64,000 bases of DNA from contig NZ_BKAG01000001.1 of the NCBI RefSeq assembly GCF_007992435.1, positions 62,001 to 126,000 of the forward strand, written 5' to 3'. The translations under genes and the position numbers were made by a program. Of the stretch, positions 1 through 64,000 are shown one piece after another. The notes under the pieces are model-generated. The model saw only the letters and a program-made list of their open reading frames with translations, searched no databases and was not told where the DNA came from. The stretch is from Prosthecobacter gellanilyticus (GTDB lineage: Bacteria; Verrucomicrobiota; Verrucomicrobiia; Verrucomicrobiales; Verrucomicrobiaceae). How positions within the stretch are numbered: position 1 is the first letter of the stretch; every line of letters begins with the position of its first letter.

Positions 1-635
1 CCTATGTCACTTTCACCACGCGGTTCATCCTGGTCTTCGGCATCGCCTTTGAACTGCCGGTGGTGGTCATGGCGCTGGTGAAGCTGGACATCCTCACCTT
101 CAAGATCATGAAGAACACCTGGCGGCATGCCTTGGTGGCCATCACGCTCTTCGCGGCGGTGATCACGCCGACTCCGGACGTGCTGACGCTCATGCTCATG
201 TCTGGCCCGCTCTATGTGCTCTACGGCATCTGCGTGGTGATGGCCTACTTCCTGGAGAAGAAGGACCGCGAGGCCTTCCCCGAGTACTACGCGCAGCTCG
301 AGAAGGACGAGAAGGAGCTCGAGAAGCCGCCGGAGAAAGACGAGTGGGACAACGAGAACTACAACCCATGGTTCTCCGAGGACGATCAGGACAAGGACAT
401 CGACGACGAATACCAAAAGCCGCGTCCGTCCGCGCCTCCACCGTCCGTGGAAAAGGCCTCGAACATCGTCCCAATGAGCGATGAGCCTGTGCAGGAGGAA
501 CAAGGTGAAGACCAGGGTTCCGTGATGCCGGATGAGGATGAAAAGCCTGCCGACACCTCCAAGCCTGCCTCCGAAAAGACCACCGAGGAACTCGCCCGTG
601 AGGACGAGGAGCGCAGCGGCAATCCGCCTGCGTGA
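1..635 (+). CDS. tatC: Twin-arginine translocase subunit TatC (3' part)
   Basis: Carboxy-terminal part of TatC, the membrane receptor of the twin-arginine translocase that exports folded proteins. The frame is open from base 3, so the start lies left of the window; 210 residues are visible. The first 80 or so carry TatC hallmarks: an FGIAFELPVVV stretch, a basic linker (KNTWRHA), a hydrophobic span, the TPTPD motif and a final span ending before FLEKKDR. After it come about 115 hydrophilic residues rich in Glu, Asp, Lys and Pro, a cytoplasmic-type tail absent from compact TatC proteins. The gene ends in a strong hairpin. Tat export fits the RR signal peptides of the DUF1501 proteins elsewhere in the window. 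Family assignment is firm; the function of the tail is unknown. Confidence 0.93.
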   Translation, partial: YVTFTTRFILVFGIAFELPVVVMALVKLDILTFKIMKNTWRHALVAITLFAAVITPTPDVLTLMLMSGPLYVLYGICVVMAYFLEKKDREAFPEYYAQLEKDEKELEKPPEKDEWDNENYNPWFSEDDQDKDIDDEYQKPRPSAPPPSVEKASNIVPMSDEPVQEEQGEDQGSVMPDEDEKPADTSKPASEKTTEELAREDEERSGNPPA

Positions 636-682
636 GGTGAAAACACGGCCTATTTACCACGAATAGGCACTGATTAGCACTG

Positions 683-710
683 ATGACCAAGCCCTCTGGG
701 GCTTGGTCAT
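683..710 (+). terminator. Hairpin terminator after tatC
   Basis: A perfect 12-bp stem (ATGACCAAGCCC / GGGCTTGGTCAT) closes on a TCTG loop 48 bases after the tatC stop codon and is followed by a short T-rich stretch (TTGCTTT). It looks like an intrinsic terminator. The T tract is weak, so termination may be partial. Confidence 0.7.
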
Positions 711-819
711 TTGCTTTCATCAGTGGCCATCAGCGGGAGAAGGGTTTGGTTAGGGAAGACGTGGCCAATCACATCTTTCCTTGCTATCAGTCTCAATAAG
801 ATCTAAGGCTGGTCTCAAT

Positions 820-1299
820 ATGGATCCCCGAATCAAAGAGCGGCTCGAAGCCCATCTGGTCACCGCCGGCCTCCGCCGCACCAAGCAGCGTGAGGTCATC
901 GTCGAAGCCGCTTTTGCCACGGATGACCATTTCAATGCCGAGGAACTGCTGGAAAAGACCCGCAAGCTCGACCGCACCATCTCCCGTGCCACCATCTATC
1001 GCACCCTCCAGCTTCTGGTGGAGTGCGGCCTGCTGCGTGAGGTGGACCTGGGCCGCGACCAGACCTACTACGACCCGAACTTCCTCGACAAGCCGCAGCA
1101 CAACCACCTCATCTGCCTGGACTGCGACCGCGTGGTCGAGTTTGAGGACGACAACGCCGCGCTGCTCCATGACTGCATCACCCGCCGTCTGGGCTTCCAG
1201 CCGAGCATGAAGGCCATGCGCATCGAGGCCAAGTGTGATGAGTTTGCCCGCAGCGGCTCATGCCAGTTCAAGACGGCACGCGAGGCGGCTCACGCCTGA
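820..1299 (+). CDS. Fur family transcriptional regulator
   Basis: Metal- or peroxide-responsive repressor of the Fur superfamily, 159 residues. The N-terminal winged helix spans about residues 10-80, with recognition-helix sequence ISRATIYRTLQLL at 54-66. The dimerisation and metal-binding half has H94, H96 and the structural zinc pair C99/C102 (CLDC), as in Fur. C139 and C148 could be further ligands. ATG at 820 is chosen because the family's N terminus begins there and an AAGG lies upstream; a TTG 39 bases earlier would add a non-conserved extension. Whether it senses iron, zinc or peroxide cannot be told from the sequence. No Fur box was recognised nearby. It appears to be a single gene between the tatC terminator and the permease. 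Confidence 0.88.
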   Translation: MDPRIKERLEAHLVTAGLRRTKQREVIVEAAFATDDHFNAEELLEKTRKLDRTISRATIYRTLQLLVECGLLREVDLGRDQTYYDPNFLDKPQHNHLICLDCDRVVEFEDDNAALLHDCITRRLGFQPSMKAMRIEAKCDEFARSGSCQFKTAREAAHA

Positions 1300-1358
1300 T
1301 CACAGGCTGTTGAGGATTCCCCTTCCCTCCCGGCGCGCTTTCCGCTAGCAAAGCGGGG

Positions 1359-2744
1359 ATGAGTGACCCCAAGGAGACCCAAAGCCCCGCCCTCGCCCAG
1401 TCCATCGGAGGCTGGCAGATCATGTTTTACGGCCTCGGCTCCATGCTCGGAGCCGGCATCTATGCGCTGATTGGCAAGGCGGCCGGAGGCCTCGGCAATG
1501 CGGTCTGGCTGGCCTTCCTCATGGCGATGATCGGAGCCATGCTCACCGGTCTCTCCTATGCCTGTGTCGGCGGACGTTATGCCAAGGCAGGCGGCGCGGC
1601 CTATGTGACCCATCGCGGGCTTGGCAGGCCACTGCTCAGCTATGTCATCGGCATCGCCGTGATGATGAGCGGACTCACCAGCATGGCCACGGGCTCGCAG
1701 GCGATCATTGACCAGATCCAGAAGCTCATGGCGTGGAACCTGGACGAGAACACCATGAAGCTGTGCAGTATCGGGGTGGTGTTTCTGGTCGGTTGCGTCA
1801 TCTACCGCGGCATCCGCGAAAGCATGTGGCTGAACATTCTTTGCACGGTCATCGAGGCCAGCGGCCTGCTCTTCATCATCGCCGTCGGTGTGAAATACTG
1901 GGGCAGTGTGAACTATCTGGAATCCCCCGGAGACACGGCCGCTGGCGGTGCGGGTTCGGGCATCACGCTGATGCTGGTCATGCAGGGCGCGGTCCTAACC
2001 TTTTATTCGTTCATCGGCTTCGAGGACATTTTGAATGTGAGCGAGGAGGTGAAGGACCCGGCGAAAAACGTGCCCTTTGGTTTGATTGGCGCCATGGTGC
2101 TGGCGACGTGCATTTACATGGCGGTGGCCATCACCGCAGTGTCCGTGGTGCCCTGGCAGGAACTGGCGAAGAGCGGCACTCCGCTGATGGATGTGGCCAG
2201 CCGTGCCGCGCCCTGGTTCAAAGGCATCGGGCCTGTGTATGCTGCCATCACCATCTTCGCCATCGGCAATACCGCGCTGCTGAACTACCTCATGGGTTCA
2301 CGTCTGCTGTATGGCATGAGCCATCAGGGACTGCTGCCCTCCATCCTTCAGAAGGTGCATCCGGTGCGCAAAAGCCCGCACATCGCGGTCTTCGTGCTCT
2401 TCATCATCGTCTCCATCCTCATCCTCAGCGGCGGCGTGAAGGCACTGGCGGAATCCACCGTGCTGCTGCTGCTGACCGTCTTCACCACGGTGAACATTTC
2501 CCTGGTCGTGTTGAAGCGCCGTCCGGACGAGCCACGCAGCGGCTTCGAACCTCCGGTCGTTGTGCCCATTCTCGGGGCGCTGGTCTGTGCCTCGCTGATC
2601 ATCGTGCGCCTGCAGACGGCTATCACTAGTGGAGATGAAGCCCAGCGCACCGCGCCGCTCATCGCCGGAGCCATCGTGGTGATCAGCCTCGTGCTCTATA
2701 AGGTGCTGAAGCCGAGGAACGTGGTGGCGAAGATCGAGGACTGA
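1359..2744 (+). CDS. APC superfamily amino-acid permease
   Basis: Inner-membrane transporter of 461 residues with about 12 to 13 hydrophobic segments. The first segment holds the APC signature GSMLGAGIYALIG (around residues 30-42), where the unwound part of TM1 binds substrate. A second conserved stretch, YSFIGFEDILNVSEEVKDPAKNVP (described here by its first residues at about 217), matches the TM6 and following loop of amino-acid permeases. The substrate cannot be read from the sequence; cationic or neutral amino acids are usual. The 59-base gap to fur and a following gene that starts at its stop suggest possible co-transcription with the glycosyltransferase. Confidence 0.85.
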   Translation: MSDPKETQSPALAQSIGGWQIMFYGLGSMLGAGIYALIGKAAGGLGNAVWLAFLMAMIGAMLTGLSYACVGGRYAKAGGAAYVTHRGLGRPLLSYVIGIAVMMSGLTSMATGSQAIIDQIQKLMAWNLDENTMKLCSIGVVFLVGCVIYRGIRESMWLNILCTVIEASGLLFIIAVGVKYWGSVNYLESPGDTAAGGAGSGITLMLVMQGAVLTFYSFIGFEDILNVSEEVKDPAKNVPFGLIGAMVLATCIYMAVAITAVSVVPWQELAKSGTPLMDVASRAAPWFKGIGPVYAAITIFAIGNTALLNYLMGSRLLYGMSHQGLLPSILQKVHPVRKSPHIAVFVLFIIVSILILSGGVKALAESTVLLLLTVFTTVNISLVVLKRRPDEPRSGFEPPVVVPILGALVCASLIIVRLQTAITSGDEAQRTAPLIAGAIVVISLVLYKVLKPRNVVAKIED

Positions 2745-2768
2745 GTGAGACCCGAAGTCGCGCGCGGC

Positions 2769-3947
2769 ATGAAAGTCCTGATCATTGTCGAGAACCTGCC
2801 CGTGCCGCTGGACCGCCGCGTCTGGCAGGAGGCCTGCGCTTTGCGGGATGCCGGGCATGAGGTGACCGTCATCTGCCCGAAGATGCGCGGCTATGTGGAG
2901 GCGGAGGAAGTGCTGGATGGCATCCAGATCTACCGTCACTGGATCAGTGATGAGGCACGCGGCATCCGTGGGTTCATCTTTGAGTATGCCAGCGCCCTCT
3001 GGGGCGAGATGCGCTGCGCCTGGAAGGCGTGGAGACGCGGTGGCTTCGATGTCATCCACCTCTGCAATCCGCCGGACCTGCTCTTCCTGGTGGCCTTGCC
3101 ATACAAGTTGTTCGGCGGTGTGAAGGTCATTTTTGATGTGCATGATCTCTGGCCGGAGATGTTTGAGGCCAAGTTCGGCAGGCGCGGTCCGCTCTACTGG
3201 GCTGTGAGACTCGCTGAGCGCTGCACCCTGGCCCTCGCAGATGCCGTGATGGCCACGAATCAAAGCGTGCTGACCGCCGTGAAGCAGCGCGGTTACAAGA
3301 AGGATGATGAAGTCTTCATCGTGCGCACCGCGCCGAGCAGCAGCATGAACACGGACGCCCCGGTGGATGATGCGCTGAAGAACGGCAAAAAGTATCTCGT
3401 CGGCTACATCGGCGTGATGGGCAATGCGGACGGTGTGAACTACCTCATCGAGGCCGCGCGGCACATCGTGAAGACCCGCAGCCGTGACGATGTGCACTTC
3501 CTGCTCATGGGCAGCGGCCCGGAACATGCGGAGCTCGTGAAGCTGCGCGACTTGCTCGGCCTAACGAACTGCATCGACATGCCGGGCCGTGTCTCGAACG
3601 AGTATCTTTTCACCGGCCTGCAGACCATGGACCTCGGCGTGGCCTGTGATCCGATCAACGACTACAACGATCACTGCACCATGAACAAGACGCTGGAGTA
3701 CATGGCCTTCAGCAAAGCGCAGGTGCTCTTCGGCACGCGTGAGGGCCGCTTCTCCGCCGGTGATGCCGCGCTCTACGTCATGGAAAACAGCGCCGAAAAG
3801 CTCGGCGATGCCATTTTGGAACTGCTGGATGATCCCGCGCGCCGTGAGCAGATGGGCAGGCTCGGCCGAGAACGTCTCACTCACGAACTGAGCTGGGAAC
3901 GCAGCGTGCAGGAGCTGCTGAAGACCTACGCGAAGGCCACGAGGTAG
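2769..3947 (+). CDS. Glycosyltransferase family 4 protein
   Basis: GT-B fold glycosyltransferase, 392 residues, probably cytosolic or membrane-associated and acting on cell-envelope or exopolysaccharide glycans. The N terminus (MKVLIIVENLPVPLDRRVW) is the typical first Rossmann strand plus Gly/Pro loop. The C-terminal domain begins near GYIGVMGNADGVNYLIEAA and contains the donor-binding ETLEYM-type segment (NKTLEYMAFSKAQ). ATG 2769 is preferred because the domain starts there. A GTG at 2745, immediately after the permease stop, would add eight residues. The sugar donor and acceptor cannot be inferred. Confidence 0.88.
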   Translation: MKVLIIVENLPVPLDRRVWQEACALRDAGHEVTVICPKMRGYVEAEEVLDGIQIYRHWISDEARGIRGFIFEYASALWGEMRCAWKAWRRGGFDVIHLCNPPDLLFLVALPYKLFGGVKVIFDVHDLWPEMFEAKFGRRGPLYWAVRLAERCTLALADAVMATNQSVLTAVKQRGYKKDDEVFIVRTAPSSSMNTDAPVDDALKNGKKYLVGYIGVMGNADGVNYLIEAARHIVKTRSRDDVHFLLMGSGPEHAELVKLRDLLGLTNCIDMPGRVSNEYLFTGLQTMDLGVACDPINDYNDHCTMNKTLEYMAFSKAQVLFGTREGRFSAGDAALYVMENSAEKLGDAILELLDDPARREQMGRLGRERLTHELSWERSVQELLKTYAKATR

Positions 3948-4036
3948 GCTTCGTCGTCCCGCCACAGAACTCCCAACCCTGGAGTGTTGGAATGAACATC
4001 GTTTCCAAGTCACTTCGCATGCTTTTGGGTGCCCAC

Positions 4037-4179
4037 AAAGTGGGACAGGTTTTCAACCTGTCTGGTGGAAAGGCCCACAAATGCCTAACTAAAAAAAGAT
4101 CATTCAGACTTCTGCCGCCGTATGGCTTCATAGGATCGTTCAGACTTCCCAGAGACAGGTTGAAAACCTGTCCCACTTT
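4037..4179. repeat. Paired inverted repeat of self-palindromic units
   Basis: A 27-base unit at 4037-4063 recurs as its exact reverse complement at 4153-4179. Each unit is itself a hairpin (GACAGGTT, TTC loop, AACCTGTC), so the array can fold locally or as one long stem. The spacer holds two near-repeats beginning GATCATTCAGACTT and GATCGTTCAGACTT. It lies between convergent genes (GT4 and DUF1501) and could end transcription from both sides. Confidence 0.85.
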
Positions 4180-4180
4180 A

Positions 4181-5638
4181 TCAGATCACCTGCTTGATCA
4201 CATGCTGCTTCTCCACGCCGGTGAGACGGGCATCGAGACCCTGGAACTTGAAGTTCAAGCGCTCGTGATCAATGCCGCATTGATGCATGATCGTGGCATT
4301 GATGTCATTCAAGTGCGCGGGATCGGTGGCGATGTTATAGCTGAAGTCATCGCTCTCACCAAAGCTGATGCCGCCCTTCACACCGCCGCCGGCCATCCAC
4401 ATGCAGAAGTTCCGGGGATGATGATCGCGGCCATAATTCTCTTTGGTTAGGCCGCCCTGCGAATAAACGGTGCGGCCAAACTCACCGCCCCAGATGACCA
4501 GTGTGCTGTCCAGCAGACCGCGCTGCTTGAGGTCCGTCAAAAGCGCGCCGATGGGCTGGTCGGTATCGCCGCACTGCAGGCGGATGTCACTCGGCAGATT
4601 GCCGTGCTGGTCCCAGCCGCGATGCAGCACCTGCACCACACGCGTTCCGCGCTCGACGAGACGTCGTGCAAGGATGGCACTGGCCGCAAACGATCCTGGC
4701 TGCAGTACCTCCGGGCCATACATGTCGAGCGTGGCCTGGCTTTCGCTTTTCAGATCCACCAGCTCCGGCACGCTGGTCTGCATGCGGAAGGCCATCTCAT
4801 ACTGCGAGATGCGGGTCTGGATCTCCGGATCACCCAACTTCGCAAAACTGTGCGCATTCATCTGCGCCAGCGTGTCCAGCATGGCCCGGCGATGCGTGCC
4901 AGACACACCATCCGGATTCTGAATGTAGAGCACCGGATCTCCCACCGCGCGCAACGCCACGCCGCTGAATTTTCCGGGCAGGAAGCCGCTGCTCCACATG
5001 CGGGTAAACAAAGCCTGCGCGGGTGCCTTGGCGCTCCACTTCGGCGTCAGCACCACAAAAGAAGGCAGGTCATTGCTCTCGCTACCGAGACCATAGCTGA
5101 GCCATGAGCCGATGCTCGCAAAGCCCGGCACTTCACGCCCCGTCATCACAAAGGTGCAGGCCGGGTCATGGTTGATCGCGTTCGTGTGCACCGTCTTGAT
5201 CAGCGCGATGTCATCCACATGCTTCGCGGTATGTGGCAGCAGTTCGCTCACCCAGCGCCCGCACTTGCCGTACTGCGCGAACTTGAAAAGGCTCGGCGCG
5301 ATGGGGAAGCGTGCCTGCTTGCTGGTCATACCGGTGAGGCGCTGACCGCCCTGCACACTCGGCGGCAGATCCTTGTCGTACCACTCCTGAAGCTGCGGCT
5401 TGTAGTCCCAGGTATCGAGCTGCGACGGCCCGCCATTCATGTGCAGATAGATGACCGCCTTCGCCTTCGCCGCGAAGTGCGGAAGACCCGGCAATGGCTG
5501 ATACACCTGCGGGCTGGGTGCCGCAAAAGCATCGCGCCCCATCGCATAAGTCAAACCCAGCCCGCCGAGACGAAGTCCGCTGTGTCCGAAGAACTGGCGG
5601 CGCGTCTGAAGGAGGTTCGATTCAAAGATGGGATCCAT
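4181..5638 (-). CDS. DUF1501 Tat-exported protein
   Basis: DUF1501 (sulfatase-like fold) protein of 485 residues with an N-terminal Tat signal: [18 protein letters not shown] at about residues 12-29. Conserved DUF1501 segments are present: [17 protein letters not shown], a GGEFGRT motif with DHHPRNF following, and [10 protein letters not shown]. These proteins are abundant in Planctomycetes and Verrucomicrobia and are usually encoded beside a DUF1549/DUF1553 cytochrome-like partner. Here no partner is adjacent: the next gene upstream is an ABC ATPase 248 bases away. The biochemical role of the family is unknown; polysaccharide or sulfate-ester processing is often suggested but not shown here. 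Confidence 0.88.
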
Positions 5639-5690
5639 GCAGGGAGAGAAACGCTCGTTGGTGAGGTGGTGTTTTCAAAAGCCCGGAGGC

Positions 5691-5863
5691 ATTTGGTAGA
5701 AACATTAAGGGTAGAAAGATTTCAGAAGGGTTTTTGATGGGAGAGACGATGCAACGCAGCCCTCGAGCGCTCCTGAGAATCTCCACTTCTGCCGATCTCA
5801 TCCATCAAAGATCAAAGCCAAAGGTCCCCTAATTTTTCTACCCTTAATCTTTCTACCAAAATT
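5691..5863. repeat. Inverted pair of TTTGGTAGAAA repeat
   Basis: The unit at 5691-5725 (TTTGGTAGAAA then AAGGGTAGAAAGATTT) reappears in the opposite direction at 5833-5863 with only a few mismatches. A third copy, partly collapsed on itself, lies at 16130-16181. The pair fills most of the gap between the ABC ATPase and DUF1501 genes, so the upstream region of the DUF1501 gene contains it. Confidence 0.75.
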
Positions 5864-5886
5864 AGGGCTCATTGCCCCCAACAACC

Positions 5887-6750
5887 TCACTTCTCCGCGA
5901 CTTCAAGGAAGAGCTTCTCCAGCGTCGTGCGCGGATGCCCGGACCTCACCACTTTCGCTCCCTGCCCTTTGCTCTCCACCAGTGCCCGGATCTCCGCCAG
6001 CAACTCCGGTGAGGCATCGGCCAGCACCAGCTCCGTCTCGTTTTCGACCGCGATCAGCTCATCCAGATGCCCCTCACGCACCATCTGGCCATGCGCCATG
6101 ATGCCGATACGATCACACACCTCCTGCATCTGCTCCAGCAAGTGACTCGTGACCAGCACTGTGATGCCCTGCTCTTTAAAACCCAGGATCAAATCACGGA
6201 TCTTCCGTGAGCCTGCGGGGTCCACACCTGCCGTCGGTTCATCCAACACCACAAGCCGCGGCCGATGCAATAGCGCCTGCGCAAGACCCAGGCGCTGCAG
6301 CATGCCCTTCGAGTAACCGGACACGCGTCGATCCGCCGCATCCTCGAGGCCTGTGATGGCCAGCATCTCTTTCGCGCGATCCTTCAACACCGCACCGCTC
6401 ATGCTGCACAAACGGCCATAAAACAGCAGGGTTTCGAAACCATTGAGGTGCTTGTAGAAATACGGGTTCTCCGGCAGGAAGCCCACATCGCGGCGGCTTT
6501 CCACCTCCGTGCTGGACTTGCCAAACACCGTGGTGCGTCCACTCGTCGGTGTGACCAGTCCAAGGATGGCCTTCATCGTCGTGGATTTACCGCAGCCGTT
6601 CGGACCGATGAGGCCATACACCTCGCCATCATTCACCGTGAGCGAGAGATCACGCACCGCCGTGAACGGTGCCTTGCCAAGCCCCGCCTTGAAAACCTTC
6701 GTCAGGTTTTCCACAGTCACAGCAGGCGTTGTCGAGGCGGGGGGCGGCAT
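5887..6750 (-). CDS. ABC transporter ATP-binding protein
   Basis: Nucleotide-binding subunit of an ABC transporter, 287 residues, peripheral to the inner membrane. Walker A is GPNGCGKST at about 52-60, the signature is SGYSKGMLQRL near 144, Walker B with the catalytic Glu is LVVLDEPTAGVDP near 168, and the H-loop His is in TSHLLEQ. It resembles the CcmA/NatA class that pairs with ABC-2 permeases. No permease gene adjoins it in this window, which is unusual for the class. The last 60 residues are a variable regulatory tail. Confidence 0.9.
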   Translation of the reverse strand: MPPPASTTPAVTVENLTKVFKAGLGKAPFTAVRDLSLTVNDGEVYGLIGPNGCGKSTTMKAILGLVTPTSGRTTVFGKSSTEVESRRDVGFLPENPYFYKHLNGFETLLFYGRLCSMSGAVLKDRAKEMLAITGLEDAADRRVSGYSKGMLQRLGLAQALLHRPRLVVLDEPTAGVDPAGSRKIRDLILGFKEQGITVLVTSHLLEQMQEVCDRIGIMAHGQMVREGHLDELIAVENETELVLADASPELLAEIRALVESKGQGAKVVRSGHPRTTLEKLFLEVAEK

Positions 6751-6806
6751 CTCTACGATTCAAGGAAAGACCGACTCCCGTGTCAATCCAAGCGTTCAAG
6801 AAGGTT

Positions 6807-8027
6807 TCACTCCCGGCGCGGATTTTCATCGATGTAAGCCCCGAGAGTGCGCCCAAGCCCGGCACCGATCTGGCCATAACCTTCCACGGACATGACCGGG
6901 TAGTTCCAGCCCGTCTCGAGCGTCACAGAGATGGTGAAAGGTCCGCCATTTTGCCGCACCCAGCCGCTGCTCATCCGGCCGCGCTCCTCATCCGTGGTCA
7001 CATACGTGGCGAAGCGATACTTCGGCACGACCTTCAGCGGCTCCGTGATGCTCGTGGCGGCGAGATCCATCCAGCGCTGGTAGTTGCGCTGCTGCATCCC
7101 CGTCATGCGCTCAAAGCCAAAGGGCCCGTAAAAATACACGGGATCTGTGGCTCCCGGGTTATGCAGATCAATGAACACATCCAGACCACGCGTGGTGTGG
7201 ATCTCGCGGATCATGCGCTGCGCCGCCGCCACCTCCGGATAGATCGGCTCCGCAGCCCAGTCGCGATTGTGATCACGCGGGATCGATTCCTTCCCACCGG
7301 CACCGACGGCGACGTTATCTACATCCATGATGGGAATGAAATGCAGGCAGGTCTTCTCACGCACGGCCTTCGCTTCATCGCTCGCAAACCAGCGGATAAA
7401 ACCGCGCCCCACCTGGCTGCCACCGGCTTCCCAAGCATGCTGACGAGCACCGACCCAGACCTGATGCGGGGCCGTGACCTTACCGATGCGGATGCCATTC
7501 ACCGAACGCCCGCCCTTGGTCTTCGCCAGCTCAAATCGTTTCGCCTCCGGCAGCTTCGCTGCGATCTCCGCGAGCAGCGCCTCCGCATCCGAGGGCACAA
7601 ACGGCGGCCCCCAGGCAAAGCTCATCTGCGCCGCAGTGGCCTTGACCTTGTAACTCATCGCCTTGTCCTCCGTGCGCGTGCCCGCATCACTCGGCGTCCA
7701 GGTTTTGCCATCGCTGCTGATCCACGCCTGCTTTGGCTGGCACCAGGCAGCGGCAAGCACATTCGCTTCGCGAAACGGCTTCGTCTGCGCCTGCACCTCC
7801 AGCGTGACTTCATCACCCACCGTCAATCCATCCAGCTTAAAGAACCACCAGCACGGCCAGCCGCGGCCTTCACGGATCGCCGGCATGATGCGCAGGGTTT
7901 TCGTGGCCTCATCCAGCTTCACCACCTCCGCATTCCCGCCTTCGAAATCCGTGAGCACACGCAGCTCGGCATGCAGAGGCAGCGCCAGCGCGCCGAGGAG
8001 GAGAAGAAGTGGGAAAGGTGATTTCAT
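6807..8027 (-). CDS. Secreted M14-family zinc carboxypeptidase-like protein
   Basis: Predicted exported metallopeptidase of 406 residues. The chosen ATG gives a clean signal peptide (MKSPFPLLLLLGALALPLHA); a longer frame upstream lacks one. An N-terminal beta-rich domain of about 120 residues precedes the peptidase fold. The M14 ligands are visible: HAWE (HxxE) in GARQHAWEAGGSQ, a third His in FIDLHNPG, and a catalytic Glu in VTLETGWNY. This arrangement resembles the cytosolic-carboxypeptidase branch of M14. It follows the carboxypeptidase-regulatory-domain gene by 35 bases on the same strand, so the two are probably co-transcribed. Substrate unknown. Confidence 0.8.
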   Translation of the reverse strand: MKSPFPLLLLLGALALPLHAELRVLTDFEGGNAEVVKLDEATKTLRIMPAIREGRGWPCWWFFKLDGLTVGDEVTLEVQAQTKPFREANVLAAAWCQPKQAWISSDGKTWTPSDAGTRTEDKAMSYKVKATAAQMSFAWGPPFVPSDAEALLAEIAAKLPEAKRFELAKTKGGRSVNGIRIGKVTAPHQVWVGARQHAWEAGGSQVGRGFIRWFASDEAKAVREKTCLHFIPIMDVDNVAVGAGGKESIPRDHNRDWAAEPIYPEVAAAQRMIREIHTTRGLDVFIDLHNPGATDPVYFYGPFGFERMTGMQQRNYQRWMDLAATSITEPLKVVPKYRFATYVTTDEERGRMSSGWVRQNGGPFTISVTLETGWNYPVMSVEGYGQIGAGLGRTLGAYIDENPRRE

Positions 8028-8062
8028 GACTTCCTGTATACGTTTCAAAACGAGCCGCTTCT

Positions 8063-9397
8063 CTAAGGCACACCGCGCAGCGGCTGTTCTTTGATGGCGG
8101 TTTGGCTCCATTGGGTCTTCTGAAGCTCGGCAAAAGTCTTCCGGCGGGCGGAGGGCGTGCCGTCCTTCGCCATCAGCACGCGTAGGTCCGGGATGTCTCC
8201 TTGGATCCGGCCGACCAACTGATTGTTGTAGAGATCCAGGCTGGCATTTTCGTTGGCAAAACTCCAGCCATTGAGGGTGACCGAGAGCCAGTGGATCTCC
8301 GCAGACAATCCGGTGAAAGTAAACCTTCCGTCCGCAGGCAGCTCGAGCAACTGATGATCCCAGGCGTCCTCACGCCCGAGCATGATCTTGATGCCCGGAG
8401 GAACTTTCTCACCCTCCGGCAGGATCACCCGACCCTTCAAGGTGTAAGCCTGGATCACAGGCAGATCACCGACATCCAAAGTGCTGCCAGTCTTGCCCGG
8501 CTGAATCACACGCGCTGGCACCGCGCCCTTGTCCTTGAGGCTGTCCATCATGCCATAAACAAAATACGGCTGCTCTCCGTGCACATTGTAAAACGTGAAG
8601 CGTCCCTGCTCATCACAAGCGATGGATTGATCCCCGAAGAACTGCGTGGCATCGCGGTTGTCCTGCACCAGCCCGACCTGGGCACGAGGCACCGGCTTGC
8701 CATCCTTCACCACACGACCGGTGATAGTGGCCCCGACCTCCATCGAGATATCACGAAGCTCTTCGTCAGGCTTCAGCTTCTCCGCCACGCGGGGAGCGAG
8801 GCCGCGTGACCTAACCATGAGTGAGACAAACTCTAGTGGATCCTTCGCCGTGATCGTGAACTTTCCCTCGTCATCCGACACCGCCAGTGAATCCACATCG
8901 TGAAAGCCCAGGCCTTCCCGCTTGTCCGTTTTAAACCATCGCGGGCTGATGACCGCGCCCGTCAACGGCTTGCCTTTGTTATCGAGCACACGCCCCTGCA
9001 CATAGCGCTGACGCCCCAGCTTCGCGAGATCCAGTGGCTCCAGCGTGGCCCGCATCTCGCCCTTCGCCGGGTCCACTTTCTCCACCTGCACCGGGCGGTG
9101 ATGCGGCGCCGTAACGAGCACATTGAAGACCAGCTCGGGATCTAATGAGGCAATACGAAAACGCCCCTCTTTGTCCGTGCGCCCGCTCTTGGCGCAGTCC
9201 GCATAGCAGCTCGGACACAGCGGGCTGTGACCATGCTTCACCCTCGCCGTGTCCATCATCACCGTGGCTCCCGCGATGGGTGCTCCATCCGCCCCCTTCA
9301 CCACACCCACCAGATCCGGTCGCGTCGGTTCAGCAGCGAAAACGACCATGCACGGAACAAAAGCGAGCAGAGGCAAAAGCGAGCGGAGATGACGCAT
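8063..9397 (-). CDS. Secreted carboxypeptidase-regulatory-like domain protein
   Basis: Exported protein of 444 residues with a signal peptide (MRHLRSLLPLLAFVPCMVVFA). It contains about three to four consecutive beta-sandwich units of the CarboxypepD_reg type: LVGVVKGADGAPIAGATV near 29, YVQGRVLDNKGKPLTGAV near 132, TGRVVKDGKPVPRAQV near 224 and LKGRVILPEGEKVPPG near 314. A CPSCYADC segment near residue 60 could form disulfides. Such modules are transthyretin-like and often bind surfaces or carbohydrates. No catalytic motif is seen. Its position directly upstream of the M14-like peptidase suggests a functional pair. Confidence 0.75.
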   Translation of the reverse strand: MRHLRSLLPLLAFVPCMVVFAAEPTRPDLVGVVKGADGAPIAGATVMMDTARVKHGHSPLCPSCYADCAKSGRTDKEGRFRIASLDPELVFNVLVTAPHHRPVQVEKVDPAKGEMRATLEPLDLAKLGRQRYVQGRVLDNKGKPLTGAVISPRWFKTDKREGLGFHDVDSLAVSDDEGKFTITAKDPLEFVSLMVRSRGLAPRVAEKLKPDEELRDISMEVGATITGRVVKDGKPVPRAQVGLVQDNRDATQFFGDQSIACDEQGRFTFYNVHGEQPYFVYGMMDSLKDKGAVPARVIQPGKTGSTLDVGDLPVIQAYTLKGRVILPEGEKVPPGIKIMLGREDAWDHQLLELPADGRFTFTGLSAEIHWLSVTLNGWSFANENASLDLYNNQLVGRIQGDIPDLRVLMAKDGTPSARRKTFAELQKTQWSQTAIKEQPLRGVP

Positions 9398-9466
9398 GAG
9401 ATCATGCCATCATAAATCCTGAGGAACGGCAATTTAATCTCTGCGCTGGCGTCTACTTGGCGACGC

Positions 9467-10417
9467 TTACTTCAAAGGCACGCTCCACAAGTGCTTGCCG
9501 GAAGTGATGAAAAGGGTCTTGCCATCCTTTCCGCCAAAGGCGCAGTTGCAGCATTCATCCGGGGAGGTGGGGATGAAGTCGATGAGCTTGCCGGAGGGCG
9601 AGAGAATGTAGCAACCGGCCTTGAAGCGCGTGGTCTCGTAGTCGTTCGCGGTGTTCGTGCCAGCCGCGACATAGAGGCGGCCTTCCTTGTCCATCTTCAT
9701 GCCATCAGGGCCGCGGCCGTCTTTCCAGTCGAAGAGAACCTTGCGTGTATCGTAGATCACGCTGCCCTTTTCATCGAGCTCATAGCGCAGCAGTTTGCGG
9801 GAGCCACCGTGGCTGTTGTTATTGTTGTCGGCGATGTAGAGATAGCGGTCATCAGGCGAGATGAGGATGCCGTTCGGACGCTCGGCGCCATAGGTGTTCA
9901 GCATCTGCACCTCACCAGACTTCTCGATGCGATACACACCCTCGATGGCATGCCGGGGCACGCCGGCCTTCATGCTCGGCACCGACCAGATCTCCATGCC
10001 TTCCCTCGGACCATAACGCGGATCGGTGAAGTGGATGCGGCCTTTCGAGTCCATGCAAAGATCGTTAGGCGAGTTGAAGCGCTTACCATTAAAACGATCC
10101 GCCAGCACCGTGACACCTCCATCCTTCTCCGTGCGGGTCACACGACGCAGCCCCGATTCACAAGCCACGAGACGGCCTTCGCGGTCAAACAGCAGGCCGT
10201 TGGAGGCATTGTGCCGGAACACCGTGATACGGCCCTTCGGGTCCATGCGGTTGATATGCTTGCCATCGGTGAAGTAAAGCGAGCCATCCTTCCACGCAGG
10301 CCCCTCCCCTGCCCCGATGAGACCATGGTCCGTCGGCTTCGCCCCGGGAACAATTGGCGACGGCATGGTGGAGCATGAAGCGAGAACGAGCGGGACAAGC
10401 AGCAGGAGGGATTTCAT
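9467..10417 (-). CDS. SMP-30/gluconolactonase-like lipoprotein
   Basis: Six-bladed propeller protein of 316 residues related to SMP-30/gluconolactonase/LRE enzymes, which hydrolyse sugar lactones with a bound divalent metal. The start at 10417 gives a lipoprotein signal with lipobox LASC (MKSLLLLVPLVLASCS), so it should be tethered to a membrane. Typical segments are EGPAWKDGSLYFTDG near 35, SPNDLCMDSKGRIHFTDPRYG near 115, RPNGILISPDDRYLYIAD near 180 and GPDGMKMDKEGRLYVA near 245; the Glu, Asn and Asp metal ligands are in these. It is the first gene of the leftward block. The specific lactone is unknown. Confidence 0.83.
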   Translation of the reverse strand: MKSLLLLVPLVLASCSTMPSPIVPGAKPTDHGLIGAGEGPAWKDGSLYFTDGKHINRMDPKGRITVFRHNASNGLLFDREGRLVACESGLRRVTRTEKDGGVTVLADRFNGKRFNSPNDLCMDSKGRIHFTDPRYGPREGMEIWSVPSMKAGVPRHAIEGVYRIEKSGEVQMLNTYGAERPNGILISPDDRYLYIADNNNNSHGGSRKLLRYELDEKGSVIYDTRKVLFDWKDGRGPDGMKMDKEGRLYVAAGTNTANDYETTRFKAGCYILSPSGKLIDFIPTSPDECCNCAFGGKDGKTLFITSGKHLWSVPLK

Positions 10418-10457
10418 GAGTGGCGCAGAACAGAATGGAATAGAACGCGCATCCAAC

Positions 10458-10489
10458 CGCGTTCTCTGCCTGATGAAAAGCCTGCTTTT
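10458..10489. repeat. Left copy of 32-bp direct repeat
   Basis: Thirty-two bases identical to 13062-13093. The right copy spans the start of the PQQ-propeller gene at 13077; this left copy therefore contains a stub of that gene's first codons (ATG at 10473) that quickly runs into a stop. It ends two bases before the stop codon of the intervening 800-residue gene, as expected for a duplication made by insertion. Confidence 0.9.
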
Positions 10490-10491
10490 CC

Positions 10492-12894
10492 TCACTCGGT
10501 CTTCTGCCGTTCTGTCTCGGCAATGATTCGGCCGATCAGCCAATGGCGGCCGGTTGTCCAACCAAGGAGCAAGTGAGAGTCTGGCGGCGACTCCGGACAC
10601 TGGCCTTTCATGGCACGCTGCAGTCCAGCAATCAGGGGCTGGAGCACCTCTTGCAGGCTATTTGGCTCAAACGACAAAAATAGCCCTGCGCGGTAAAGAA
10701 ACTCCCGCTGCGCATTCTGAGTCAGCCCGGACAAGAAATAGATCATCTGGCGCCAGGCGTAGGCGGCGTTTTTGACCATGATCAGGCGCGCATGGTGATT
10801 GCCGCTCCTTTGCCTCAGCCGCCGGATGATCCAGAGCCAGCAACGAATGGCCGCTGCTTCGCGATCAACAGGCAGGTTCAGTGTCTCTATCAACACAGAG
10901 AGGTTTTGGGTGGTGAGGATCTGTTGTTGCTCGATCACCATGCCATTGGCCGCGGGATGTCCGGCCTTGGAGTTGTCGATCTTCGCACGCTTCCAGCAAA
11001 GCTGGCTGAATGGATCTTGTGACGTTCCCATGGCGAGATTCCACCACGAGCGTCGCGCTGTCTCAGGGCTCGGAACTTCCATGGCGAGGACATTGTCGAA
11101 ATCAGCATTGTAGTAGAAATGATACAGCGTGCCCTGCAGCTCGCCTGCCGCAGCTTTGGCCGCGTGAAGAAACTTGGGCCCGAACTCGCCCATGAAGATG
11201 TCGCTGGCAATTTCCTCGACCAGAGGCAGATCCAGTCCAGCCTGCCTGGCAAGGCCACTGAATTCTCGAACAAGGCGATTGGGGAGAATCGCCTGCGGAA
11301 AGGCTGTCAGGGCCGTGGACGCAATATCCCTCAAGGCAGAGACGGCAGCCTGACGTGTGTCTTCAGTCTTGGACCGCCACGGTTCAATCACGGCCACCCA
11401 AGGAAGTTCTTCGATGCGGATCTGGCTTTCCAGATTGAGCAGCAGCAACGAGCGTCTCTTGCGAAAGGCACGATACACATCTGCCTGCACGCGGCGCAAC
11501 GCGTCATCCTTGATCTCCGCGGCATGGATCTCAGCAGTCACTTTCGGAAGCACCAAGGCCAGAGAATCTCCAGACGTGAGCACACGTTTAGACACAAGAT
11601 TGTCGAGGGTGTCACACCGAGCACGCCCCACTTTCCAGACAATGGATTCCGGAAGAGAGCTGCCCTGGACAACATCAGGAAGCTCTTCCGGAGTTACTGG
11701 TGCCATCAACGATGAAGTGTCGGTGAGGCCTGCATCTTGGGGGAAGTCTGCCAACCTGCGAGCGATCACTTTGGCCAGATCAGAATGAAGCGACAGTGCC
11801 ACTGACTGGGCTTGTTCTCGACGTAGCCGCAAACGCTGTGCGGAGCCTGGCTGGCCATGCTTGGCCAGATAGCGCGCCACGATCAGGCGTATGAGACCAA
11901 GCTCACGTCTTGGAAGGTTGCCGATGTCGGGAAGGGCACGACGCAGCAGTTCACGGAGTTGGTAGAAGTTGTCGTCACGTCTGTCCGGCTTGGCACATTT
12001 TTGATGCGCTCGGCGAAGAACTTCATAGTCCTCCAACAACTCAGATACCCTGGTTTCCCAACGCTGTGGAATGGACTGGAGCGGCCAGCCTCCGACCACA
12101 GGAAAACGGCCGTCAGCATTCACGGGCACCGGAAGACCATCACCACCCCTGGCCAGGTCAGGTGCCTCACCTTGAACCGTTTCTAAGACCAGGCCTACCA
12201 AACGATCCATCATGGGAATCCAGACAGTGATCATCTCACGCTGCACCATGTATCCTTTATGCTCGCTCATCCCATTGAGCGCGGTCACCAGCTCACCAGT
12301 CGTCTGGACTGAGACCTCCGCGCTTGAGCTTCGCGCCTTGTCCGAAGGGACAGGATAGAATCTCAACCGGTCAAAGAAAGGCGAGATCTCATGGAGCACC
12401 TTGGCGGCTGCATCAGGCTGGTCCTGCTGCATCAACCAAACGACCACAAGCAGGGCGCCCTCTTCCGGCACTGTGATTTCATAGCGGCCATTCCACAGCC
12501 ACTCCGAGAGCATGGTCAGGCCATGAACGCTCAAGAAGAACTCGTTGATGATCGCCCGTCCGCTGTCTGGAGCCAGTTCCAGGGCTTTGAGAATGGCCTG
12601 CTCATGTTCGAGCATCGGACCTCCGGCCAGCAGGTTTCCGGTGACAAATCCTCCGGTGACAACTTCCGGAGTCGCCCACACTGGCACGCCCTTCGCAGGC
12701 TGGCGTGATCCCACCTCAAACGCACCTGCGGCCATGCCCTGAAGCACTGCCCGCCACTGCCCAGCCTTGGCCATGGCACGCTCACGAACGGCCAGATCAG
12801 CGTGACTCTCCACAGCCTTCAGCGCCTTGCCCAACTGACCTGCCGCATAACCAGAATTTGCCTGCATCGTGGAAATGGATGGAACTGAACTCAT
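10492..12894 (-). CDS. Uncharacterised 800-residue protein between direct repeats
   Basis: I do not recognise a named domain. The protein is about 800 residues, largely alpha-helical by composition, without a signal peptide or a convincing membrane span, so probably cytosolic. Notable stretches are WLMQQDQPDAAAKVLHEI near 150, a long charged helical middle, and a C-terminal part with GMVIEQQQILTTQNLSVL near 655 and KNAAYAWRQMIYFLSGL near 715, the latter reading like the best-conserved core. The start at 12894 is a choice: an in-frame codon at 13017 would extend it by 41 less protein-like residues. No Shine-Dalgarno is evident. The gene fills the space between two identical 32-bp repeats, pointing to horizontal acquisition. 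Confidence 0.7.
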   Translation of the reverse strand: MSSVPSISTMQANSGYAAGQLGKALKAVESHADLAVRERAMAKAGQWRAVLQGMAAGAFEVGSRQPAKGVPVWATPEVVTGGFVTGNLLAGGPMLEHEQAILKALELAPDSGRAIINEFFLSVHGLTMLSEWLWNGRYEITVPEEGALLVVVWLMQQDQPDAAAKVLHEISPFFDRLRFYPVPSDKARSSSAEVSVQTTGELVTALNGMSEHKGYMVQREMITVWIPMMDRLVGLVLETVQGEAPDLARGGDGLPVPVNADGRFPVVGGWPLQSIPQRWETRVSELLEDYEVLRRAHQKCAKPDRRDDNFYQLRELLRRALPDIGNLPRRELGLIRLIVARYLAKHGQPGSAQRLRLRREQAQSVALSLHSDLAKVIARRLADFPQDAGLTDTSSLMAPVTPEELPDVVQGSSLPESIVWKVGRARCDTLDNLVSKRVLTSGDSLALVLPKVTAEIHAAEIKDDALRRVQADVYRAFRKRRSLLLLNLESQIRIEELPWVAVIEPWRSKTEDTRQAAVSALRDIASTALTAFPQAILPNRLVREFSGLARQAGLDLPLVEEIASDIFMGEFGPKFLHAAKAAAGELQGTLYHFYYNADFDNVLAMEVPSPETARRSWWNLAMGTSQDPFSQLCWKRAKIDNSKAGHPAANGMVIEQQQILTTQNLSVLIETLNLPVDREAAAIRCWLWIIRRLRQRSGNHHARLIMVKNAAYAWRQMIYFLSGLTQNAQREFLYRAGLFLSFEPNSLQEVLQPLIAGLQRAMKGQCPESPPDSHLLLGWTTGRHWLIGRIIAETERQKTE

Positions 12895-13061
12895 GAAGAA
12901 GAGGATCCAGGGGCTGGAGTTGAACCAGCTCCCTCCCGGTCCTGAGCCGAGCGCTCTCACGTTGAGCTTCCCTGGAGTGATGAAATTTCGCTGAGAACTG
13001 TGGCTGCGGTGCCACACTTCGCAAGTCTACATACGAGCGATGCATGGATCTCCATGTCTGA

Positions 13062-13093
13062 CGCGTTCTCTGCCTGATGAAAAGCCTGCTTTT
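13062..13093. repeat. Right copy of 32-bp direct repeat
   Basis: Identical to 10458-10489 in the same orientation. It covers 15 bases upstream of the PQQ-propeller ATG (13077) and its first codons. The two copies enclose 2,572 bases that hold only the 800-residue gene and its flanks. Confidence 0.9.
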
Positions 13094-14483
13094 TCCTGCT
13101 CTGCTTTTGAGCTCCACCTGCCTCGCGGATTCCAACTGGCCGCAGTTTCGCGGGGACGGCGGGCTCGGGCTTGGATCGGGCAAACCGCCCGTGGAGTTTT
13201 CAGCGGAGAAGAATCTGAAGTGGAAGGTGGAGGTGCCGCTGGGACATTCATCGCCCTGCATCTGGGGAGACAAGGTCGCGCTCACAGGCCTGGATGGCGG
13301 CAAGCTGGTGACCTTTTGCCTGAGCCGCACGGATGGCCATGAGCTATGGCGCGTGGCCGTTCCAACAGAGAAGATCGAGAACGCGCACCGCATCGGCAGT
13401 CCGGCAGCGCCGACCTGCTGCACGGATGGCGAGCGTGTGATCTCCTACTTCGGCTCTTATGGCGTGCTGGCTTATGATTGGAGTGGCAAGGAGCTGTGGA
13501 AGAAGCCGCTGCCTGCTCCGGTGGTGGAGTTTGGAACGAGTGCTTCGCCCGTCATCGCGGATGGAAAAGTGATCATCGTGGCGGACCAGGACATCGGCAG
13601 TTACATGATCGCGCTGGATGTGAAGACGGGCGCGGAAGTGTGGAAGGTGGATCGCACCGAGTTCAGGCGCGGCTTCTCCTCGCCCTTCATCTGGAAGCAT
13701 GATGGCATCGAAGAGCTCATCGTCTGCGGCTCGCTGTGGACACGCAGTTATGATCTGAAGGATGGCAAGCAGCGCTGGAGCGTGCGTGGCATGGCGCGTG
13801 TCTCCAATGCCAGCCCGATCGCCGCGGATGGCGTGCTGCTTTTGGTAAGCTGGAATGTCGGCGGTGATGAAGATGACCGCGTGCTCATGGAGCCGCATGA
13901 TGTCTTCCTGGCCGCGAACGATGCCGACAAGGATGGCCTGCTGACGCTGGAGGAGTTCCCCAAGAGCAAAATCAAAGATCGTTATTCTCAGATCGATGCG
14001 AACAAGGACGGCAAAGTGACCAAAGAGGAGTATGAAGTGCTGCGCGGCATGTTTGCAGACGCCGTGAACCAGCTCTTTGCCATCAAACCCGGCGGCAGCG
14101 GTGACATCACAGACACGCATGTCGTCTGGCAGCAGAGCAAGCACCTGCCGTATGTGTCATCGCCCGTCGTGGCGAACGGTCGTGTCTTCACCATGAAGAG
14201 CGGCGGCCTCGCCAGCGCCTACGATGCCCAAAACGGCAGCCCCATTTATCAGGCGGAGCGCGTGGATGCCTCCGGTGACTACTATGCCTCCGCCGTGACC
14301 GCCGATGGCCGGATCTATCTCGTCTCCCAACGCGGCACCGTGGTGGTGCTGGATGCCAAGAGCGAGACGCTGAACGTCCTCGCCCGCAATGAGCTCAAAG
14401 CCCCGGTGTTTGCCTCACCGGCGATTCTTGATGGCGTGATCTACGTCCGCACAGACAAGCACTTGATGGCGTTTGGGATGTGA
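13077..14483 (+). CDS. Secreted PQQ-like beta-propeller protein with EF-hand pair
   Basis: Exported protein of 468 residues with signal peptide MKSLLFPALLLSSTCLA. The mature N terminus WPQFRGDGG is the hallmark of the planctomycete-type PQQ-binding-like propeller. Blades are seen as repeated GxxLxAYDxxxGxxxW-like units, for example VLAYDWSGKELWKKPL and YDLKDGKQRWSVRG. Between blades, around residues 281-325, are two calcium-binding loops, DADKDGLLTLEE and DANKDGKVTKEE, a full EF-hand pair. The enzymatic role, if any, is unknown; it may be a periplasmic scaffold or dehydrogenase-like protein. The promoter region was probably altered by the insertion next door. Confidence 0.83.
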   Translation: MKSLLFPALLLSSTCLADSNWPQFRGDGGLGLGSGKPPVEFSAEKNLKWKVEVPLGHSSPCIWGDKVALTGLDGGKLVTFCLSRTDGHELWRVAVPTEKIENAHRIGSPAAPTCCTDGERVISYFGSYGVLAYDWSGKELWKKPLPAPVVEFGTSASPVIADGKVIIVADQDIGSYMIALDVKTGAEVWKVDRTEFRRGFSSPFIWKHDGIEELIVCGSLWTRSYDLKDGKQRWSVRGMARVSNASPIAADGVLLLVSWNVGGDEDDRVLMEPHDVFLAANDADKDGLLTLEEFPKSKIKDRYSQIDANKDGKVTKEEYEVLRGMFADAVNQLFAIKPGGSGDITDTHVVWQQSKHLPYVSSPVVANGRVFTMKSGGLASAYDAQNGSPIYQAERVDASGDYYASAVTADGRIYLVSQRGTVVVLDAKSETLNVLARNELKAPVFASPAILDGVIYVRTDKHLMAFGM

Positions 14484-14547
14484 GACGGCCTACCTTTCTT
14501 TGCGCTTCACAACCGGGAAGCGACCTTGTTAGGATCATGCATTCGCC

Positions 14548-16119
14548 ATGGAAACTCCCCTCTCGCCTCTTGATTTCGCGCGTCGTGCACGTCGTCTCTA
14601 TGCAAACCGGGGGGCGGTGGTGGATGGGGGCCGACGCTTCACCTATCAGGAGTTCTTTGAGCGCTGTGATCGATGGTCAGCGGCGCTTCAAAAACTCGGG
14701 CTGAAAGCGGGAGATCGGATCGCGAGCATCGCGCCGAACACGCATGCGCATCTGGAGTCTTTTTATGCCGTGCCTCAGATCGGAGCCGTGGTGGTGCCGA
14801 TCAATTTCCGCCTAACTGCGGATGATTTCGCCTACATCCTCAATCACAGCGGCGCGCGCATGGTGTGTGTGCATGAGGACTATCTGGACACGGTGGACAA
14901 GATCCGCGACCGCGTGCCGGGTGTGGAATACTTCGTGGCCTTCACCGGCAAGCGCGAGGGCTGGCTGGACTATGAAAGCACCCTGGCGGCCAGCGAGCCG
15001 CAGTTTGAGCCTGCGGAGATCGATGAGACGGAGATGATCGCGCTGAACTACACCAGCGGCACCACGGCGAATCCGAAAGGCGTGATGGTGACGCATCGCA
15101 ACACGGCGATGAACATCATGGGCCACCTCATGCACACGCGCATCAGCAGCGCCGACAGCTATCTGTGGGTGCTGCCGATGTTTCATGCGAACGGCTGGAC
15201 CTTTGTGTGGACGATGACGGCGGTGGGCGGACTGCATGTCTGTCTTCCGAAAGCGGATCCGAAGCTGATTTTTGAAACCATCAAGCACCACGAGATCACG
15301 CTCATGTGTGCCGCGCCGACAGTGCTCATCAGCATCGCCAATGCACCTGGGGAATGCCGCAGGCAGGCACCACGTGGCGTTCGTGTTTTCACCGCCGGTG
15401 CGCCACCTGCAGCCGCGACCATCGAGAAGGTGGAAGGCGAGCTCGGCTGGGAGATCACACATGTGTATGGCCTAACCGAAGTTTCTCCCATTGTCACCAT
15501 CAGCGAGGTGAGGCCGGAGCATGCGTTGCTGGATGCACGCACGCGGGCCAGCATCAAGGCACGGCAAGGCGTGGAGTATCTGGCCAATGCCGAAGTGCGG
15601 GTGATCGATGATCAAGGCGCCGAGGTTCCCAAGGATGGCGCGACGATGGGTGAGATCGTCATCCGTGGGAATGCGGTGATGAAAGGTTACTACAATGATC
15701 CCGAGGCCACCGCGAAGGCCATCCGCAACGGCTGGTTTCACAGCGGCGACGCGGCCGTGGTGCACCGGGATGGCTACATCGAGATCCGTGATCGTTGGAA
15801 AGACATCATCATCAGTGGTGGTGAGAACATCTCCTCCGTTGAGGTCGAGGGCACGCTGCTGCGTCACCCCGAAGTCCAGGAAGTGGCCGTGGTGGGCATG
15901 CCGCACAAGAAGTGGGGCGAGACACCGCAGGCCTTCATCGTGCCACGGGCAGGTGCATCTCCAGCCGAGGCTGATCTGCGCACTTTCTGCCGCGAGCATC
16001 TCGCGCATTTCAAAGTGCCGCACGGTTTCACCCTGGTGAAGGAGCTCCCCAAAACAGCCACCGGCAAAATCCAAAAGTACGTGCTGCGCGGCGGTCGGGC
16101 AAACATCACGAAGCAATAG
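14548..16119 (+). CDS. Long-chain acyl-CoA synthetase (AMP-binding enzyme)
   Basis: Adenylate-forming ligase of 523 residues that activates a carboxylic (probably fatty) acid to acyl-CoA through an acyl-AMP. The P-loop motif YTSGTTANPKGV is near residue 167, VYGLTEVSP near 307, GWFHSGD near 395, and the C-terminal lysine motif PKTATGKIQK near 503. The MFHANGW stretch matches medium/long-chain ligases of the DMSP-lyase/FadD-like group. The chain-length preference is not readable. It stands alone between the propeller and the TolC-like gene. Confidence 0.9.
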   Translation: METPLSPLDFARRARRLYANRGAVVDGGRRFTYQEFFERCDRWSAALQKLGLKAGDRIASIAPNTHAHLESFYAVPQIGAVVVPINFRLTADDFAYILNHSGARMVCVHEDYLDTVDKIRDRVPGVEYFVAFTGKREGWLDYESTLAASEPQFEPAEIDETEMIALNYTSGTTANPKGVMVTHRNTAMNIMGHLMHTRISSADSYLWVLPMFHANGWTFVWTMTAVGGLHVCLPKADPKLIFETIKHHEITLMCAAPTVLISIANAPGECRRQAPRGVRVFTAGAPPAAATIEKVEGELGWEITHVYGLTEVSPIVTISEVRPEHALLDARTRASIKARQGVEYLANAEVRVIDDQGAEVPKDGATMGEIVIRGNAVMKGYYNDPEATAKAIRNGWFHSGDAAVVHRDGYIEIRDRWKDIIISGGENISSVEVEGTLLRHPEVQEVAVVGMPHKKWGETPQAFIVPRAGASPAEADLRTFCREHLAHFKVPHGFTLVKELPKTATGKIQKYVLRGGRANITKQ

Positions 16120-16129
16120 ACCAAGGAAC

Positions 16130-16227
16130 TTTGGCAGAAAAATGAGGGCAGAAAGATTTCAGCAAATCTTTCTACCAAAACGGGATGGAGGCGCTTCCAC
16201 CCAACCCAGGAACTCCCATGAGTTCCT
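16130..16227. repeat. Third TTTGGCAGAAA repeat plus hairpin
   Basis: Bases 16130-16181 are a self-complementary version of the repeat seen at 5691-5863, with AGATTT and AAATCT arms around a CAGC centre. Bases 16208-16227 form a second perfect 8-bp hairpin (AGGAACTC, CCAT loop, GAGTTCCT). The pair follows the acyl-CoA synthetase gene and may act as its terminator, although no clear T tract follows. Confidence 0.6.
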
Positions 16228-16286
16228 CCGCACGACCCCTTTTCCTTGAATGTTAGACAGGATGCTGAGAGCATGAGCGCTACGGC

Positions 16287-17870
16287 ATGCTGTTTCTTCG
16301 ACGTCTCACCTTTCTCGCTCTTGGCTTCGCAGCCATTGGCGCACGGGGGCAGTCGTTTGAGGACACCCTCGGACTGCAGCCGGTGCACATCACCCTGGAT
16401 GAAGCCGTGCGCGGGGTCATGGAAAAGAGCTTGGACGTGCGCATCGAGTGGCTGAACTGGGCCGTGGCCGATGAGCAGACAGACGTGGCCCTCGGGAAGT
16501 TCGAGCCGTCTTACTTCCTGACCTCGAACTGGCGTGAGTCGAACCTGCCGCAGAACTCGCTCGACTACGTGCAGACGGGCGGGATCATCATTCCGCTCAC
16601 TGAGCCGCGCCTCTTCATGCAGCAGAGCCTGCTCACGCAAACCGGCATCCAGGGCAAGCTGCCGCTGGGCACAGAATACCAGATCTACGCCAGCACGGGC
16701 GTGTTTCGAAACGATCTCAACCGCCAGCGTCCTCCAGCCATCTTCTACCCCGAGTATGCCGCGGCGGTCGGCTTCAGCTTGAAGCAACCCTTGTTACGCG
16801 ATTTCGGCCCGTCCGTGAACCTCGCGGAGCTGCGCGTGAGCCGGAAAAACGCCGTGATTGCCGATGCGAAGTGGGAGCTGCAGTTCCAGCGCTCGCTGGG
16901 GCAGGTCATCGTGCAGTACTTCCAGCTCATCTTCGCCGTGGAGAATGTGGAGGTGAAGCGCGAGGTCGCGGCCTTTGCCCGCACCCTGGTGGCGGAGAAC
17001 AAGAAGCGCCTCGAGCTCGGGCTGCTCTCCCCTGCCGATGTACAGGAGGCAGAGGTGGCCGTGGCCGTGGCACGTGAGGAGGTGATCACCGCTCTCGGGC
17101 AGGTGGTGGAGAGACAAACCACCTTGAAGACACAGATCCTCGGCACGGTGGATGAAGGCGCTGGCGTGGTGTTTCTGCCCAAAGACTCGCTGCCCATCAT
17201 CTCGCCCCAGCTGGACCGTGCAAAGCATCTGCAGAGTGCTCTTCAGCGCCGGCCGGATCATCGCGGCGCTTTGGAGGAGGCGGAGAAGCAGGCCATCGTG
17301 GTCAAATACATGCGCAACCAGCTCCTGCCGCGCCTGGACCTGCAGGCCACTTTGACCGCGAACGGACTCAGCGGCAGCTATGGCAGCGCCTTTGAGCGGG
17401 CTTTCGAGCGCCAGGGCTATGACACGCAGGTCGGGTTCCAGTTCAGCATCCCGCTGGGGAACCGCACGGCGAAGGCGAACCGCAACGCCGCCGAGCACCG
17501 CCAGCAGCAGGCCATCCTGAACATCGCCCGAAGTGAGCTGACCATCTCCACGGAGCTGGACACCGTGCTGGCCCAGGTGCGCACGGCCCGCGCCAAGATG
17601 GAGTCCACCCGCGAGAGCGAGCGGCTCGCAGGTCAGCTTCTGGAGACGGAGCAAAAGCGGCTGGAGCAGGGCCTGGCACGCACCTTTGACGTCCTCCGTG
17701 CCCGCGCTGCCCTGGCCGAGGCCCGCACCCGGCGCCTGGCCGCTCACGCGGACTACAATCAGGCCGCCACCAACCTGCATCTGGTGGCAGGCACCCTGCT
17801 GGAGCGTCATGGCATCCGGATCGACCGCGGCAGTTCCCAGCCCAAGGCCGTCCGGACATCCACCAAATAG
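16287..17870 (+). CDS. TolC-family outer-membrane efflux protein
   Basis: Outer-membrane channel protein of 527 residues with signal peptide MLFLRRLTFLALGFAAIGARG. The body has the two-fold OEP pattern: long amphipathic helices such as the one from NRNAAEHRQQQAILNIARSE and the RLEQGLARTFDVLRARAALAEAR stretch near 455, the usual RYxxGxxxxxxVLxAQ-like repeat. The first half has the matching RLELGLLSPADVQEAEVAVA. It would form the outer-membrane exit duct of a tripartite export system, but no membrane-fusion or inner-membrane partner is adjacent; glycosyltransferase genes follow. Confidence 0.85.
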   Translation: MLFLRRLTFLALGFAAIGARGQSFEDTLGLQPVHITLDEAVRGVMEKSLDVRIEWLNWAVADEQTDVALGKFEPSYFLTSNWRESNLPQNSLDYVQTGGIIIPLTEPRLFMQQSLLTQTGIQGKLPLGTEYQIYASTGVFRNDLNRQRPPAIFYPEYAAAVGFSLKQPLLRDFGPSVNLAELRVSRKNAVIADAKWELQFQRSLGQVIVQYFQLIFAVENVEVKREVAAFARTLVAENKKRLELGLLSPADVQEAEVAVAVAREEVITALGQVVERQTTLKTQILGTVDEGAGVVFLPKDSLPIISPQLDRAKHLQSALQRRPDHRGALEEAEKQAIVVKYMRNQLLPRLDLQATLTANGLSGSYGSAFERAFERQGYDTQVGFQFSIPLGNRTAKANRNAAEHRQQQAILNIARSELTISTELDTVLAQVRTARAKMESTRESERLAGQLLETEQKRLEQGLARTFDVLRARAALAEARTRRLAAHADYNQAATNLHLVAGTLLERHGIRIDRGSSQPKAVRTSTK

Positions 17871-17947
17871 CGACTCCCCTGACCCGGGATCGGGATGGAC
17901 AGCGGGCGATTTCTCCCCACCATGCGCGGCCCTTCGCCCGTCCGCTT

Positions 17948-18700
17948 TTGAAAGTCCTCGTCCTCATCCCCAGCTACAATACCGGCCGCATCCTGCCCCA
18001 GACCGTGGCAAACGTCCTGGCGCAGTGGCCGGAGGTCTGGGTGGTCATCGACGGCAGCACGGACGGCAGCACCGCCCTGCTGGACCCGCTGAAGCAAAAC
18101 CACCCTGGCCTGCGCGTGATCGTGATCGAGAAGAACGGTGGCAAAGGCGCCGCCGTGCTCCACGGCATCAAGCTCGCCGATGAAGCTGGCTACACCCATG
18201 TCCTCACCATTGATGCCGACGGCCAGCACCCGGCGGAGGACATCCCCCACTTCCTAAAACTCTCCAAAGAGCACCCCGAGGCCGCGCTCATGGGCTGCCC
18301 GGTCTTCGGACCCGAGGCACCGCAGCTCCGCGTGCAGGGTCGCAAGCTCTCCAATGGCTGGACGAATATCGAGACCCTGAACTGGGGCATCCCCGACTCG
18401 CTTTTCGGCATGCGCCTCTATCCCATCCCGGCCCTGATCAAAGCCTTCCGCGGCACCCTCTGGGCGCGGCGCTTTGACTACGATACCGAGATCGCCGTGC
18501 GTCTGGCCTGGCAGGGCGTGCCCATGAAAGCCGTGCCCACGAAGGTGCGCTACCTCACCGCCGAGGAAGGCGGCGTGTCCCAGTTCCGCTACTTCCGGGA
18601 CAACACCCTCCTCACCTGGATGCACGCGCGCTTGCTGATTGGCTTCTTCTGGCGCCTACCGTATCTTTTGCTGCGCGGCCGCAATCCGCTCAAGTCATGA
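17948..18700 (+). CDS. Glycosyltransferase family 2 protein
   Basis: GT-A fold transferase of 250 residues, polyprenyl-phosphate mannose/glucose synthase-like. Visible motifs: VLIPSYNTGRIL at the N terminus, DGSTDGST near 34 and DADGQHPAED near 88 (the DxD metal and nucleotide-sugar site). The start is a TTG at 17948; no ATG or GTG precedes the conserved first strand, so TTG initiation is likely. Its stop overlaps the next gene by four bases (ATGA), implying translational coupling to the methyltransferase. Confidence 0.87.
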   Translation: MKVLVLIPSYNTGRILPQTVANVLAQWPEVWVVIDGSTDGSTALLDPLKQNHPGLRVIVIEKNGGKGAAVLHGIKLADEAGYTHVLTIDADGQHPAEDIPHFLKLSKEHPEAALMGCPVFGPEAPQLRVQGRKLSNGWTNIETLNWGIPDSLFGMRLYPIPALIKAFRGTLWARRFDYDTEIAVRLAWQGVPMKAVPTKVRYLTAEEGGVSQFRYFRDNTLLTWMHARLLIGFFWRLPYLLLRGRNPLKS

Positions 18701-19368
18701 CACCCGCTCCCGTCGTCGCCAGCTCCCAGGCCCTGGAAGACATCGCCTCCCTGTGTGATGCACGCTGGGACCATTTCTACACCAAGGCAAAGCTCGGCAG
18801 CGATCCCGTCTACTCCGCTGTGGTGCGCGAGGTGCATGCCACTCTGCTGCCCGTGCTGGACATCGGCTGCGGCATCGGCCTGCTGGCGCATTACCTGCGC
18901 GCCTGCGGCCTCAGCAGCCCTGTCACCGGCTTCGACTACGACCCGCGCAAGATCCACTCCGCCCGCCAGATGGCCACGAAGGCCGGCCATGGCGACATGT
19001 CCTTTGCCTCCGGCGATGCGCGCACCGGCCTGCCCGAATTCAGCGGCCACGTGGTCATCCTGGACATCCTCCAGTTCTTCACTGAGGCCGAGCAAGACGC
19101 GCTGCTCACCATCGCCGCCAGCCGTGTGGCCCCTGGCGGCAAGCTCATCATCCGCTCGGGCCTGCGCGATGAATCCTGGCGCTTCCGCGTGACCGTGCTC
19201 GGAGACTACCTCGCCAAAGTCACCTTCTGGATGAAAGCCGCGCCCACCCGCTATCCCGAGGCCGACCAGTTCCGCCGCGTGCTCAATGCCGCCGGCCTGA
19301 ACGTGCGCCTCGAGCCCATGTGGGGCGGCACTCCGTTTAACAACTACCTGATCGTCGGAGAGAGGTGA
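18697..19368 (+). CDS. Class I SAM-dependent methyltransferase
   Basis: Rossmann-fold methyltransferase of 223 residues. SAM motif I is VLDIGCGIGLLAHYL near 49-63, the acidic end of strand 2 is in TGFDYDPRKI, and motif IV resembles VVILDILQFF near 120. It overlaps the GT2 gene by four bases, so the two probably act together on a lipid or glycan product. The acceptor is unknown. Confidence 0.87.
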   Translation: MTPAPVVASSQALEDIASLCDARWDHFYTKAKLGSDPVYSAVVREVHATLLPVLDIGCGIGLLAHYLRACGLSSPVTGFDYDPRKIHSARQMATKAGHGDMSFASGDARTGLPEFSGHVVILDILQFFTEAEQDALLTIAASRVAPGGKLIIRSGLRDESWRFRVTVLGDYLAKVTFWMKAAPTRYPEADQFRRVLNAAGLNVRLEPMWGGTPFNNYLIVGER

Positions 19369-19400
19369 GGCATGCGCCAGATCCCAACGCGGGATCCGCT

Positions 19401-19471
19401 GGCAGACGAATGGGGACAAACGAATGACAACCAGTCAGGGCCAACTATTCGCCTGTCCCCATTCGTCTGCC
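19401..19471. repeat. Inverted repeat between convergent genes
   Basis: An 18-base arm (GGCAGACGAATGGGGACA) at 19401-19418 returns as its exact reverse complement at 19454-19471. A related fragment with ATTCGTCTGCC and TATTCGCCTG lies at about 31198-31227. The pair sits between the methyltransferase and the convergent lipoprotein gene and may serve both as terminator. Confidence 0.75.
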
Positions 19472-19491
19472 AATAAATCTTTACGAGGAGC

Positions 19492-19872
19492 TCACTTCAC
19501 AGAGACCCTCGGCCCCACCAGCGCCGCGCGCTCATTCAGCGTGGCAAAGATGTGCTTGGCCTTCGTCGGACCATTGAACATCGTGCCTTCATGCTGCACC
19601 TCGAAACCGTAAGCATTTAGCCGCGGCACAGCCACCGCGGTAGCCGTGTAAGTCTGCGTGTCCGTCATCGCACGATCATACCCCGAGGCCACCAGCTTGC
19701 TGCCCGGAAGCATGCGGTCATTGACGATGTTCGAGCGAATCACCGTGTCTACCAGTGTGCCCGCCTGGTCCTCGGTCATCTGATACGCATAACCATCACG
19801 AATCGTGGAGTGAGTGCCGGAGCAGGAGCAAAGCAACAGACTGGCGAGAGCGAGGAGCGGGAGTGACTTCAT
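19492..19872 (-). CDS. Small lipoprotein of unknown function
   Basis: Lipoprotein of 126 residues; the start at 19872 yields a signal (MKSLPLLALASLLLCSC) with lipobox at LLCS/C. The mature part has repeated short beta-like segments (YAYQMTEDQAGTLVDTVIRSN, given here only for its location near residue 27) and a YTATAVAVPRLNAYGFEVQH stretch. No family recognised. It is 112 bases downstream of dnaE on the same strand but separated from it by an AT-richer gap. Confidence 0.6.
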   Translation of the reverse strand: MKSLPLLALASLLLCSCSGTHSTIRDGYAYQMTEDQAGTLVDTVIRSNIVNDRMLPGSKLVASGYDRAMTDTQTYTATAVAVPRLNAYGFEVQHEGTMFNGPTKAKHIFATLNERAALVGPRVSVK

Positions 19873-19984
19873 CATGAGAGAAGACACAAGAACAAGATCA
19901 CTCACTCATCGCAAGCGCGGAATGAGAGCACTCCGCAAAACAACTCACGCCCCCAAATCAAAAATCATAAATGGCTCCACCCGC

Positions 19985-22900
19985 TCACATCCAGATCATC
20001 AGCTTCTGCACCAGATCCTTCGTCTGCGTGACCCGGTACTGCTCGCCCACTTCCATTCGCACTCGGCTCCCACCATTGTAGGCAAACTCAAAGATCACCG
20101 GCAGCTCACCCGGATGCTGCACCAGCACCTCATGAATGCGCTCAAGATCGATCTCGCTATGCCGGCGTGAGTCAAGCCGCAGTAGCAGCGGCTTCGGGGG
20201 TGCGGGAGGCACCACAGGCTTTTCAATCACCTCCGTCGCGGCATTCGGATTGCGCGCCTTCTTCGGCTGCAGCTCCTTGGCATCACTCATCGTCACGCGG
20301 TTGCCCTCGCTGCGCTGATCCTTCATGCAGCGGCAGCGCAGACCCAGCACTTTGCCAGGCTGGAGGAACTCTTTAAACTTCTCGTACTCCTCGCTCCAGG
20401 CCATCATCTCGATCTGGCCGGTGAAGTCTTCAAAGGTGAAGGTGGCGAAGGGTCGATTGTCCTTCTTCGAATACTTCACCGCGCAGGTGTTGATGATGCC
20501 GACGAGGTAAATCGTCTGCGGCTTCTGCGAGGTGTCCACCTCATGGATGGCCATGATCTTGGTGATCTTCGATGAATCAAAGTGTCCGCGGAAGGAATCA
20601 AGCGGATGACCGCTGACATAGAAGCCGAGCAGCTCCTTTTCATTATCCAAAGTCTCCGTGGCCGTCCACGGGGTCACGGCCACTTCCTGGGCCTTGGCAC
20701 TGCGGCGCTTCGGCGCCATCTCGAAGGTATCAAAGAGCCCGCCCTGCCCTGACTTGAGGTCCTTCTGCATCGAGGCAGCGCTGGAGAGCGCCTGGTCGAT
20801 CCGCGAAAACATAGTGGCGCGGTCTTCCTTCGTGAAATCGAAGGCGCCGGCCTTCACCAGAGACTCCAGGGTCTTCTTGTTCACGGACTTGGTGTCGATG
20901 CGTGAGCAGAAGTCTTCGAGGCTTTTGAACTCGCCGTTCTTACGCTCCTCAATGGCGGAGGCCATGGCGCCCTCACCCACGTTCTTAATAGCCGCGAGAC
21001 CATAGCGGATGGCATTCGGCACGCCCTCAGGCGTCTCGGCGTCCTTGGTGCGCTCCGGAGCGAAGACGAGCAAACTCTTGTTCACGTCCGGCGGCAGGAT
21101 GGTGATGCCCATGCGCTGACATTCGCTGACAAAGTTGGCGATCTTCTCCGTGTTGCTGACTTCCAGACTGAGCACGCCGGTCATGAACTCGACCGGGAAA
21201 TTCGCCTTCAGATAAGCTGTCCGATAAGTGACAATCCCGTACGCGGCGGAGTGGGACTTGTTGAAGCCGTATTGAGCGAACTTCTCCAGCAAGTCGAAGA
21301 TTTCGTTAGCCTGTTTGGGTGGAATTTCGTTGGTCTTCTCACAACCTGCCACGAACACGAGACGCTGCTTCGCCATCTCCTGCATGTCCTTCTTACCCAT
21401 CGCTCGGCGGAGCAAGTCAGCCTGACCCAGGCTGAATCCGGCGAGCAAGTTCGCCGCCTGCTGCACCTGCTCCTGATAGACCAAGATGCCGTACGTTTCC
21501 TTCGCGATCCTTTCCAGCAAAGGGTGCGGATACTCGACCTTCTCCAGACCCTTTTTACGCGCGATGAAGTCCGGGATGAACTGCATGGGCCCTGGTCGAT
21601 ACAGGGCCAGAATAGCGATAATCTCTTCGATCTTGTCCGGCCCGAGCTGCTTGCAGGTATTGACCATGCCACCAGACTCCATCTGGAAGACAGCGGTGGT
21701 CTCGCCGCGCTGGATCATCTCAAAGGTCTTCACGTCATCCAGCGGTGCCTCGGATGATCTGAAACCATAGATGCGCTTCTGAATCCAATGCTCGGCTTCG
21801 TGAATGACGGTGAGCGTCTTCAGCCCCAGGAAGTCCATCTTCAGCATGCCCAGCTCAGTGAGCGGCTTCATGGCAAACTGGGTGACGATTTCCTCTTCCT
21901 TGCCTCGCGTGAGGGCAATGAAAGTGGAGAGCGGCTTGTCACCAATAACGATGCCGGCCGCGTGAATGCCAGTGCCGCGTGTGCAGCCTTCCAGGAAGGT
22001 GGCGTGCCGCCAGAGCTCCTGGGTTTGGCTGTCTTCGTCGATGAGCTTTTTGAGCTCGGGATTCTTTTCGACCGCGCCTTTGAGATCGATGTTCAGCTCG
22101 TCCGGGATCATCTTCGAAAGACGATCCGCGTCATTGTAACCCCAGCCCAGCACGCGGCCCACGTCACGGATCACGCTCTTCGCGCCCATGGTGCCGAAGG
22201 TGATGATATGGCTCACGCTGAGCTCACCGTATTTTTGCCTAACATACTCAATGACCTCAGGCCGGCGCGTCTGGCAGAAGTCGATGTCGATATCGGGCGG
22301 GCTGACACGCTCAGGATTCAGGAATCGCTCAAACACCAGCTCGAAGCGCAGCGGGTCGATGTCCGTGATCTCCAGCACAAAGGCGACGAGCGAGCCCGCC
22401 GCCGAACCACGGCCTGGACCGACAGGGATGCCATGCTCCTTGGCCCAGTTGATGAAGTCCCAGACGATGAGGAAGTAGCTGGTGAAGTTTTTTTCGTTCA
22501 GCAGCGCCAGCTCATAGTCCATGCGCTTGCGCAGGTTTTCATCATTGAGCGCACGATCACGACCATAGCGCTTGATCAGACCTTCTTCACATAGATGGCG
22601 CAGATAGCCGGCGCGGTCGCTGCCATCCTCAGGATTGTACAGCGGGTAGCGGTCAATGCTCGTCGCATCGAGCCGGATGTTCAGATTGCATTTGTCCGCG
22701 ATCTCCAGCGTGGCATCACAGGCCTCCGGAAGTTCGGAGAAGAGCGCGCGCATCTCCTCGGCTGTTTTGAAATACACCTCGGGTGAGTACGTGACGCGGT
22801 TCTGGTCATGCACGCTCGCACCCGTGCCGATGCAGATGAGCAGATCATGGCTTTCATGATCCTCTCGGTTCATGAAGTGCACATCATTCGTGGCCACCGT

Positions 22901-23557
22901 TTTGAGCCCGTAGCTCTTGCCCCATTGGAGCAATTGCTTCGTCACCGTCCGCTGCTGCTCCATGCCGTGATTTTGCAGCTCGAGATAGAAATTCTCCGTC
23001 CCAAAGATGTCCACGAACTCACGCAGGCTCCGCTCCGCCTCATCAGGCCGCTCGGTGAGGAGAAGCTGGTTGATCTCCCCATTCATGTCCCCGCTCAGGC
23101 AGATCAGCCCCTTGCTGTACTGACGCAGCAGATCCTTGTCCATGCGCGGGTGATCCCACTGGCCGAAGAGATGCGCCTCCGTGACGATCTTGGAGAGGTT
23201 CTCATAACCCTCGTTGTTCGCCGCCAGAAGGGTGAGATGCGACGAGCGCTTGCGGCCCGTGATGTCCTTCATCTCCCGCATGGATCCCGGCGCCAGATAC
23301 ACCTCGCAGCCCAGGATCGGCTTCACGATCTTCTCCAGCTGCTCCGGCGTCGCCACCTCATCCTTCTTCAGCTTCGGCTTCGTCTTCAGCGCCGACATGT
23401 AGAAGTCGATCGCCGCATAAAGGTTCCCATGGTCCGTGATCGCCACCGCAGGCATTTTGAGCTTCTGCGCCCGCTTCACGAGATCATCCACCCGGCACGC
23501 TCCATCAAGAAGCGAGTAATCGGAATGGACGTGAAGATGAACGAATGAGTCTGCCAT
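19985..23557 (-). CDS. dnaE: DNA polymerase III subunit alpha
   Basis: Replicative polymerase catalytic subunit, 1190 residues, full length for DnaE. The N-terminal PHP domain starts HLHVHSDYSLLDGACRV at residue 7. The palm carries GPGRGSAAGSLVAF near 377 and the catalytic Asp triad region PDIDIDFCQ near 414. The tandem helix-hairpin-helix part follows, and an OB fold (IYLVGIINTCAVKYSKKD near 1005) precedes the C-terminal domain. No intein is visible. It is transcribed leftward as a single gene. Confidence 0.97.
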   Translation of the reverse strand: MADSFVHLHVHSDYSLLDGACRVDDLVKRAQKLKMPAVAITDHGNLYAAIDFYMSALKTKPKLKKDEVATPEQLEKIVKPILGCEVYLAPGSMREMKDITGRKRSSHLTLLAANNEGYENLSKIVTEAHLFGQWDHPRMDKDLLRQYSKGLICLSGDMNGEINQLLLTERPDEAERSLREFVDIFGTENFYLELQNHGMEQQRTVTKQLLQWGKSYGLKTVATNDVHFMNREDHESHDLLICIGTGASVHDQNRVTYSPEVYFKTAEEMRALFSELPEACDATLEIADKCNLNIRLDATSIDRYPLYNPEDGSDRAGYLRHLCEEGLIKRYGRDRALNDENLRKRMDYELALLNEKNFTSYFLIVWDFINWAKEHGIPVGPGRGSAAGSLVAFVLEITDIDPLRFELVFERFLNPERVSPPDIDIDFCQTRRPEVIEYVRQKYGELSVSHIITFGTMGAKSVIRDVGRVLGWGYNDADRLSKMIPDELNIDLKGAVEKNPELKKLIDEDSQTQELWRHATFLEGCTRGTGIHAAGIVIGDKPLSTFIALTRGKEEEIVTQFAMKPLTELGMLKMDFLGLKTLTVIHEAEHWIQKRIYGFRSSEAPLDDVKTFEMIQRGETTAVFQMESGGMVNTCKQLGPDKIEEIIAILALYRPGPMQFIPDFIARKKGLEKVEYPHPLLERIAKETYGILVYQEQVQQAANLLAGFSLGQADLLRRAMGKKDMQEMAKQRLVFVAGCEKTNEIPPKQANEIFDLLEKFAQYGFNKSHSAAYGIVTYRTAYLKANFPVEFMTGVLSLEVSNTEKIANFVSECQRMGITILPPDVNKSLLVFAPERTKDAETPEGVPNAIRYGLAAIKNVGEGAMASAIEERKNGEFKSLEDFCSRIDTKSVNKKTLESLVKAGAFDFTKEDRATMFSRIDQALSSAASMQKDLKSGQGGLFDTFEMAPKRRSAKAQEVAVTPWTATETLDNEKELLGFYVSGHPLDSFRGHFDSSKITKIMAIHEVDTSQKPQTIYLVGIINTCAVKYSKKDNRPFATFTFEDFTGQIEMMAWSEEYEKFKEFLQPGKVLGLRCRCMKDQRSEGNRVTMSDAKELQPKKARNPNAATEVIEKPVVPPAPPKPLLLRLDSRRHSEIDLERIHEVLVQHPGELPVIFEFAYNGGSRVRMEVGEQYRVTQTKDLVQKLMIWM

Positions 23558-23735
23558 GTGCCTGGATGTTGGGCGGTTCAGTTTAGGCAGCCAAAGGTCC
23601 GCATCAAGACAGCGTCGTCCCTCCCCTCACTAAAAACTCCACACCCCCTCTGCCTCCAACAAAAATCCAGCCTGGATCCACCTTGATCAACCTGGACCGC
23701 CCCCGAGTTCCCGAAGACTGCCCTCTCGGACGTAC

Positions 23736-23755
23736 AACCCCATTCCAATGGGGTT
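23736..23755. repeat. CCCCATT-CC-AATGGGG palindrome, copy 1
   Basis: A short palindrome with 9-bp arms AACCCCATT and AATGGGGTT around CC. Near-identical copies are at 26813-26834, 32129-32148 and 32168-32189, always between genes. Confidence 0.85.
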
Positions 23756-23885
23756 TGCCCCGATCAACGCAAGAGCCCCGCACCCTCCCACCACCCACGA
23801 ACAGGTCGGATCCAGTCGGATCAGCTCGAATCGCCTCACGCGAAGCGCGCCAGCAAAGTAGCCATCTCGCTCCCGCGAGATGAGC

Positions 23886-24104
23886 CTACGACTCCGCCAC
23901 CACCACCCGCACCTCTTGTTCCATGAGGTCGGATCCAGTCGGATTGACCCAGATCGGCCTACCGTCTGAAACCACCGTAAACAGCCCCCAGTCCGGCTCC
24001 CATCCCTTTCGGGTGATTGTCTCCCCATCTCCAAATCTCCTGTGAAAAAAGCACTCATAGCCCCGCAACTTCCACCCGCCCCCGCATCCTGAAAAGTGAC
24101 CCAA
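23886..24104 (-). CDS. Possible small protein or gene remnant
   Basis: A 72-residue frame whose second half reads like genuine protein (KGWEPDWGLFTVVSDGRP and WVNPTGSDLMEQEVRV). The DNA encoding NPTGSDL is repeated, out of frame, about 115 bases further along, and more weakly once again. This suggests a decayed tandem array or a pseudogene rather than an intact gene. No family, start signal or ribosome site supports it strongly. Confidence 0.25.
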   Translation of the reverse strand: MGHFSGCGGGWKLRGYECFFHRRFGDGETITRKGWEPDWGLFTVVSDGRPIWVNPTGSDLMEQEVRVVVAES

Positions 24105-24218
24105 GCGGACCCTTTGGACACCGCGCTTCCGCCCCTTGAATCAGGAATCAGGATTCAAAGATCAAGAATTCTAGACAAACCTCCCCCGCACATCCGTCCT
24201 CCCAGGTAACACCCCCTC

Positions 24219-24731
24219 ATGCTCACCCCTCGCCAGATCGAACAGCTCTACGATGCCCACGCGGCGGGCCTGTTCCATTACATCTCCAGCATCGTCCGCT
24301 GTGAGACCCAGGCGAAGGACCTCCTCCACGATCTCTTCCTCAAGCTCCAGCACCAGGGCCTCCCCAACCTGGAGAGCGAGCGCGCCTGGCTCACCCGCTT
24401 GGCCCACCATCTCTGCATCGACTGGATGCGCCACCACGGCACCCGCCGCCAGGCCGAGGAGCGCAGCGCCTCCGAGCCCCGCCCCCTCTTCCAGCCCCAG
24501 CCCGACCCCGACGCCGCCGAATTCGCCCAGCGGGTCGAAAAAGCCCTCGCCGACCTGCCCCCGGAACAGCGCAGCGTCGCCCACCTAAAACTCTGGCAAG
24601 GCCTCACCTTTGAGGAGATCGCCACCGTCCAGGCCATCCCTCTGAACACCGCCGCCAGCCGCTACCGCTACGCGCTCGAAAAACTGCGTTCCCTGCTCCG
24701 GCCCCTTTACGACGAAATCCAGCCGCCATGA
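24219..24731 (+). CDS. ECF-type RNA polymerase sigma factor
   Basis: Sigma-70 family factor of 170 residues with only regions 2 and 4, hence ECF-like. Region 2 covers about 8-85 (LYDAHAAGLFHYISSIV, with DLLHDLFLKLQ in 2.2 and AWLTRLAHHLCIDWMRH in 2.3-2.4). Region 4 covers about 108-160 (LPPEQRSVAHLKLWQGLTFEEIA and the helix-turn-helix NTAASRYRYALEKL). It should direct polymerase to a small regulon including, typically, its own gene. Its last codons overlap the next gene (ATGA), the classic sigma/anti-sigma arrangement. Confidence 0.9.
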   Translation: MLTPRQIEQLYDAHAAGLFHYISSIVRCETQAKDLLHDLFLKLQHQGLPNLESERAWLTRLAHHLCIDWMRHHGTRRQAEERSASEPRPLFQPQPDPDAAEFAQRVEKALADLPPEQRSVAHLKLWQGLTFEEIATVQAIPLNTAASRYRYALEKLRSLLRPLYDEIQPP

Positions 24732-25051
24732 AACACGACGACCCCACCGATCTCGAATCACGGCTCAGCTCCCTCCCCCTGAGCCCCCTGCCTCCCGAAT
24801 GGAAGGCGGAGCTCCTCGTCCGCCTCTCCCAAACCACGGCCACGCCAGCATCTGTCTCCATCGCCCCCCGCATCCGCCGCACGCCACCCCGTTGGCTCGC
24901 CATCGGCTGGGGCCTCGCCTGGGCCGCCGTCATCGTCCTGCACCTCAGCACCCCTGCCACCCCGGACAGCAAGTCCCTCACCGACCCCGCCACCGCCCAG
25001 TCCCTGAAGCAGCGAACCGAGCTCCTCCAGTCCCTCCTCGCCTTCAAGTGA
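24728..25051 (+). CDS. Putative anti-sigma factor, single membrane span
   Basis: A 107-residue protein translationally coupled to the ECF sigma gene. The N-terminal 55 residues are cytoplasmic and charged; one hydrophobic segment (WLAIGWGLAWAAVIVLHL, about 57-74) is followed by a short external tail ending in a helix (KQRTELLQSLLAFK). Size, topology and position fit a membrane anti-sigma factor. The zinc-binding HxxxCxxC motif of ZAS proteins is absent, so binding would be by another mode. Confidence 0.65.
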   Translation: MKHDDPTDLESRLSSLPLSPLPPEWKAELLVRLSQTTATPASVSIAPRIRRTPPRWLAIGWGLAWAAVIVLHLSTPATPDSKSLTDPATAQSLKQRTELLQSLLAFK

Positions 25052-25217
25052 GCCCCCAAACCCTCACGGGTGGGCCCCAACCCACCCCCAAGGCTCCATC
25101 GTGCCCATTTCTCAATACTCCACCACTCCCCTCCTTCTCCGCGTCTCCCCTCTCCGAGTCTCCGCGTCTTCCTCATTCCGCCCATCGCTCACTGCCAACC
25201 GTCCACCGCTTACCCCC

Positions 25218-26792
25218 ATGTCCCTCCCCACCCGCCTCTGGAGCCGTCGCTGGCTCCGCGTCCTCACCTGGATCCTCATCACCCTCGTCACCCTGTGGGT
25301 CCTGCTTGCCGTCGTCCTGAAATGGACCGGCCAGCGCCGCTGGCAGCGCCTCACCCAGGAGCTCGAGTCCAAAAATGAAACTCTCGACTTCGTCAAACTC
25401 CAGCCCCCTCCCGTCCCCAACGATCAAAACCTCGCCGCCATCGACGCCCTGAACGGCATCCGCCTCGGCCCCGGTGACACCCCCGAAGCCAAAGCCGCCG
25501 AGACCAAGCGCAAGCGCATCGAGGACGCCGAGAGCCTCTTTAGATCCGCCGCCAGCCAGGCGACGCAGACCATCGTTCCTCGCGGTGACCCCCTCGGCAA
25601 AGCTCTGCCACCCTCCATACCTGACATCATCGGCCAGCTAGAGGTCTCCAAGCTCCAGCTCACCAAAGAGTCCGATGCCGCGGCCCTGCGTCAGGCCATC
25701 GAGAAACACGCCCCCTTCATCACCGAGATCACCCAGGCCGCGCTGACCCGCACGGAGGTGGACTACCTCCCGCGCTGGGACCAGACCCCGTTGCCACAAC
25801 CTCTTTTCGCCCTCCCCATCCCTTACTGCACCACCACCAATGCCCTGGGCCGTCTCCTGCAACTGCACGGCATCGCCTGCGCAGAATCCGGCGATCCTGA
25901 GGCAGCCACGGCCGATGTCGTGACCCTCCTGCGCCTGGCGGAAGGTCATCTCAAAGAGCCGCTCCTCATCTGCCATCTCGTCGGCATGGTCCTTCATCAA
26001 AACGCCGCCAGTCTCACCTGGCTGCTCCTGCAAAAACGCGCCCTCAGCGATACCCAGCTCCGTTCCCTCCAAACCGCTTTTTCCCGCCTGGAGATGCCAG
26101 CCAGCCTCCTCCAGGCCATGCGTGGCGAGATGGCCTTCGGCGCAGACATGGCCGCACATCTGGAAAAGAATGCCGCCGCCTATGCCATGCTCAAAAACAT
26201 GACGGAGAACTTTAGGCAATCGCCTTTCGAGGCCGTTTTTGTGAAGATGATCCCCTCCGGCTTCTTCACCCACGCCAAGGTCAGCCTCGTGCAGGCAGAG
26301 TGGGACCACCTCGTCCACCCGCTTCAGCACCAGTCCTTCAAAACAGCCCTGCAGTCTCCCGGCCAAGCCGAAGACTGGCTGAAAAGCATCAGCCTCCTCA
26401 AGCGCCCCGATCTCCTCCTGGCTAAAATGGCCCTGCCAGCCGTCAGCCAGGTTAAACTCTCCTCCGCCCTCGCCGAGAACACCCGCCGCCAAGCCCTCCT
26501 CGCCTGCGCCCTCGAGCGCCACTTCATCCAGCACGGCATTTATCCCGCTAGCCTGGATGCCCTTGAACCCGTCACCCTCGCCGGAGCCACCAAGACCGCC
26601 TTCGACGAATCCCCCATGCACTACCTCGCCAGCACCGACGGCCGCTACCGCCTCTGGCACAACGGCCCCGACGGCAAAGACGACGGCGGCGCAGTCGCCA
26701 AAGAAAAGAAATCCCCCGGCTCCAGCCCCAGCCCCCGCGACCCCCAATACCTCGGCGACTGGACCTGGCGCTACGAGCCCCTGAAAGAGTAA
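25218..26792 (+). CDS. Membrane-anchored protein of unknown function
   Basis: A 524-residue protein with one N-terminal hydrophobic segment (VLTWILITLVTLWVLLAVVL, about 14-33) and a large, probably periplasmic helical body. The C terminus (HGIYPASLDAL, then YRLWHNGPDGKDDGG) resembles endings of verrucomicrobial type II pseudopilin-like or related secreted proteins, where GPDGxDDGG recurs. ATG 25218 is preferred since upstream codons derive from a pyrimidine-rich intergenic repeat. It follows the anti-sigma gene by 166 bases and may be the effector or target of that sigma factor. Confidence 0.65.
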   Translation: MSLPTRLWSRRWLRVLTWILITLVTLWVLLAVVLKWTGQRRWQRLTQELESKNETLDFVKLQPPPVPNDQNLAAIDALNGIRLGPGDTPEAKAAETKRKRIEDAESLFRSAASQATQTIVPRGDPLGKALPPSIPDIIGQLEVSKLQLTKESDAAALRQAIEKHAPFITEITQAALTRTEVDYLPRWDQTPLPQPLFALPIPYCTTTNALGRLLQLHGIACAESGDPEAATADVVTLLRLAEGHLKEPLLICHLVGMVLHQNAASLTWLLLQKRALSDTQLRSLQTAFSRLEMPASLLQAMRGEMAFGADMAAHLEKNAAAYAMLKNMTENFRQSPFEAVFVKMIPSGFFTHAKVSLVQAEWDHLVHPLQHQSFKTALQSPGQAEDWLKSISLLKRPDLLLAKMALPAVSQVKLSSALAENTRRQALLACALERHFIQHGIYPASLDALEPVTLAGATKTAFDESPMHYLASTDGRYRLWHNGPDGKDDGGAVAKEKKSPGSSPSPRDPQYLGDWTWRYEPLKE

Positions 26793-27101
26793 CCCTGCAC
26801 GCCCCCAACGTACCACCCCATTCCAATGGGGTGGCACCTCGAAAACCTAACAAGAAAGAAGATAAATAAGAACCCCGCTCACCAAAATCCTTTCCGTCCT
26901 TCTCTCCACACCACACATTCCCCCCTCTCCCACACCCGAAACCCAAAGGGCTTCCGTCTTACAGCCCAGGGGTGCCGAGCTTTAGCGAGTGCTCCCCTGG
27001 GTTATCGACACGGCATTCTCCTTTCATGCCGAACCCCAAAGGGGTTCCGTCCTTTTCCGTGAACGTCGGCACCCACCGCCAATCCACCCCACCACCCGGT
27101 G
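26793..27101. other. Intergenic region packed with palindromes
   Basis: About 309 bases between convergent genes. They contain the CCACCCCATT/AATGGGGTGG palindrome (26813-26834), a stem of CCCAGGGG (26965-26972) with CCCCTGGG (26994-27001), and GAACCCC-AAA-GGGGTTC at 27031-27047. No gene is seen. These hairpins may terminate transcription from both sides. Confidence 0.7.
26813..26834. repeat. CCCCATT-CC-AATGGGG palindrome, copy 2
   Basis: Ten-bp arms CCACCCCATT and AATGGGGTGG around CC. Identical over its full length to 32168-32189. Confidence 0.88.
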
Positions 27102-28193
27102 TCACACCTTGATAAAAATCCCGCGCTTGTACAACCACCGTGCCAACAACAACAACAGGCCAAAACTCACACAAGACACCACCCATGCCCATTCCTTCCC
27201 CGGATGCCCCACAATGCGCTCGGTCACCGTCCGGAAAAACCCCAGCCCCGCGCAAACATACAGCGTGATCGGATTCGCCCCCACCCACATGAACGGCGTC
27301 GTCCAGCCCTTCCACCCGCGCACATCCACGATCCCGTAAAACACGCTTAACAACACCGCGCTCCATCCCCCGGCCACCAGCACAAAGCTCGACGACCAGA
27401 TCTTCTTGATCACTGGAAAAAACGGATGCCACACCCACCCCAGCGCGATCATCACCACGCCTGCGCCGATCAAGCCGAGCACCCTCTTCGAAGCCGTCGT
27501 CGAATTCACCAGCCACTTGCCCGCGAGAATCCCGATCAAAGCCGTCGCGATCGCCGGCAGCGTGCTCAGCAGCCCCTCCGGATCATGATCGCCATCATAC
27601 TTCCGCCCCGGCAGCCAGATCGAATCCAGATAGTTTGTTAGGTTGTGCCCTTCCGCATAATCCCCGGCGCCAAACCCCGGCACCGGCACAAAGGCCAGCA
27701 GTGCATGATACCCCACCAGCAGACCGATCACCGTCGCCACCAGCCCGCGCCAGCCTAACCAAAGAGAGATCATCCCCGCCGCCGCTGAGGCCAGGCCAAT
27801 GCGCTGCAACACCCCCAGCCACCGGATCTTCTCCCAGCCGTCTCGCAGGCCTCCCGAGAAGAGCACCCCGATCACCACCAGGATCAATGCACGGGCCAAA
27901 AGATGCTTCACTGCACTCGCACGCCCCTCCTTCTGCAACCGACGCGGCAGCGCAATCGCCATCGACACACCCGCGATGAACAGGAACAGCGGAAAGATCA
28001 GATCATAAAACCGGAACCCCTCCCAGGCCACATGATCCAGCTGCGTGTCCACCATCGTGGTGAACCCACTTCCAGGCGCAAACCGGTTCAGCACCCCCTG
28101 CAGCACCCCGCCCATCCCCAGAATCCAGCACATGTCAAAACCGCGCAAAGCATCCAGGGAGACAAGACGTGACGAAGAAGAGTTCTGAGACAT
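27102..28193 (-). CDS. DUF5009/HGSNAT-like acyltransferase membrane protein
   Basis: Polytopic inner-membrane protein of 363 residues with about ten spans. The opening RLVSLDALRGFDMCWILG is the acyltransferase-3-like signature shared by DUF5009/COG4299 proteins and the eukaryotic heparan-alpha-glucosaminide N-acetyltransferase. Further matches are FRFYDLIFPLFLFIAGVSMA near 60 and FMWVGANPITLYV near 295. It likely moves acetyl groups across the membrane to a glycan; the substrate is unknown. Confidence 0.83.
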   Translation of the reverse strand: MSQNSSSSRLVSLDALRGFDMCWILGMGGVLQGVLNRFAPGSGFTTMVDTQLDHVAWEGFRFYDLIFPLFLFIAGVSMAIALPRRLQKEGRASAVKHLLARALILVVIGVLFSGGLRDGWEKIRWLGVLQRIGLASAAAGMISLWLGWRGLVATVIGLLVGYHALLAFVPVPGFGAGDYAEGHNLTNYLDSIWLPGRKYDGDHDPEGLLSTLPAIATALIGILAGKWLVNSTTASKRVLGLIGAGVVMIALGWVWHPFFPVIKKIWSSSFVLVAGGWSAVLLSVFYGIVDVRGWKGWTTPFMWVGANPITLYVCAGLGFFRTVTERIVGHPGKEWAWVVSCVSFGLLLLLARWLYKRGIFIKV

Positions 28194-28290
28194 GCTGCCC
28201 AGGAGACGCGCCCATTCACAGAAATCTCTCAGCCCTCTTCCAGAGGCGCACGAACACTCGTGCCCGCTGTTTGGCTTCCCGCCTCCGATC

Positions 28291-28965
28291 TTACGTCCAC
28301 CTCGAAACCCGGCTATCCAGCTGAAACACCTGCCCGCTCACGTTCTCCAGGCTGTGCAGAAACGCGATGAACCTCGCAGCATCAGCCACCGTGTTCAGTC
28401 TCCCTAAAGTATGCGCTGAAAGGATGCGCGCACGATGCGCCTCGTCCGCCAGCAGATGCTTCGTCATCTTCGTGTCCAGAAAGCCCGGCAGCACACAGTT
28501 CGCTCGCACGCCACGCGCGCCATACTCCGCCGCCGTGGACTGCGTCAGTCCGATCAACCCCGCCTTCGCTGCCGCATAATTAGTTTGGCCAATCGGCCCG
28601 CTCAGCGCGCTGAAGGAGCCAATGTTCACGATGTGCCCCGCACGCTGCTTCACCATCAGCTTCAAAGCTGCCTGCGTGCATAGAAACGCGCCTTTGAGAT
28701 TTACCTCCAGCACTTCGGAGAACTCTTCCTCGCTCATATTCACCATCCGCCGGTCACGCGTGATGCCCGCATTGTGCACCAGCAGATCCAACCGCGGCAA
28801 AGCGCTTATCACACGCTGCACCTGCGCCTTGTCCGTGACATCCATCTCACCATGCGATGGCGCATGCACCACCCAGCCCTGTGCCTCCAGCTCAGCACGG
28901 ACGGCCACGGCCAGGTCACCTTCCCCGCCGGTGATGAGTACGACTGCTGGAGATGCATCACTCAT
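28291..28965 (-). CDS. SDR-family oxidoreductase
   Basis: Short-chain dehydrogenase of 224 residues. The catalytic set is present: NAG near 88, Ser in NIGSFSALSG near 137, and Tyr/Lys in TNYAAAKAG near 151-155. NLKGAFLC is the conserved Asn helix. The nucleotide-binding loop reads TGGEGDLA instead of the common TGxxxGIG, a variation that may alter cofactor binding. The gene overlaps the upstream MFS transporter by four bases and is probably co-expressed; the pair could import and oxidise the same compound. Confidence 0.87.
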   Translation of the reverse strand: MSDASPAVVLITGGEGDLAVAVRAELEAQGWVVHAPSHGEMDVTDKAQVQRVISALPRLDLLVHNAGITRDRRMVNMSEEEFSEVLEVNLKGAFLCTQAALKLMVKQRAGHIVNIGSFSALSGPIGQTNYAAAKAGLIGLTQSTAAEYGARGVRANCVLPGFLDTKMTKHLLADEAHRARILSAHTLGRLNTVADAARFIAFLHSLENVSGQVFQLDSRVSRWT

Positions 28966-30320
28966 TCAGGGATCATCACGGGAGTCTCCTTGGCCTTCCG
29001 GATGCCCAGGCCGAGAAAGTAAACAATCGCGGAAGCAATGAACATGGAAGACGCCAGGAAGTAAAAACCATTGGCATAAGACCCGGTCGCATCCTTGATC
29101 TGGCCTAGGATCCACGGCCCGGTCGCACCTCCGAGATTCCCCACGGAATTGATGAGTCCGATGCTGCCCGCCGCCGCCGCTTCAGCCAGGAACAAGCTCG
29201 GCAGCGACCAGAAGGCCGGCATGTAGGTCTTGAACCCCGCGAAGGCCACCATGAGGCAGGCCATGGTCAGCACCAGATTGCCCTTCGTCAGCGGTGCAAA
29301 CAGCATCGCCAGTGCCCCGATGAAGATCGGCACACAGGCATGCAGCCGACGCTCCTGCATCCGGTCCGAGCTCCAGCCGCCAAAGAGCTGCCCAAACAGC
29401 GCCAGCAGCGGTGGCAGCACGATGAGCATGGTGAAGTCCTTGGTGCTCAAGGCATACCAGTCCTGGATCACGCTGGGCATGAAGAGCTCCATGCTGTGGC
29501 TGCAGGTGGTGATGAAAAAGTACGCTGCACAGAGCAGCAAAACCTTCGGATGAGAAAAGGCTTCCATCAGCGTCATGCGCTTGCCCTTGGTCTTCAGCAG
29601 TCTCTCACGCTCAAGCTCCGTCTCCAGCGCTTCGGCCTCTTCAGGCGTGAGCCACTTGGCCTGCTTCGGCCGGTCCGTGAGCAGCCACAGCACGCCAATG
29701 CCCAATAACACTGCCGGGATGGCCCAGAAGATATACACCCATTGCCAGCCCACGAGCCCTAGCAGCTTCGGATGGAAGATCACCTCACCCGACTGCAAAG
29801 TCTCCGAGCTGCCGAACTTGAGAAACCAGTTGGAGATCGGGCTGAGCATCTGCGCAAACGGTGTCGCGATGAGGAAGTAAGACAGCGCCTTCGCGCGATC
29901 ACGCGCGGTGAACCAGTGGGTGAGATAGATGATCACCCCGGGGAAGAACCCCGCCTCGGCCAGCCCCAGCAGGAAGCGCACGACATAAAATTGGTTCGGC
30001 GTGGTCACAAAGGCCGTCAGAGCGGCCATCATCCCCCAGCTCACCATGATGCGGCAGATCCATTTCCGCGCGCTCCAGCGCTCCACCATCAGCGAACCCG
30101 GGATCTCCAGGAGGAAGTAGCCGATGAAGAAAAGCGTGCTGCCAAACCCGATCACCGCATTGGTGAACTCAGGCATGTCCTTCACCATCGTCAGCTTCGC
30201 CACCGCCACGTTCACCCGGTCCACGTACGCGATCATGTAGCTCACAAAGAGCACCGGCAGCAGGCGGAAAAAGGCTTTGCGCCGGGCGCGATCAAGCGGG
30301 GAGGTGGATTCTTCGGGCAT
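28962..30320 (-). CDS. MFS transporter, anion:cation symporter type
   Basis: Twelve-span secondary transporter of 452 residues. The N-terminal YMIAYVDRVNVAVAKL is typical of the ACS family (hexuronate, galactonate, tartrate, phthalate-type symporters). GYFLLEIPGSLMVERW near 70 and RFLLGLAEAGFFPGVIIYL near 110 are the conserved loop and TM4 segments. It likely takes up an organic acid. Its stop codon overlaps the start of the SDR gene. Confidence 0.88.
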   Translation of the reverse strand: MPEESTSPLDRARRKAFFRLLPVLFVSYMIAYVDRVNVAVAKLTMVKDMPEFTNAVIGFGSTLFFIGYFLLEIPGSLMVERWSARKWICRIMVSWGMMAALTAFVTTPNQFYVVRFLLGLAEAGFFPGVIIYLTHWFTARDRAKALSYFLIATPFAQMLSPISNWFLKFGSSETLQSGEVIFHPKLLGLVGWQWVYIFWAIPAVLLGIGVLWLLTDRPKQAKWLTPEEAEALETELERERLLKTKGKRMTLMEAFSHPKVLLLCAAYFFITTCSHSMELFMPSVIQDWYALSTKDFTMLIVLPPLLALFGQLFGGWSSDRMQERRLHACVPIFIGALAMLFAPLTKGNLVLTMACLMVAFAGFKTYMPAFWSLPSLFLAEAAAAGSIGLINSVGNLGGATGPWILGQIKDATGSYANGFYFLASSMFIASAIVYFLGLGIRKAKETPVMIPE

Positions 30321-30447
30321 GGGAGAGGTTGGAACGCCCGATGCTAGCGACCTCCATCACGAACACCACATCAAAAGCCATTTCCAAAAAACCGTGCAAA
30401 CAAAAGCCCCGTGTCGTATGTCTAGTACTGTACTGTAACCGACCGTC

Positions 30448-31002
30448 ATGCCTGAATCCGCTGACTCCAAATCGTTGACCGGCAACCTGCTTCTCGCCGT
30501 TCCGTCCATGCGTGATCCCAATTTTTCGCGCACCGTGGTCTTCATGGCCGCCCACACCACCAAGGAAGGCGCCTTCGGCTACGTGCTGAACCGCCCGCTG
30601 GATCAGCGCGTGTCAGACCTGCTGCCTGATCAAAGCCTCGGCGCCCTCGGTCAGGTGCGCGTCTACGTCGGCGGCCCCGTCGCGACCGATAAACTCGCCT
30701 TCGCCTCCCTGCACTGGAACCGCAAGGAAGGCACCCTCCGCTGCCAGACCCATCTTTCCGTGAACGATGCCCTGCACGAGCTCAGCATGGGCCACGATGT
30801 GCGCGGCTTCGTCGGCTACTCCGGCTGGTCCAAAGGCCAGATCGAAAACGAGATCAAGCACCGCTCCTGGATCGTCACCCCCTCCCGCAAGACCATCCTC
30901 ACCACCCAGCCCGTCACTAAGATGTGGACGGCGGTTCTCGAAGAAATGGGCCCCGTCTACCAGCTCATGGCCCACACGCCCGAGAAGGTGGAGCTGAATT
31001 AG
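30448..31002 (+). CDS. YqgE/AlgH family protein
   Basis: UPF0301 protein of 184 residues. Characteristic segments: LTGNLLLAVPSMRDPNFSRTVV near 10 (location only), GYVLNRPLD near 46, VYVGGPV near 74 and RGFVGYSGWSKGQIENEI near 117. The family is widespread, cytosolic and of uncertain function; AlgH was named for an effect on alginate regulation in Pseudomonas. It is divergent from the MFS gene. The region just upstream has TAGTACTGTACTGTA, a small tandem that might include a -10 element. Confidence 0.88.
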   Translation: MPESADSKSLTGNLLLAVPSMRDPNFSRTVVFMAAHTTKEGAFGYVLNRPLDQRVSDLLPDQSLGALGQVRVYVGGPVATDKLAFASLHWNRKEGTLRCQTHLSVNDALHELSMGHDVRGFVGYSGWSKGQIENEIKHRSWIVTPSRKTILTTQPVTKMWTAVLEEMGPVYQLMAHTPEKVELN

Positions 31003-31036
31003 ATTCAACACCGCGAAACGCTATCAGACGTGTCTT

Positions 31037-31082
31037 TCGGGCCAACAGCCCGATACTCCTCAGCCCTGGGCAACGCCCAGGG
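31037..31082. repeat. Two adjacent palindromes
   Basis: TCGGGC-CAACA-GCCCGA at 31037-31053 and CCCTGGGC-AAC-GCCCAGGG at 31064-31082, downstream of the AlgH-family gene and facing the convergent tatD-like gene. They belong to the same palindromic style as the array at 43478-43733. Confidence 0.8.
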
Positions 31083-31250
31083 TTTCAAAAGTGCATGCGT
31101 CGTCTGTCACCCAGAGCACTGAAAGTGCGACACTCGACTCCTCGGGCATTTCATCTCTGTGACCCTGGACATAGATCGCGGCATTCCAGTACTCAAAACA
31201 TTCGTCTGCCCCTATTCGCCTGCCAATCGAGATGCGAAGGGCACTTACCA

Positions 31251-32063
31251 CTAACTAAACCGCCCGCTCTTGGCCTCGCCAAACAACCGCCGGTAATTCT
31301 CCTCAATCCGCGCCTCCAGCTCCTCCACGCTCATCCCGCGCACCTTCGCCAGCAGCTCATAGCTCACGCGCAGATTCGCCGGATGATTGATCGCCTGCCC
31401 CTCATGCATCAGCGGATGCGGATTCAGCTCATCCGGCGGCCGCATGTCCGGCGCATCCGTCTCTGCTAATAACCGGTCCAGCGGCACCGCTGCAAAGGTC
31501 GCGAGCTGCTGCGCCTTCCGCGCATGCCCGAAATACGGCGACAGCGAGAAGTAGGCCCCCATCTTCACAAACCCCGGCACCATCTCCACCGGGCCGCCAT
31601 ACGAGTGCAGCAAAAAGCCACGCTCTGGTAGCCGAGCCGCACGCAACTGCTCCTCCAGCAAACCCCAGGCGCGCAGACAATGGATGCTCGCCGCGCGATC
31701 CAGCTCCACCGCCAGCTCAAGCTGCGCGCGAAAGCACTCCACCTGCGCCTCGATGTCCGGATTCTCAATCCATCGATCCAGCCCGATCTCACCCACCGGT
31801 GCCTTCGGAAACTCTGTGAGATAGTCCCGCAGCTTCTCCAGCCACTGCGCCCCCCGCTCCTTCACATACCACGGATGCAGGCCAAACGAAGGCCGCACCC
31901 ACGCATGCTCACGCGCCAGCTGCGCCACCTCCTCCCAGTCATCTTCCCCCGACCCATCCACTACCACCTCACCCACACCCAGCCCTGGCAGCATGCGCAT
32001 CACCTCCCCTCTCACCGCATCCAGCCGTTGATCCTGAAAATGATTGTGCGCATCGTAGAGCAT
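31251..32063 (-). CDS. TatD family metal-dependent hydrolase
   Basis: TIM-barrel hydrolase of 270 residues, related to TatD DNases. Metal ligands are visible: YDAHNHF at the N terminus, the Glu in VGEIGLD near 93, His in ASIHCLRAW near 128, His in LLHSYGG near 152, and Asp in LAETDAPD near 201. TatD proteins act as 3'-5' exonucleases and repair-related enzymes; despite the name they are not needed for Tat export. Single gene with a palindrome-bearing upstream region. Confidence 0.88.
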   Translation of the reverse strand: MLYDAHNHFQDQRLDAVRGEVMRMLPGLGVGEVVVDGSGEDDWEEVAQLAREHAWVRPSFGLHPWYVKERGAQWLEKLRDYLTEFPKAPVGEIGLDRWIENPDIEAQVECFRAQLELAVELDRAASIHCLRAWGLLEEQLRAARLPERGFLLHSYGGPVEMVPGFVKMGAYFSLSPYFGHARKAQQLATFAAVPLDRLLAETDAPDMRPPDELNPHPLMHEGQAINHPANLRVSYELLAKVRGMSVEELEARIEENYRRLFGEAKSGRFS

Positions 32064-32128
32064 GAGGCTGCCATCTTAGCATGGACACACCGTCGATGCA
32101 TTCAAACTCACCGATTCATCGCAAACGA

Positions 32129-32189
32129 AACCCCATTGGAATGGGGTTCAACGCCAGCCCCATCGTACCACCCCATTCCAATGGGGTGG
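32129..32189. repeat. CCCCATT-CC-AATGGGG palindromes, copies 3 and 4
   Basis: Copy 3 is at 32129-32148 in the opposite sense (AACCCCATT-GG-AATGGGGTT) and copy 4 at 32168-32189. Placed head to head with 19 bases between, they form a doublet upstream of tatD and downstream of the alpha/alpha-toroid gene. Confidence 0.88.
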
Positions 32190-32231
32190 ATCGTTGGAGT
32201 CCAATCAAGATCGAACTCCTCACCAGACCTC

Positions 32232-33860
32232 TCACCGATCCGTCGCAATCAACCTCAGCGCCTTCTCTTTCTCCGGATCCTTCCTCAGCATCGCCGTCTG
32301 CAGCATGGCCAGCGCCAGCGTGTCACACCTCGATGCCGCCGAATAGATGTTCTCCTTCACTGAAGCCCTCGGCAGCGGATGCTCATCCGGCCAGAACTTC
32401 TTCACCGCCCACGCCGCATACCACTCCGCACGTGCGAGGTACTTCTCCTCCTTCGTCAGCTTGTGCACCTCATTCAAAAGCACAATCACATTGCCAATCG
32501 ACCCCGCCTCGATGTCCGGCCCGCGCTCACCCTTCTTGGAAGGTTGTCCCAGCCCTGATTCCGGATCCGCCGTGAGATAGTTGTCCGCACAGGCCACCAG
32601 CAGTTTCTTGTAACCCTCTTTGTTAGTCTGTTGATACCTCGCGATGAGCGTCGGCACCACCCACGTGTGTGGATGCTCGCCCGAATAGGCCGAGCGCCAT
32701 CCACCCGTGTATGGCACCCGCCTTGGCGGCTTGCCGCTGTCCAGATCCTCCTTCGTCATCCAGTACTCCGCAGGCTCCAGCGTCGTCGGATCACAGAAAA
32801 GCACGAAGCCCTTGCCACCCGGACCCGGATCATGCGGTGTCGCGAGGAAGCAGGTATCAATGCCATCCGCCAGCGCCAGCATGCGCTTCTTTAGATCCTC
32901 CGGCATTGCATCCGCCGCATACCCAAGCTCGATCGCCAGCGCCACCGGACTCTGCGTGTACACATAGTCCGTCTTCTTCCCACTCTTATCGATGGCAAAA
33001 TCCCCCGAGCCATGCGGAATCGCACCGGACTTCGCATTCCTGCGCCCTTCATAAAACGCCACCAGCTTGTCCACCGCCTCCAGGATCTCCGCATCCTTCG
33101 TGTGCCGGTAATCCGCACCCCAGGTGCCGATATAGAATCCACCATGACGCGGAAAATCATGCCCGCGACGGCTCGTCGACTTGCTCAAGATCATCGCATG
33201 TCGTGAGAACGAGATCGTCCCGCCATCATGATTGATCTGGTTCCGCCACAGCGCCTGCGCGAAGCGATGACAAGCCTCCGGCGCCAGCTTCCATGACCTC
33301 TCCCAAAAGATCCACGGCCGGTAAAACTCGTGGATCATGCTGTCCTTCGGTTTGTCTAGCAGATAGCCGCCTGGATCATTCCTCAGCAGATCCCAGCCCA
33401 GATGCTCACCCCAGCAAAAGAAGCCGTACTGCGGCTCCTGGCAGTGCTTCAAGAACCAGCCGATCACCTTCTCAGACTCCGCCGCATACTTCGGATCACC
33501 GGTGATCACGCTAAGCGCATCAAAGATCTGATACAGGTTCAGATCGTGGTGAATGTTCGCCGTCGTCTTGAACTCCTGCGGCACGCGTGCATTGACGAGA
33601 TTACCCACCTTGATGCGCGGGATCTGGTAGCTGTCCCGCAGCAGCGTCAGCGGAAACAGCGGAACCTCCTTGTGTGGCAGGTTCTCTCGGCTGTGATCAA
33701 TCATCGCATCCGCAAAGCGCTTCACGATTGCCATCGAATCCGGTGCAGCGGCCTGAGCATTGGCATTTCCACCCAAAGCGAGAGCAGAGATCAGCACCAG
33801 AAGCCCGCCAAAGCTCTGGCGACGGGAGGACATGGATTCCATCAAGGACGTCATCATCAT
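32232..33860 (-). CDS. Secreted alpha/alpha-toroid protein, probable sugar-active
   Basis: Exported protein of up to 542 residues with signal segment SFGGLLVLISALALGGNANA. Periodic helical repeats with Trp, Asp and His (HHDLNLYQIFDALSVITGD near 110, GFFCWGEHLGWDLLR near 150, YIGTWGADYRHTKDAE near 255) fit the six-hairpin or pectate-lyase-like alpha/alpha toroid of glycan-degrading enzymes. I cannot assign a specific family or catalytic residue. Any of three ATGs in the first ten codons could start it. It follows the DUF1501 gene by 21 bases and must be in its operon, suggesting both act on the same extracellular substrate. Confidence 0.65.
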   Translation of the reverse strand: MMMTSLMESMSSRRQSFGGLLVLISALALGGNANAQAAAPDSMAIVKRFADAMIDHSRENLPHKEVPLFPLTLLRDSYQIPRIKVGNLVNARVPQEFKTTANIHHDLNLYQIFDALSVITGDPKYAAESEKVIGWFLKHCQEPQYGFFCWGEHLGWDLLRNDPGGYLLDKPKDSMIHEFYRPWIFWERSWKLAPEACHRFAQALWRNQINHDGGTISFSRHAMILSKSTSRRGHDFPRHGGFYIGTWGADYRHTKDAEILEAVDKLVAFYEGRRNAKSGAIPHGSGDFAIDKSGKKTDYVYTQSPVALAIELGYAADAMPEDLKKRMLALADGIDTCFLATPHDPGPGGKGFVLFCDPTTLEPAEYWMTKEDLDSGKPPRRVPYTGGWRSAYSGEHPHTWVVPTLIARYQQTNKEGYKKLLVACADNYLTADPESGLGQPSKKGERGPDIEAGSIGNVIVLLNEVHKLTKEEKYLARAEWYAAWAVKKFWPDEHPLPRASVKENIYSAASRCDTLALAMLQTAMLRKDPEKEKALRLIATDR

Positions 33861-33881
33861 AAAAAGATACCTAACGAATTT

Positions 33882-35312
33882 TCAAACAATCTCCCGGATC
33901 ACCTCGCCAAAATCCACCTCCAGCCGCTTGCGTCCCGGGTACTCCAGCCGGTGTGAATCCATGCCGAGCTGCCTCAGCAGCGTCGCGTGAATGTCCGTCA
34001 CATAGTGCGGATGCTCCACCGCATGAAAGCCCAGCTCATCTGTGCTGCCATGCACCACGCCGCCCTTGATGCCACCACCGGCCATCCACACACTGAAGCC
34101 ATACGGATGATGATCCCGCCCATCCGCGCCTTGAGATCCCGGCGTGCGCCCAAACTCCGTCGCAAACACCACGATGGTCTCCTCAAACAACCCGCGCTGC
34201 TTGAGATCCGCGATCAGTCCCGCGATCGGCTTGTCCACCTGCGCCGCCAGCTTGCTGTGGTTCTCCCGCAGCTTCGAGTGGCTGTCCCACGCACCTGCCG
34301 CGCCATCGCCATGCATGATCTGGATGAAGCGCACCCCGCGCTCCGTGAACCTTCTCGCCGCCAGCAGTTGCTGGCCAAAGGGCCGCGTCACCTCATGATC
34401 CAGGCCGTACATCTTCTTCGTCGCCTCGCTCTCGCGGTCAAAGTTCACCACGTCCGGCACATCCTTCTGCATGTGAAAGGCCAGCTCATAACTCTTGATG
34501 CGCGCCGCCAGCGTCGGGTCATCTGGATACCTGAGCGCACTCAGCCGGTTCAGCTTCCCGGCGAGTGAAAAGCGTGCTGCCTGCTCCATCTCGCTCATCG
34601 GGATCTCCGGCCTAGCAAAGGCCAGCGGATTCTTCGGATCGATCTTGAGGTTCACCGCATCATACGCTGGCCCCAGATAATGCCCGTCCTTCAGGTCAAA
34701 GAAGCGCGGCCCGATGTTGATAAACTGCGGCAGATTGTCATTCAGCGATCCCAGCCCGTAGTTCACCCACGCGCCGATCGTCGGATGCCGGCCATCCAGC
34801 ATGTGCTTGCCGGAGTGAAACTGCACCTGCGCACCGTGATTGTCATCCGTGGTCCACATGCTGCGCACGATCGCCAGATCATCCACGCTATCTCGCAGAT
34901 GCGGAAACCAGTCACTCACCTCGATGCCGCTCTGGCCACCTTTGCGGAAGCCGATCTGCAAAGGGTACACCTTGTTCCGCTGCTGCCCGTTCGCATCATT
35001 CACCACCACCACGCGCACCTTCTTCCGCCGCTCCGGATCCAGCACATGTTTATAGGGCGTGTCCGCGATGCTCTGCCCCGCATACTTGTTCAGCAGCGGC
35101 TTCGGGTCAAAACTCTCCATGTGGCTCACACCACCGCGCATAAAAAGCCAGATCACACTCTTCGCCCTCGGCCGGAAGTGCGCCTTCCCGTCTGGAAACT
35201 CCGGCAGCTCCGTCCCGCGCGCCTCGCGCTGCAGCATCGCCTGCAGCGCCACACCCGCAAATCCCAGCCCCGTGTGAGACATGAACGTGCGGCGTGGAAA
35301 AACAGAGGGCAT
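33882..35312 (-). CDS. DUF1501 Tat-exported protein
   Basis: DUF1501 protein of 476 residues. An N-terminal [18 protein letters not shown] stretch acts as a Tat-type signal. Conserved segments are [18 protein letters not shown] near 55, [19 protein letters not shown] near 383 and [11 protein letters not shown] near 404. This belongs to the subclass normally paired with a DUF1549/DUF1553 gene, but here it is followed by the alpha/alpha-toroid gene and faces, across 109 bases, the SGNH/dehydrogenase/cytochrome gene. A shared divergent promoter is likely. Confidence 0.88.
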
Positions 35313-35421
35313 GGGAGACTCATACGTTCACTGGCTGCACCCCCTTTTCTCCCTTCCACAGAGATTTCTTGTCCGGTTCCCGCTTTTGCGGTGGACTAGC
35401 ATCTCCACCCCCAACCCCTTC

Positions 35422-38400
35422 ATGATCCGCCCCTGCCTTCTAACCCTCGCGCTGGCTGTCTCAACGGCCCAGGCCGCTGACAACACCGCCCCGGCAAACG
35501 CGCCGCATGCCATCATGCCCGTGCCGGAGGCTGCCACTGCCAAGCGTGATCAAGCCGTGGCCGCTCCATCCAAGGGCGAGCGCATCATCTTCATCGGCAA
35601 TGGTCTCGCTGAGCGTGATGTGCACTACAGCCGCCTCGAGACCGAGCTGCATCTGCGCTATCCAGACAGCGACCTCTTTGTGCGCAACATGGGTCACGTG
35701 GGTGACACCCCCGGCTTCCGTCCGCATCCCTCCCGCAAGACCCAGTGGGCCTTCCCCGGCGCGGAGAAGTTTCATCCGGACAAGAACGTGCACAATGGCA
35801 AGGGCTTCTTCCCCATGCCGGACGAGTGGCTTGCCCACCTGAAGGCGGACACCATTGTCGCCTTCTTCGGCTTCAACGAGTCCTTCGACGGGCCTAACAA
35901 AGTGAAGAATTTTGAGGACGAGCTGGATGCCTGGGTACAGCACACCCTCAGCAAGGCCTACAATGGCAAGACCGCCCCGCGCGTGGTGCTCGTCAGCCCC
36001 ATCGCCTATGAAAACCAGTCCGCGAAGCGTGACCTGCCGGATGGCGAGAAGGAAAATGCCAACCTCATCCTGTATTCCGCCGCCGTGGAGACCGTGGCGA
36101 AGAAGCATGGCCTAACCTTCATCGATCTCTTCTCACCCACCAAGGCGCTTTACTCGAAAGCCGAGAAGCCGCTCACCACCATGGGCTTTGTGCCTAACGA
36201 AGAAGGCTACCAAAAGATTGGCGAGATCCTCGCCACCGGCCTCTTCGGTCATCAAAGCCGCGAATCCAAAGCCGATCCGAAGCTTGTGCATGACGCTGTG
36301 AAGCAGAAGGACTGGTTCTGGAACAACGACTACAACCTCCTCAACGGCGTGCACTCCCACGGCCAGCGTTACGAGCCCTTTGGCCCGCAGAACTATCCGG
36401 ATGAAGTGAAGAAGACCCGCGAGCTGGCTGCGCTCCGTGATCAGCTCATTCACGATGTCGCTGCCGGCAAGAAGCAGGACCTTACCGTGGATGACAGCAA
36501 GACTCACGCGCTGCCAGCAGTGCCCACGAACTACATCCAGAGCCCGAAAAACGGCAGCAAGGAGTACCTCTATGGCGAGGACGCGCTGAAGAGCCTCACC
36601 GTGCCCGAAGGCTACAAGGTGGAGATGTTTGCAAGCGAGAAGGAGTTCCCCCATCTGGCGAACCCCATGCAGATGAGCTTTGATGACAAAGGCCGTCTGT
36701 GGGTGGCCACCATGCCCACCTATCCGCACTATCGTCCGGGTGATGCCATGCCGGATGACAAGATCCTCATCTATGAGGACACCAATGGCGACGGCAAAGC
36801 TGATAAGGAAATCGTCTGGGCTGACAAGCTGCATCTCCCCATCGGTCTCGAGTTCGCACCTGAAGGTGTTTACGTCTCCCAGGAGCCGAACCTCATCCTC
36901 ATGCGTGACACAGATGGTGATGACAAGGCCGACAGCCGCGAGGTCTTGCTCGGTGGCTTTGACACGCATGACACGCACCATGCCATCAGCGCCTTCACCG
37001 CCGATCCCAGCGGCGCCATCATCATGTGCGAAGGCGTCTTTCTTCACTCGAATGTCGAGACACCCTATGGCCCCGTGCGCTGTGTCGATGGCGGCTTCTT
37101 CCGCTACAGCCCACAGCGCGGCCACCTGGAGCGCACCATTCAGATGGGCATCCCAAATCCCTGGGGTTATGTCTATGACCAGTGGGGCCAGGACTTCCTC
37201 CTCCACACCTCCGGCACCACTATGAACTGGGCCCTGCCCGTGCAGGTCAAACCCACCTTTGGCAGCAAGACCCCATCCACACCTGACCTCGTGCCTGATG
37301 GTCATAAAGTGCGCCCCACCAGCGGTCTCGAGATCGTCAGCAGCCGTCACTTCCCGGACGATGTGCAGGGTGACCTCATCTACTGCAACGCCATCGGCTT
37401 CCTCGGCATCAAGCAGGTCCAGATTCAGGACAATGACGCCAAGACCGGCTGGAAGACCAGCCACCGCCATGACCTCTTGAAGAGTACGGATGGCAATTTC
37501 CGCCCCGTCGATCTCGAATTCGCACCTGATGGTTCCCTCTACGTCATTGACTGGCACAACGTGCTCGTCGGCCACATGCAGCACAATGCCCGCGATCCCC
37601 TGCGTGACCATGTCCACGGCCGCATCTACCGCATCACCTATCCGTCACGCCCTCTTGTGAAACCCGACAAGGTGGCCGGAGCTGACGTGAACACACTTTT
37701 GGATAACCTGAAGGAGCCCGAGCTGCGCACCCGCTACCGCAGCCGCCGCGCCCTGCGCGCTCTTCCGAGCGATGAAGTCCTCGCCGCCACCAAGGCCTGG
37801 GCCGCGAAACAGAGTGACACACATGCCAAGCTCGAAGCCCTCTGGACCACCTGGGGCCTCAACAAAACGGATGAAGGTCTCCTTCGCGAGATGCTCGCCT
37901 CCACCGACTTCCACGCCCGTGCTGCCGCCGTCCGCGTGCTGCGCTATAACACGCACAAGATCGCCGATCACGCCGCGCTGCTTGAGAAAGCCGCCAACGA
38001 TGAAAACGGCCGCGTGCGCCTCGAAGCCGTCGTCGCCGCGTCTTGGATCAAAGACACCGCTGCCGCGAAGAAGATCGTCGCTGCCGCCAGTGCCAAGCCT
38101 CTCGATGAGTGGACCAAAAACGCTGCGAAGACCGCTGCCGACCGTCTTGCGGGCATCGCCGAGAAACCCTTGATCGAGTATGTCGTCGCTCCCGCGCCGA
38201 AGCATCTCGATGCCGCCGCGCAGAAGCAGTTCCTCGCCGGTCAGGAGATCTACCACCGCGAAGGCAGCTGCATGACCTGCCATCGTGGCGATGGCAACGG
38301 CCTCGCCCCGGCCTTCCCGCCCATCGCCAACAGCGCTTGGTTGAACGACAAAGAGCGTTCCATCAAGATCGTCCTCTACGGTCTCATGGGCCCCATCGAG

Positions 38401-38622
38401 GTCGACGGCAAAAAGTTCGACGGGCAGGTCCCCATGACCCCCTTCGCCGGCATGTTGAAGGATGACGAAGTCGCCAACGTCCTCACCTTCGTCCGCAACC
38501 ACTTCGGCAACAAACACGGCACCACCACCACGGAGGACGTGAAGAAAGTCCGCGCCGAGCAGCCCGGCCGCATGTCCTTCTACATGGCCGACCAGCTCCT
38601 CAAAGAGCATCCCTTGAAGTAA
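35422..38622 (+). CDS. SGNH-hydrolase/PVC dehydrogenase/cytochrome c fusion
   Basis: Exported protein of 1066 residues. Signal peptide MIRPCLLTLALAVSTAQA. Domain order: an SGNH/GDSL-like hydrolase region (about 55-280; IIFIGNGLAERD first block, FFGFNES as the later block); a PVC-type sugar-dehydrogenase-like propeller (about 390-760; FASEKEFPHLANPMQMSFDD at the start, with Asp-rich loops DTNGDGKAD and DTDGDDKAD that could bind calcium); HEAT-like repeats (about 770-920); and a C-terminal cytochrome c with CMTCHRGDG near 947 and a distal Met in GQVPMTPFAG. It is predicted to oxidise a sugar or alcohol and pass electrons to its heme. The canonical GDS serine of SGNH is replaced (GNG), so hydrolase activity is doubtful. 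Confidence 0.82.
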   Translation: MIRPCLLTLALAVSTAQAADNTAPANAPHAIMPVPEAATAKRDQAVAAPSKGERIIFIGNGLAERDVHYSRLETELHLRYPDSDLFVRNMGHVGDTPGFRPHPSRKTQWAFPGAEKFHPDKNVHNGKGFFPMPDEWLAHLKADTIVAFFGFNESFDGPNKVKNFEDELDAWVQHTLSKAYNGKTAPRVVLVSPIAYENQSAKRDLPDGEKENANLILYSAAVETVAKKHGLTFIDLFSPTKALYSKAEKPLTTMGFVPNEEGYQKIGEILATGLFGHQSRESKADPKLVHDAVKQKDWFWNNDYNLLNGVHSHGQRYEPFGPQNYPDEVKKTRELAALRDQLIHDVAAGKKQDLTVDDSKTHALPAVPTNYIQSPKNGSKEYLYGEDALKSLTVPEGYKVEMFASEKEFPHLANPMQMSFDDKGRLWVATMPTYPHYRPGDAMPDDKILIYEDTNGDGKADKEIVWADKLHLPIGLEFAPEGVYVSQEPNLILMRDTDGDDKADSREVLLGGFDTHDTHHAISAFTADPSGAIIMCEGVFLHSNVETPYGPVRCVDGGFFRYSPQRGHLERTIQMGIPNPWGYVYDQWGQDFLLHTSGTTMNWALPVQVKPTFGSKTPSTPDLVPDGHKVRPTSGLEIVSSRHFPDDVQGDLIYCNAIGFLGIKQVQIQDNDAKTGWKTSHRHDLLKSTDGNFRPVDLEFAPDGSLYVIDWHNVLVGHMQHNARDPLRDHVHGRIYRITYPSRPLVKPDKVAGADVNTLLDNLKEPELRTRYRSRRALRALPSDEVLAATKAWAAKQSDTHAKLEALWTTWGLNKTDEGLLREMLASTDFHARAAAVRVLRYNTHKIADHAALLEKAANDENGRVRLEAVVAASWIKDTAAAKKIVAAASAKPLDEWTKNAAKTAADRLAGIAEKPLIEYVVAPAPKHLDAAAQKQFLAGQEIYHREGSCMTCHRGDGNGLAPAFPPIANSAWLNDKERSIKIVLYGLMGPIEVDGKKFDGQVPMTPFAGMLKDDEVANVLTFVRNHFGNKHGTTTTEDVKKVRAEQPGRMSFYMADQLLKEHPLK

Positions 38623-39070
38623 CCGCCACCTAGCTCAACTTCAGCAAATCTCATGGCCTGCGGTGGTCCTCCACTCGCAGGCCATTTGATTTTCAGATGT
38701 CGAAGTCGCGATAGCGTCTCGGAGTGCGGTGGCAGAGAGGCACGGGCCACCCTGCCTCGGCGACACCGCTTAGGACGAACGGTGCATCAAGCACACGGCC
38801 TAACAAAAATAGCGCCAGCGTCCAAACCCCCGGTAAGGCCGCGCCTCGTTCTCCGTAGCAAGACTGCGAAGGATGAATGCGTCGCGGCCGACTTCCTCTC
38901 CCACCGCTTTCTCCCGACTCGCTTTCGCCTAACAATCCCGAAGCCGCAAAGCGTCCTGGACTGCGCCGGCCCTCCGGCGCTCTTGAAGTCCACATGATCA
39001 CCTTCACCTCAAAGCAAATCGAACACCTGACAATGGATGTTCAATCCACCATAGCCTAGGCGCCCCAGTC
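38623..39070. other. Intergenic region with repeat fragments
   Basis: About 448 bases between convergent genes. The first part has GCGGTGGC with a distant GACACCGC partner (about 38726-38770), and the latter part has CCGGCCCTCCGGCG (about 38968). Two GCCTAAC heptamers are present. No convincing gene is seen; it reads like a mosaic of dispersed intergenic repeats. Confidence 0.55.
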
Positions 39071-39745
39071 TCACCCCACCATAAACTCCAGCGTCCTCGC
39101 GAGGTGCTCCCCGATGGGAAACGCATAATAAAGTCCATCCGTCTCCACGTACACTTTGCCATTCGCGATGGACAACACATGACCCACAACAGTCTCATCA
39201 AATGGAGTCTGCCGACGTGGCAGCTCGAGATAGTGAACCGTCCAGTTCGAAGTAATCGCGTCACGTTCAAACACAATGTGCCGCATGGGATTGCCCGCAC
39301 CACTTAACGATTCCTCGATCAGCACACATCCGCTGGCAGGGCAATAGACCACCTTGACCATGCCTTGATGAGGTCCTGTCAGAAGGCTCTCTGCCCGACC
39401 GAGTTCTCGTCCACCCAAAATCCTGAGCACATATCGTGACTCTGTGCGCCATCGCTCCGGCGCTCTTCGGGCTGCATACGCTTTTCCAAACTTCAAGCTT
39501 AGCTGAAGCTCGCCGGAAAGTAACCATGACGGCTTCGGAACATCATCTCCGAGCGTATGGATGTCTGCCCCAGGCACACCATTCTTCTCGCATCGAAAGG
39601 CAGCCCATCGGCGAGCATAGTCTTCTCGATGCTTTTCACTGAGCGCTGCTTCGGGAGTCGACTGTGGATGAGATGAAATCTCCGGCGAAGGTGTCCCGCA
39701 ACTGACGAGACACAGAAGAAGCAGCGAAAGGAGAAGTTTGGTCAT
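39071..39745 (-). CDS. Lipoprotein of unknown function
   Basis: Lipoprotein of 224 residues: MTKLLLSLLLLCLVSCG gives a lipobox LVSC. A region of about 30 polar residues follows, then a globular part with SRYVLRILGGRELGRAES near 102 and VVYCPASGCVLIEESL near 130, whose two Cys may pair. No family recognised. It lies 30 bases beyond the end of the cytochrome/WD40 gene on the same strand and could be the last member of that operon. Confidence 0.6.
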   Translation of the reverse strand: MTKLLLSLLLLCLVSCGTPSPEISSHPQSTPEAALSEKHREDYARRWAAFRCEKNGVPGADIHTLGDDVPKPSWLLSGELQLSLKFGKAYAARRAPERWRTESRYVLRILGGRELGRAESLLTGPHQGMVKVVYCPASGCVLIEESLSGAGNPMRHIVFERDAITSNWTVHYLELPRRQTPFDETVVGHVLSIANGKVYVETDGLYYAFPIGEHLARTLEFMVG

Positions 39746-39774
39746 GAAGCACGTAGCCTAGCATAGGCAGCCCA

Positions 39775-42700
39775 TCACTTCACCGCCACACCCACCGGCT
39801 TCCGAATCTTCATCAGCACCGGAAAGCTCGTCTGCAGTCCCGCGCTGTCATGCTCATTGCGCGCGGAGCTCAGTGCGGCATGACAGAGCTTGTCCTGGTC
39901 CTGCACCCACTTCGCGGCACGGAACACAATCGGGCGCTCGTTTTCCTTCTCGCGGATCTGCACGCCGTTGAGGCCGATGTCATCCACGATGACCCCATGC
40001 GGAAGGCCATGCACATCGAGGCTGAGAAGACCATCATTGCCCATGCGCACCGCGCGGATCCAGGCCTTCACGGTCTGCCCAGGTGCCAGTGTCAGCTCCA
40101 GTGGCGTCGTCTCATCCCTCAGCTCGCGCATCACCGGCTTGCCGCCCATGTCAGGCTCCAGCACGACAACAAACTTCGGTGCCGCACCCAGCGTGACCTT
40201 GCCAAAATTCCCGCCATCATGCGCCACATCCTGGCCGCGGATCTTCGCCCTGGCGCTGATCTTCAGCTTGCTCCAGTCGGCATTCGCCGGTGCGTCCGGC
40301 AGCGCATGCAAACTGCCGCTGATCAGATCATGCCCGCCTTCAATGATGAGCGGCGAAGTCGTGTGGTAACCCTGCGGCACACCGGTGATCTCAATCTGGA
40401 TCGGATCATCGAAACCATCCCGGCGCTCAGCACGGAAAGAGAAACCCTCCGAAGCACCCGGCATCACCGTCGGGTTCATGCCCGCCAGCTTCACGCTGAA
40501 GTCCGGCTTCGGTTCACGGATGCTCAACGCATACACAAAGCGATCCCCACCCCAGTTCCGCGTATCGGTGACACGCACGACATAGCGGCCATCCGCAGGC
40601 GCGGTGAAGGTCAGGCGTGAATCACGGCCCAGCTTCCGATCACCGCTATCATCATTCGCATAGTTCAGCGTGAAAACCGGCAGGCCACTCGGCACCAGCT
40701 CCGTGCCCAGCGGCTTCGGCTCCACCACATAGCAAGGTTCATCCAGTGAATGCGCCGTGGCGCTGGTGTCAAAGTAAGCGCGGCGCATGCCGCCATTGAT
40801 GTAGAAGAAGCAACCACCATCCGGACCACGTGGCATGCGCACGATGCGCATCACATCCCCGTTGAAGTACACATACTCGTTCAGCTCCATCTCCTCCCAG
40901 TTTTGCAGACGGATGTCCGGGTTGTTCGCATCCACGCTGCGGAAGTTGTTATAACTGTCACGCACCGCCTGCAGCAGCATGCGCCCCACTGGCTTCCCAT
41001 CCGTGTGCAGCACCTCGATCTTCGTATCTGCTGGCGATCCTGCCTGCGCCGCCGTGGTCTCGATGATCCACGTCTGACCCTTCTTCGCATCAAACGCGAA
41101 ATGATCCGCATCACCCGCCTTCAACAGCCGTGCATTCACCGTGGATGGAATGGGCACGACCTGCGCCTTGCTGATGTCATTGCCGCTTTCCACATCTTCC
41201 ACCTGCGTCATCTGGCTCACCCGAAGCATCGGTACCGAGCGGAAACGCAGCGTCTTGTCATTCACCGGCACGGGCAGCGTGCCTTCCTCGCCCGGCTTCA
41301 CCGGAATGACAGCCTTGTCACCCAGATGGTGCCCAATGAGCGTGACCTTCGCCTCCTTTCCAACTTGCGCCGCCAGCGGCGACCAGCCGGTGACATAGGG
41401 CAGTGTGCCGATGGTGAGGCGATACACATGCTCCGCACTGCCATCCATCGTCGTGTTGCTCACGATCATGACGTAGTCACCCTCGACCGGCGCCTTCCAC
41501 GCAATGAACGGATCACTACCGCTGTCGAGGCCACGATTCACCGCCAGCACGGTCTGGTTCATGTCCATGATCTCCAGCGTCGGCGCCTTCGCCTTGCTGC
41601 CCACCTGGGCGACCGCGAGATCCAGCACCAGCTCTTCACCCGCCTTCGCGTGAATGCGATACGCATCATGCTGGCCAATCTCCGTCAACGTGCCCCAAAG
41701 GCTCGCAGGCAATGCCGCGACAGCCACAGGACCCCCTTTGAACTCCATCGCGTTGCTCACAGCAGGCTTGAGATCATCTGCATACACTTTGAGCCGCGCT
41801 GACTCACCCGTCGCACCTTTCAGCCAAACATCATAAGCACCCCGCGGCACATCCGCCGTCGCCGTGATCTTCAGTCGAGCGCTCGCAGCCTTGATGGAAT
41901 GCTTCGCAATCTGCACCTTCAAGCCAGGATGCGAGGCCACGGCCTGCATGTCGTCGGTAAAGCCCTTGCCCGAAAGTGTCACCAGCAGCTCACCGCCAAT
42001 GTGCGCCGCTCGTGGCGCAATGTTGGTTAGCTCCAGCTTGGCTGGCTTGGCAGCTTTCGCCATCGCCGCAGGCTTCGCTGGGGCCGGAACCATCACCACC
42101 TTGCCCGTCGTGGATTCATAGAGCGCCAGACTGCCATCCACACGTCCGGCGATGAGTTGCGCCTTGTCCGTGAAGGCCAGCGCTGAGGACCAGTCCGGCT
42201 GTTTCTCGATCAACTGCTTCTCTGTCAGATCCACCGTGTGCCAGATCTTGAGGGACTTGTCCGTCGCCGTGGAGGCCAGCAGCTTGCCATCACCCGACAG
42301 CGCCAGATTCAAGATGCCACCCTCATGCGCAAAGCGGCTGGTGACGATGCTGTTCGTGCCTTCCTTGGCCTCCATGCTGATGTTCCAAAGCCGAATGCGA
42401 TTGTCCGCACCACCCGCGAAGAGAGTCTTGCCATCCGCACTGAAGACCACGCTGGTCTGCTCCTTCGTCGGCTGGGAGAGTGTCTCGAGCCGCTGGCCGC
42501 TTGGAATGCTCCAAAGCTTCACCGTGCGATCCGAGCTCGCACTTGCCAGCACCTTGCCATCCGGACGAAACGACAGACCGTTTACCGCGCCGTTGTGACC
42601 TTTGAGCAGGGCCAATTCCTTGCCGGTCATCACATCCCAAAGCCGGATCTTCTGATCATAAGCACCGCTGGCAATCATCTTGCCATCCGGCGAAACCGCG

Positions 42701-43413
42701 AGCGCATACGCCGCATCGAGATGCCCTTCAAAGGACTGCTGCAGCGCACCATCGCTCGTCTTCCAGCGCTTCACTTCACCCACAATGCCTGCTTCACCAC
42801 CGGCCGCATAGACAAACTCACCATCCGGCGAGAATATCACCGCATTCACCTTGCCTTTGAAGCCTGTGAGCTTTCTCACCACCGCACGTGTGACCGGATT
42901 CAGCAGTTCCACCTCACCATAGCGTCCCACCGCGATGAACTGCACCTTCGGCGAAAACGCCACTGCCTGGATCGAACGCTTCAGCGTCACGGTCGGCGTG
43001 ATCTTCGGCGTGATCACCTCCTTTGGCATCGGCTTCGCATCCGCCACAATCGGTCCTTTCGCTCCTGCATCGATCCACGTCTTGATCAACGCGATCTCCT
43101 CCGGCTTCAGCTTCTCACGCTTCCCCGGCGGCATGGACTCATTCTTCCCACCACGTCCCGAGCGGCCTTCCAGAAACTTCACCAGCATGCTGTCACCGCT
43201 CTTGCCCGCGACCACCGCCACACCTTCCTCGCCGCCCTTCATGAGCGCCGCAAAAGTATCCAGCGCGAACTCCCCGTCCGGATCATCCGCATTGTGGCAG
43301 TCCACACAGTACTGCTCAAACAGCGGCACGATCTGCTTCGTGTAGTCCACGGTTTGAGCGTGGGCAGACACCGTGAGCAATGTGAGAATGAAGATGGAGC
43401 GAAGAAGAGTCAT
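39775..43413 (-). CDS. PSCyt1/WD40/PPC multidomain cytochrome-like protein
   Basis: Exported protein of 1212 residues with signal peptide MTLLRSIFILTLLTVSAHA. The planctomycete cytochrome C domain is near 20-120 (FEQYCVDCHNADDPDGEF, a CxxCH heme site, then a Met-bearing SMPPG segment). WD40 repeats fill about 140-440 (AVSPDGKMIASGAYDQKIRLW, seen here by first residues at about 243). The rest is beta-rich with pre-peptidase C-terminal (PPC-like) modules. The third gene of the leftward operon after DUF1501 and the DUF1549/DUF1553 protein. It likely forms a periplasmic complex with them; its substrate is unknown. Confidence 0.85.
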   Translation of the reverse strand: MTLLRSIFILTLLTVSAHAQTVDYTKQIVPLFEQYCVDCHNADDPDGEFALDTFAALMKGGEEGVAVVAGKSGDSMLVKFLEGRSGRGGKNESMPPGKREKLKPEEIALIKTWIDAGAKGPIVADAKPMPKEVITPKITPTVTLKRSIQAVAFSPKVQFIAVGRYGEVELLNPVTRAVVRKLTGFKGKVNAVIFSPDGEFVYAAGGEAGIVGEVKRWKTSDGALQQSFEGHLDAAYALAVSPDGKMIASGAYDQKIRLWDVMTGKELALLKGHNGAVNGLSFRPDGKVLASASSDRTVKLWSIPSGQRLETLSQPTKEQTSVVFSADGKTLFAGGADNRIRLWNISMEAKEGTNSIVTSRFAHEGGILNLALSGDGKLLASTATDKSLKIWHTVDLTEKQLIEKQPDWSSALAFTDKAQLIAGRVDGSLALYESTTGKVVMVPAPAKPAAMAKAAKPAKLELTNIAPRAAHIGGELLVTLSGKGFTDDMQAVASHPGLKVQIAKHSIKAASARLKITATADVPRGAYDVWLKGATGESARLKVYADDLKPAVSNAMEFKGGPVAVAALPASLWGTLTEIGQHDAYRIHAKAGEELVLDLAVAQVGSKAKAPTLEIMDMNQTVLAVNRGLDSGSDPFIAWKAPVEGDYVMIVSNTTMDGSAEHVYRLTIGTLPYVTGWSPLAAQVGKEAKVTLIGHHLGDKAVIPVKPGEEGTLPVPVNDKTLRFRSVPMLRVSQMTQVEDVESGNDISKAQVVPIPSTVNARLLKAGDADHFAFDAKKGQTWIIETTAAQAGSPADTKIEVLHTDGKPVGRMLLQAVRDSYNNFRSVDANNPDIRLQNWEEMELNEYVYFNGDVMRIVRMPRGPDGGCFFYINGGMRRAYFDTSATAHSLDEPCYVVEPKPLGTELVPSGLPVFTLNYANDDSGDRKLGRDSRLTFTAPADGRYVVRVTDTRNWGGDRFVYALSIREPKPDFSVKLAGMNPTVMPGASEGFSFRAERRDGFDDPIQIEITGVPQGYHTTSPLIIEGGHDLISGSLHALPDAPANADWSKLKISARAKIRGQDVAHDGGNFGKVTLGAAPKFVVVLEPDMGGKPVMRELRDETTPLELTLAPGQTVKAWIRAVRMGNDGLLSLDVHGLPHGVIVDDIGLNGVQIREKENERPIVFRAAKWVQDQDKLCHAALSSARNEHDSAGLQTSFPVLMKIRKPVGVAVK

Positions 43414-43867
43414 GCGACGTGTGAAAAAGGATGAGAACACAGGTGTGAGCCCTGCGAAGAAATGGTGCCGGCATCATGAAGCCCAACGGGCTTGCGGAAT
43501 TGAGCCCAGGGTTGGAACAACCCTGGGTTAGGCGACACCCCGCGTGCCGCATCGACAACCAACCCTGAAAGGGTTGCGTCCACACGGCGACAACTCGGCG
43601 GAATCGTGGACGTTGGCGATCGGCCGTCCATGGACAGAACCCCGTTGGGGTTCGACGAAATTAAAACGTGATGCGTCTCCACCCCCAGGGTTCTGCGAAC
43701 CCTGGGCTTAATTCCACAAGCCCGTTGGGCTTGGGGCATAGGAGCCGAAGCGGATGGTGGAATCCAACGACGCCAGCCCGCCAACCGGTCGGCGCGGTTG
43801 GAAAAGCCTCCGTAATTATAGGGCCGTTGCATCATGGCTTAGAGCGAATGCTATCTTCCCAAACGCA
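43414..43867. other. Intergenic region dominated by palindrome array
   Basis: About 454 bases between the PSD1 gene and the downstream cytochrome/WD40 gene, both leftward. It is largely occupied by the array described at 43478-43733. No gene is seen. If the operon is transcribed through it, the messenger would contain several stable hairpins at this junction. Confidence 0.75.
43478..43733. repeat. Nested palindrome array with 50-bp inverted arms
   Basis: Left arm 43478-43527 holds AAGCCCAACGGGCTT and CCCAGGGTT-GGAAC-AACCCTGGG. Right arm 43684-43733 holds the same two palindromes in reverse order and sense. The sequence joining the two palindromes inside each arm also matches, with about two differences. 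Between the arms are AACCCTGAAAGGGTT (43561-43575) and GAACCCCGTTGGGGTTC (43637-43653). The array is thus symmetrical at two scales. Confidence 0.85.
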
Positions 43868-46066
43868 TCAGTGATTGAACAAAAACTCCTTCGAGCTCAT
43901 CAGGCTCCAGAAAAGGTCTTCCAGAGTGACGCGGCGTTCCTCGGGCTTGGCAGTGGCGAGCAGTTCGGTGGCCTTCTGTTTCTCCTTCATACTCGGCGGA
44001 CGGGTGAGCGTGAGCAGATAAGCTTCTTCGACGACCTTCTCATCGGGCTGTTTGGAGGCGAGCAATACATCGAGACGATTGTTCTTCTCGGAGAGCTTCG
44101 CGTTCATCGTGTCACCATTCGCGATGTGCAGGGCCTGGGCCATGCTGGGCTCGTTCGTGCGTTCGCATTCACAGGTCGCCACGCGGTCTGCGCGACCGAA
44201 GCTCTTCAGGAAGTAGCTCGCGATGTTCGAGTCCGGAAGCTGCAGCGCGCGGAAGCCCATGGGGTAGCTGTCAGCAGTGCCACGGTTCGCATTACGACGA
44301 TCAATCTTGAAGGTCGTCGGAGCAGCAGTGGCCTGCGAGATCGTATCCAGCAGCACCTCAGCCTTCAGACGACGTGGCACATAGTGCGAGCCATAGCGAA
44401 GGTCGTTGATGTTCTCCGGCACGGTCACGCTGCTGCGCTGATAAGTCTCGCTCTGCAGGATGGTGCGCATGAGCGCCTTCAAATTGAACTTCTGCTGCAC
44501 CAGATGATCACAAGCTGCTGCGAAGAGCGGCTCGTTGCTTGCCGGATTCGTCACGCGCAGATCATCCACCGGCTCCACAAGGCCTGAACCAAAAAAGTTC
44601 GCCCACACCCGGTTCACGATCGCTCGTTGGAACAGTTTGTTATCCGCACCTGTCAGCCACTTCGCCAGGGTGATGCGTCGGTCTTCGGTGGAGGTCATCG
44701 ACACCGCTGTCACTGAATCAAGCGGACGCGGCTCCTGCGGCTTGCCCGTCAGCGGTGTGACGATATCACCTTGTGTGTCAGAGAACAGCACGCGTTCATC
44801 AGCTTGTGCACCGTTCTTGGTACGCACACGGGCGAAAAGATTCGCGAAAGCAAAGTACTGCTCGTGAGTCCATTTCTCGAGCGGATGGTTGTGGCACTTC
44901 GCGCAGCCGATGGAGGTGCCCATGAAGGCCACGCTCACGGTTTCCGCACATTTGGTGGGCTCATCATTGAGGATGAAGAAGTTCCCCGCGCCATTCTCCA
45001 GCGTGCTGCCGGTGGCTGTGAGAAGATCACGCACCATCGCATCCCACGGTGTGTTCGCGGCCACATGACGGCGGATCCAGTTGTAGTAAGACCACATGGA
45101 GGCAGGCATGAGCTTGTCACCATTCACCAGCAGCAAATCACTCCAGCGATGCGCCCAGTAGTCCACAAACTCAGGTCGCTTCAGCAGCGCGTCGATCAAG
45201 CGATCCCGCTTGTCCGGCGCGGTGTCGGCAAAGAAAGCGCGCGCTTCTTCTGCCGTCGGTAAGATGCCCAGTGTGTCCACAAACACGCGGCGGATGAACT
45301 CATGATCATCAGCGCGTGCAGAGGGCGGAATGTTCAGCTCGCGCAGCTTGGTCAGCGTGTGCTCATCCACAAAGTTACGCGGCTTCAGCGCCGCAAAGCT
45401 CGCAGGCTGCACCTGGACTGCATTCGGAATCGTCACCGTGGAGATGGCGAGTCGGCTGAGATACCATGCACTCACTGTGCCTTCACCACTGCCCGTGGTT
45501 TTGATCAGACCATTGTCGTCCACCGTGGCCACACTGGCATTCGTGGCAACGTATTTGGACCAGCGGGTCACATCCTCGGTATGACCATCACTGAACTTCG
45601 CGGTCACCTTGAGCTGCACCGTCTGCCCCGGCTTGCTCACCACATGCGGATGCGAAACCTCGAGCGAGGTGATGCGCGCATCATCTGCCTTCGGTCCCGG
45701 CGCTCCCGCTGCGATCCAGTCCACAATCGCTTTATACTCCGGCGAGTTCGCTTCAAAGCGCTTGTCGCCTTTGTGCGGCACCGCTTTAACGGCCTTCAGC
45801 AGAAACAAACTGCGCGCCGGATCCTCCAAAGTGAGACGACGCCCCTTCGCGCTGCGCGTGATGGAAAGCCAGTCCCCCTCATCATCAAACCCTCGCAGCG
45901 AAAGACGAAACCCGCCCTGTCCCGCCGCAGCACCATGACACGCCCCCATCGCGCAACCATAGCGCGTGAGGATCGGCTGGATCGTGTTGCGAAACGAAGG
46001 CACTTCGGCGGAAGCACTGGCAACCGCTGATAGAATGAAGAGAAAAGTGAAAAGGCTGCTTCGCAT
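43868..46066 (-). CDS. DUF1549/DUF1553 (PSD1) protein with Big_2-like domain
   Basis: Exported protein of 732 residues, signal peptide MRSSLFTFLFILSAVASASA. The N-terminal planctomycete cytochrome-like part has CAMGACHGAAAGQGGF, where two Cys are four residues apart rather than two, an atypical heme motif. A bacterial Ig-like (Big_2) domain is at about 130-215 (DGHTEDVTRWSKYVATNASV). DUF1549 follows (LRELNIPPSARADDHEFIRR near 232), with a second heme site CAKCHNHPLEKW near 395, and DUF1553 ends the protein (RAIVNRVWANFFGSGL near 510). It is the expected partner of the DUF1501 protein upstream, but a GxxExxY gene now separates them. Confidence 0.88.
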   Translation of the reverse strand: MRSSLFTFLFILSAVASASAEVPSFRNTIQPILTRYGCAMGACHGAAAGQGGFRLSLRGFDDEGDWLSITRSAKGRRLTLEDPARSLFLLKAVKAVPHKGDKRFEANSPEYKAIVDWIAAGAPGPKADDARITSLEVSHPHVVSKPGQTVQLKVTAKFSDGHTEDVTRWSKYVATNASVATVDDNGLIKTTGSGEGTVSAWYLSRLAISTVTIPNAVQVQPASFAALKPRNFVDEHTLTKLRELNIPPSARADDHEFIRRVFVDTLGILPTAEEARAFFADTAPDKRDRLIDALLKRPEFVDYWAHRWSDLLLVNGDKLMPASMWSYYNWIRRHVAANTPWDAMVRDLLTATGSTLENGAGNFFILNDEPTKCAETVSVAFMGTSIGCAKCHNHPLEKWTHEQYFAFANLFARVRTKNGAQADERVLFSDTQGDIVTPLTGKPQEPRPLDSVTAVSMTSTEDRRITLAKWLTGADNKLFQRAIVNRVWANFFGSGLVEPVDDLRVTNPASNEPLFAAACDHLVQQKFNLKALMRTILQSETYQRSSVTVPENINDLRYGSHYVPRRLKAEVLLDTISQATAAPTTFKIDRRNANRGTADSYPMGFRALQLPDSNIASYFLKSFGRADRVATCECERTNEPSMAQALHIANGDTMNAKLSEKNNRLDVLLASKQPDEKVVEEAYLLTLTRPPSMKEKQKATELLATAKPEERRVTLEDLFWSLMSSKEFLFNH

Positions 46067-46101
46067 GGTTCGAGTGCCTGGATGAATCGGGGAGGTTTTT
46101 G

Positions 46102-46133
46102 AACCGCTAATGGGACGCTGATGAGACGCTAAT
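46102..46133. repeat. Left flank of GxxExxY unit (AACCGCTAAT repeat)
   Basis: A 32-base unit beginning AACCGCTAATGGGACGCTGA and ending GAGACGCTAAT. Versions of it lie beyond the GxxExxY gene at 46651-46682 (same sense) and, reversed, at 46717-46748. It sits between the PSD1 start codon and the GxxExxY gene. Confidence 0.8.
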
Positions 46134-46178
46134 GGATGAAGATTTGACAGGGAGATCGGAACTTGGTTTGTCTTCATC

Positions 46179-46652
46179 ATGTTGAGCACTGACGACTATG
46201 TCACCGAGGAGGAATTCAATCCGCTGGCCGATGAAGGCTTTGAGCTGATGGGGGCCGCGTTTGAGGTTCATCGAGTTGTTCGTGGAGGCTTGTTGGAGGA
46301 AGTCTATCAGGAGAGCCTGGAAGAAGAGTTGCGGTTAAGAGGCATCCCGTTTGTGCCGAGGCAGGAGCTCGCAGTCTTTTACAAAGGGCGGGAGCTCAGG
46401 CAGCGCTACATCCCGGATCTGTATGTTCACGGCGAGATCGTCGTGGAGTTGAAATCGGTTCGTGCGCTGGCTTCGGAACATGTGGCGCAACTGCTGAACT
46501 ACCTTCGTCTGGCGCGGAAGCCTGTGGGTTATCTGATCAACTTTGGTCCGCTTGGGAAGGTGGAGTGGAAGCGCTTCGTGTTGCGTGAGTTTGTGCAACC
46601 TTGGATGCTGCTGCCAAAAGGGGGCCGCAGGCCTAACAACCAGAATGTTTAA
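46179..46652 (+). CDS. GxxExxY protein
   Basis: Protein of 157 residues of the GxxExxY family, named for its motif, here GGLLEEVYQESLEEEL near 38. The core has a PD-(D/E)xK-like pattern: EELRLRGIPFVPRQEL, then RYIPDLYVHGEIVVELKSV with D, E and K at about 86, 95 and 97. This matches a predicted nuclease fold, though activity has not been shown here. The gene is on the strand opposite to the surrounding operon and is bounded by AACCGCTAAT-type repeats. Genes of this family are often multicopy in Verrucomicrobia. It appears inserted between DUF1501 and DUF1549 genes. Confidence 0.85.
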   Translation: MLSTDDYVTEEEFNPLADEGFELMGAAFEVHRVVRGGLLEEVYQESLEEELRLRGIPFVPRQELAVFYKGRELRQRYIPDLYVHGEIVVELKSVRALASEHVAQLLNYLRLARKPVGYLINFGPLGKVEWKRFVLREFVQPWMLLPKGGRRPNNQNV

Positions 46653-46750
46653 CCGTTGATGAGACGCTAATGGGACGCTGATATCAGCAGAATGAACATC
46701 ATTCCTTTCTGTTTTTATTAGCGTCATATCAGCGTCAAATTAGCGGTTAA
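46651..46750. repeat. Right flank of GxxExxY unit (direct plus inverted copies)
   Basis: 46651-46682 repeats the left-flank unit in the same sense with small changes; 46717-46748 is the reverse form, ending TAGCGGTTAA. These two face each other across 34 bases and can form a hairpin. The outermost copies (46102 and 46748) are inverted with respect to each other, like terminal inverted repeats. Confidence 0.8.
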
Positions 46751-46760
46751 AAAACTCTGC

Positions 46761-48140
46761 TTACGCAAACAGCTCCTTGATCGCCTGCGTGCCAAAGTCG
46801 ACGACGGGATACGGACGTCCCTGCGGCCCAGGAAGCTCGGTGGTGAGGTCCACACCGAGGGCCTGGTAAATGGTCGCCACAATCTCTTTCGGCGCGACGG
46901 GGCGCTCGGTGGGATAACCACCGATGTCGTCGCTCTTGCCGACCACGTGACCGCCCTTCACGCCGCCACCGGCAAAGTTCACGGTCCAGCAGTTTGGCCA
47001 GTGATCACGACCACCGGCAGGATTGATCTTCGGCGTGCGGCCAAACTCGGCGAGGCAGGTCACCATCGTATCATCCAGCATGCCGCGCTGGAACAGGTCC
47101 TCGATCAGCGCGCTGTAACCCTGGTCATACATCGGCGCGACGATATCGCGCATGCCTTCGATGCTGGTGAAAGGCTTGCTGCCGTGGATGTCCCAGGTGA
47201 TCTCGCCAAACACGGTGATGAAGGTGTTCACGGTCACAAAGCGCACACCACGCTCTACCAACCGGCGTGCCAGCAGGCAGCTCTGGCCAAAGCGGTTCAT
47301 GCCATAGCGCTCGCGCACTTTCGTCGGCTCCTTGGTGAGGTCAAAAGCCTCGCGCGCCTGCGTGCTGGTCATGATACGATACGCTGCTTCAAAGTTCGAA
47401 TCCATGAGCTTCGCCTGCTCGCTGGCTTCAAAGTTCTTCACGCTGCTGTCCACCAGCTCGCGCATTTGACGACGACGATCCAGGCGCACCTCGCTGATCT
47501 CCTTCGGCGGCAGCAGATCCGGCACGCGGAAGTCCGCAGCGGACGGATCACTGTTGAGCACGAAAGGGTCATACGACTTGCCCAGGAAGCCCGCATCCTG
47601 GCCATGCGGCATGTTGCCACCGGTGGGTCCCATCGTTTCGGGAAGAATAATATGCGCGGGCAGATCACTCCGGCGGCCTTGCAGGAACTCCAGCGCGCTG
47701 CCCACATGCGGCGTGTTCACACCACCGGTGAAAAGACGGCCCGTCTGCATCATCTGATGCCCTGTGTCATGCACCGCCGCTGCGGTGTGATAGCAGGAGC
47801 GCACGAGAGAAAATTTATCCGCGATCTTCGCATGCAGCGGCAGGATCTCAGAGATCTCAAAGGCATCACTCTTCGTGCGGATCGGTTTGAAAGGACCGCG
47901 AATCTCGCTCGGCGCGTCCGGCTTCATGTCCCACAGATCCTGCTGGCTCGGCGCGCCGAGATTGAAGATCATGATGCAGGCCTTGTTGCTCTTCTTCGGG
48001 TCCACACGGCCCTCGGCCTTGAGCTTCGCAAAAGCAGGCATGGTTAGGCCGATGGCCCCCAGGGCGCCTGCCTGCAGGAAATCACGACGCGTCACACCAT
48101 CACAGGTGGTGACAGAGCCTTGGCCAGAGAACTTGAACAT
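46761..48140 (-). CDS. DUF1501 Tat-exported protein
   Basis: DUF1501 protein of 459 residues. Tat signal TRRDFLQAGALGAIGLTMP at about 17-35. Conserved segments: IFNLGAPSQQDLWDMKP near 57, LAEFGRTPKINPAGGRDHWP near 372, and [14 protein letters not shown] near 395. It is the first gene of the leftward operon whose other members are the DUF1549/DUF1553 protein and the PSCyt1/WD40 protein. 694 bases separate it from its partner, containing the inserted GxxExxY unit. Function of the family is unresolved. Confidence 0.9.
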   Translation of the reverse strand: MFKFSGQGSVTTCDGVTRRDFLQAGALGAIGLTMPAFAKLKAEGRVDPKKSNKACIMIFNLGAPSQQDLWDMKPDAPSEIRGPFKPIRTKSDAFEISEILPLHAKIADKFSLVRSCYHTAAAVHDTGHQMMQTGRLFTGGVNTPHVGSALEFLQGRRSDLPAHIILPETMGPTGGNMPHGQDAGFLGKSYDPFVLNSDPSAADFRVPDLLPPKEISEVRLDRRRQMRELVDSSVKNFEASEQAKLMDSNFEAAYRIMTSTQAREAFDLTKEPTKVRERYGMNRFGQSCLLARRLVERGVRFVTVNTFITVFGEITWDIHGSKPFTSIEGMRDIVAPMYDQGYSALIEDLFQRGMLDDTMVTCLAEFGRTPKINPAGGRDHWPNCWTVNFAGGGVKGGHVVGKSDDIGGYPTERPVAPKEIVATIYQALGVDLTTELPGPQGRPYPVVDFGTQAIKELFA

Positions 48141-48369
48141 GGTGGTTGGGGGCTAACAGTGAATGTGACAAGATCTAGTACGGCCTTCGCGCACTGGATC
48201 TGTTTCGGAAACGCGGCTGGAAGGTTCAGGTTTTGCATCACGCAGAACCTCCAACGTCCACAGTATACAGTGCCTCTTTCCACTATAGAATGGACGATCC
48301 CGCTTTGTTCGATGTGCGTTCAAATCCCCTTCCCAGGGGGAAGTTTCCTTCGATACTGGAAGATTCAGC

Positions 48370-51300
48370 TCAGGGAGTGCTCCCAAAAAACTCGACCAGA
48401 CCGGAGTGCAGCGGGGTGTTGGTCAAGGTCTGGCCGGAAGACACGGGCAGATCGGGCAGGAGGAAGAATCCGTAACCGCGCAGCGCCTGGTCGGTGTCGC
48501 GCACGATCTGCCCCTGGAAGGCAGCAGGACGTCTGGCCTCCCCAATAATGTTGTTGGGCTGAACCAGGGTAAAGCTGCCCGCAAAAGTCCCCGTCGCAGG
48601 TGTGACGGTCACCTTGGTCCCGGCAGGATTGTTGGCAGCCAGCGGAGCGACAAAGCCGCTGGCCTGTTTCAGCCGGAACGGGATGTCCGGGTTCATGGTA
48701 CCTAGGTCCGCCCCGGAGAAGACGAGCTCAGCGTTGTTGCTGCTGAGGTCGTCCACGATGCCCATGACAATGCTGGTGGCGGGTGAAGGCGGCACATAGC
48801 GCCCCCCGACAGCCGTCAGGTCATAAGGGCCGAGCTTCGTCGGATACAGGCGGCCCGGGATGTCGGGCCGCAGCCAGCTCACCGTCCCGGCCAGGGTGCC
48901 GTTCCCAAACGGCGGCACAAACCCCGCCGAGCCCTGGGTGATGACCAGTTTGCCCAGAATGCTGCCTTTGTTGCCATGCAGCGGCTGGAAGATCAGCACC
49001 TCGCCATGCGGACCCGCAGAGGTCACGCAGGCAAACGTGGTGCCATCCGCCAGTTTGCCCCCGGCGGTCAGCGTCCCCGTTTTCGCGGCCACGGTGAAGG
49101 AGCCGATGCCGCTGCCCTGAGGCACTTCAGGCTGTCCGTCTGGCGCATGCAGCACGAAGGTGTGCAGGCCCAGATACGGCGTGAGGGCCGAGGGATTGGC
49201 GGCCCAGATGTTCCGCCAGGCCTCAAAACTGGCATGATCGTTGCCGTCATGGATGTCACCGTTGATCACCAGGTTGTTCGCGCTGTCGATGGTGAAACTC
49301 ACCTGCAGGGCAGGAAGCGGTGCCGTGCGCGCGATGGTGAACGCAGCGGTGGGCATGTCATTCCCCAGGGTGGCCTGCAGTACGATGTTGGGCGGGAAAG
49401 GGTAGCTCTTGGTGGCAAAGATCAGCTTCCCGGTCAGCCCGCCGGCGGAGCTCGTGGTCATCTCAAACCGTCCCCCGAGACCCTTGTTGTCATCCAGATC
49501 GAGCTGGCGTGCGATGATGCCGCTGAAGGTTCCGACGGCCCCTGCTGGCAGCGGCAGGATGGTGACCGGGACGACCAGGGTCGTGGAGGCCCCGGCGGTC
49601 GTGAGCCCGGTGACGCTCATGTTGAAGGTGCCCGCGGCCTTCGGCTTGCCGCTGATCACCCCGGTGTCCTTATGAATACTGAGCCCGGGCGGCTGACTGC
49701 TGAGGGTGAACTTCACTCCAGGCTGCGAGGCAGGAATCGTCAGCTCATAATCCGCGCTCACCCTGCCCTGAGGCACATTTTCGGGCTCCTCCAGGGTGAA
49801 GCCCAGGATCCCGGCCTGGAGAATCACGTGGGACCGACCCCCGATCGTCACCACACCGCGGCGGGAGGTCTTGGCAGCGTTTGCCTGGAGGGTGAGGGTC
49901 ACCTCTCCAGGGCCCGTGCCGGATACTGGCGTGACCGTGACCCATGGCAAGGCCTCGGCCACCACCCATGCCTCCTCCGTCCCGACGGAGACAGGATAGC
50001 TGGTCGCGGCCGCGAGCACCGAGGCCGAGTCGGGATCCAGCTCGCAGTCACCCAGGCCGACATTCACCGTGCCCTTGGCGGTTTTGCCAAAGCCATCACT
50101 GATCGTGTAGGTGAAGCTGGTGCCGGTAAACCCGGCAGCGGCGGCAAACACGATGTGACCGTTCACGATCTTGGCCCCGCCAGCCTTGGCCGGAGGTGGC
50201 GTCACGACGGTGAGAGTCAGGACATCCGCATCGCCGTCCGTGTCATTGTCCAGCACATCCAGAGTCAGCGTTCCGCCGGGCAGGGCGGTGGCGTTATCCG
50301 TTCCGGCCACGGGCGCGGTGTCCAGCGTGGTGAAGATCTGGTTGGCCCCATTGGCGGCCCCCATCACTCCGCTGGCCTTGACCCGGAAGTTGTACTTCGT
50401 GTGCGGCAGCAGGCTGGTCAGAGCAGCGCTCACCGGCTGCACCGCCGAGCCATTCACCGAGCCAGGCGTGGCCATCACCGTCGTGCCATAGGCCGTCGTC
50501 AGGCCGTACTCAAAAACCACATCCCGCGCCGAGCCCTTGGCGTTCACGGTTCCGTTCAGTGTCGCCCCGGTCACGGCCAAGCCGCTCGCGGCCACCGTCG
50601 CCACCACCGGCGGCACAGCGGCCACCCCGGAACCTGAGAGCGAGATGTTATAAGGGTTCTCGTCCCCGTCATTGTTGGCGATGGAGAGCGCCGCCGACTT
50701 CAAACCGGCGCTGGTGGGGGCAAAGCGCACCGTGAAGTTCGCACTGCCTCCCGCCGCGATGGGTGATACCGGCTGGGCGATCACCGTGAACCGCGCGGCG
50801 TCCGCGCCGCTCACGGCCACCTTCGGCGTGCCGGTGAGCTGTAGATTCACCGGGCCGGTGTTTTTGATCGTCAGCTCCACATCCTGGGTGCCGCCCACCA
50901 GAGTGGCATCAAAGGTGGCCGATCCCGCGTCTGCGATGCTCGTCAGCCCCTTCTCCACCGCGATCTCAGGCACGCCCAGGCTGCTGCTCGTGGTGAAGCT
51001 TCCAGACACGTCGGAAGGCAGCGCATTGCCCGCCACGTCCTTGAAGTTCTGCGCCTGCGCGGTCGGATTCAACGTCCAGTTGATGGTCGCATCAGCAGGC
51101 AGGCTGGTGCTGTAGGTGCAGGTCAGTGTCCGGCCGTCCACGCTCCAGGAAAAGGAGAACTGGTTCGCCGTCACGTTCGGGCTCCAGGCGATCGACACGC
51201 CCGTTTGCATCCGCTCGCTGAAGGTGAATTTGACGGTGGTATCCCGCACCACACCCGTGGCTCCATTGGCTGGGAGGCTGGAGTCCAGGGACGGAGCCGC

Positions 51301-53736
51301 CGAATCTGTGGCGACAAAGTTCGCCACGCCATTGCTGCCGGAGATGACCACGTTCTGCGATTCGACGGGGTTGTAACCGTGGTTCGCGAGATCGTCCTGA
51401 CGCACTGAGACCTCCCAGCTGGCATTGAGCACCCGCAGGGTGTAGGCACCATTCGCATCCGTGGCCACACAACCAGGGAAATAGCGGATGTTGCCGACCA
51501 CCGCCCCTGCATCCACCTGCACGCCGGCGATGGGGTTGTTGGCCGTATCCTTCACGGTACCGGTGATGACAAAGGTCGAGCGCGGAAAGGTGAGCACCAT
51601 GCCGTTTTGATCCACACCGTCCGTCACCGCGAAGTTGAGGTCCGCGACATTCACGAAGCTCTTCTCCTGGGATTCCACACACTCCAGCGCGATGTTCCAG
51701 GTGCCCGCATAGACTCCCAGGTCAAAATTGCCGTTCGCGTCCGTGCTCGGGTAGCTGGAGCCAGCACCGCTGGGGGTGATGGGAAGCTTCTGCAGAACGA
51801 GGGTGATGTTCGGAATGGGCGCTCCCGTGTCGTCACGGATCTGCCCGCGCAGATGCGCCGTGACGGCACTGACCACCAAGTTCGCCTCCAGCGCCTGGCC
51901 TGCGATCACCGTCACCTCGGTTCCGGGCCCCGCGCCGGCATAGCCAGCAGGCAGGGTCTCAGGCAGCACTCCCACGGACCAGGTTCCTGCCAGCACACCG
52001 GCCGCGTAGCTGCCATTGGGCGCCACGCTCACGCCGAAACCTGTGGCCATCTGATCGTTATCGTTGGCCTCCACCTGCACGCCGTTCACCGCGGTGTTGG
52101 ACTGGTCTTTGACCGTTCCATAGATCAGCGCGGTGGCCTTGTTCAGGTTGATGTTCACATTCGTGGCCGCAGCGCTGCTGGTATCGGCACTGGCATGTCC
52201 CTCGTTGTCGGGAATGACATAACCCAGGCGGCTCAGGGAAGCGTCCGCCGCCTCGAGCTGCCACTGCCCGGGCACCACCTGGGCGGAGTAGTTGCCATTG
52301 GCGTTCGTGCTCAGCAGGGTCACCAGCCCCGTCATGGACTGCGCAAACAACTGCACCCCTGGCAGCCCGGTGCTGGTGGCCGCATCCGCCACTTTGCCGG
52401 AGATGGATGTCGTCGCGGCTGTCAGCGTCACGTTCTGCGTGGGAGTCGCGCCAGCGGGCAGCGCCACCGTGGGGGCAGCACCCATGTCGCTCACGAAGCC
52501 GTTTTTCACCGCCAGAACCTGGTAACTCCCGACTGGCGCATTGATCGAATACTGCCCGCTGGCATTCGCCGCGACCGCCTGAACGAACTCGGCATCGTCA
52601 TCGCTGTTCTCCAGCAGGACGACGAAGGCAAAAGGCACCGCATTGCTGGCCCCATCCCGCACCGTGCCGGAGATGGACTGGGCATGGTTCGGTTGGGTGA
52701 AAGTGAGTGTGCGGTTGATCGTTGTGAAGGCCGCTGTGGGGCTGGAGACACGCACGATCTGTGATCCCGCTCCACGTCCCAGTTCAGGCCCGGATGCCGA
52801 CCGCAGATGAATCGTCATCTGCCCGTTGGCAGCGAGGTCCTCATCACCGGGGATGTTCGTGTTTCGCACCCCGCCGATGGTCGTCACCTGGCCATCCGTG
52901 ACGGTGAATCTCTCAATGAGAAACTCACCCGCATCCAATGTGCTGTCACCGTCCACATCCAGGAAGCGCTCGACGATGGCCGATCCACCGGGCGTGAGGT
53001 TGGTCACACTCACGACCACGGGCGCGATGTCACCCGCCACCTGCGTGCTGGGAGACAGGGTGGCATCCACAGTGGGAACGACACCAATCGGCGTGCTGGC
53101 ACCGCTGTTCTTGGTGACCGTGGCAGGCTCGGCGCTCAGGGCATAGTCCGCCGAATTGGACGTGCTGGGAGCGGAGGCCGCCCCCTGGAAAAGCAGCCCC
53201 TTCAGCCCGGTGGTGGGCAGTCCCTGGCCAAAAGCCGGCCCGAAATTGCCATCCGCGTCATTGGTGGTGGTACCAGTGACACTCCCGGTGTAGGACGCAC
53301 CGCCCCAGGCGACCATCCAATAGATGGTTCCGCCATCGTCCTCAAAGGTCAGGCGCCCAGCAGCCAGATAACCCGCCGGAATGGGGGTGGCCAGGGTGAA
53401 GTCCGGGGTGAACCCGGGCGTGACGGCCTGCACCGCCGTGATGAAGGCCGAGGTGGCCAGCAAAATACGCGCCCCAGAGCTGGCGACGCTCACATTGGTG
53501 CCCATATCCAGGACGGTCACGGGATTCGCGCCGGCCGCGTCCCAGGCGCGCACACGTGTGGAACTCACCAGGTTCTGACCCCCTGAGCGCATGCGCAGCT
53601 GAATGGCCTGCGCCGCCGTGTTGCCATTCACGGATCCGATGATCTGCTCCACCTGCATCAGGTGGAAGGAGGCATAGGCAGAGGGCACCAGGAAGGTCGC
53701 CGCGATGAACAGGAGAAACGCTTTCATGATTTTCAT
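48370..53736 (-). CDS. Giant secreted beta-sandwich multidomain protein
   Basis: Exported protein of 1788 residues; signal AFLLFIAATFLVPSAYA. Order: an N-terminal lamin-tail/LTD-like region (about 20-200); a run of carboxypeptidase-regulatory units (about 360-820; GTVRDGASNAVPFAFVVLLE, GKVADAATSTGLPGVQLFAQ and others); an SbsA-type Ig-like domain (near 830-930; SLPANGATGVVRDTTVKF); a choice-of-anchor-D unit (near 940-1050); an FN3-like unit; a cadherin-like DNDTDGDADVLTLTV module; a BACON-like unit (VVAEALPWVTVTPVSGTGPG); a putative Ig; and a repeated GTFSG-type C-terminal domain. No enzyme motif or sorting tail is visible. It is probably a surface or extracellular adhesion/structural protein. 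The start could also be 53727. Confidence 0.8.
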   Translation of the reverse strand: MKIMKAFLLFIAATFLVPSAYASFHLMQVEQIIGSVNGNTAAQAIQLRMRSGGQNLVSSTRVRAWDAAGANPVTVLDMGTNVSVASSGARILLATSAFITAVQAVTPGFTPDFTLATPIPAGYLAAGRLTFEDDGGTIYWMVAWGGASYTGSVTGTTTNDADGNFGPAFGQGLPTTGLKGLLFQGAASAPSTSNSADYALSAEPATVTKNSGASTPIGVVPTVDATLSPSTQVAGDIAPVVVSVTNLTPGGSAIVERFLDVDGDSTLDAGEFLIERFTVTDGQVTTIGGVRNTNIPGDEDLAANGQMTIHLRSASGPELGRGAGSQIVRVSSPTAAFTTINRTLTFTQPNHAQSISGTVRDGASNAVPFAFVVLLENSDDDAEFVQAVAANASGQYSINAPVGSYQVLAVKNGFVSDMGAAPTVALPAGATPTQNVTLTAATTSISGKVADAATSTGLPGVQLFAQSMTGLVTLLSTNANGNYSAQVVPGQWQLEAADASLSRLGYVIPDNEGHASADTSSAAATNVNINLNKATALIYGTVKDQSNTAVNGVQVEANDNDQMATGFGVSVAPNGSYAAGVLAGTWSVGVLPETLPAGYAGAGPGTEVTVIAGQALEANLVVSAVTAHLRGQIRDDTGAPIPNITLVLQKLPITPSGAGSSYPSTDANGNFDLGVYAGTWNIALECVESQEKSFVNVADLNFAVTDGVDQNGMVLTFPRSTFVITGTVKDTANNPIAGVQVDAGAVVGNIRYFPGCVATDANGAYTLRVLNASWEVSVRQDDLANHGYNPVESQNVVISGSNGVANFVATDSAAPSLDSSLPANGATGVVRDTTVKFTFSERMQTGVSIAWSPNVTANQFSFSWSVDGRTLTCTYSTSLPADATINWTLNPTAQAQNFKDVAGNALPSDVSGSFTTSSSLGVPEIAVEKGLTSIADAGSATFDATLVGGTQDVELTIKNTGPVNLQLTGTPKVAVSGADAARFTVIAQPVSPIAAGGSANFTVRFAPTSAGLKSAALSIANNDGDENPYNISLSGSGVAAVPPVVATVAASGLAVTGATLNGTVNAKGSARDVVFEYGLTTAYGTTVMATPGSVNGSAVQPVSAALTSLLPHTKYNFRVKASGVMGAANGANQIFTTLDTAPVAGTDNATALPGGTLTLDVLDNDTDGDADVLTLTVVTPPPAKAGGAKIVNGHIVFAAAAGFTGTSFTYTISDGFGKTAKGTVNVGLGDCELDPDSASVLAAATSYPVSVGTEEAWVVAEALPWVTVTPVSGTGPGEVTLTLQANAAKTSRRGVVTIGGRSHVILQAGILGFTLEEPENVPQGRVSADYELTIPASQPGVKFTLSSQPPGLSIHKDTGVISGKPKAAGTFNMSVTGLTTAGASTTLVVPVTILPLPAGAVGTFSGIIARQLDLDDNKGLGGRFEMTTSSAGGLTGKLIFATKSYPFPPNIVLQATLGNDMPTAAFTIARTAPLPALQVSFTIDSANNLVINGDIHDGNDHASFEAWRNIWAANPSALTPYLGLHTFVLHAPDGQPEVPQGSGIGSFTVAAKTGTLTAGGKLADGTTFACVTSAGPHGEVLIFQPLHGNKGSILGKLVITQGSAGFVPPFGNGTLAGTVSWLRPDIPGRLYPTKLGPYDLTAVGGRYVPPSPATSIVMGIVDDLSSNNAELVFSGADLGTMNPDIPFRLKQASGFVAPLAANNPAGTKVTVTPATGTFAGSFTLVQPNNIIGEARRPAAFQGQIVRDTDQALRGYGFFLLPDLPVSSGQTLTNTPLHSGLVEFFGSTP

Positions 53737-53875
53737 GACGCTTGAGGTTAGGCCGCCAGTGCTTCATGAGCATCGTCAAAGCTCATTTCAGCTCAACGGA
53801 GTCGTGCACTCAATGCCACGACAGGAGTGTGGCGGAACCCGGACATGAAGTCGAGCCTCTTCTTGGCGCGCTGTT

Positions 53876-54475
53876 CTACCGGGCAAAAGCCGCCACCACC
53901 CGTGGAGCCTCGCCCTTTTTCAGGGCAAAGATCTCCGGGCTCGCCGCGTGCGGGTTCTCTTGGTAGCGCTCCGCCAGATCCGCGATGAACTCCTCCACGA
54001 CCTCCTTCTTCGCTGGAAAGACGAACAAAGAATGCCGGTCCGGCAGCGCCACCCAGATCTCCGCGCCAAACAGGTCCTCAAAGATCACCGGAAGCGAGGG
54101 CGCGATCATTAGCGAGGCCATCACCGGCCGCTCACCGCGATAGACCGCATACGCTGCCTTGCCATCCGCGCCCTTGATCACGTCTGGCTTGATCTCCGTG
54201 AGCAGCTTCTCCGCCGTCTTCTTTGACCGTTCGGCAAAGGTCTCCGGACTCAGCCCCAGCTTGGCAAAATCCTCCTTCGGATAGACCTCGATCCCCGGCA
54301 CATCCGCGATCTCCCGCGCCGGTGTCAGCACCGTGGCCTGCGCACCTTCCGGCACCACCGACCGCTCCGTGCGCATCTCCTTCGGCTCCGGCAGCATCAG
54401 CAGCGTCTCCAGCTTCGGCTTCTCCTGGGCGGAGGCAGTGACGATGAGCAGAAAGAGAGCGAGGAGAGGTTTCAT
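53876..54475 (-). CDS. Exported protein of unknown function
   Basis: A 199-residue protein with signal peptide MKPLLALFLLIVTASA. The mature part starts with charged residues (EKPKLETLLMLPEPKEMRTE) and contains a beta-rich segment (AAYAVYRGERPVMASLMIAP near 108, EIWVALPDRHSLFVFPAKK near 145). No family recognised. The start at 54475 is set by the signal peptide; codons beyond it lie opposite the ruvA region. Confidence 0.6.
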   Translation of the reverse strand: MKPLLALFLLIVTASAQEKPKLETLLMLPEPKEMRTERSVVPEGAQATVLTPAREIADVPGIEVYPKEDFAKLGLSPETFAERSKKTAEKLLTEIKPDVIKGADGKAAYAVYRGERPVMASLMIAPSLPVIFEDLFGAEIWVALPDRHSLFVFPAKKEVVEEFIADLAERYQENPHAASPEIFALKKGEAPRVVAAFAR

Positions 54476-54586
54476 CCGCTCTGAAGATGGCATGAACTGC
54501 CGGGTGAAGCAATGCGGGCGGCTATGGAAGCGCTGCGAAGCTCTCAAACCCCTTGCGCCACCTCCTGACCCCGCCTTCATCACCTC

Positions 54587-55201
54587 ATGATCGCATTCCT
54601 CCGGGGCAAGCTCGTCGAATCTATGCCGCACCAAGCCATCGTCGATGTCGGCGGCGTGGGTTATCTCACGAACATCCCGCTGACCACCTTTGACCGCCTC
54701 CCCCAGCAGGGTGGCGAGGTGACCCTGCTCACGCACTACCACGTGACGGACCGCGACCACACCCTCTTCGGCTTCTTCACAAATGATGAGCGCGATCTCT
54801 TCCGCCTCCTCATGGACCGCGTGTCCGGCATCGGCCCCAAAATGGCCCTCTCCGTCCTCAGCGGCATGCCCGTCCCCGCCTTCAAAGATGCCGTGATCCG
54901 CAACGACACCGCCGCCCTGGCCCGCATCAAGGGCGTGGGCAAAAAGACCGCCGAGCGCATCGTGCTCGAGCTGAAGGACAAAGTCGGTGTCGTCGATGCC
55001 TGGCAGGCCGCGAAGGTCGCCAAAGGCACCCACGATCCCAAGCAGGAAGCCATGAGCGATGCCGTCCTCGGCCTCATCGCCCTCGGTTACAAGCAGAGCG
55101 AGGCTCAGAAAGCCGTGAACGAAGTCGTCAAACAACCCGGCTTCGACACCGCCACCTCCTCCGACAAAATCATCCGCGAAGCTTTGCGCGAGCTGCAGTG
55201 A
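54587..55201 (+). CDS. ruvA: Holliday junction branch migration protein RuvA
   Basis: RuvA, 204 residues, the DNA-binding subunit that tethers the RuvB motor to Holliday junctions in recombination repair. The N-terminal OB fold begins MIAFLRGKLVE. Two helix-hairpin-helix motifs follow: VSGIGPKMALSVLS near 78 and IKGVGKKTAERIVLELKDK near 113. Domain III covers the C-terminal 50 residues with ALGYKQSEAQKAVNEV. No ruvB or ruvC adjoins. It is divergent from the 53876 gene and converges on the SH3-like gene. Confidence 0.95.
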   Translation: MIAFLRGKLVESMPHQAIVDVGGVGYLTNIPLTTFDRLPQQGGEVTLLTHYHVTDRDHTLFGFFTNDERDLFRLLMDRVSGIGPKMALSVLSGMPVPAFKDAVIRNDTAALARIKGVGKKTAERIVLELKDKVGVVDAWQAAKVAKGTHDPKQEAMSDAVLGLIALGYKQSEAQKAVNEVVKQPGFDTATSSDKIIREALRELQ

Positions 55202-55356
55202 CGTAGGACGAACGTGTCCCGCGAAGCGGGTCCGCTCGTCCCCCACAAGATGGCAAACTTCAAAGACCTGCGAACTCAGCCTTTGAGTTGATTCGCCAGT
55301 CTTGATGCGCATCACCTCCCTTGAGACGAGCGGGCTCCGCCACGTTCGTCCTACGT
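55201..55356. repeat. Inverted repeat between convergent genes
   Basis: The left arm starts with ACGTAGGACGAACGTG (55201-55216) and the right arm ends with its exact reverse complement (55341-55356). Inner parts (GCGGGTCCGCTCGTC and GACGAGCGGGCTCCGC) pair imperfectly. The arms nearly touch the stop codons of ruvA and the SH3-like gene, suggesting a bidirectional terminator. Confidence 0.8.
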
Positions 55357-55357
55357 C

Positions 55358-56083
55358 TCAAAACCCAAACACCATCGGCCCAGGGATGATCTGCACCCCG
55401 CCGGAACCCAGGGGATTCCCCTTCGTTTCCTCGATGGTATCGACCACGTTGTCCTTCAGGTTCACGGCCAGACTTCCAGTCTCCACTTTGATGTAGGTCA
55501 CGGTCTGAAAGGCACGGCCAAAAGCGTCCACGCTGGTGTTGTACTGCGGCACGCGCTCATAGATCACATACTCCAGTTTCTCCTCCTTGCCGCCAGCGCT
55601 CAGCTTGCTGGACTTGCGCGTCGGCTTGCCCATGGAGGCCGCCACTTCATCCCCCGTCATGCCGAGGGCGATCTGGTGCGCCACGATCAGCGCCTCCACC
55701 TTCGTCTGGCGCTCATGCAGCTTCTTCAGGTTCGTCACCAGATTCGGATCTGGATGCGCCACCGCTGCGGCCGGCAGCCAGCCGGAGGTATCCCCATGCC
55801 GGGCCTTCCCGCGCACGCGGAAACCCGTGTCAGACATGCCCACCAGCTTCACGATCGTCCCCGGAGCCATGGAGCCCGTGGCACGGTCCAGCTTGGACGT
55901 GGCGTAGATTGGCGAATCCTGCATCACCTTCATGAAGATGGCCTTGGGCAGGATGTCCTCCACATGGATGGTTCCGGGCTCAACTGCGAGACGCGAGGAG
56001 GGGCGCTTGGCCGTTTGGGCAGGGGCAGAAACCGCACTGATCGTGAACGCAGCAGCAGTCAGCAGCAAAAAGGTCGTTTTCAT
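55358..56083 (-). CDS. Exported SH3-like domain protein
   Basis: Protein of 241 residues with signal peptide MKTTFLLLTAAAFTISAVSA. A bacterial SH3-like region is at about 45-110 (IYATSKLDRATGSMAPGTIV, then GFRVRGKARHGDTSGWLPA). A helical linker follows, then a SmpA/OmlA-like beta region with GMTGDEVAASMGKPTRKSSK near 141, a motif also found in outer-membrane lipoproteins. It lacks a lipobox. The role is probably in the cell wall or the periplasm. It lies 115 bases downstream of nuoC on the same strand. Confidence 0.7.
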   Translation of the reverse strand: MKTTFLLLTAAAFTISAVSAPAQTAKRPSSRLAVEPGTIHVEDILPKAIFMKVMQDSPIYATSKLDRATGSMAPGTIVKLVGMSDTGFRVRGKARHGDTSGWLPAAAVAHPDPNLVTNLKKLHERQTKVEALIVAHQIALGMTGDEVAASMGKPTRKSSKLSAGGKEEKLEYVIYERVPQYNTSVDAFGRAFQTVTYIKVETGSLAVNLKDNVVDTIEETKGNPLGSGGVQIIPGPMVFGF

Positions 56084-56198
56084 GGCGATGGGAGCAGATT
56101 ACCAGATTACGACGCAACCGCCTCGAACTTTGTTCGACTTCGTTGAATCCCAAGCTCTGCCATCACTCGAAAGAGGCACTTTGCCTCAGTGGTGCTGC

Positions 56199-56777
56199 TT
56201 ACTTCTCGTCTTCCGTGCGCTTCGCACGCGGCTCACGGGAGACCGTGTCCGCCGCACCCGCGCTGGTCACGAAAGGACCGTCCGCCATCGGCGCCACCTT
56301 CGTGAAGCCCACTTCCGGGAGATCGCTCGGCTTGCCAGCCAGCGGGAATTCCTTGCGCAGGGGGAAGAAGGGATAGCCCTCCCACATCAGGATGCGGCGC
56401 AGGTCCGGGTGACCGGAAAACTTCACGCCCATCATGTCCCAGGCCTCGCGCTCATGCCAGTTGGCACCTGCCCAGATATCACAGACAGACGGAGCATCCT
56501 CACCATCTGGGATCTTCGACCGCACGCGCAGATGCGCATGGTGGCCATACCCGTAAAGCTCATACACGACCTCAAAGCGGGGCTCCTCGCCCATGTGGTC
56601 CAGGGTGGAAAGGTCCACCAGGTAATCAAAAGCCAGCTCGTCGCGGCAGTACTTCAGCAGCGCCTTCACAGAGGCGATCGAGACATGCACCGTCTGCTCA
56701 CCGCGGAACTCGGTCGTGCTCAGCACGGCTTCACCGAACTTTTCCTTCAGGGCATTGACCATCTGCGCGGCGTTCAT
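56199..56777 (-). CDS. nuoC: NADH-quinone oxidoreductase subunit C
   Basis: Peripheral-arm subunit of complex I (30-kDa type), 192 residues. The signature is WHEREAWDMMGVKFSGHPDL near 108-127, followed by GYPFFPLRKEFPL. The C terminus extends about 45 residues past the conserved core and is rich in charged residues. It follows nuoB by 46 bases on the same strand. nuoD is not next: an SH3-like gene comes instead. Confidence 0.93.
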   Translation of the reverse strand: MNAAQMVNALKEKFGEAVLSTTEFRGEQTVHVSIASVKALLKYCRDELAFDYLVDLSTLDHMGEEPRFEVVYELYGYGHHAHLRVRSKIPDGEDAPSVCDIWAGANWHEREAWDMMGVKFSGHPDLRRILMWEGYPFFPLRKEFPLAGKPSDLPEVGFTKVAPMADGPFVTSAGAADTVSREPRAKRTEDEK

Positions 56778-56823
56778 GGGAAAATCTTATTCTTCTTGAG
56801 GTTCAAACCTGGGGCAGTGTCCG

Positions 56824-57357
56824 TCAACCGGCCATGTCGGCGATCATCGTCCTCTTCTGGTCCTCAATCGCGTGCTCGCCCTCGATCTTCTTTTGCAGGC
56901 GCATCAGGCCTTCCAGAAGGGCCTCCGGGCGTGGAGGGCAGCCGGAGATGTACACATCCACCGGGATGAGATTGTCGATCCCCTGGAGCACCGCGTAGCT
57001 GCGGTACATGCCGCCACTAGAGGCGCAGGCCCCCATGGCGATGCACCACTTCGGCTCCGGCATCTGGTCCCAGATGCGCTTCACAGCAAGAGCCATCTTA
57101 TAAGTCACCGTGCCGGCCACGATCATCACGTCCGCCTGGCGGGGGGAAAAGCGCATAACCTCCATGCCGAAGCGGCTCAGGTCATAACGGCTGCAAGCCG
57201 CCGCCATCATCTCGATCGCGCAGCAGGCCAGGCCCATCGGCATCGGCCAGAGCGAGTTCTTCCGCATCCAATTCGCCGCCGCATCCAGCTTTGTGAAAAC
57301 GATGTTACCCTCGATCTTCGAGTCGTAGGCGGCATGAGTTTCAGCAGGGGCGACCAT
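56824..57357 (-). CDS. nuoB: NADH-quinone oxidoreductase subunit B
   Basis: Complex I subunit holding cluster N2, about 177 residues. The four ligand Cys are seen in [10 protein letters not shown] near 43, [10 protein letters not shown] near 109, and SGCPPRPEA near 138. Start 57357 ([11 protein letters not shown]) is chosen as closer to the usual N terminus; ATG 57387 would add ten residues. nuoA, normally just upstream, is absent: a divergent VOC-protein gene lies there. Together with nuoC it forms a two-gene unit apart from the remaining subunits. Confidence 0.93.
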
Positions 57358-57520
57358 GGTCTTGGGGGAGGGGCAGAGCTTTGCCAAAACGGATACGCCC
57401 CCGCCACCCCCCCGGCAACCCCTTTGTGAAAGTTTTCACAAGCTCGCCAAACCGCCCTTAAGGCGGCAAAAGACACTTAATTAGCTTCCCTCTAGGCTCT
57501 GTCGGCCTGGCTCAAAACCA

Positions 57521-57560
57521 CCGCCAACCACTGTAAACAACCGCCAACCACCGCAAACGG
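57521..57560. repeat. Tandem 20-base repeat in divergent promoter region
   Basis: Two copies of CCGCCAACCAC followed by a TGTAAACAA or CGCAAACGG ending, 20 bases apart, between nuoB and the VOC gene. A related AACCACCGTAAACAG occurs near 23969. It could be a binding site or part of a dispersed repeat. Confidence 0.55.
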
Positions 57561-57570
57561 CTCCCCTCCC

Positions 57571-57948
57571 ATGCCCCCCTACGAAGCCAAAACCCTCAGC
57601 CCCATCCTCCCCGTGGCGGACATGCAGCGCAGCATCCGCTTCTACACCGAGGTCCTCGGCTTCGCCCCCGGCCTCCAGTCCGACACCTACTCCATCGTCA
57701 CTCGGGGCGGTGCCTCCCTGCACCTCACCCTCGCCGCAGACGACTCCGTCCTCGAGCGCACCCGCGGCCACATGTCCTTCTACCTTGAGGTCGCCGGCAT
57801 CGACTCCCTCTGGCCCCACGTCTCCCAGTTTAAAGACAGCTATAAAACCCGCGACCTCTTCGACCGCGACTACGGCATGCGCGAGTTCCACATCCTCGAC
57901 CCCGATGACTGCCTCATTTTTGTGGGCGAGGAGATCCAGAAGGAATAG
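57571..57948 (+). CDS. VOC-family (glyoxalase/bleomycin-resistance-like) protein
   Basis: A 125-residue vicinal-oxygen-chelate protein with the paired beta-alpha-beta-beta-beta fold: SPILPVADMQRSIRFYTEVLGF at the N terminus (position about 10-31, location only) and GMREFHILDPDDCLIFVGEE at the C terminus. A His in LHLTLAADD and a late Glu/His may bind metal. The substrate is unknown; such proteins include lyases, dioxygenases and drug-binding proteins. Confidence 0.85.
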   Translation: MPPYEAKTLSPILPVADMQRSIRFYTEVLGFAPGLQSDTYSIVTRGGASLHLTLAADDSVLERTRGHMSFYLEVAGIDSLWPHVSQFKDSYKTRDLFDRDYGMREFHILDPDDCLIFVGEEIQKE

Positions 57949-58032
57949 CAGGCTGTGGAAAGTCGAGGCCGTCTGCCGCTTCTTCTCACAAAAAAAACCG
58001 CCTGACGATCCTCAAGAGCAGAGCTCCTGTCC

Positions 58033-58073
58033 CAGACATCTGCGTCCCTCTGCGTTATCTGCGGTTAAATTCA
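58033..58073. repeat. CTCTGCG-type dispersed repeat fragment
   Basis: A C/T-rich stretch with TCTGCGTCCCTCTGCGTTAT then CTGCGGTTAAATTC just before DUF4256. Similar motifs form the inverted pair at 58712-58781, and a looser pyrimidine-rich relative precedes the gene at 25218. Such elements are common between genes in this phylum. Confidence 0.55.
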
Positions 58074-58117
58074 GTGCTCGCCTAACCAAAAAGTTTCACT
58101 CAACTAGCCAACGTTCC

Positions 58118-58690
58118 ATGAAAGCCTCCGAATCTAAAAAGAAGCTCGCTGCTGCCGACAAGAAGGAACTGCTCGCCACCCTGCAGGCGCGTTTTGAGAA
58201 GAACATGAAGCGTCACGAAGGCCTCAAGTGGGCGGACGTGCAGGCACGCCTGGAAGATCATCCCGCGAAGCTCGCCACCCTCCATGAGATGGAGCAGACC
58301 GGCGGCGAGCCCGATGTCGTCAGTCACGACAAAAAGAGCGGCGAATACATCTTCTTCGACTGCTCCCCCGAGACACCGAAAGGCCGCGTGAGTGTGTGCT
58401 ATGACCGCGCCGGCTGGGAATCGCGCAAAGAGCATCGCCCCGCCAACACCGCCGTCGACATGGCCACCGAGATGGGCATCGACCTCCTCACCGAGGAGCA
58501 GTATGAGGATCTGCAGAAGCTCGGCAGCTTCGACACGAAAACCTCAAGCTGGATCAAAGCCCCCGCCGACATCCGCAAGCTCGGCGGCGCCCTCTACGGC
58601 GAAAAGCGCTACGGCCGCATCTTCCTCGGCCACAACGGCGCGCAGTCCTACTACGCCGCGCGTGGTTTTCGTGGGGTGTTGAAGGTTTGA
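58118..58690 (+). CDS. DUF4256 domain-containing protein
   Basis: A 190-residue protein matching DUF4256 over its whole length. Family landmarks: RFEKNMKRHEGLKWADVQARL near 25 (location only), MEQTGGEPDVV near 60, FFDCSPETPKGR near 80, ATEMGIDLLTEEQYEDLQKL near 115 and AQSYYAARGFRGVLKV at the C terminus. Function unknown; likely cytosolic. The start at 58118 is the ATG at the family N terminus. Confidence 0.88.
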   Translation: MKASESKKKLAAADKKELLATLQARFEKNMKRHEGLKWADVQARLEDHPAKLATLHEMEQTGGEPDVVSHDKKSGEYIFFDCSPETPKGRVSVCYDRAGWESRKEHRPANTAVDMATEMGIDLLTEEQYEDLQKLGSFDTKTSSWIKAPADIRKLGGALYGEKRYGRIFLGHNGAQSYYAARGFRGVLKV

Positions 58691-58711
58691 ACTGGCCTAA
58701 CCACATCTAAA

Positions 58712-58781
58712 ACCACAGAGAGCACAGAGGAACACAGAGTCCCCATCGAAGACCTCTGTGCTCCTCCGTGCCCTCTGCGGT
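58712..58781. repeat. CACAGAG inverted repeat
   Basis: The left arm at 58712-58739 (ACCACAGAGAGCACAGAGG...) pairs with the right arm at 58753-58781 (...CCGTGCCCTCTGCGGT) with about four mismatches in 28 bases. It separates DUF4256 from the following unknown genes and may be a terminator. Confidence 0.75.
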
Positions 58782-58841
58782 GAATTCAATGGACATCCCT
58801 TCCTCGGATTGCACTTTGATTGGACCAGCGTCTCTCTAAGC

Positions 58842-59309
58842 ATGGCTCACAGTGTTACAGCGATCATCGCAGCCTCTTCAGTGGCGGACCACCTTCTCAA
58901 CGACCGCACTCTCGTCGCTGTGGATCTGCGGGATGGACATCGTCTCATCCCTTTGGAGGACGATGATCTCGATTCTCTCGGTCTCGATCTCAGCCAGTCC
59001 TTGGAAGGCTTTACTTACTTGTCGCCATCCCTGATCCAGTTCTGCGCCGAGCACTCGCATCACGGCCCACTGGTCTACCTGGAGACCGAATACTTCGGCG
59101 GCATGGGCACCCAGAGTGCCGCAGCATTTTCAAATGGAGCACTCATCGCACCCACACCGCTCGTTGGCATCGGCGCCATCAACACCGCCTTGAGAAGCAT
59201 CGGCATCATCGCCACGTCGGCCCCGGATGAGTTTGATCACATCGGCCTTTCACGCCATCGTCACACCTTCAGATGGAAGGAAGCCGCCCTTAATGAACGA
59301 CAACTCTGA
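58842..59309 (+). CDS. Small protein of unknown function
   Basis: A 155-residue protein starting MAHSVTAIIAASS. It is mostly beta and short-helix sequence, with FTYLSPSLIQFCAEHSHHGP near 58 and YLETEYFGGMGTQSAAAF near 80. No signal or span seen, and no family recognised. Its end overlaps the next gene's start by 17 bases, so the two are translationally linked. Confidence 0.6.
   Translation: MAHSVTAIIAASSVADHLLNDRTLVAVDLRDGHRLIPLEDDDLDSLGLDLSQSLEGFTYLSPSLIQFCAEHSHHGPLVYLETEYFGGMGTQSAAAFSNGALIAPTPLVGIGAINTALRSIGIIATSAPDEFDHIGLSRHRHTFRWKEAALNERQL
59275..59283 (+). promoter_or_regulatory. Ribosome binding site for 59293
   Basis: GGAAGGAAG lies nine bases before ATG 59293, inside the preceding gene. 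Because clear Shine-Dalgarno sites are rare in this window, this supports the start at 59293 over the earlier codon at 59227. Confidence 0.65.
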
Positions 59310-60369
59310 AAACGAGATCATCTGGACCGGTGATCTCAACGATGACTGCACCGCCAGATGGGCAGGTCTCATGCTGCGTGCCGAATGGATGGATGGTCCC
59401 CACTGGTGGTGGGCCGTGTCCGACATGGCCACGGGCGAGCAGATCATCTCCTCCAACAACGATCCTCAAGAATGCACCTCAGGCACCAGTGCGCGTGAAC
59501 GTGCGGAGAAAGCCGCCAGAGAATGGTATCCGCGCATGACGAACTGGAAGCCCGCAGTTCCAGAACTCCAGCATAGCTCTCCGCCTTTTTTGACCCACGG
59601 ACTGCCCACAGAACTGACACGTGTGATGGCCGGGTACGGCTTTCGACCGGTCGCCGATCTCTCAGGGATTCCAGATGCTGTGCTGCTGCTTAAACGCCAG
59701 ACATGGAACACGAATCGAGCCATTGTGGTTGTCTGTCCGGGTAGTCCACCCACCAGTTTACACGACTACATGAGACAACTCCGAAGTTCGGTTGCTTTTC
59801 GCTGCCGATTTCTCCCCGTCCTTTGGGGCATTGGCATTCAGGTTGTCCTCATATCACCCGGTTTGGCTCAAAGAGGAATCGACCCATCCCAGCACGTAGC
59901 ACGCTTCGACAATCAATGGGCAATCGTGCAAAGCATCTTTCTCGTAGACCCTGACGCTGGCACCCACCAAGAGGCCCGGAGCTGGGGCCAGTATGTCACG
60001 GGCAAATTTCAGGACGCCATTTCCAAAATCTTGTTCCTCCGCCATGCCAAGGCGCTATTCATCCAAGCCGTTCGCGCAACAGCGCATCTACCCTCAATGC
60101 TTCGCGAGCGGGCAGCCGATGTCACCGGGTTGGAGATGCATAGTTTTGACGCATCCTATCTTGAATTTCTCGACACACAGATCCTCCTGAGTCCACGAGG
60201 TCCAGAGTGGACAGCGCTTCTTCGTGCTCGCCGTGCCGCGCTGCAGCCGTTCTGCGACATCTCTTTGCTGCGCGGCCGGGTGCATATCGGTGACACGGAT
60301 TTCACCGTGCAGATTCATCCGCAGACAAAAGCCGTGGTTCATTGGGAGCAGCACGACAATGCTGCCTGA
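59293..60369 (+). CDS. Protein of unknown function with small N-terminal domain
   Basis: A 358-residue cytosolic-looking protein of unknown family. The N-terminal 75 residues (WTGDLNDDCTARWAGLMLRA then HWWWAVSDM) look like a separate small domain. A middle part with beta strands (RAIVVVCPGSPPTSLHDYM near 148, FLPVLWGIGIQVVLISPG near 178) might be Rossmann-like or nuclease-like, but no catalytic motif is clear. Translation is coupled to the upstream 155-residue protein. Confidence 0.6.
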   Translation: MNDNSENEIIWTGDLNDDCTARWAGLMLRAEWMDGPHWWWAVSDMATGEQIISSNNDPQECTSGTSARERAEKAAREWYPRMTNWKPAVPELQHSSPPFLTHGLPTELTRVMAGYGFRPVADLSGIPDAVLLLKRQTWNTNRAIVVVCPGSPPTSLHDYMRQLRSSVAFRCRFLPVLWGIGIQVVLISPGLAQRGIDPSQHVARFDNQWAIVQSIFLVDPDAGTHQEARSWGQYVTGKFQDAISKILFLRHAKALFIQAVRATAHLPSMLRERAADVTGLEMHSFDASYLEFLDTQILLSPRGPEWTALLRARRAALQPFCDISLLRGRVHIGDTDFTVQIHPQTKAVVHWEQHDNAA

Positions 60370-60461
60370 AGCATCCGAGAGGTCAGATCGGACTTCACGT
60401 CGGCTCATAAATGCCGCTCAAAGCTTGCTTCCATCAGTCCCTCGAACCAGACTCAATTCTC

Positions 60462-61079
60462 ATGCGAAATCCCATTCGCCGAAGCAAAAAGATCGGCCTG
60501 ACCCAAGGCGGTCGTGTTCGTGATGGTGACGCATCGCAGAAACGTAGTCGTGTCCGCCAGATCGATGCTATTTGGACAAAGCTCTCCGAGCGCCCGGATG
60601 ATGGCGAGATCCTCTTCATCACAGAGAATCCTTCACGGGACTACTACCATCCATGCGATGAGAAGGACATTCGCAAGGTACTGGCTCATCTGCCCCGCAG
60701 ACATTGGAGACATCTTCGTGCGGTGGTGTTTCGTCGTTCCAGCGCACGAGACCGGGCAAATGGCGTGGAAGCCCGCCGGCGGTATCTTTGTGTCATTCTC
60801 AATCCCTTCCCCGTTTCCAATGAAGTGGACTGGGGCATACGACCTCCTTCCTTGAAGGTGCGCAGTCACTATGCTCCATGGTGCGACCGCTGGGAGGTGC
60901 GGGACGGCCGCCATTTCCATGTGTGGACAGCGGAACAAGTGCGCCGGTACTATCGCTATCACCTTTTCCTTCATGAGATGGGCCATCTCAACCAGCCCGC
61001 CTTTCACAGCCTGATGCGTCGCGAAGATTTTGCCGAGGACTACGCCCTGACATGGGCGCGAAAGCTGGGTCAGCTATGA
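60462..61079 (+). CDS. HExxH-motif protein, possible zinc metallopeptidase
   Basis: A protein of about 205 residues whose C-terminal part has LFLHEMGHLNQP, a HExxH zinc site, followed 20 or so residues on by EDFAEDYALTWA, which could provide the third (Glu) ligand as in gluzincin-type or ImmA-like families. The N-terminal 30 residues are basic. Start 60462 is a choice; the frame also begins at an ATG at 60411. It has no signal peptide, so the target is probably cytosolic. Function is inferred only from the motif. Confidence 0.6.
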   Translation: MRNPIRRSKKIGLTQGGRVRDGDASQKRSRVRQIDAIWTKLSERPDDGEILFITENPSRDYYHPCDEKDIRKVLAHLPRRHWRHLRAVVFRRSSARDRANGVEARRRYLCVILNPFPVSNEVDWGIRPPSLKVRSHYAPWCDRWEVRDGRHFHVWTAEQVRRYYRYHLFLHEMGHLNQPAFHSLMRREDFAEDYALTWARKLGQL

Positions 61080-61137
61080 TAAGACGTCGGCTGCTTGCGT
61101 GCTCGTATTCCATGCTATTCAACCATCATCTCTTCAC

Positions 61138-61545
61138 ATGACGTTTGACGAAAAATACGACCACATCGCAGACCGCTTTGAGGCTTTGGAAGGTAACTCC
61201 ATTCACTCAACCTCGTGGAAGGAATGGCAAATCGACGGGCGCACGCTCTACTTCGTGCACGACGTTTACAACATCACGATCAATGCTGGCTTGCCGACCT
61301 GGATCTCTTATCATGGCCAGAGTTTTGAGCATGAAGATGTTCATGAAGCCATTGCCTCTTTCCGCCGCTTGCACCTTGATGACGCTGCGAACGCCATAGA
61401 GGCCTGCTTCAAAGTCTACAAGGAACACGGAAACCGATTTCACGACGACTTTGAAGGCTACGAATTCAGCGACGAGATCTGGGACCACGGAGAGGAGATT
61501 TACAACGCACTGTATGCTTACCTTCAAGAGTTTTCCGGTAGCTAG
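61138..61545 (+). CDS. DUF4375/DMP19-like protein
   Basis: A 135-residue acidic protein. The middle (NAGLPTWISYHGQSFEHEDV near 48) and the helix DAANAIEACFKVYKEHG near 83 resemble the NGGF...ALxxxGAxxxA pattern of DUF4375 (DMP19-like) proteins, a fold also found among immunity proteins. The match is by eye only. It lies 58 bases after the HExxH gene. Confidence 0.5.
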   Translation: MTFDEKYDHIADRFEALEGNSIHSTSWKEWQIDGRTLYFVHDVYNITINAGLPTWISYHGQSFEHEDVHEAIASFRRLHLDDAANAIEACFKVYKEHGNRFHDDFEGYEFSDEIWDHGEEIYNALYAYLQEFSGS

Positions 61546-61568
61546 AACTAGCTGTATCACCACCATCC

Positions 61569-62168
61569 ATGAAGATCATCGCCCATCGTGGAGGCATGCA
61601 GAGCGGGTTCCAAAACTCTCCCGAAGGCGTGCGCTTGGCGGCCCGGCATGGTGCGGATTTCGTGGAGCTTGATGTCGTCATGAGTGCCGAATGCACGTTT
61701 CATTGCGCGCATGGACTGGGCCGTCAGAACACTTTGCACGACTGCCTCGCGGAGATGCCCGACGGTTTGGGGTTGATCGCGCACCTCAAAGGTCCTTATG
61801 CGGAGGCAGAACTTCAGCAATTGATAGAAGCCATCACCTGCCATCTACCCCTCAGCCGGGTCATCTTTGCCTCGCATCGCTCCAGCGTGCTCATCGCGTT
61901 GCAGCGGACAGTTCCCGAGGCGCAATTGGCGCGGTTCGGTCTGTTTCCGGCCATCGTCGCGCTCTGGAAGCAGCAGCCCTGGAAGCACTGCCTGATCAAC
62001 CAGTCCGTGCTGCTCAGGTGGCACGTCCTCAGACTTCAGCAGAAGGGCTATGTCGTCTTCGCCAGTTGTGTGTGGGAGTTTCGCAGCCGTCGCGCCGTCC
62101 AGGACCTCGGCGTCGACGGTGCCTTTGTGAATCTACATCAGACGCCAAAGAGCAGGGCAGCGGCGTAA
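61569..62168 (+). CDS. Glycerophosphodiester phosphodiesterase-like protein
   Basis: A compact GDPD-like TIM barrel of 199 residues. N-terminal HRGG with a following Asn (FQNSPEG) and the acidic pair in ADFVELDV near 33-40 match the catalytic and metal residues; CAHGL near 52 gives the second His. The protein is short for the family (usually 230 or more residues), so a strand or helix may be missing. It could hydrolyse glycerophosphodiesters or related phosphodiesters. Confidence 0.7.
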   Translation: MKIIAHRGGMQSGFQNSPEGVRLAARHGADFVELDVVMSAECTFHCAHGLGRQNTLHDCLAEMPDGLGLIAHLKGPYAEAELQQLIEAITCHLPLSRVIFASHRSSVLIALQRTVPEAQLARFGLFPAIVALWKQQPWKHCLINQSVLLRWHVLRLQQKGYVVFASCVWEFRSRRAVQDLGVDGAFVNLHQTPKSRAAA

Positions 62169-62190
62169 CCTAGGTGTCACCCCGCACACC

Positions 62191-62499
62191 ATGCCAGGCG
62201 CCCTATCCATCATCATCGGCATCCTCGCCGTTGCGTTTTTCGTGTGGTTGTTCATCCCCACCAAGTCTACGGCTCCGCCGTCGGATGCCGCCGGAAACCC
62301 GCTGATCGATCCGGACGACTCCTACCAGATCGGCATGCTGGTGGGACTGACGGGCGGCTCTATTCCAGACGCGGCGGTCATGCGCTATGCCCTCAGCCGC
62401 TTCAAGGAGATCCACGGCAGACCCGCCACCACCCAGGACATCGGCATCGTCCTCGGCCTCATCTCCTCCCAGAACGGCGGAGATGGCACCGAGGTCTAG
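62191..62499 (+). CDS. Small single-span membrane protein
   Basis: A 102-residue protein with one N-terminal hydrophobic segment (LSIIIGILAVAFFVWLFI, about 5-22) and a polar tail with repeated GL/GI helical pieces (YQIGMLVGLTGGSIPDAAVM). No family recognised. It precedes lpdA by 174 bases. Confidence 0.55.
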   Translation: MPGALSIIIGILAVAFFVWLFIPTKSTAPPSDAAGNPLIDPDDSYQIGMLVGLTGGSIPDAAVMRYALSRFKEIHGRPATTQDIGIVLGLISSQNGGDGTEV

Positions 62500-62672
62500 G
62501 CGGGGCCTCGCGGAACCTGTCCTTGAGGTCCTTTTTGTCCTTCCTCAGGGCATCGCTGTCATCCAAAGCCCCGTCTCACGCGCCCCTCCCCTGCGCACGG
62601 GGGCATTCTACGGTTGAACTGCCCCAGCCCCTGCGCTTTTCTCAGGCTGTCATTTCCCCCAACACACCTCAC

Positions 62673-64000
62673 ATGAACTACGACCTCATCGTCATCGGCG
62701 GCGGGCCTGCGGGCTACGTCGGAGCCATCCGCGCAGCGCAACTCGGCAAAAAAGTGGCCTGCGTTGAAAACGACCGCGCAGGGGGCACCTGCCTGAACTG
62801 GGGTTGCATTCCTACCAAGGCCCTGCTGAAGAACGCTGAGCTGTACCATACCCTCACGCATCGCGCGGACGAGTTTGGCCTGAAGATCAGCGGCCTGGAG
62901 TATGACTGGTCAAAAGTCATCGGCCGCAGCCGTGGCGTCTCTGACAAGCTGAACAAGGGTATCGAGTTCCTCTTCAAGAAAAACAAAGTCGACTACCTCA
63001 AGGGCACCGGCAGCATCCCTGCCGCTGGCAAGGTGGAAGTGACCGCTGCCGACGGTAAAAAGGAAACCCATGAGGCTGCGAACATCCTCATCACCACCGG
63101 TGCGAAGACCCGCCCCATGCCCGGCTTCCCCTTCAATGGCACCACCGTCATTGGCAGCAAAGAGGCCATGACCCTGGCGAAGCAGCCGAAGAGCATCATC
63201 GTCATCGGTGCCGGCGCCATCGGCATCGAGTTCGCCTACTTCTTCAATGCCTACGGCACCAAGGTGACCGTCGTCGAGATGATGCCTGACATCCTCCCGG
63301 TCGAGGACACCGAAGTCAGCAAGACCGTCGAGAAAAGCCTGACCAAGGCCGGCATCCGCATCCTGACCAACACCAAGGTCACCGGCACGTCTGAGGACGG
63401 CAAAGGCGTGAAGATCACCGTCGAAGGCGCCGCCAATGAAACCCTCGAGGCCGAAGTGGCCCTCGTCGCCATCGGCGTGGCCCCCGTGCTGCCCGGCGGC
63501 ATGGAACTGAAGCTCAGCGATCGCGGCTGGCTGCAGACCGACGCCCGCTACCAGACCAACGTCAAAGGCATCTACGGTGCTGGCGATATCATCGGGCCGC
63601 CCTGGCTCGCCCACGTGGCCAGCTATGAGGCCGTGCAGGCGGTCGAAGGCATGTTCACCAAGCACACGCCGAAGAAGGTCGACGTCTTCCCAGGCTGCAC
63701 CTACTGCCATCCGCAGGTGGCCAGCATCGGCCTCACCGAGCGCGCCGCGAAGGAAAAGGGCCTCAAGTACAAGGTGGGCAAGTTCCCTTACCAGGCCAGC
63801 GGCAAGGCCCTCGCAGCCGGCGAGCCGGAAGGCTTCGTGAAGATCATCTACGGCGAGCCGCATGGCGAGATCATCGGCGCCCACATGGTCGGCAGTGAGT
63901 GTACGGAAATGGTGGCCGAGATCGGCCTCGCCATGAACCTCGAAGCCACCTGGGACGAGATCGAAGCCACCATCCACGCCCATCCGACCCTGTCGGAAAT
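62673..64000 (+). CDS. lpdA: Dihydrolipoyl dehydrogenase (3' truncated)
   Basis: E3 flavoprotein shared by pyruvate, 2-oxoglutarate and glycine-cleavage complexes; 442 complete codons are visible before the window ends. FAD motif VIGGGPAGYVGAIRAAQLG at residue 7, redox disulfide GGTCLNWGCIPTKALL near 37-52, NAD-binding GAGAIGIEFAYFF near 176, ATG motif-like YGAGDIIG near 305, and the C-terminal His-Glu pair in HAHPTLSE at the very end. The last 15-25 residues lie beyond the window. Confidence 0.95.
   Translation, partial: MNYDLIVIGGGPAGYVGAIRAAQLGKKVACVENDRAGGTCLNWGCIPTKALLKNAELYHTLTHRADEFGLKISGLEYDWSKVIGRSRGVSDKLNKGIEFLFKKNKVDYLKGTGSIPAAGKVEVTAADGKKETHEAANILITTGAKTRPMPGFPFNGTTVIGSKEAMTLAKQPKSIIVIGAGAIGIEFAYFFNAYGTKVTVVEMMPDILPVEDTEVSKTVEKSLTKAGIRILTNTKVTGTSEDGKGVKITVEGAANETLEAEVALVAIGVAPVLPGGMELKLSDRGWLQTDARYQTNVKGIYGAGDIIGPPWLAHVASYEAVQAVEGMFTKHTPKKVDVFPGCTYCHPQVASIGLTERAAKEKGLKYKVGKFPYQASGKALAAGEPEGFVKIIYGEPHGEIIGAHMVGSECTEMVAEIGLAMNLEATWDEIEATIHAHPTLSE

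Follow-up and report, generated by a model that had tools for sequence, protein, structure and literature searches.

A tRNA-like RNA gene linked to a helical protein of no known family: an apparently undescribed RNA-protein cassette of Prosthecobacter gellanilyticus and other bacteria

Threonyl-tRNA synthetase regulates itself through its operator, and the thrS operator, a tRNA mimic located in the mRNA leader near the start codon, imitates only part of a tRNA and not the full cloverleaf. Allo-tRNAs, encoded by unusual bacterial tRNA genes with odd anticodons, were reportedly described by Mukai et al. in 2017 as having novel cloverleafs with 8/4 or 9/3 acceptor/T stems. Burroughs and Aravind are said to have reported, in 2016, a Band-7-associated "tRNA-like molecule" in RtcB RNA-repair systems. 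In the rsr-yrlA-rtcBA or Ro-Y RNA operons, the gene of an RNA-binding protein adjoins that of a tRNA-like RNA in a context of tRNA damage, and YrlA has a tRNA-like domain (PMC7790460). Type III toxin-antitoxin (TA) systems (ToxIN, CptIN and TenpIN) are compact and mobile, occur on plasmids and chromosomes, and carry an RNA gene directly 5' of a protein gene; their antitoxin consists of pseudoknot repeats followed by a terminator, and their toxin is a small endoRNase (PMC5086642).

A locus of Prosthecobacter gellanilyticus resembles each of these systems in part. It lies in the window (the whole 64-kb stretch of DNA that was analysed) and comprises a gene for a tRNA-like RNA and, after it on the same strand, the gene of a protein, X (Table 1). 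The preliminary description of this DNA had reported two exact 32-bp direct repeats, the right one at the start of the PQQ-propeller gene and the left one a stub of that start, with a single 800-residue gene between them whose stop falls two bases past the left repeat. The repeats, both assignments, the length of the protein (starting from the ATG at 12894) and the position of its stop codon (10492-10494) were all reproduced. The gene is not alone between the repeats, since the tRNA-like RNA gene is also there; hence, the unit gained is not a lone gene, as had been thought, but the tRNA-like RNA plus X.

Table 1. Features of the cassette and of its flanks in the window
Feature	Position	Strand	Remark
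SMP-30/gluconolactonase-like gene, flanking, host	9467..10417	-	
Left 32-bp direct repeat (stub of the PQQ gene start)	10458..10489	+	2 bp beyond the X stop
Inserted cassette (inferred): 85-bp leader, tRNA-like, 10-nt spacer, gene X and 2 bp	10490..13061	-	Flanking repeats; geometry as in G011 and Demequina L037
Gene X, coding for an all-alpha protein (800 aa) of no known family	10492..12894	-	
Spacer between tRNA-like and start codon, 10 nt, pyrimidine-rich, no Shine-Dalgarno	12895..12904	-	
tRNA-like RNA gene, 7/5 cloverleaf, anticodon loop CUCAGGA, U1-A72, U73	12905..12976	-	
85-bp region 5' of the tRNA-like, within the repeats; presumed promoter	12977..13061	-	
Right 32-bp direct repeat (overlaps the PQQ gene start)	13062..13093	+	
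PQQ/EF-hand beta-propeller gene, flanking, host	13077..14483	+	ATG 13077

Both copies of the 32-mer (CGCGTTCTCTGCCTGATGAAAAGCCTGCTTTT) are 100% identical. They form the longest exact direct repeat in the window and, allowing up to three mismatches, they are the only two copies in the 7.6-Mb genome; in consequence, the pair is neither a dispersed repeat nor a product of chance, and the preliminary description's own worry about a general repeat at many loci can be set aside. The second-longest exact direct repeat in the window measures 26 bp (at 26809 and 32164, 5.4 kb apart). The third-position GC content of X is 0.632, versus 0.715-0.831 in nine neighbouring genes, and X is present in 3 of the 48 genomes of the genus, which conserves neither the pairing of SMP-30 and PQQ nor the region 5' of the PQQ gene. 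The 85 bp upstream of the tRNA-like have no detectable similarity to the region upstream of two other cassettes (L006 and L007), and the 5' end of the unit is therefore placed from the repeats alone.

Acquisition by insertion with duplication of the target, already suggested in the preliminary description, is supported by the patchy presence of X in the genus, by its deviant base composition and by two further loci. Firstly, in genome G011 (locus L007), the cassette is flanked by a duplicated 3' end of a PQQ-like gene (65-69 bp, approximately 92% identical), while in the relative G013 (L104) the PQQ-like gene runs directly into the upstream flank of the G011 cassette (90% identity over 502 bp), thus providing an empty site. 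Secondly, in Demequina (L037), the 3' end of the upstream gene is repeated after X (102 bp, approximately 82%), which would be an older case. The exact repeat in the window fits the youngest insertion of the three. The geometry is alike in the three cases: roughly 55-90 bp separate the end of the left copy from the tRNA-like, and 3-33 bp lie between the stop codon of X and the start of the right copy. Such a flanking repeat was not found at the approximately 35 other loci, as would be expected of old insertions.

Regarding the manner of insertion, the lengths of the duplications (32, ~65 and ~102 bp) and the presence of one copy of X per genome in every genome searched make the cassette unlike an ordinary transposon; long inverted end repeats are also absent. 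At three independent loci, the duplicated target directly borders a unit reduced to leader, tRNA-like and X, and X could accordingly be imagined as the protein that mobilises a small transposable element, one which contains an RNA and leaves target duplications of long and variable length. Nevertheless, the single copies, the absence of terminal repeats, the uneven duplications and the lack of any recombinase or nuclease family or fold match for X make this explanation very improbable. An integrative element with a tRNA attachment site was also considered and rejected: there is no integrase between the repeats, which enclose only the tRNA-like and X, and the duplicated bases derive from a protein gene, not from the tRNA-like. 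Capture of the cassette at staggered breaks is one possibility.

The tRNA-like of the window matches the Rfam tRNA model RF00005 with 54.7 bits (gathering threshold 29; E 5e-10), is not called by ARAGORN and has a D loop without GG. In an alignment of 30 sequences, the RNA forms a covarying cloverleaf with stems of 7/4/5/5 pairs, as in canonical tRNAs: 98.6% of the stem cells are paired, 13 of the 21 stem pairs have double-sided changes, and the covariation score is 0.455 versus 0.174 for shuffled and at most 0.113 for slid alignments. The folding energies of single tRNA-likes are only mildly better than those of shuffled sequences (z from -1.5 to -2.0) and, hence, the structural case rests on covariation. 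The acceptor stem is kept and the T stem is nearly invariant; most sequences begin the acceptor stem with a U-A pair and have a pyrimidine after this stem, at position 73; and the 3' CC is kept in most sequences (CCA in about a third). These 7/5 stems set the X-linked RNAs apart from the allo-tRNAs. Among the host tRNAs that were compared, the best agrees with the tRNA-like at 49 of 72 positions, so that a tandem copy of any of them is ruled out. The genome of the window (G000) also contains a dense array of low-scoring tRNA genes (C4:35353-37938; 43-61 bits), reminiscent of phage-type tRNA arrays, and, some 4 kb from it, a split or divergent gene for an RtcB-family RNA ligase (C4:41955-43067).

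In the anticodon loop, C32 (29/30), U33 (29/30) and A38 (27/30) are kept, and positions 34-37 are the most variable stretch. The loop has 6 nt in 8 of the 30 sequences and 5 nt in a planctomycete (L035), the lengths in host tRNAs having been measured crudely, because type II arms confuse the measurement, and with no formal host control. Position 37 is a pyrimidine in 6 of the 22 seven-base loops. In canonical decoding tRNAs, the loop has 7 nt, position 37 is a purine and each body type goes with one anticodon; here, many anticodon triplets sit on similar bodies, and tRNA finders distribute these genes over ordinary or undetermined tRNAs (Pro, Ser, Arg, SeC, Pyl and "???"). Owing to this hypervariable anticodon and to the loops of 5-6 nt, the RNA is apparently a tRNA mimic instead of a usual decoding tRNA. 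A charged, decoding or missense-suppressor tRNA that came together with X would account for the conservation of U33 and most loop bases, and for the many loops that resemble real anticodon loops. It would not account for the short loops, the pyrimidine at 37, the U1-A72 pair with a pyrimidine at 73 or the presence of every kind of anticodon on one body type, and it is extremely improbable.

The body of the RNA and the protein have diverged together: the distance between tRNA-like bodies tracks that between X proteins (Mantel r 0.68, p 2e-4), while the correlation of X distance with anticodon-loop distance is -0.05. The former value shows co-inheritance and is not proof of contact, and the latter shows an evolution of the loop that is independent of X. 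Part of the anticodon variability could be neutral.

Linkage between both components is nearly constant. A tRNA or tRNA-like lies directly 5' of X on the same strand at 33 of the 35 GTDB loci with upstream sequence, as it does in the window, in genomes G262/G498 and G460, and at three plasmid loci. Two planctomycete loci (L012 and L022) have X with no detectable tRNA-like upstream; there, the RNA has either been lost or diverged beyond the Rfam model, and these loci speak against a module. The start codon is found 10-33 nt past the 3' end of the tRNA-like at 28 of the 30 measured loci (median, 19.5 nt; outlier, 140 nt at L020), and a Shine-Dalgarno-like motif at about 3 of the 30. Two tandem tRNA-likes precede X at L008, L029, L031 and L134; in L031, they occupy 5800-5872 and 5890-5958, and ARAGORN calls the second one tRNA-Sec (anticodon tca).

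The preliminary description had also proposed to list the neighbours of the homologues: this revealed the recurrence of the tRNA-like and, except among close relatives, no recurrent neighbouring protein family. As the tRNA-like is constant and no other neighbour recurs, the unit is taken to be the RNA plus X, and that they constitute a linked RNA-protein module is very probable. Most of the other neighbours have metabolic functions, and a few encode transposases or recombinases. In a plasmid of Streptomyces yangpuensis (L132), the cassette lies near IS982 and IS21 transposase genes. In three Achromobacter species (L023, L025 and L039), the same genes are found upstream of the cassette and a TATACT box stands just 5' of the tRNA-like; a consensus promoter search 5' of the tRNA-like yielded no clear enrichment of -10 boxes.

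Presumably, a single transcript would begin, or nearly begin, with the 72-nt tRNA mimic and, in the window, continue with the message of X 10 nt further on. Two other explanations start from this arrangement. The first one is that of a cis-regulatory leader: X would be a tRNA-acting enzyme that regulates itself through a tRNA mimic in its own mRNA, as in the thrS case. The near-constant distance to the start codon and the scarcity of Shine-Dalgarno motifs agree with it. However, the X cassette keeps the full cloverleaf, with its acceptor stem, near-invariant T stem and mostly a 3' CC, which goes beyond the needs of an operator, and neither the variability of the anticodon nor the two copies at some loci are explained; a leader with no other function is unlikely.

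The second one is a type III-like TA system in which the tRNA-like would be the RNA antitoxin of X. The layout of the 33 loci (RNA gene upstream, same strand) is that of type III systems, this being a likeness in layout alone, and plasmid carriage, patchy spread, tandem tRNA-likes and the co-divergence of body and X are also in line with it. In contrast, there is no hairpin or evident Rho-independent terminator in the 10-nt gap of the window, whereas type III systems have one between the repeats and the toxin (PMC5086642); the RNA is a full tRNA mimic; an antitoxin has no need of a hypervariable anticodon; and X, an all-helical protein of 800 aa, does not appear to be ToxN-like. With regard to the ToxN/AbiQ fold, Pfam and PADLOC gave no match for X and the fold searches none of significance, and a missing match excludes nothing. 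On balance, a type III-like system is rather unlikely.

As for X itself, the profile and structure searches envisaged in the preliminary description delivered a confident helical model and neither a family nor a fold. No match was found in Pfam, NCBIfam, PADLOC, PHROGs or PDB sequences with the single protein or with a profile. The AlphaFold2 model is all-helical (mean pLDDT, 87.8; 90.3 for the C-terminal 315 residues modelled alone). Foldseek gave no significant match (best E, 0.4 in PDB and 0.12 in BFVD; 2.2 in PDB for the C-terminal part), and the best VIA hits (Z 5.7 and 4.0) were common helical arrangements. As modelled, X is thus without a fold match, and this lack of a match does not prove the fold to be new. 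Conservation is highest at G62-G86 (GSR.P, WAT.EVVTGGF.TG), a stretch within the part of the model that has the lowest confidence; it might be a loop that becomes ordered upon binding. Among 31 diverse members, 40 columns are invariant, with R, E, D, N, Y or W in many of them, which would be consistent with an enzymatic or RNA-binding surface.

X was found at 36 loci of GTDB species by a profile scan of approximately 85,000 species genomes, a lower bound because the scan used two peptide patterns. They belong to at least seven phyla: Verrucomicrobiota, Planctomycetota, Acidobacteriota, Pseudomonadota, Myxococcota, Chloroflexota and Actinomycetota. Furthermore, six plasmids of Streptomyces, Embleya and Curtobacterium encode X. 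No copy was found on phage records or in 2.9 million viral contigs. The X tree mixes phyla: its starred branches force at least three label changes each for Pseudomonadota and Planctomycetota, and Mitsuaria pairs with a myxococcal sequence with support 100/100. This mixing is most simply read as horizontal transfer. In the planctomycete MAG OFTM341 (L035:5610-8041), X is split by a frame change, either a real decay or an assembly error.

Two planctomycete neighbourhoods hint at RNA repair. Pnkp/Hen1 complexes repair tRNAs cleaved by ribotoxins and methylate the junction (PMC4411300). At the planctomycete locus L035, Hen1, a Metallophos-PNKP_ligase protein (Pnkp-like), the tRNA-like and X follow each other on one strand; at L008, Hen1, a DUF5677 gene and two RlaP-family genes are divergent from two tRNA-likes and X. 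Such neighbours occur at only 2 of about 30 loci, Hen1 and Pnkp together at L035 only, unlike a Pnkp/Hen1 system, which encodes both with the module. Since Hen1 is present in just 6 of 30 X genomes, the neighbourhood is a hint and not a rule. An apparent proximity of RtcB and X in Variovorax was discarded, as coordinates and strand did not fit the locus and there was no RtcB among the scanned neighbours. A defence role, put forward in the preliminary description, is possible; the PADLOC matches among 115 neighbours were few and generic, with no defence-island context.

Returning to the RNA-protein module, the following mechanism may be proposed: (i) the tRNA mimic would probably be freed from the transcript by tRNA-processing enzymes; (ii) X would bind it through the conserved body; (iii) the anticodon loop, which varies regardless of X, would be displayed to something outside the module; and (iv) the likeliest role would be that of a sensor or decoy for attackers of the anticodon loop, such as toxins or the anticodon nucleases of phages or hosts, and X would be the responder. 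Changes in the anticodon loop of phage tRNAs have been proposed as an escape from anticodon nucleases (PMC10264068). The rarity of RNA-repair neighbours, the ordinary nature of the others and the absence of copies in phages and viral contigs count against a sensor or decoy, and this role is put forward tentatively. We give the whole statement, that is, a horizontally mobile two-part RNA-protein module with a sensor or decoy tRNA mimic, a probability of roughly 0.42.

When compared with the described systems, neither the RNA nor the protein has all the tested defining features of any known family considered. The cassette shares the adjacency of protein and RNA genes with the Ro-Y RNA operons, but there is no RtcB among the neighbours scanned, a complete cloverleaf stands just 5' of the protein gene, and the TROVE domain had no Pfam match in 31 X members and none in the fold searches. 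The system attributed to Burroughs and Aravind is reportedly similar in that a bacterial tRNA-like ncRNA is linked to accessory RNA-repair genes; here, in contrast, the partner is X, and one flotillin gene and no RtcB appear among the neighbours scanned. It is the closest conceptual precedent, and no description of a system of tRNA-like plus X was found in databases or open-access papers. In sum, the cassette looks like an undescribed RNA-protein system. It is conceivable, though doubtful, that it represents a new class of mobile bacterial RNA-protein systems in which a tRNA mimic whose anticodon loop diversifies serves as exchangeable bait (or guide), and a large protein with a new fold recognises the tRNA body only.

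Because of this scatter in the output of tRNA finders, many copies have probably been labelled as odd tRNAs next to hypothetical proteins. The three Achromobacter cassettes offer a good system for presence/absence work. In any case, at least seven phyla share the link of one protein family to a tRNA mimic whose body is conserved and whose anticodon varies freely; the logic implied would be that X reads the body and something else reads the anticodon. If this is true, the cassette would be a compact addition to the modules through which cells, toxins and phages contest tRNAs.
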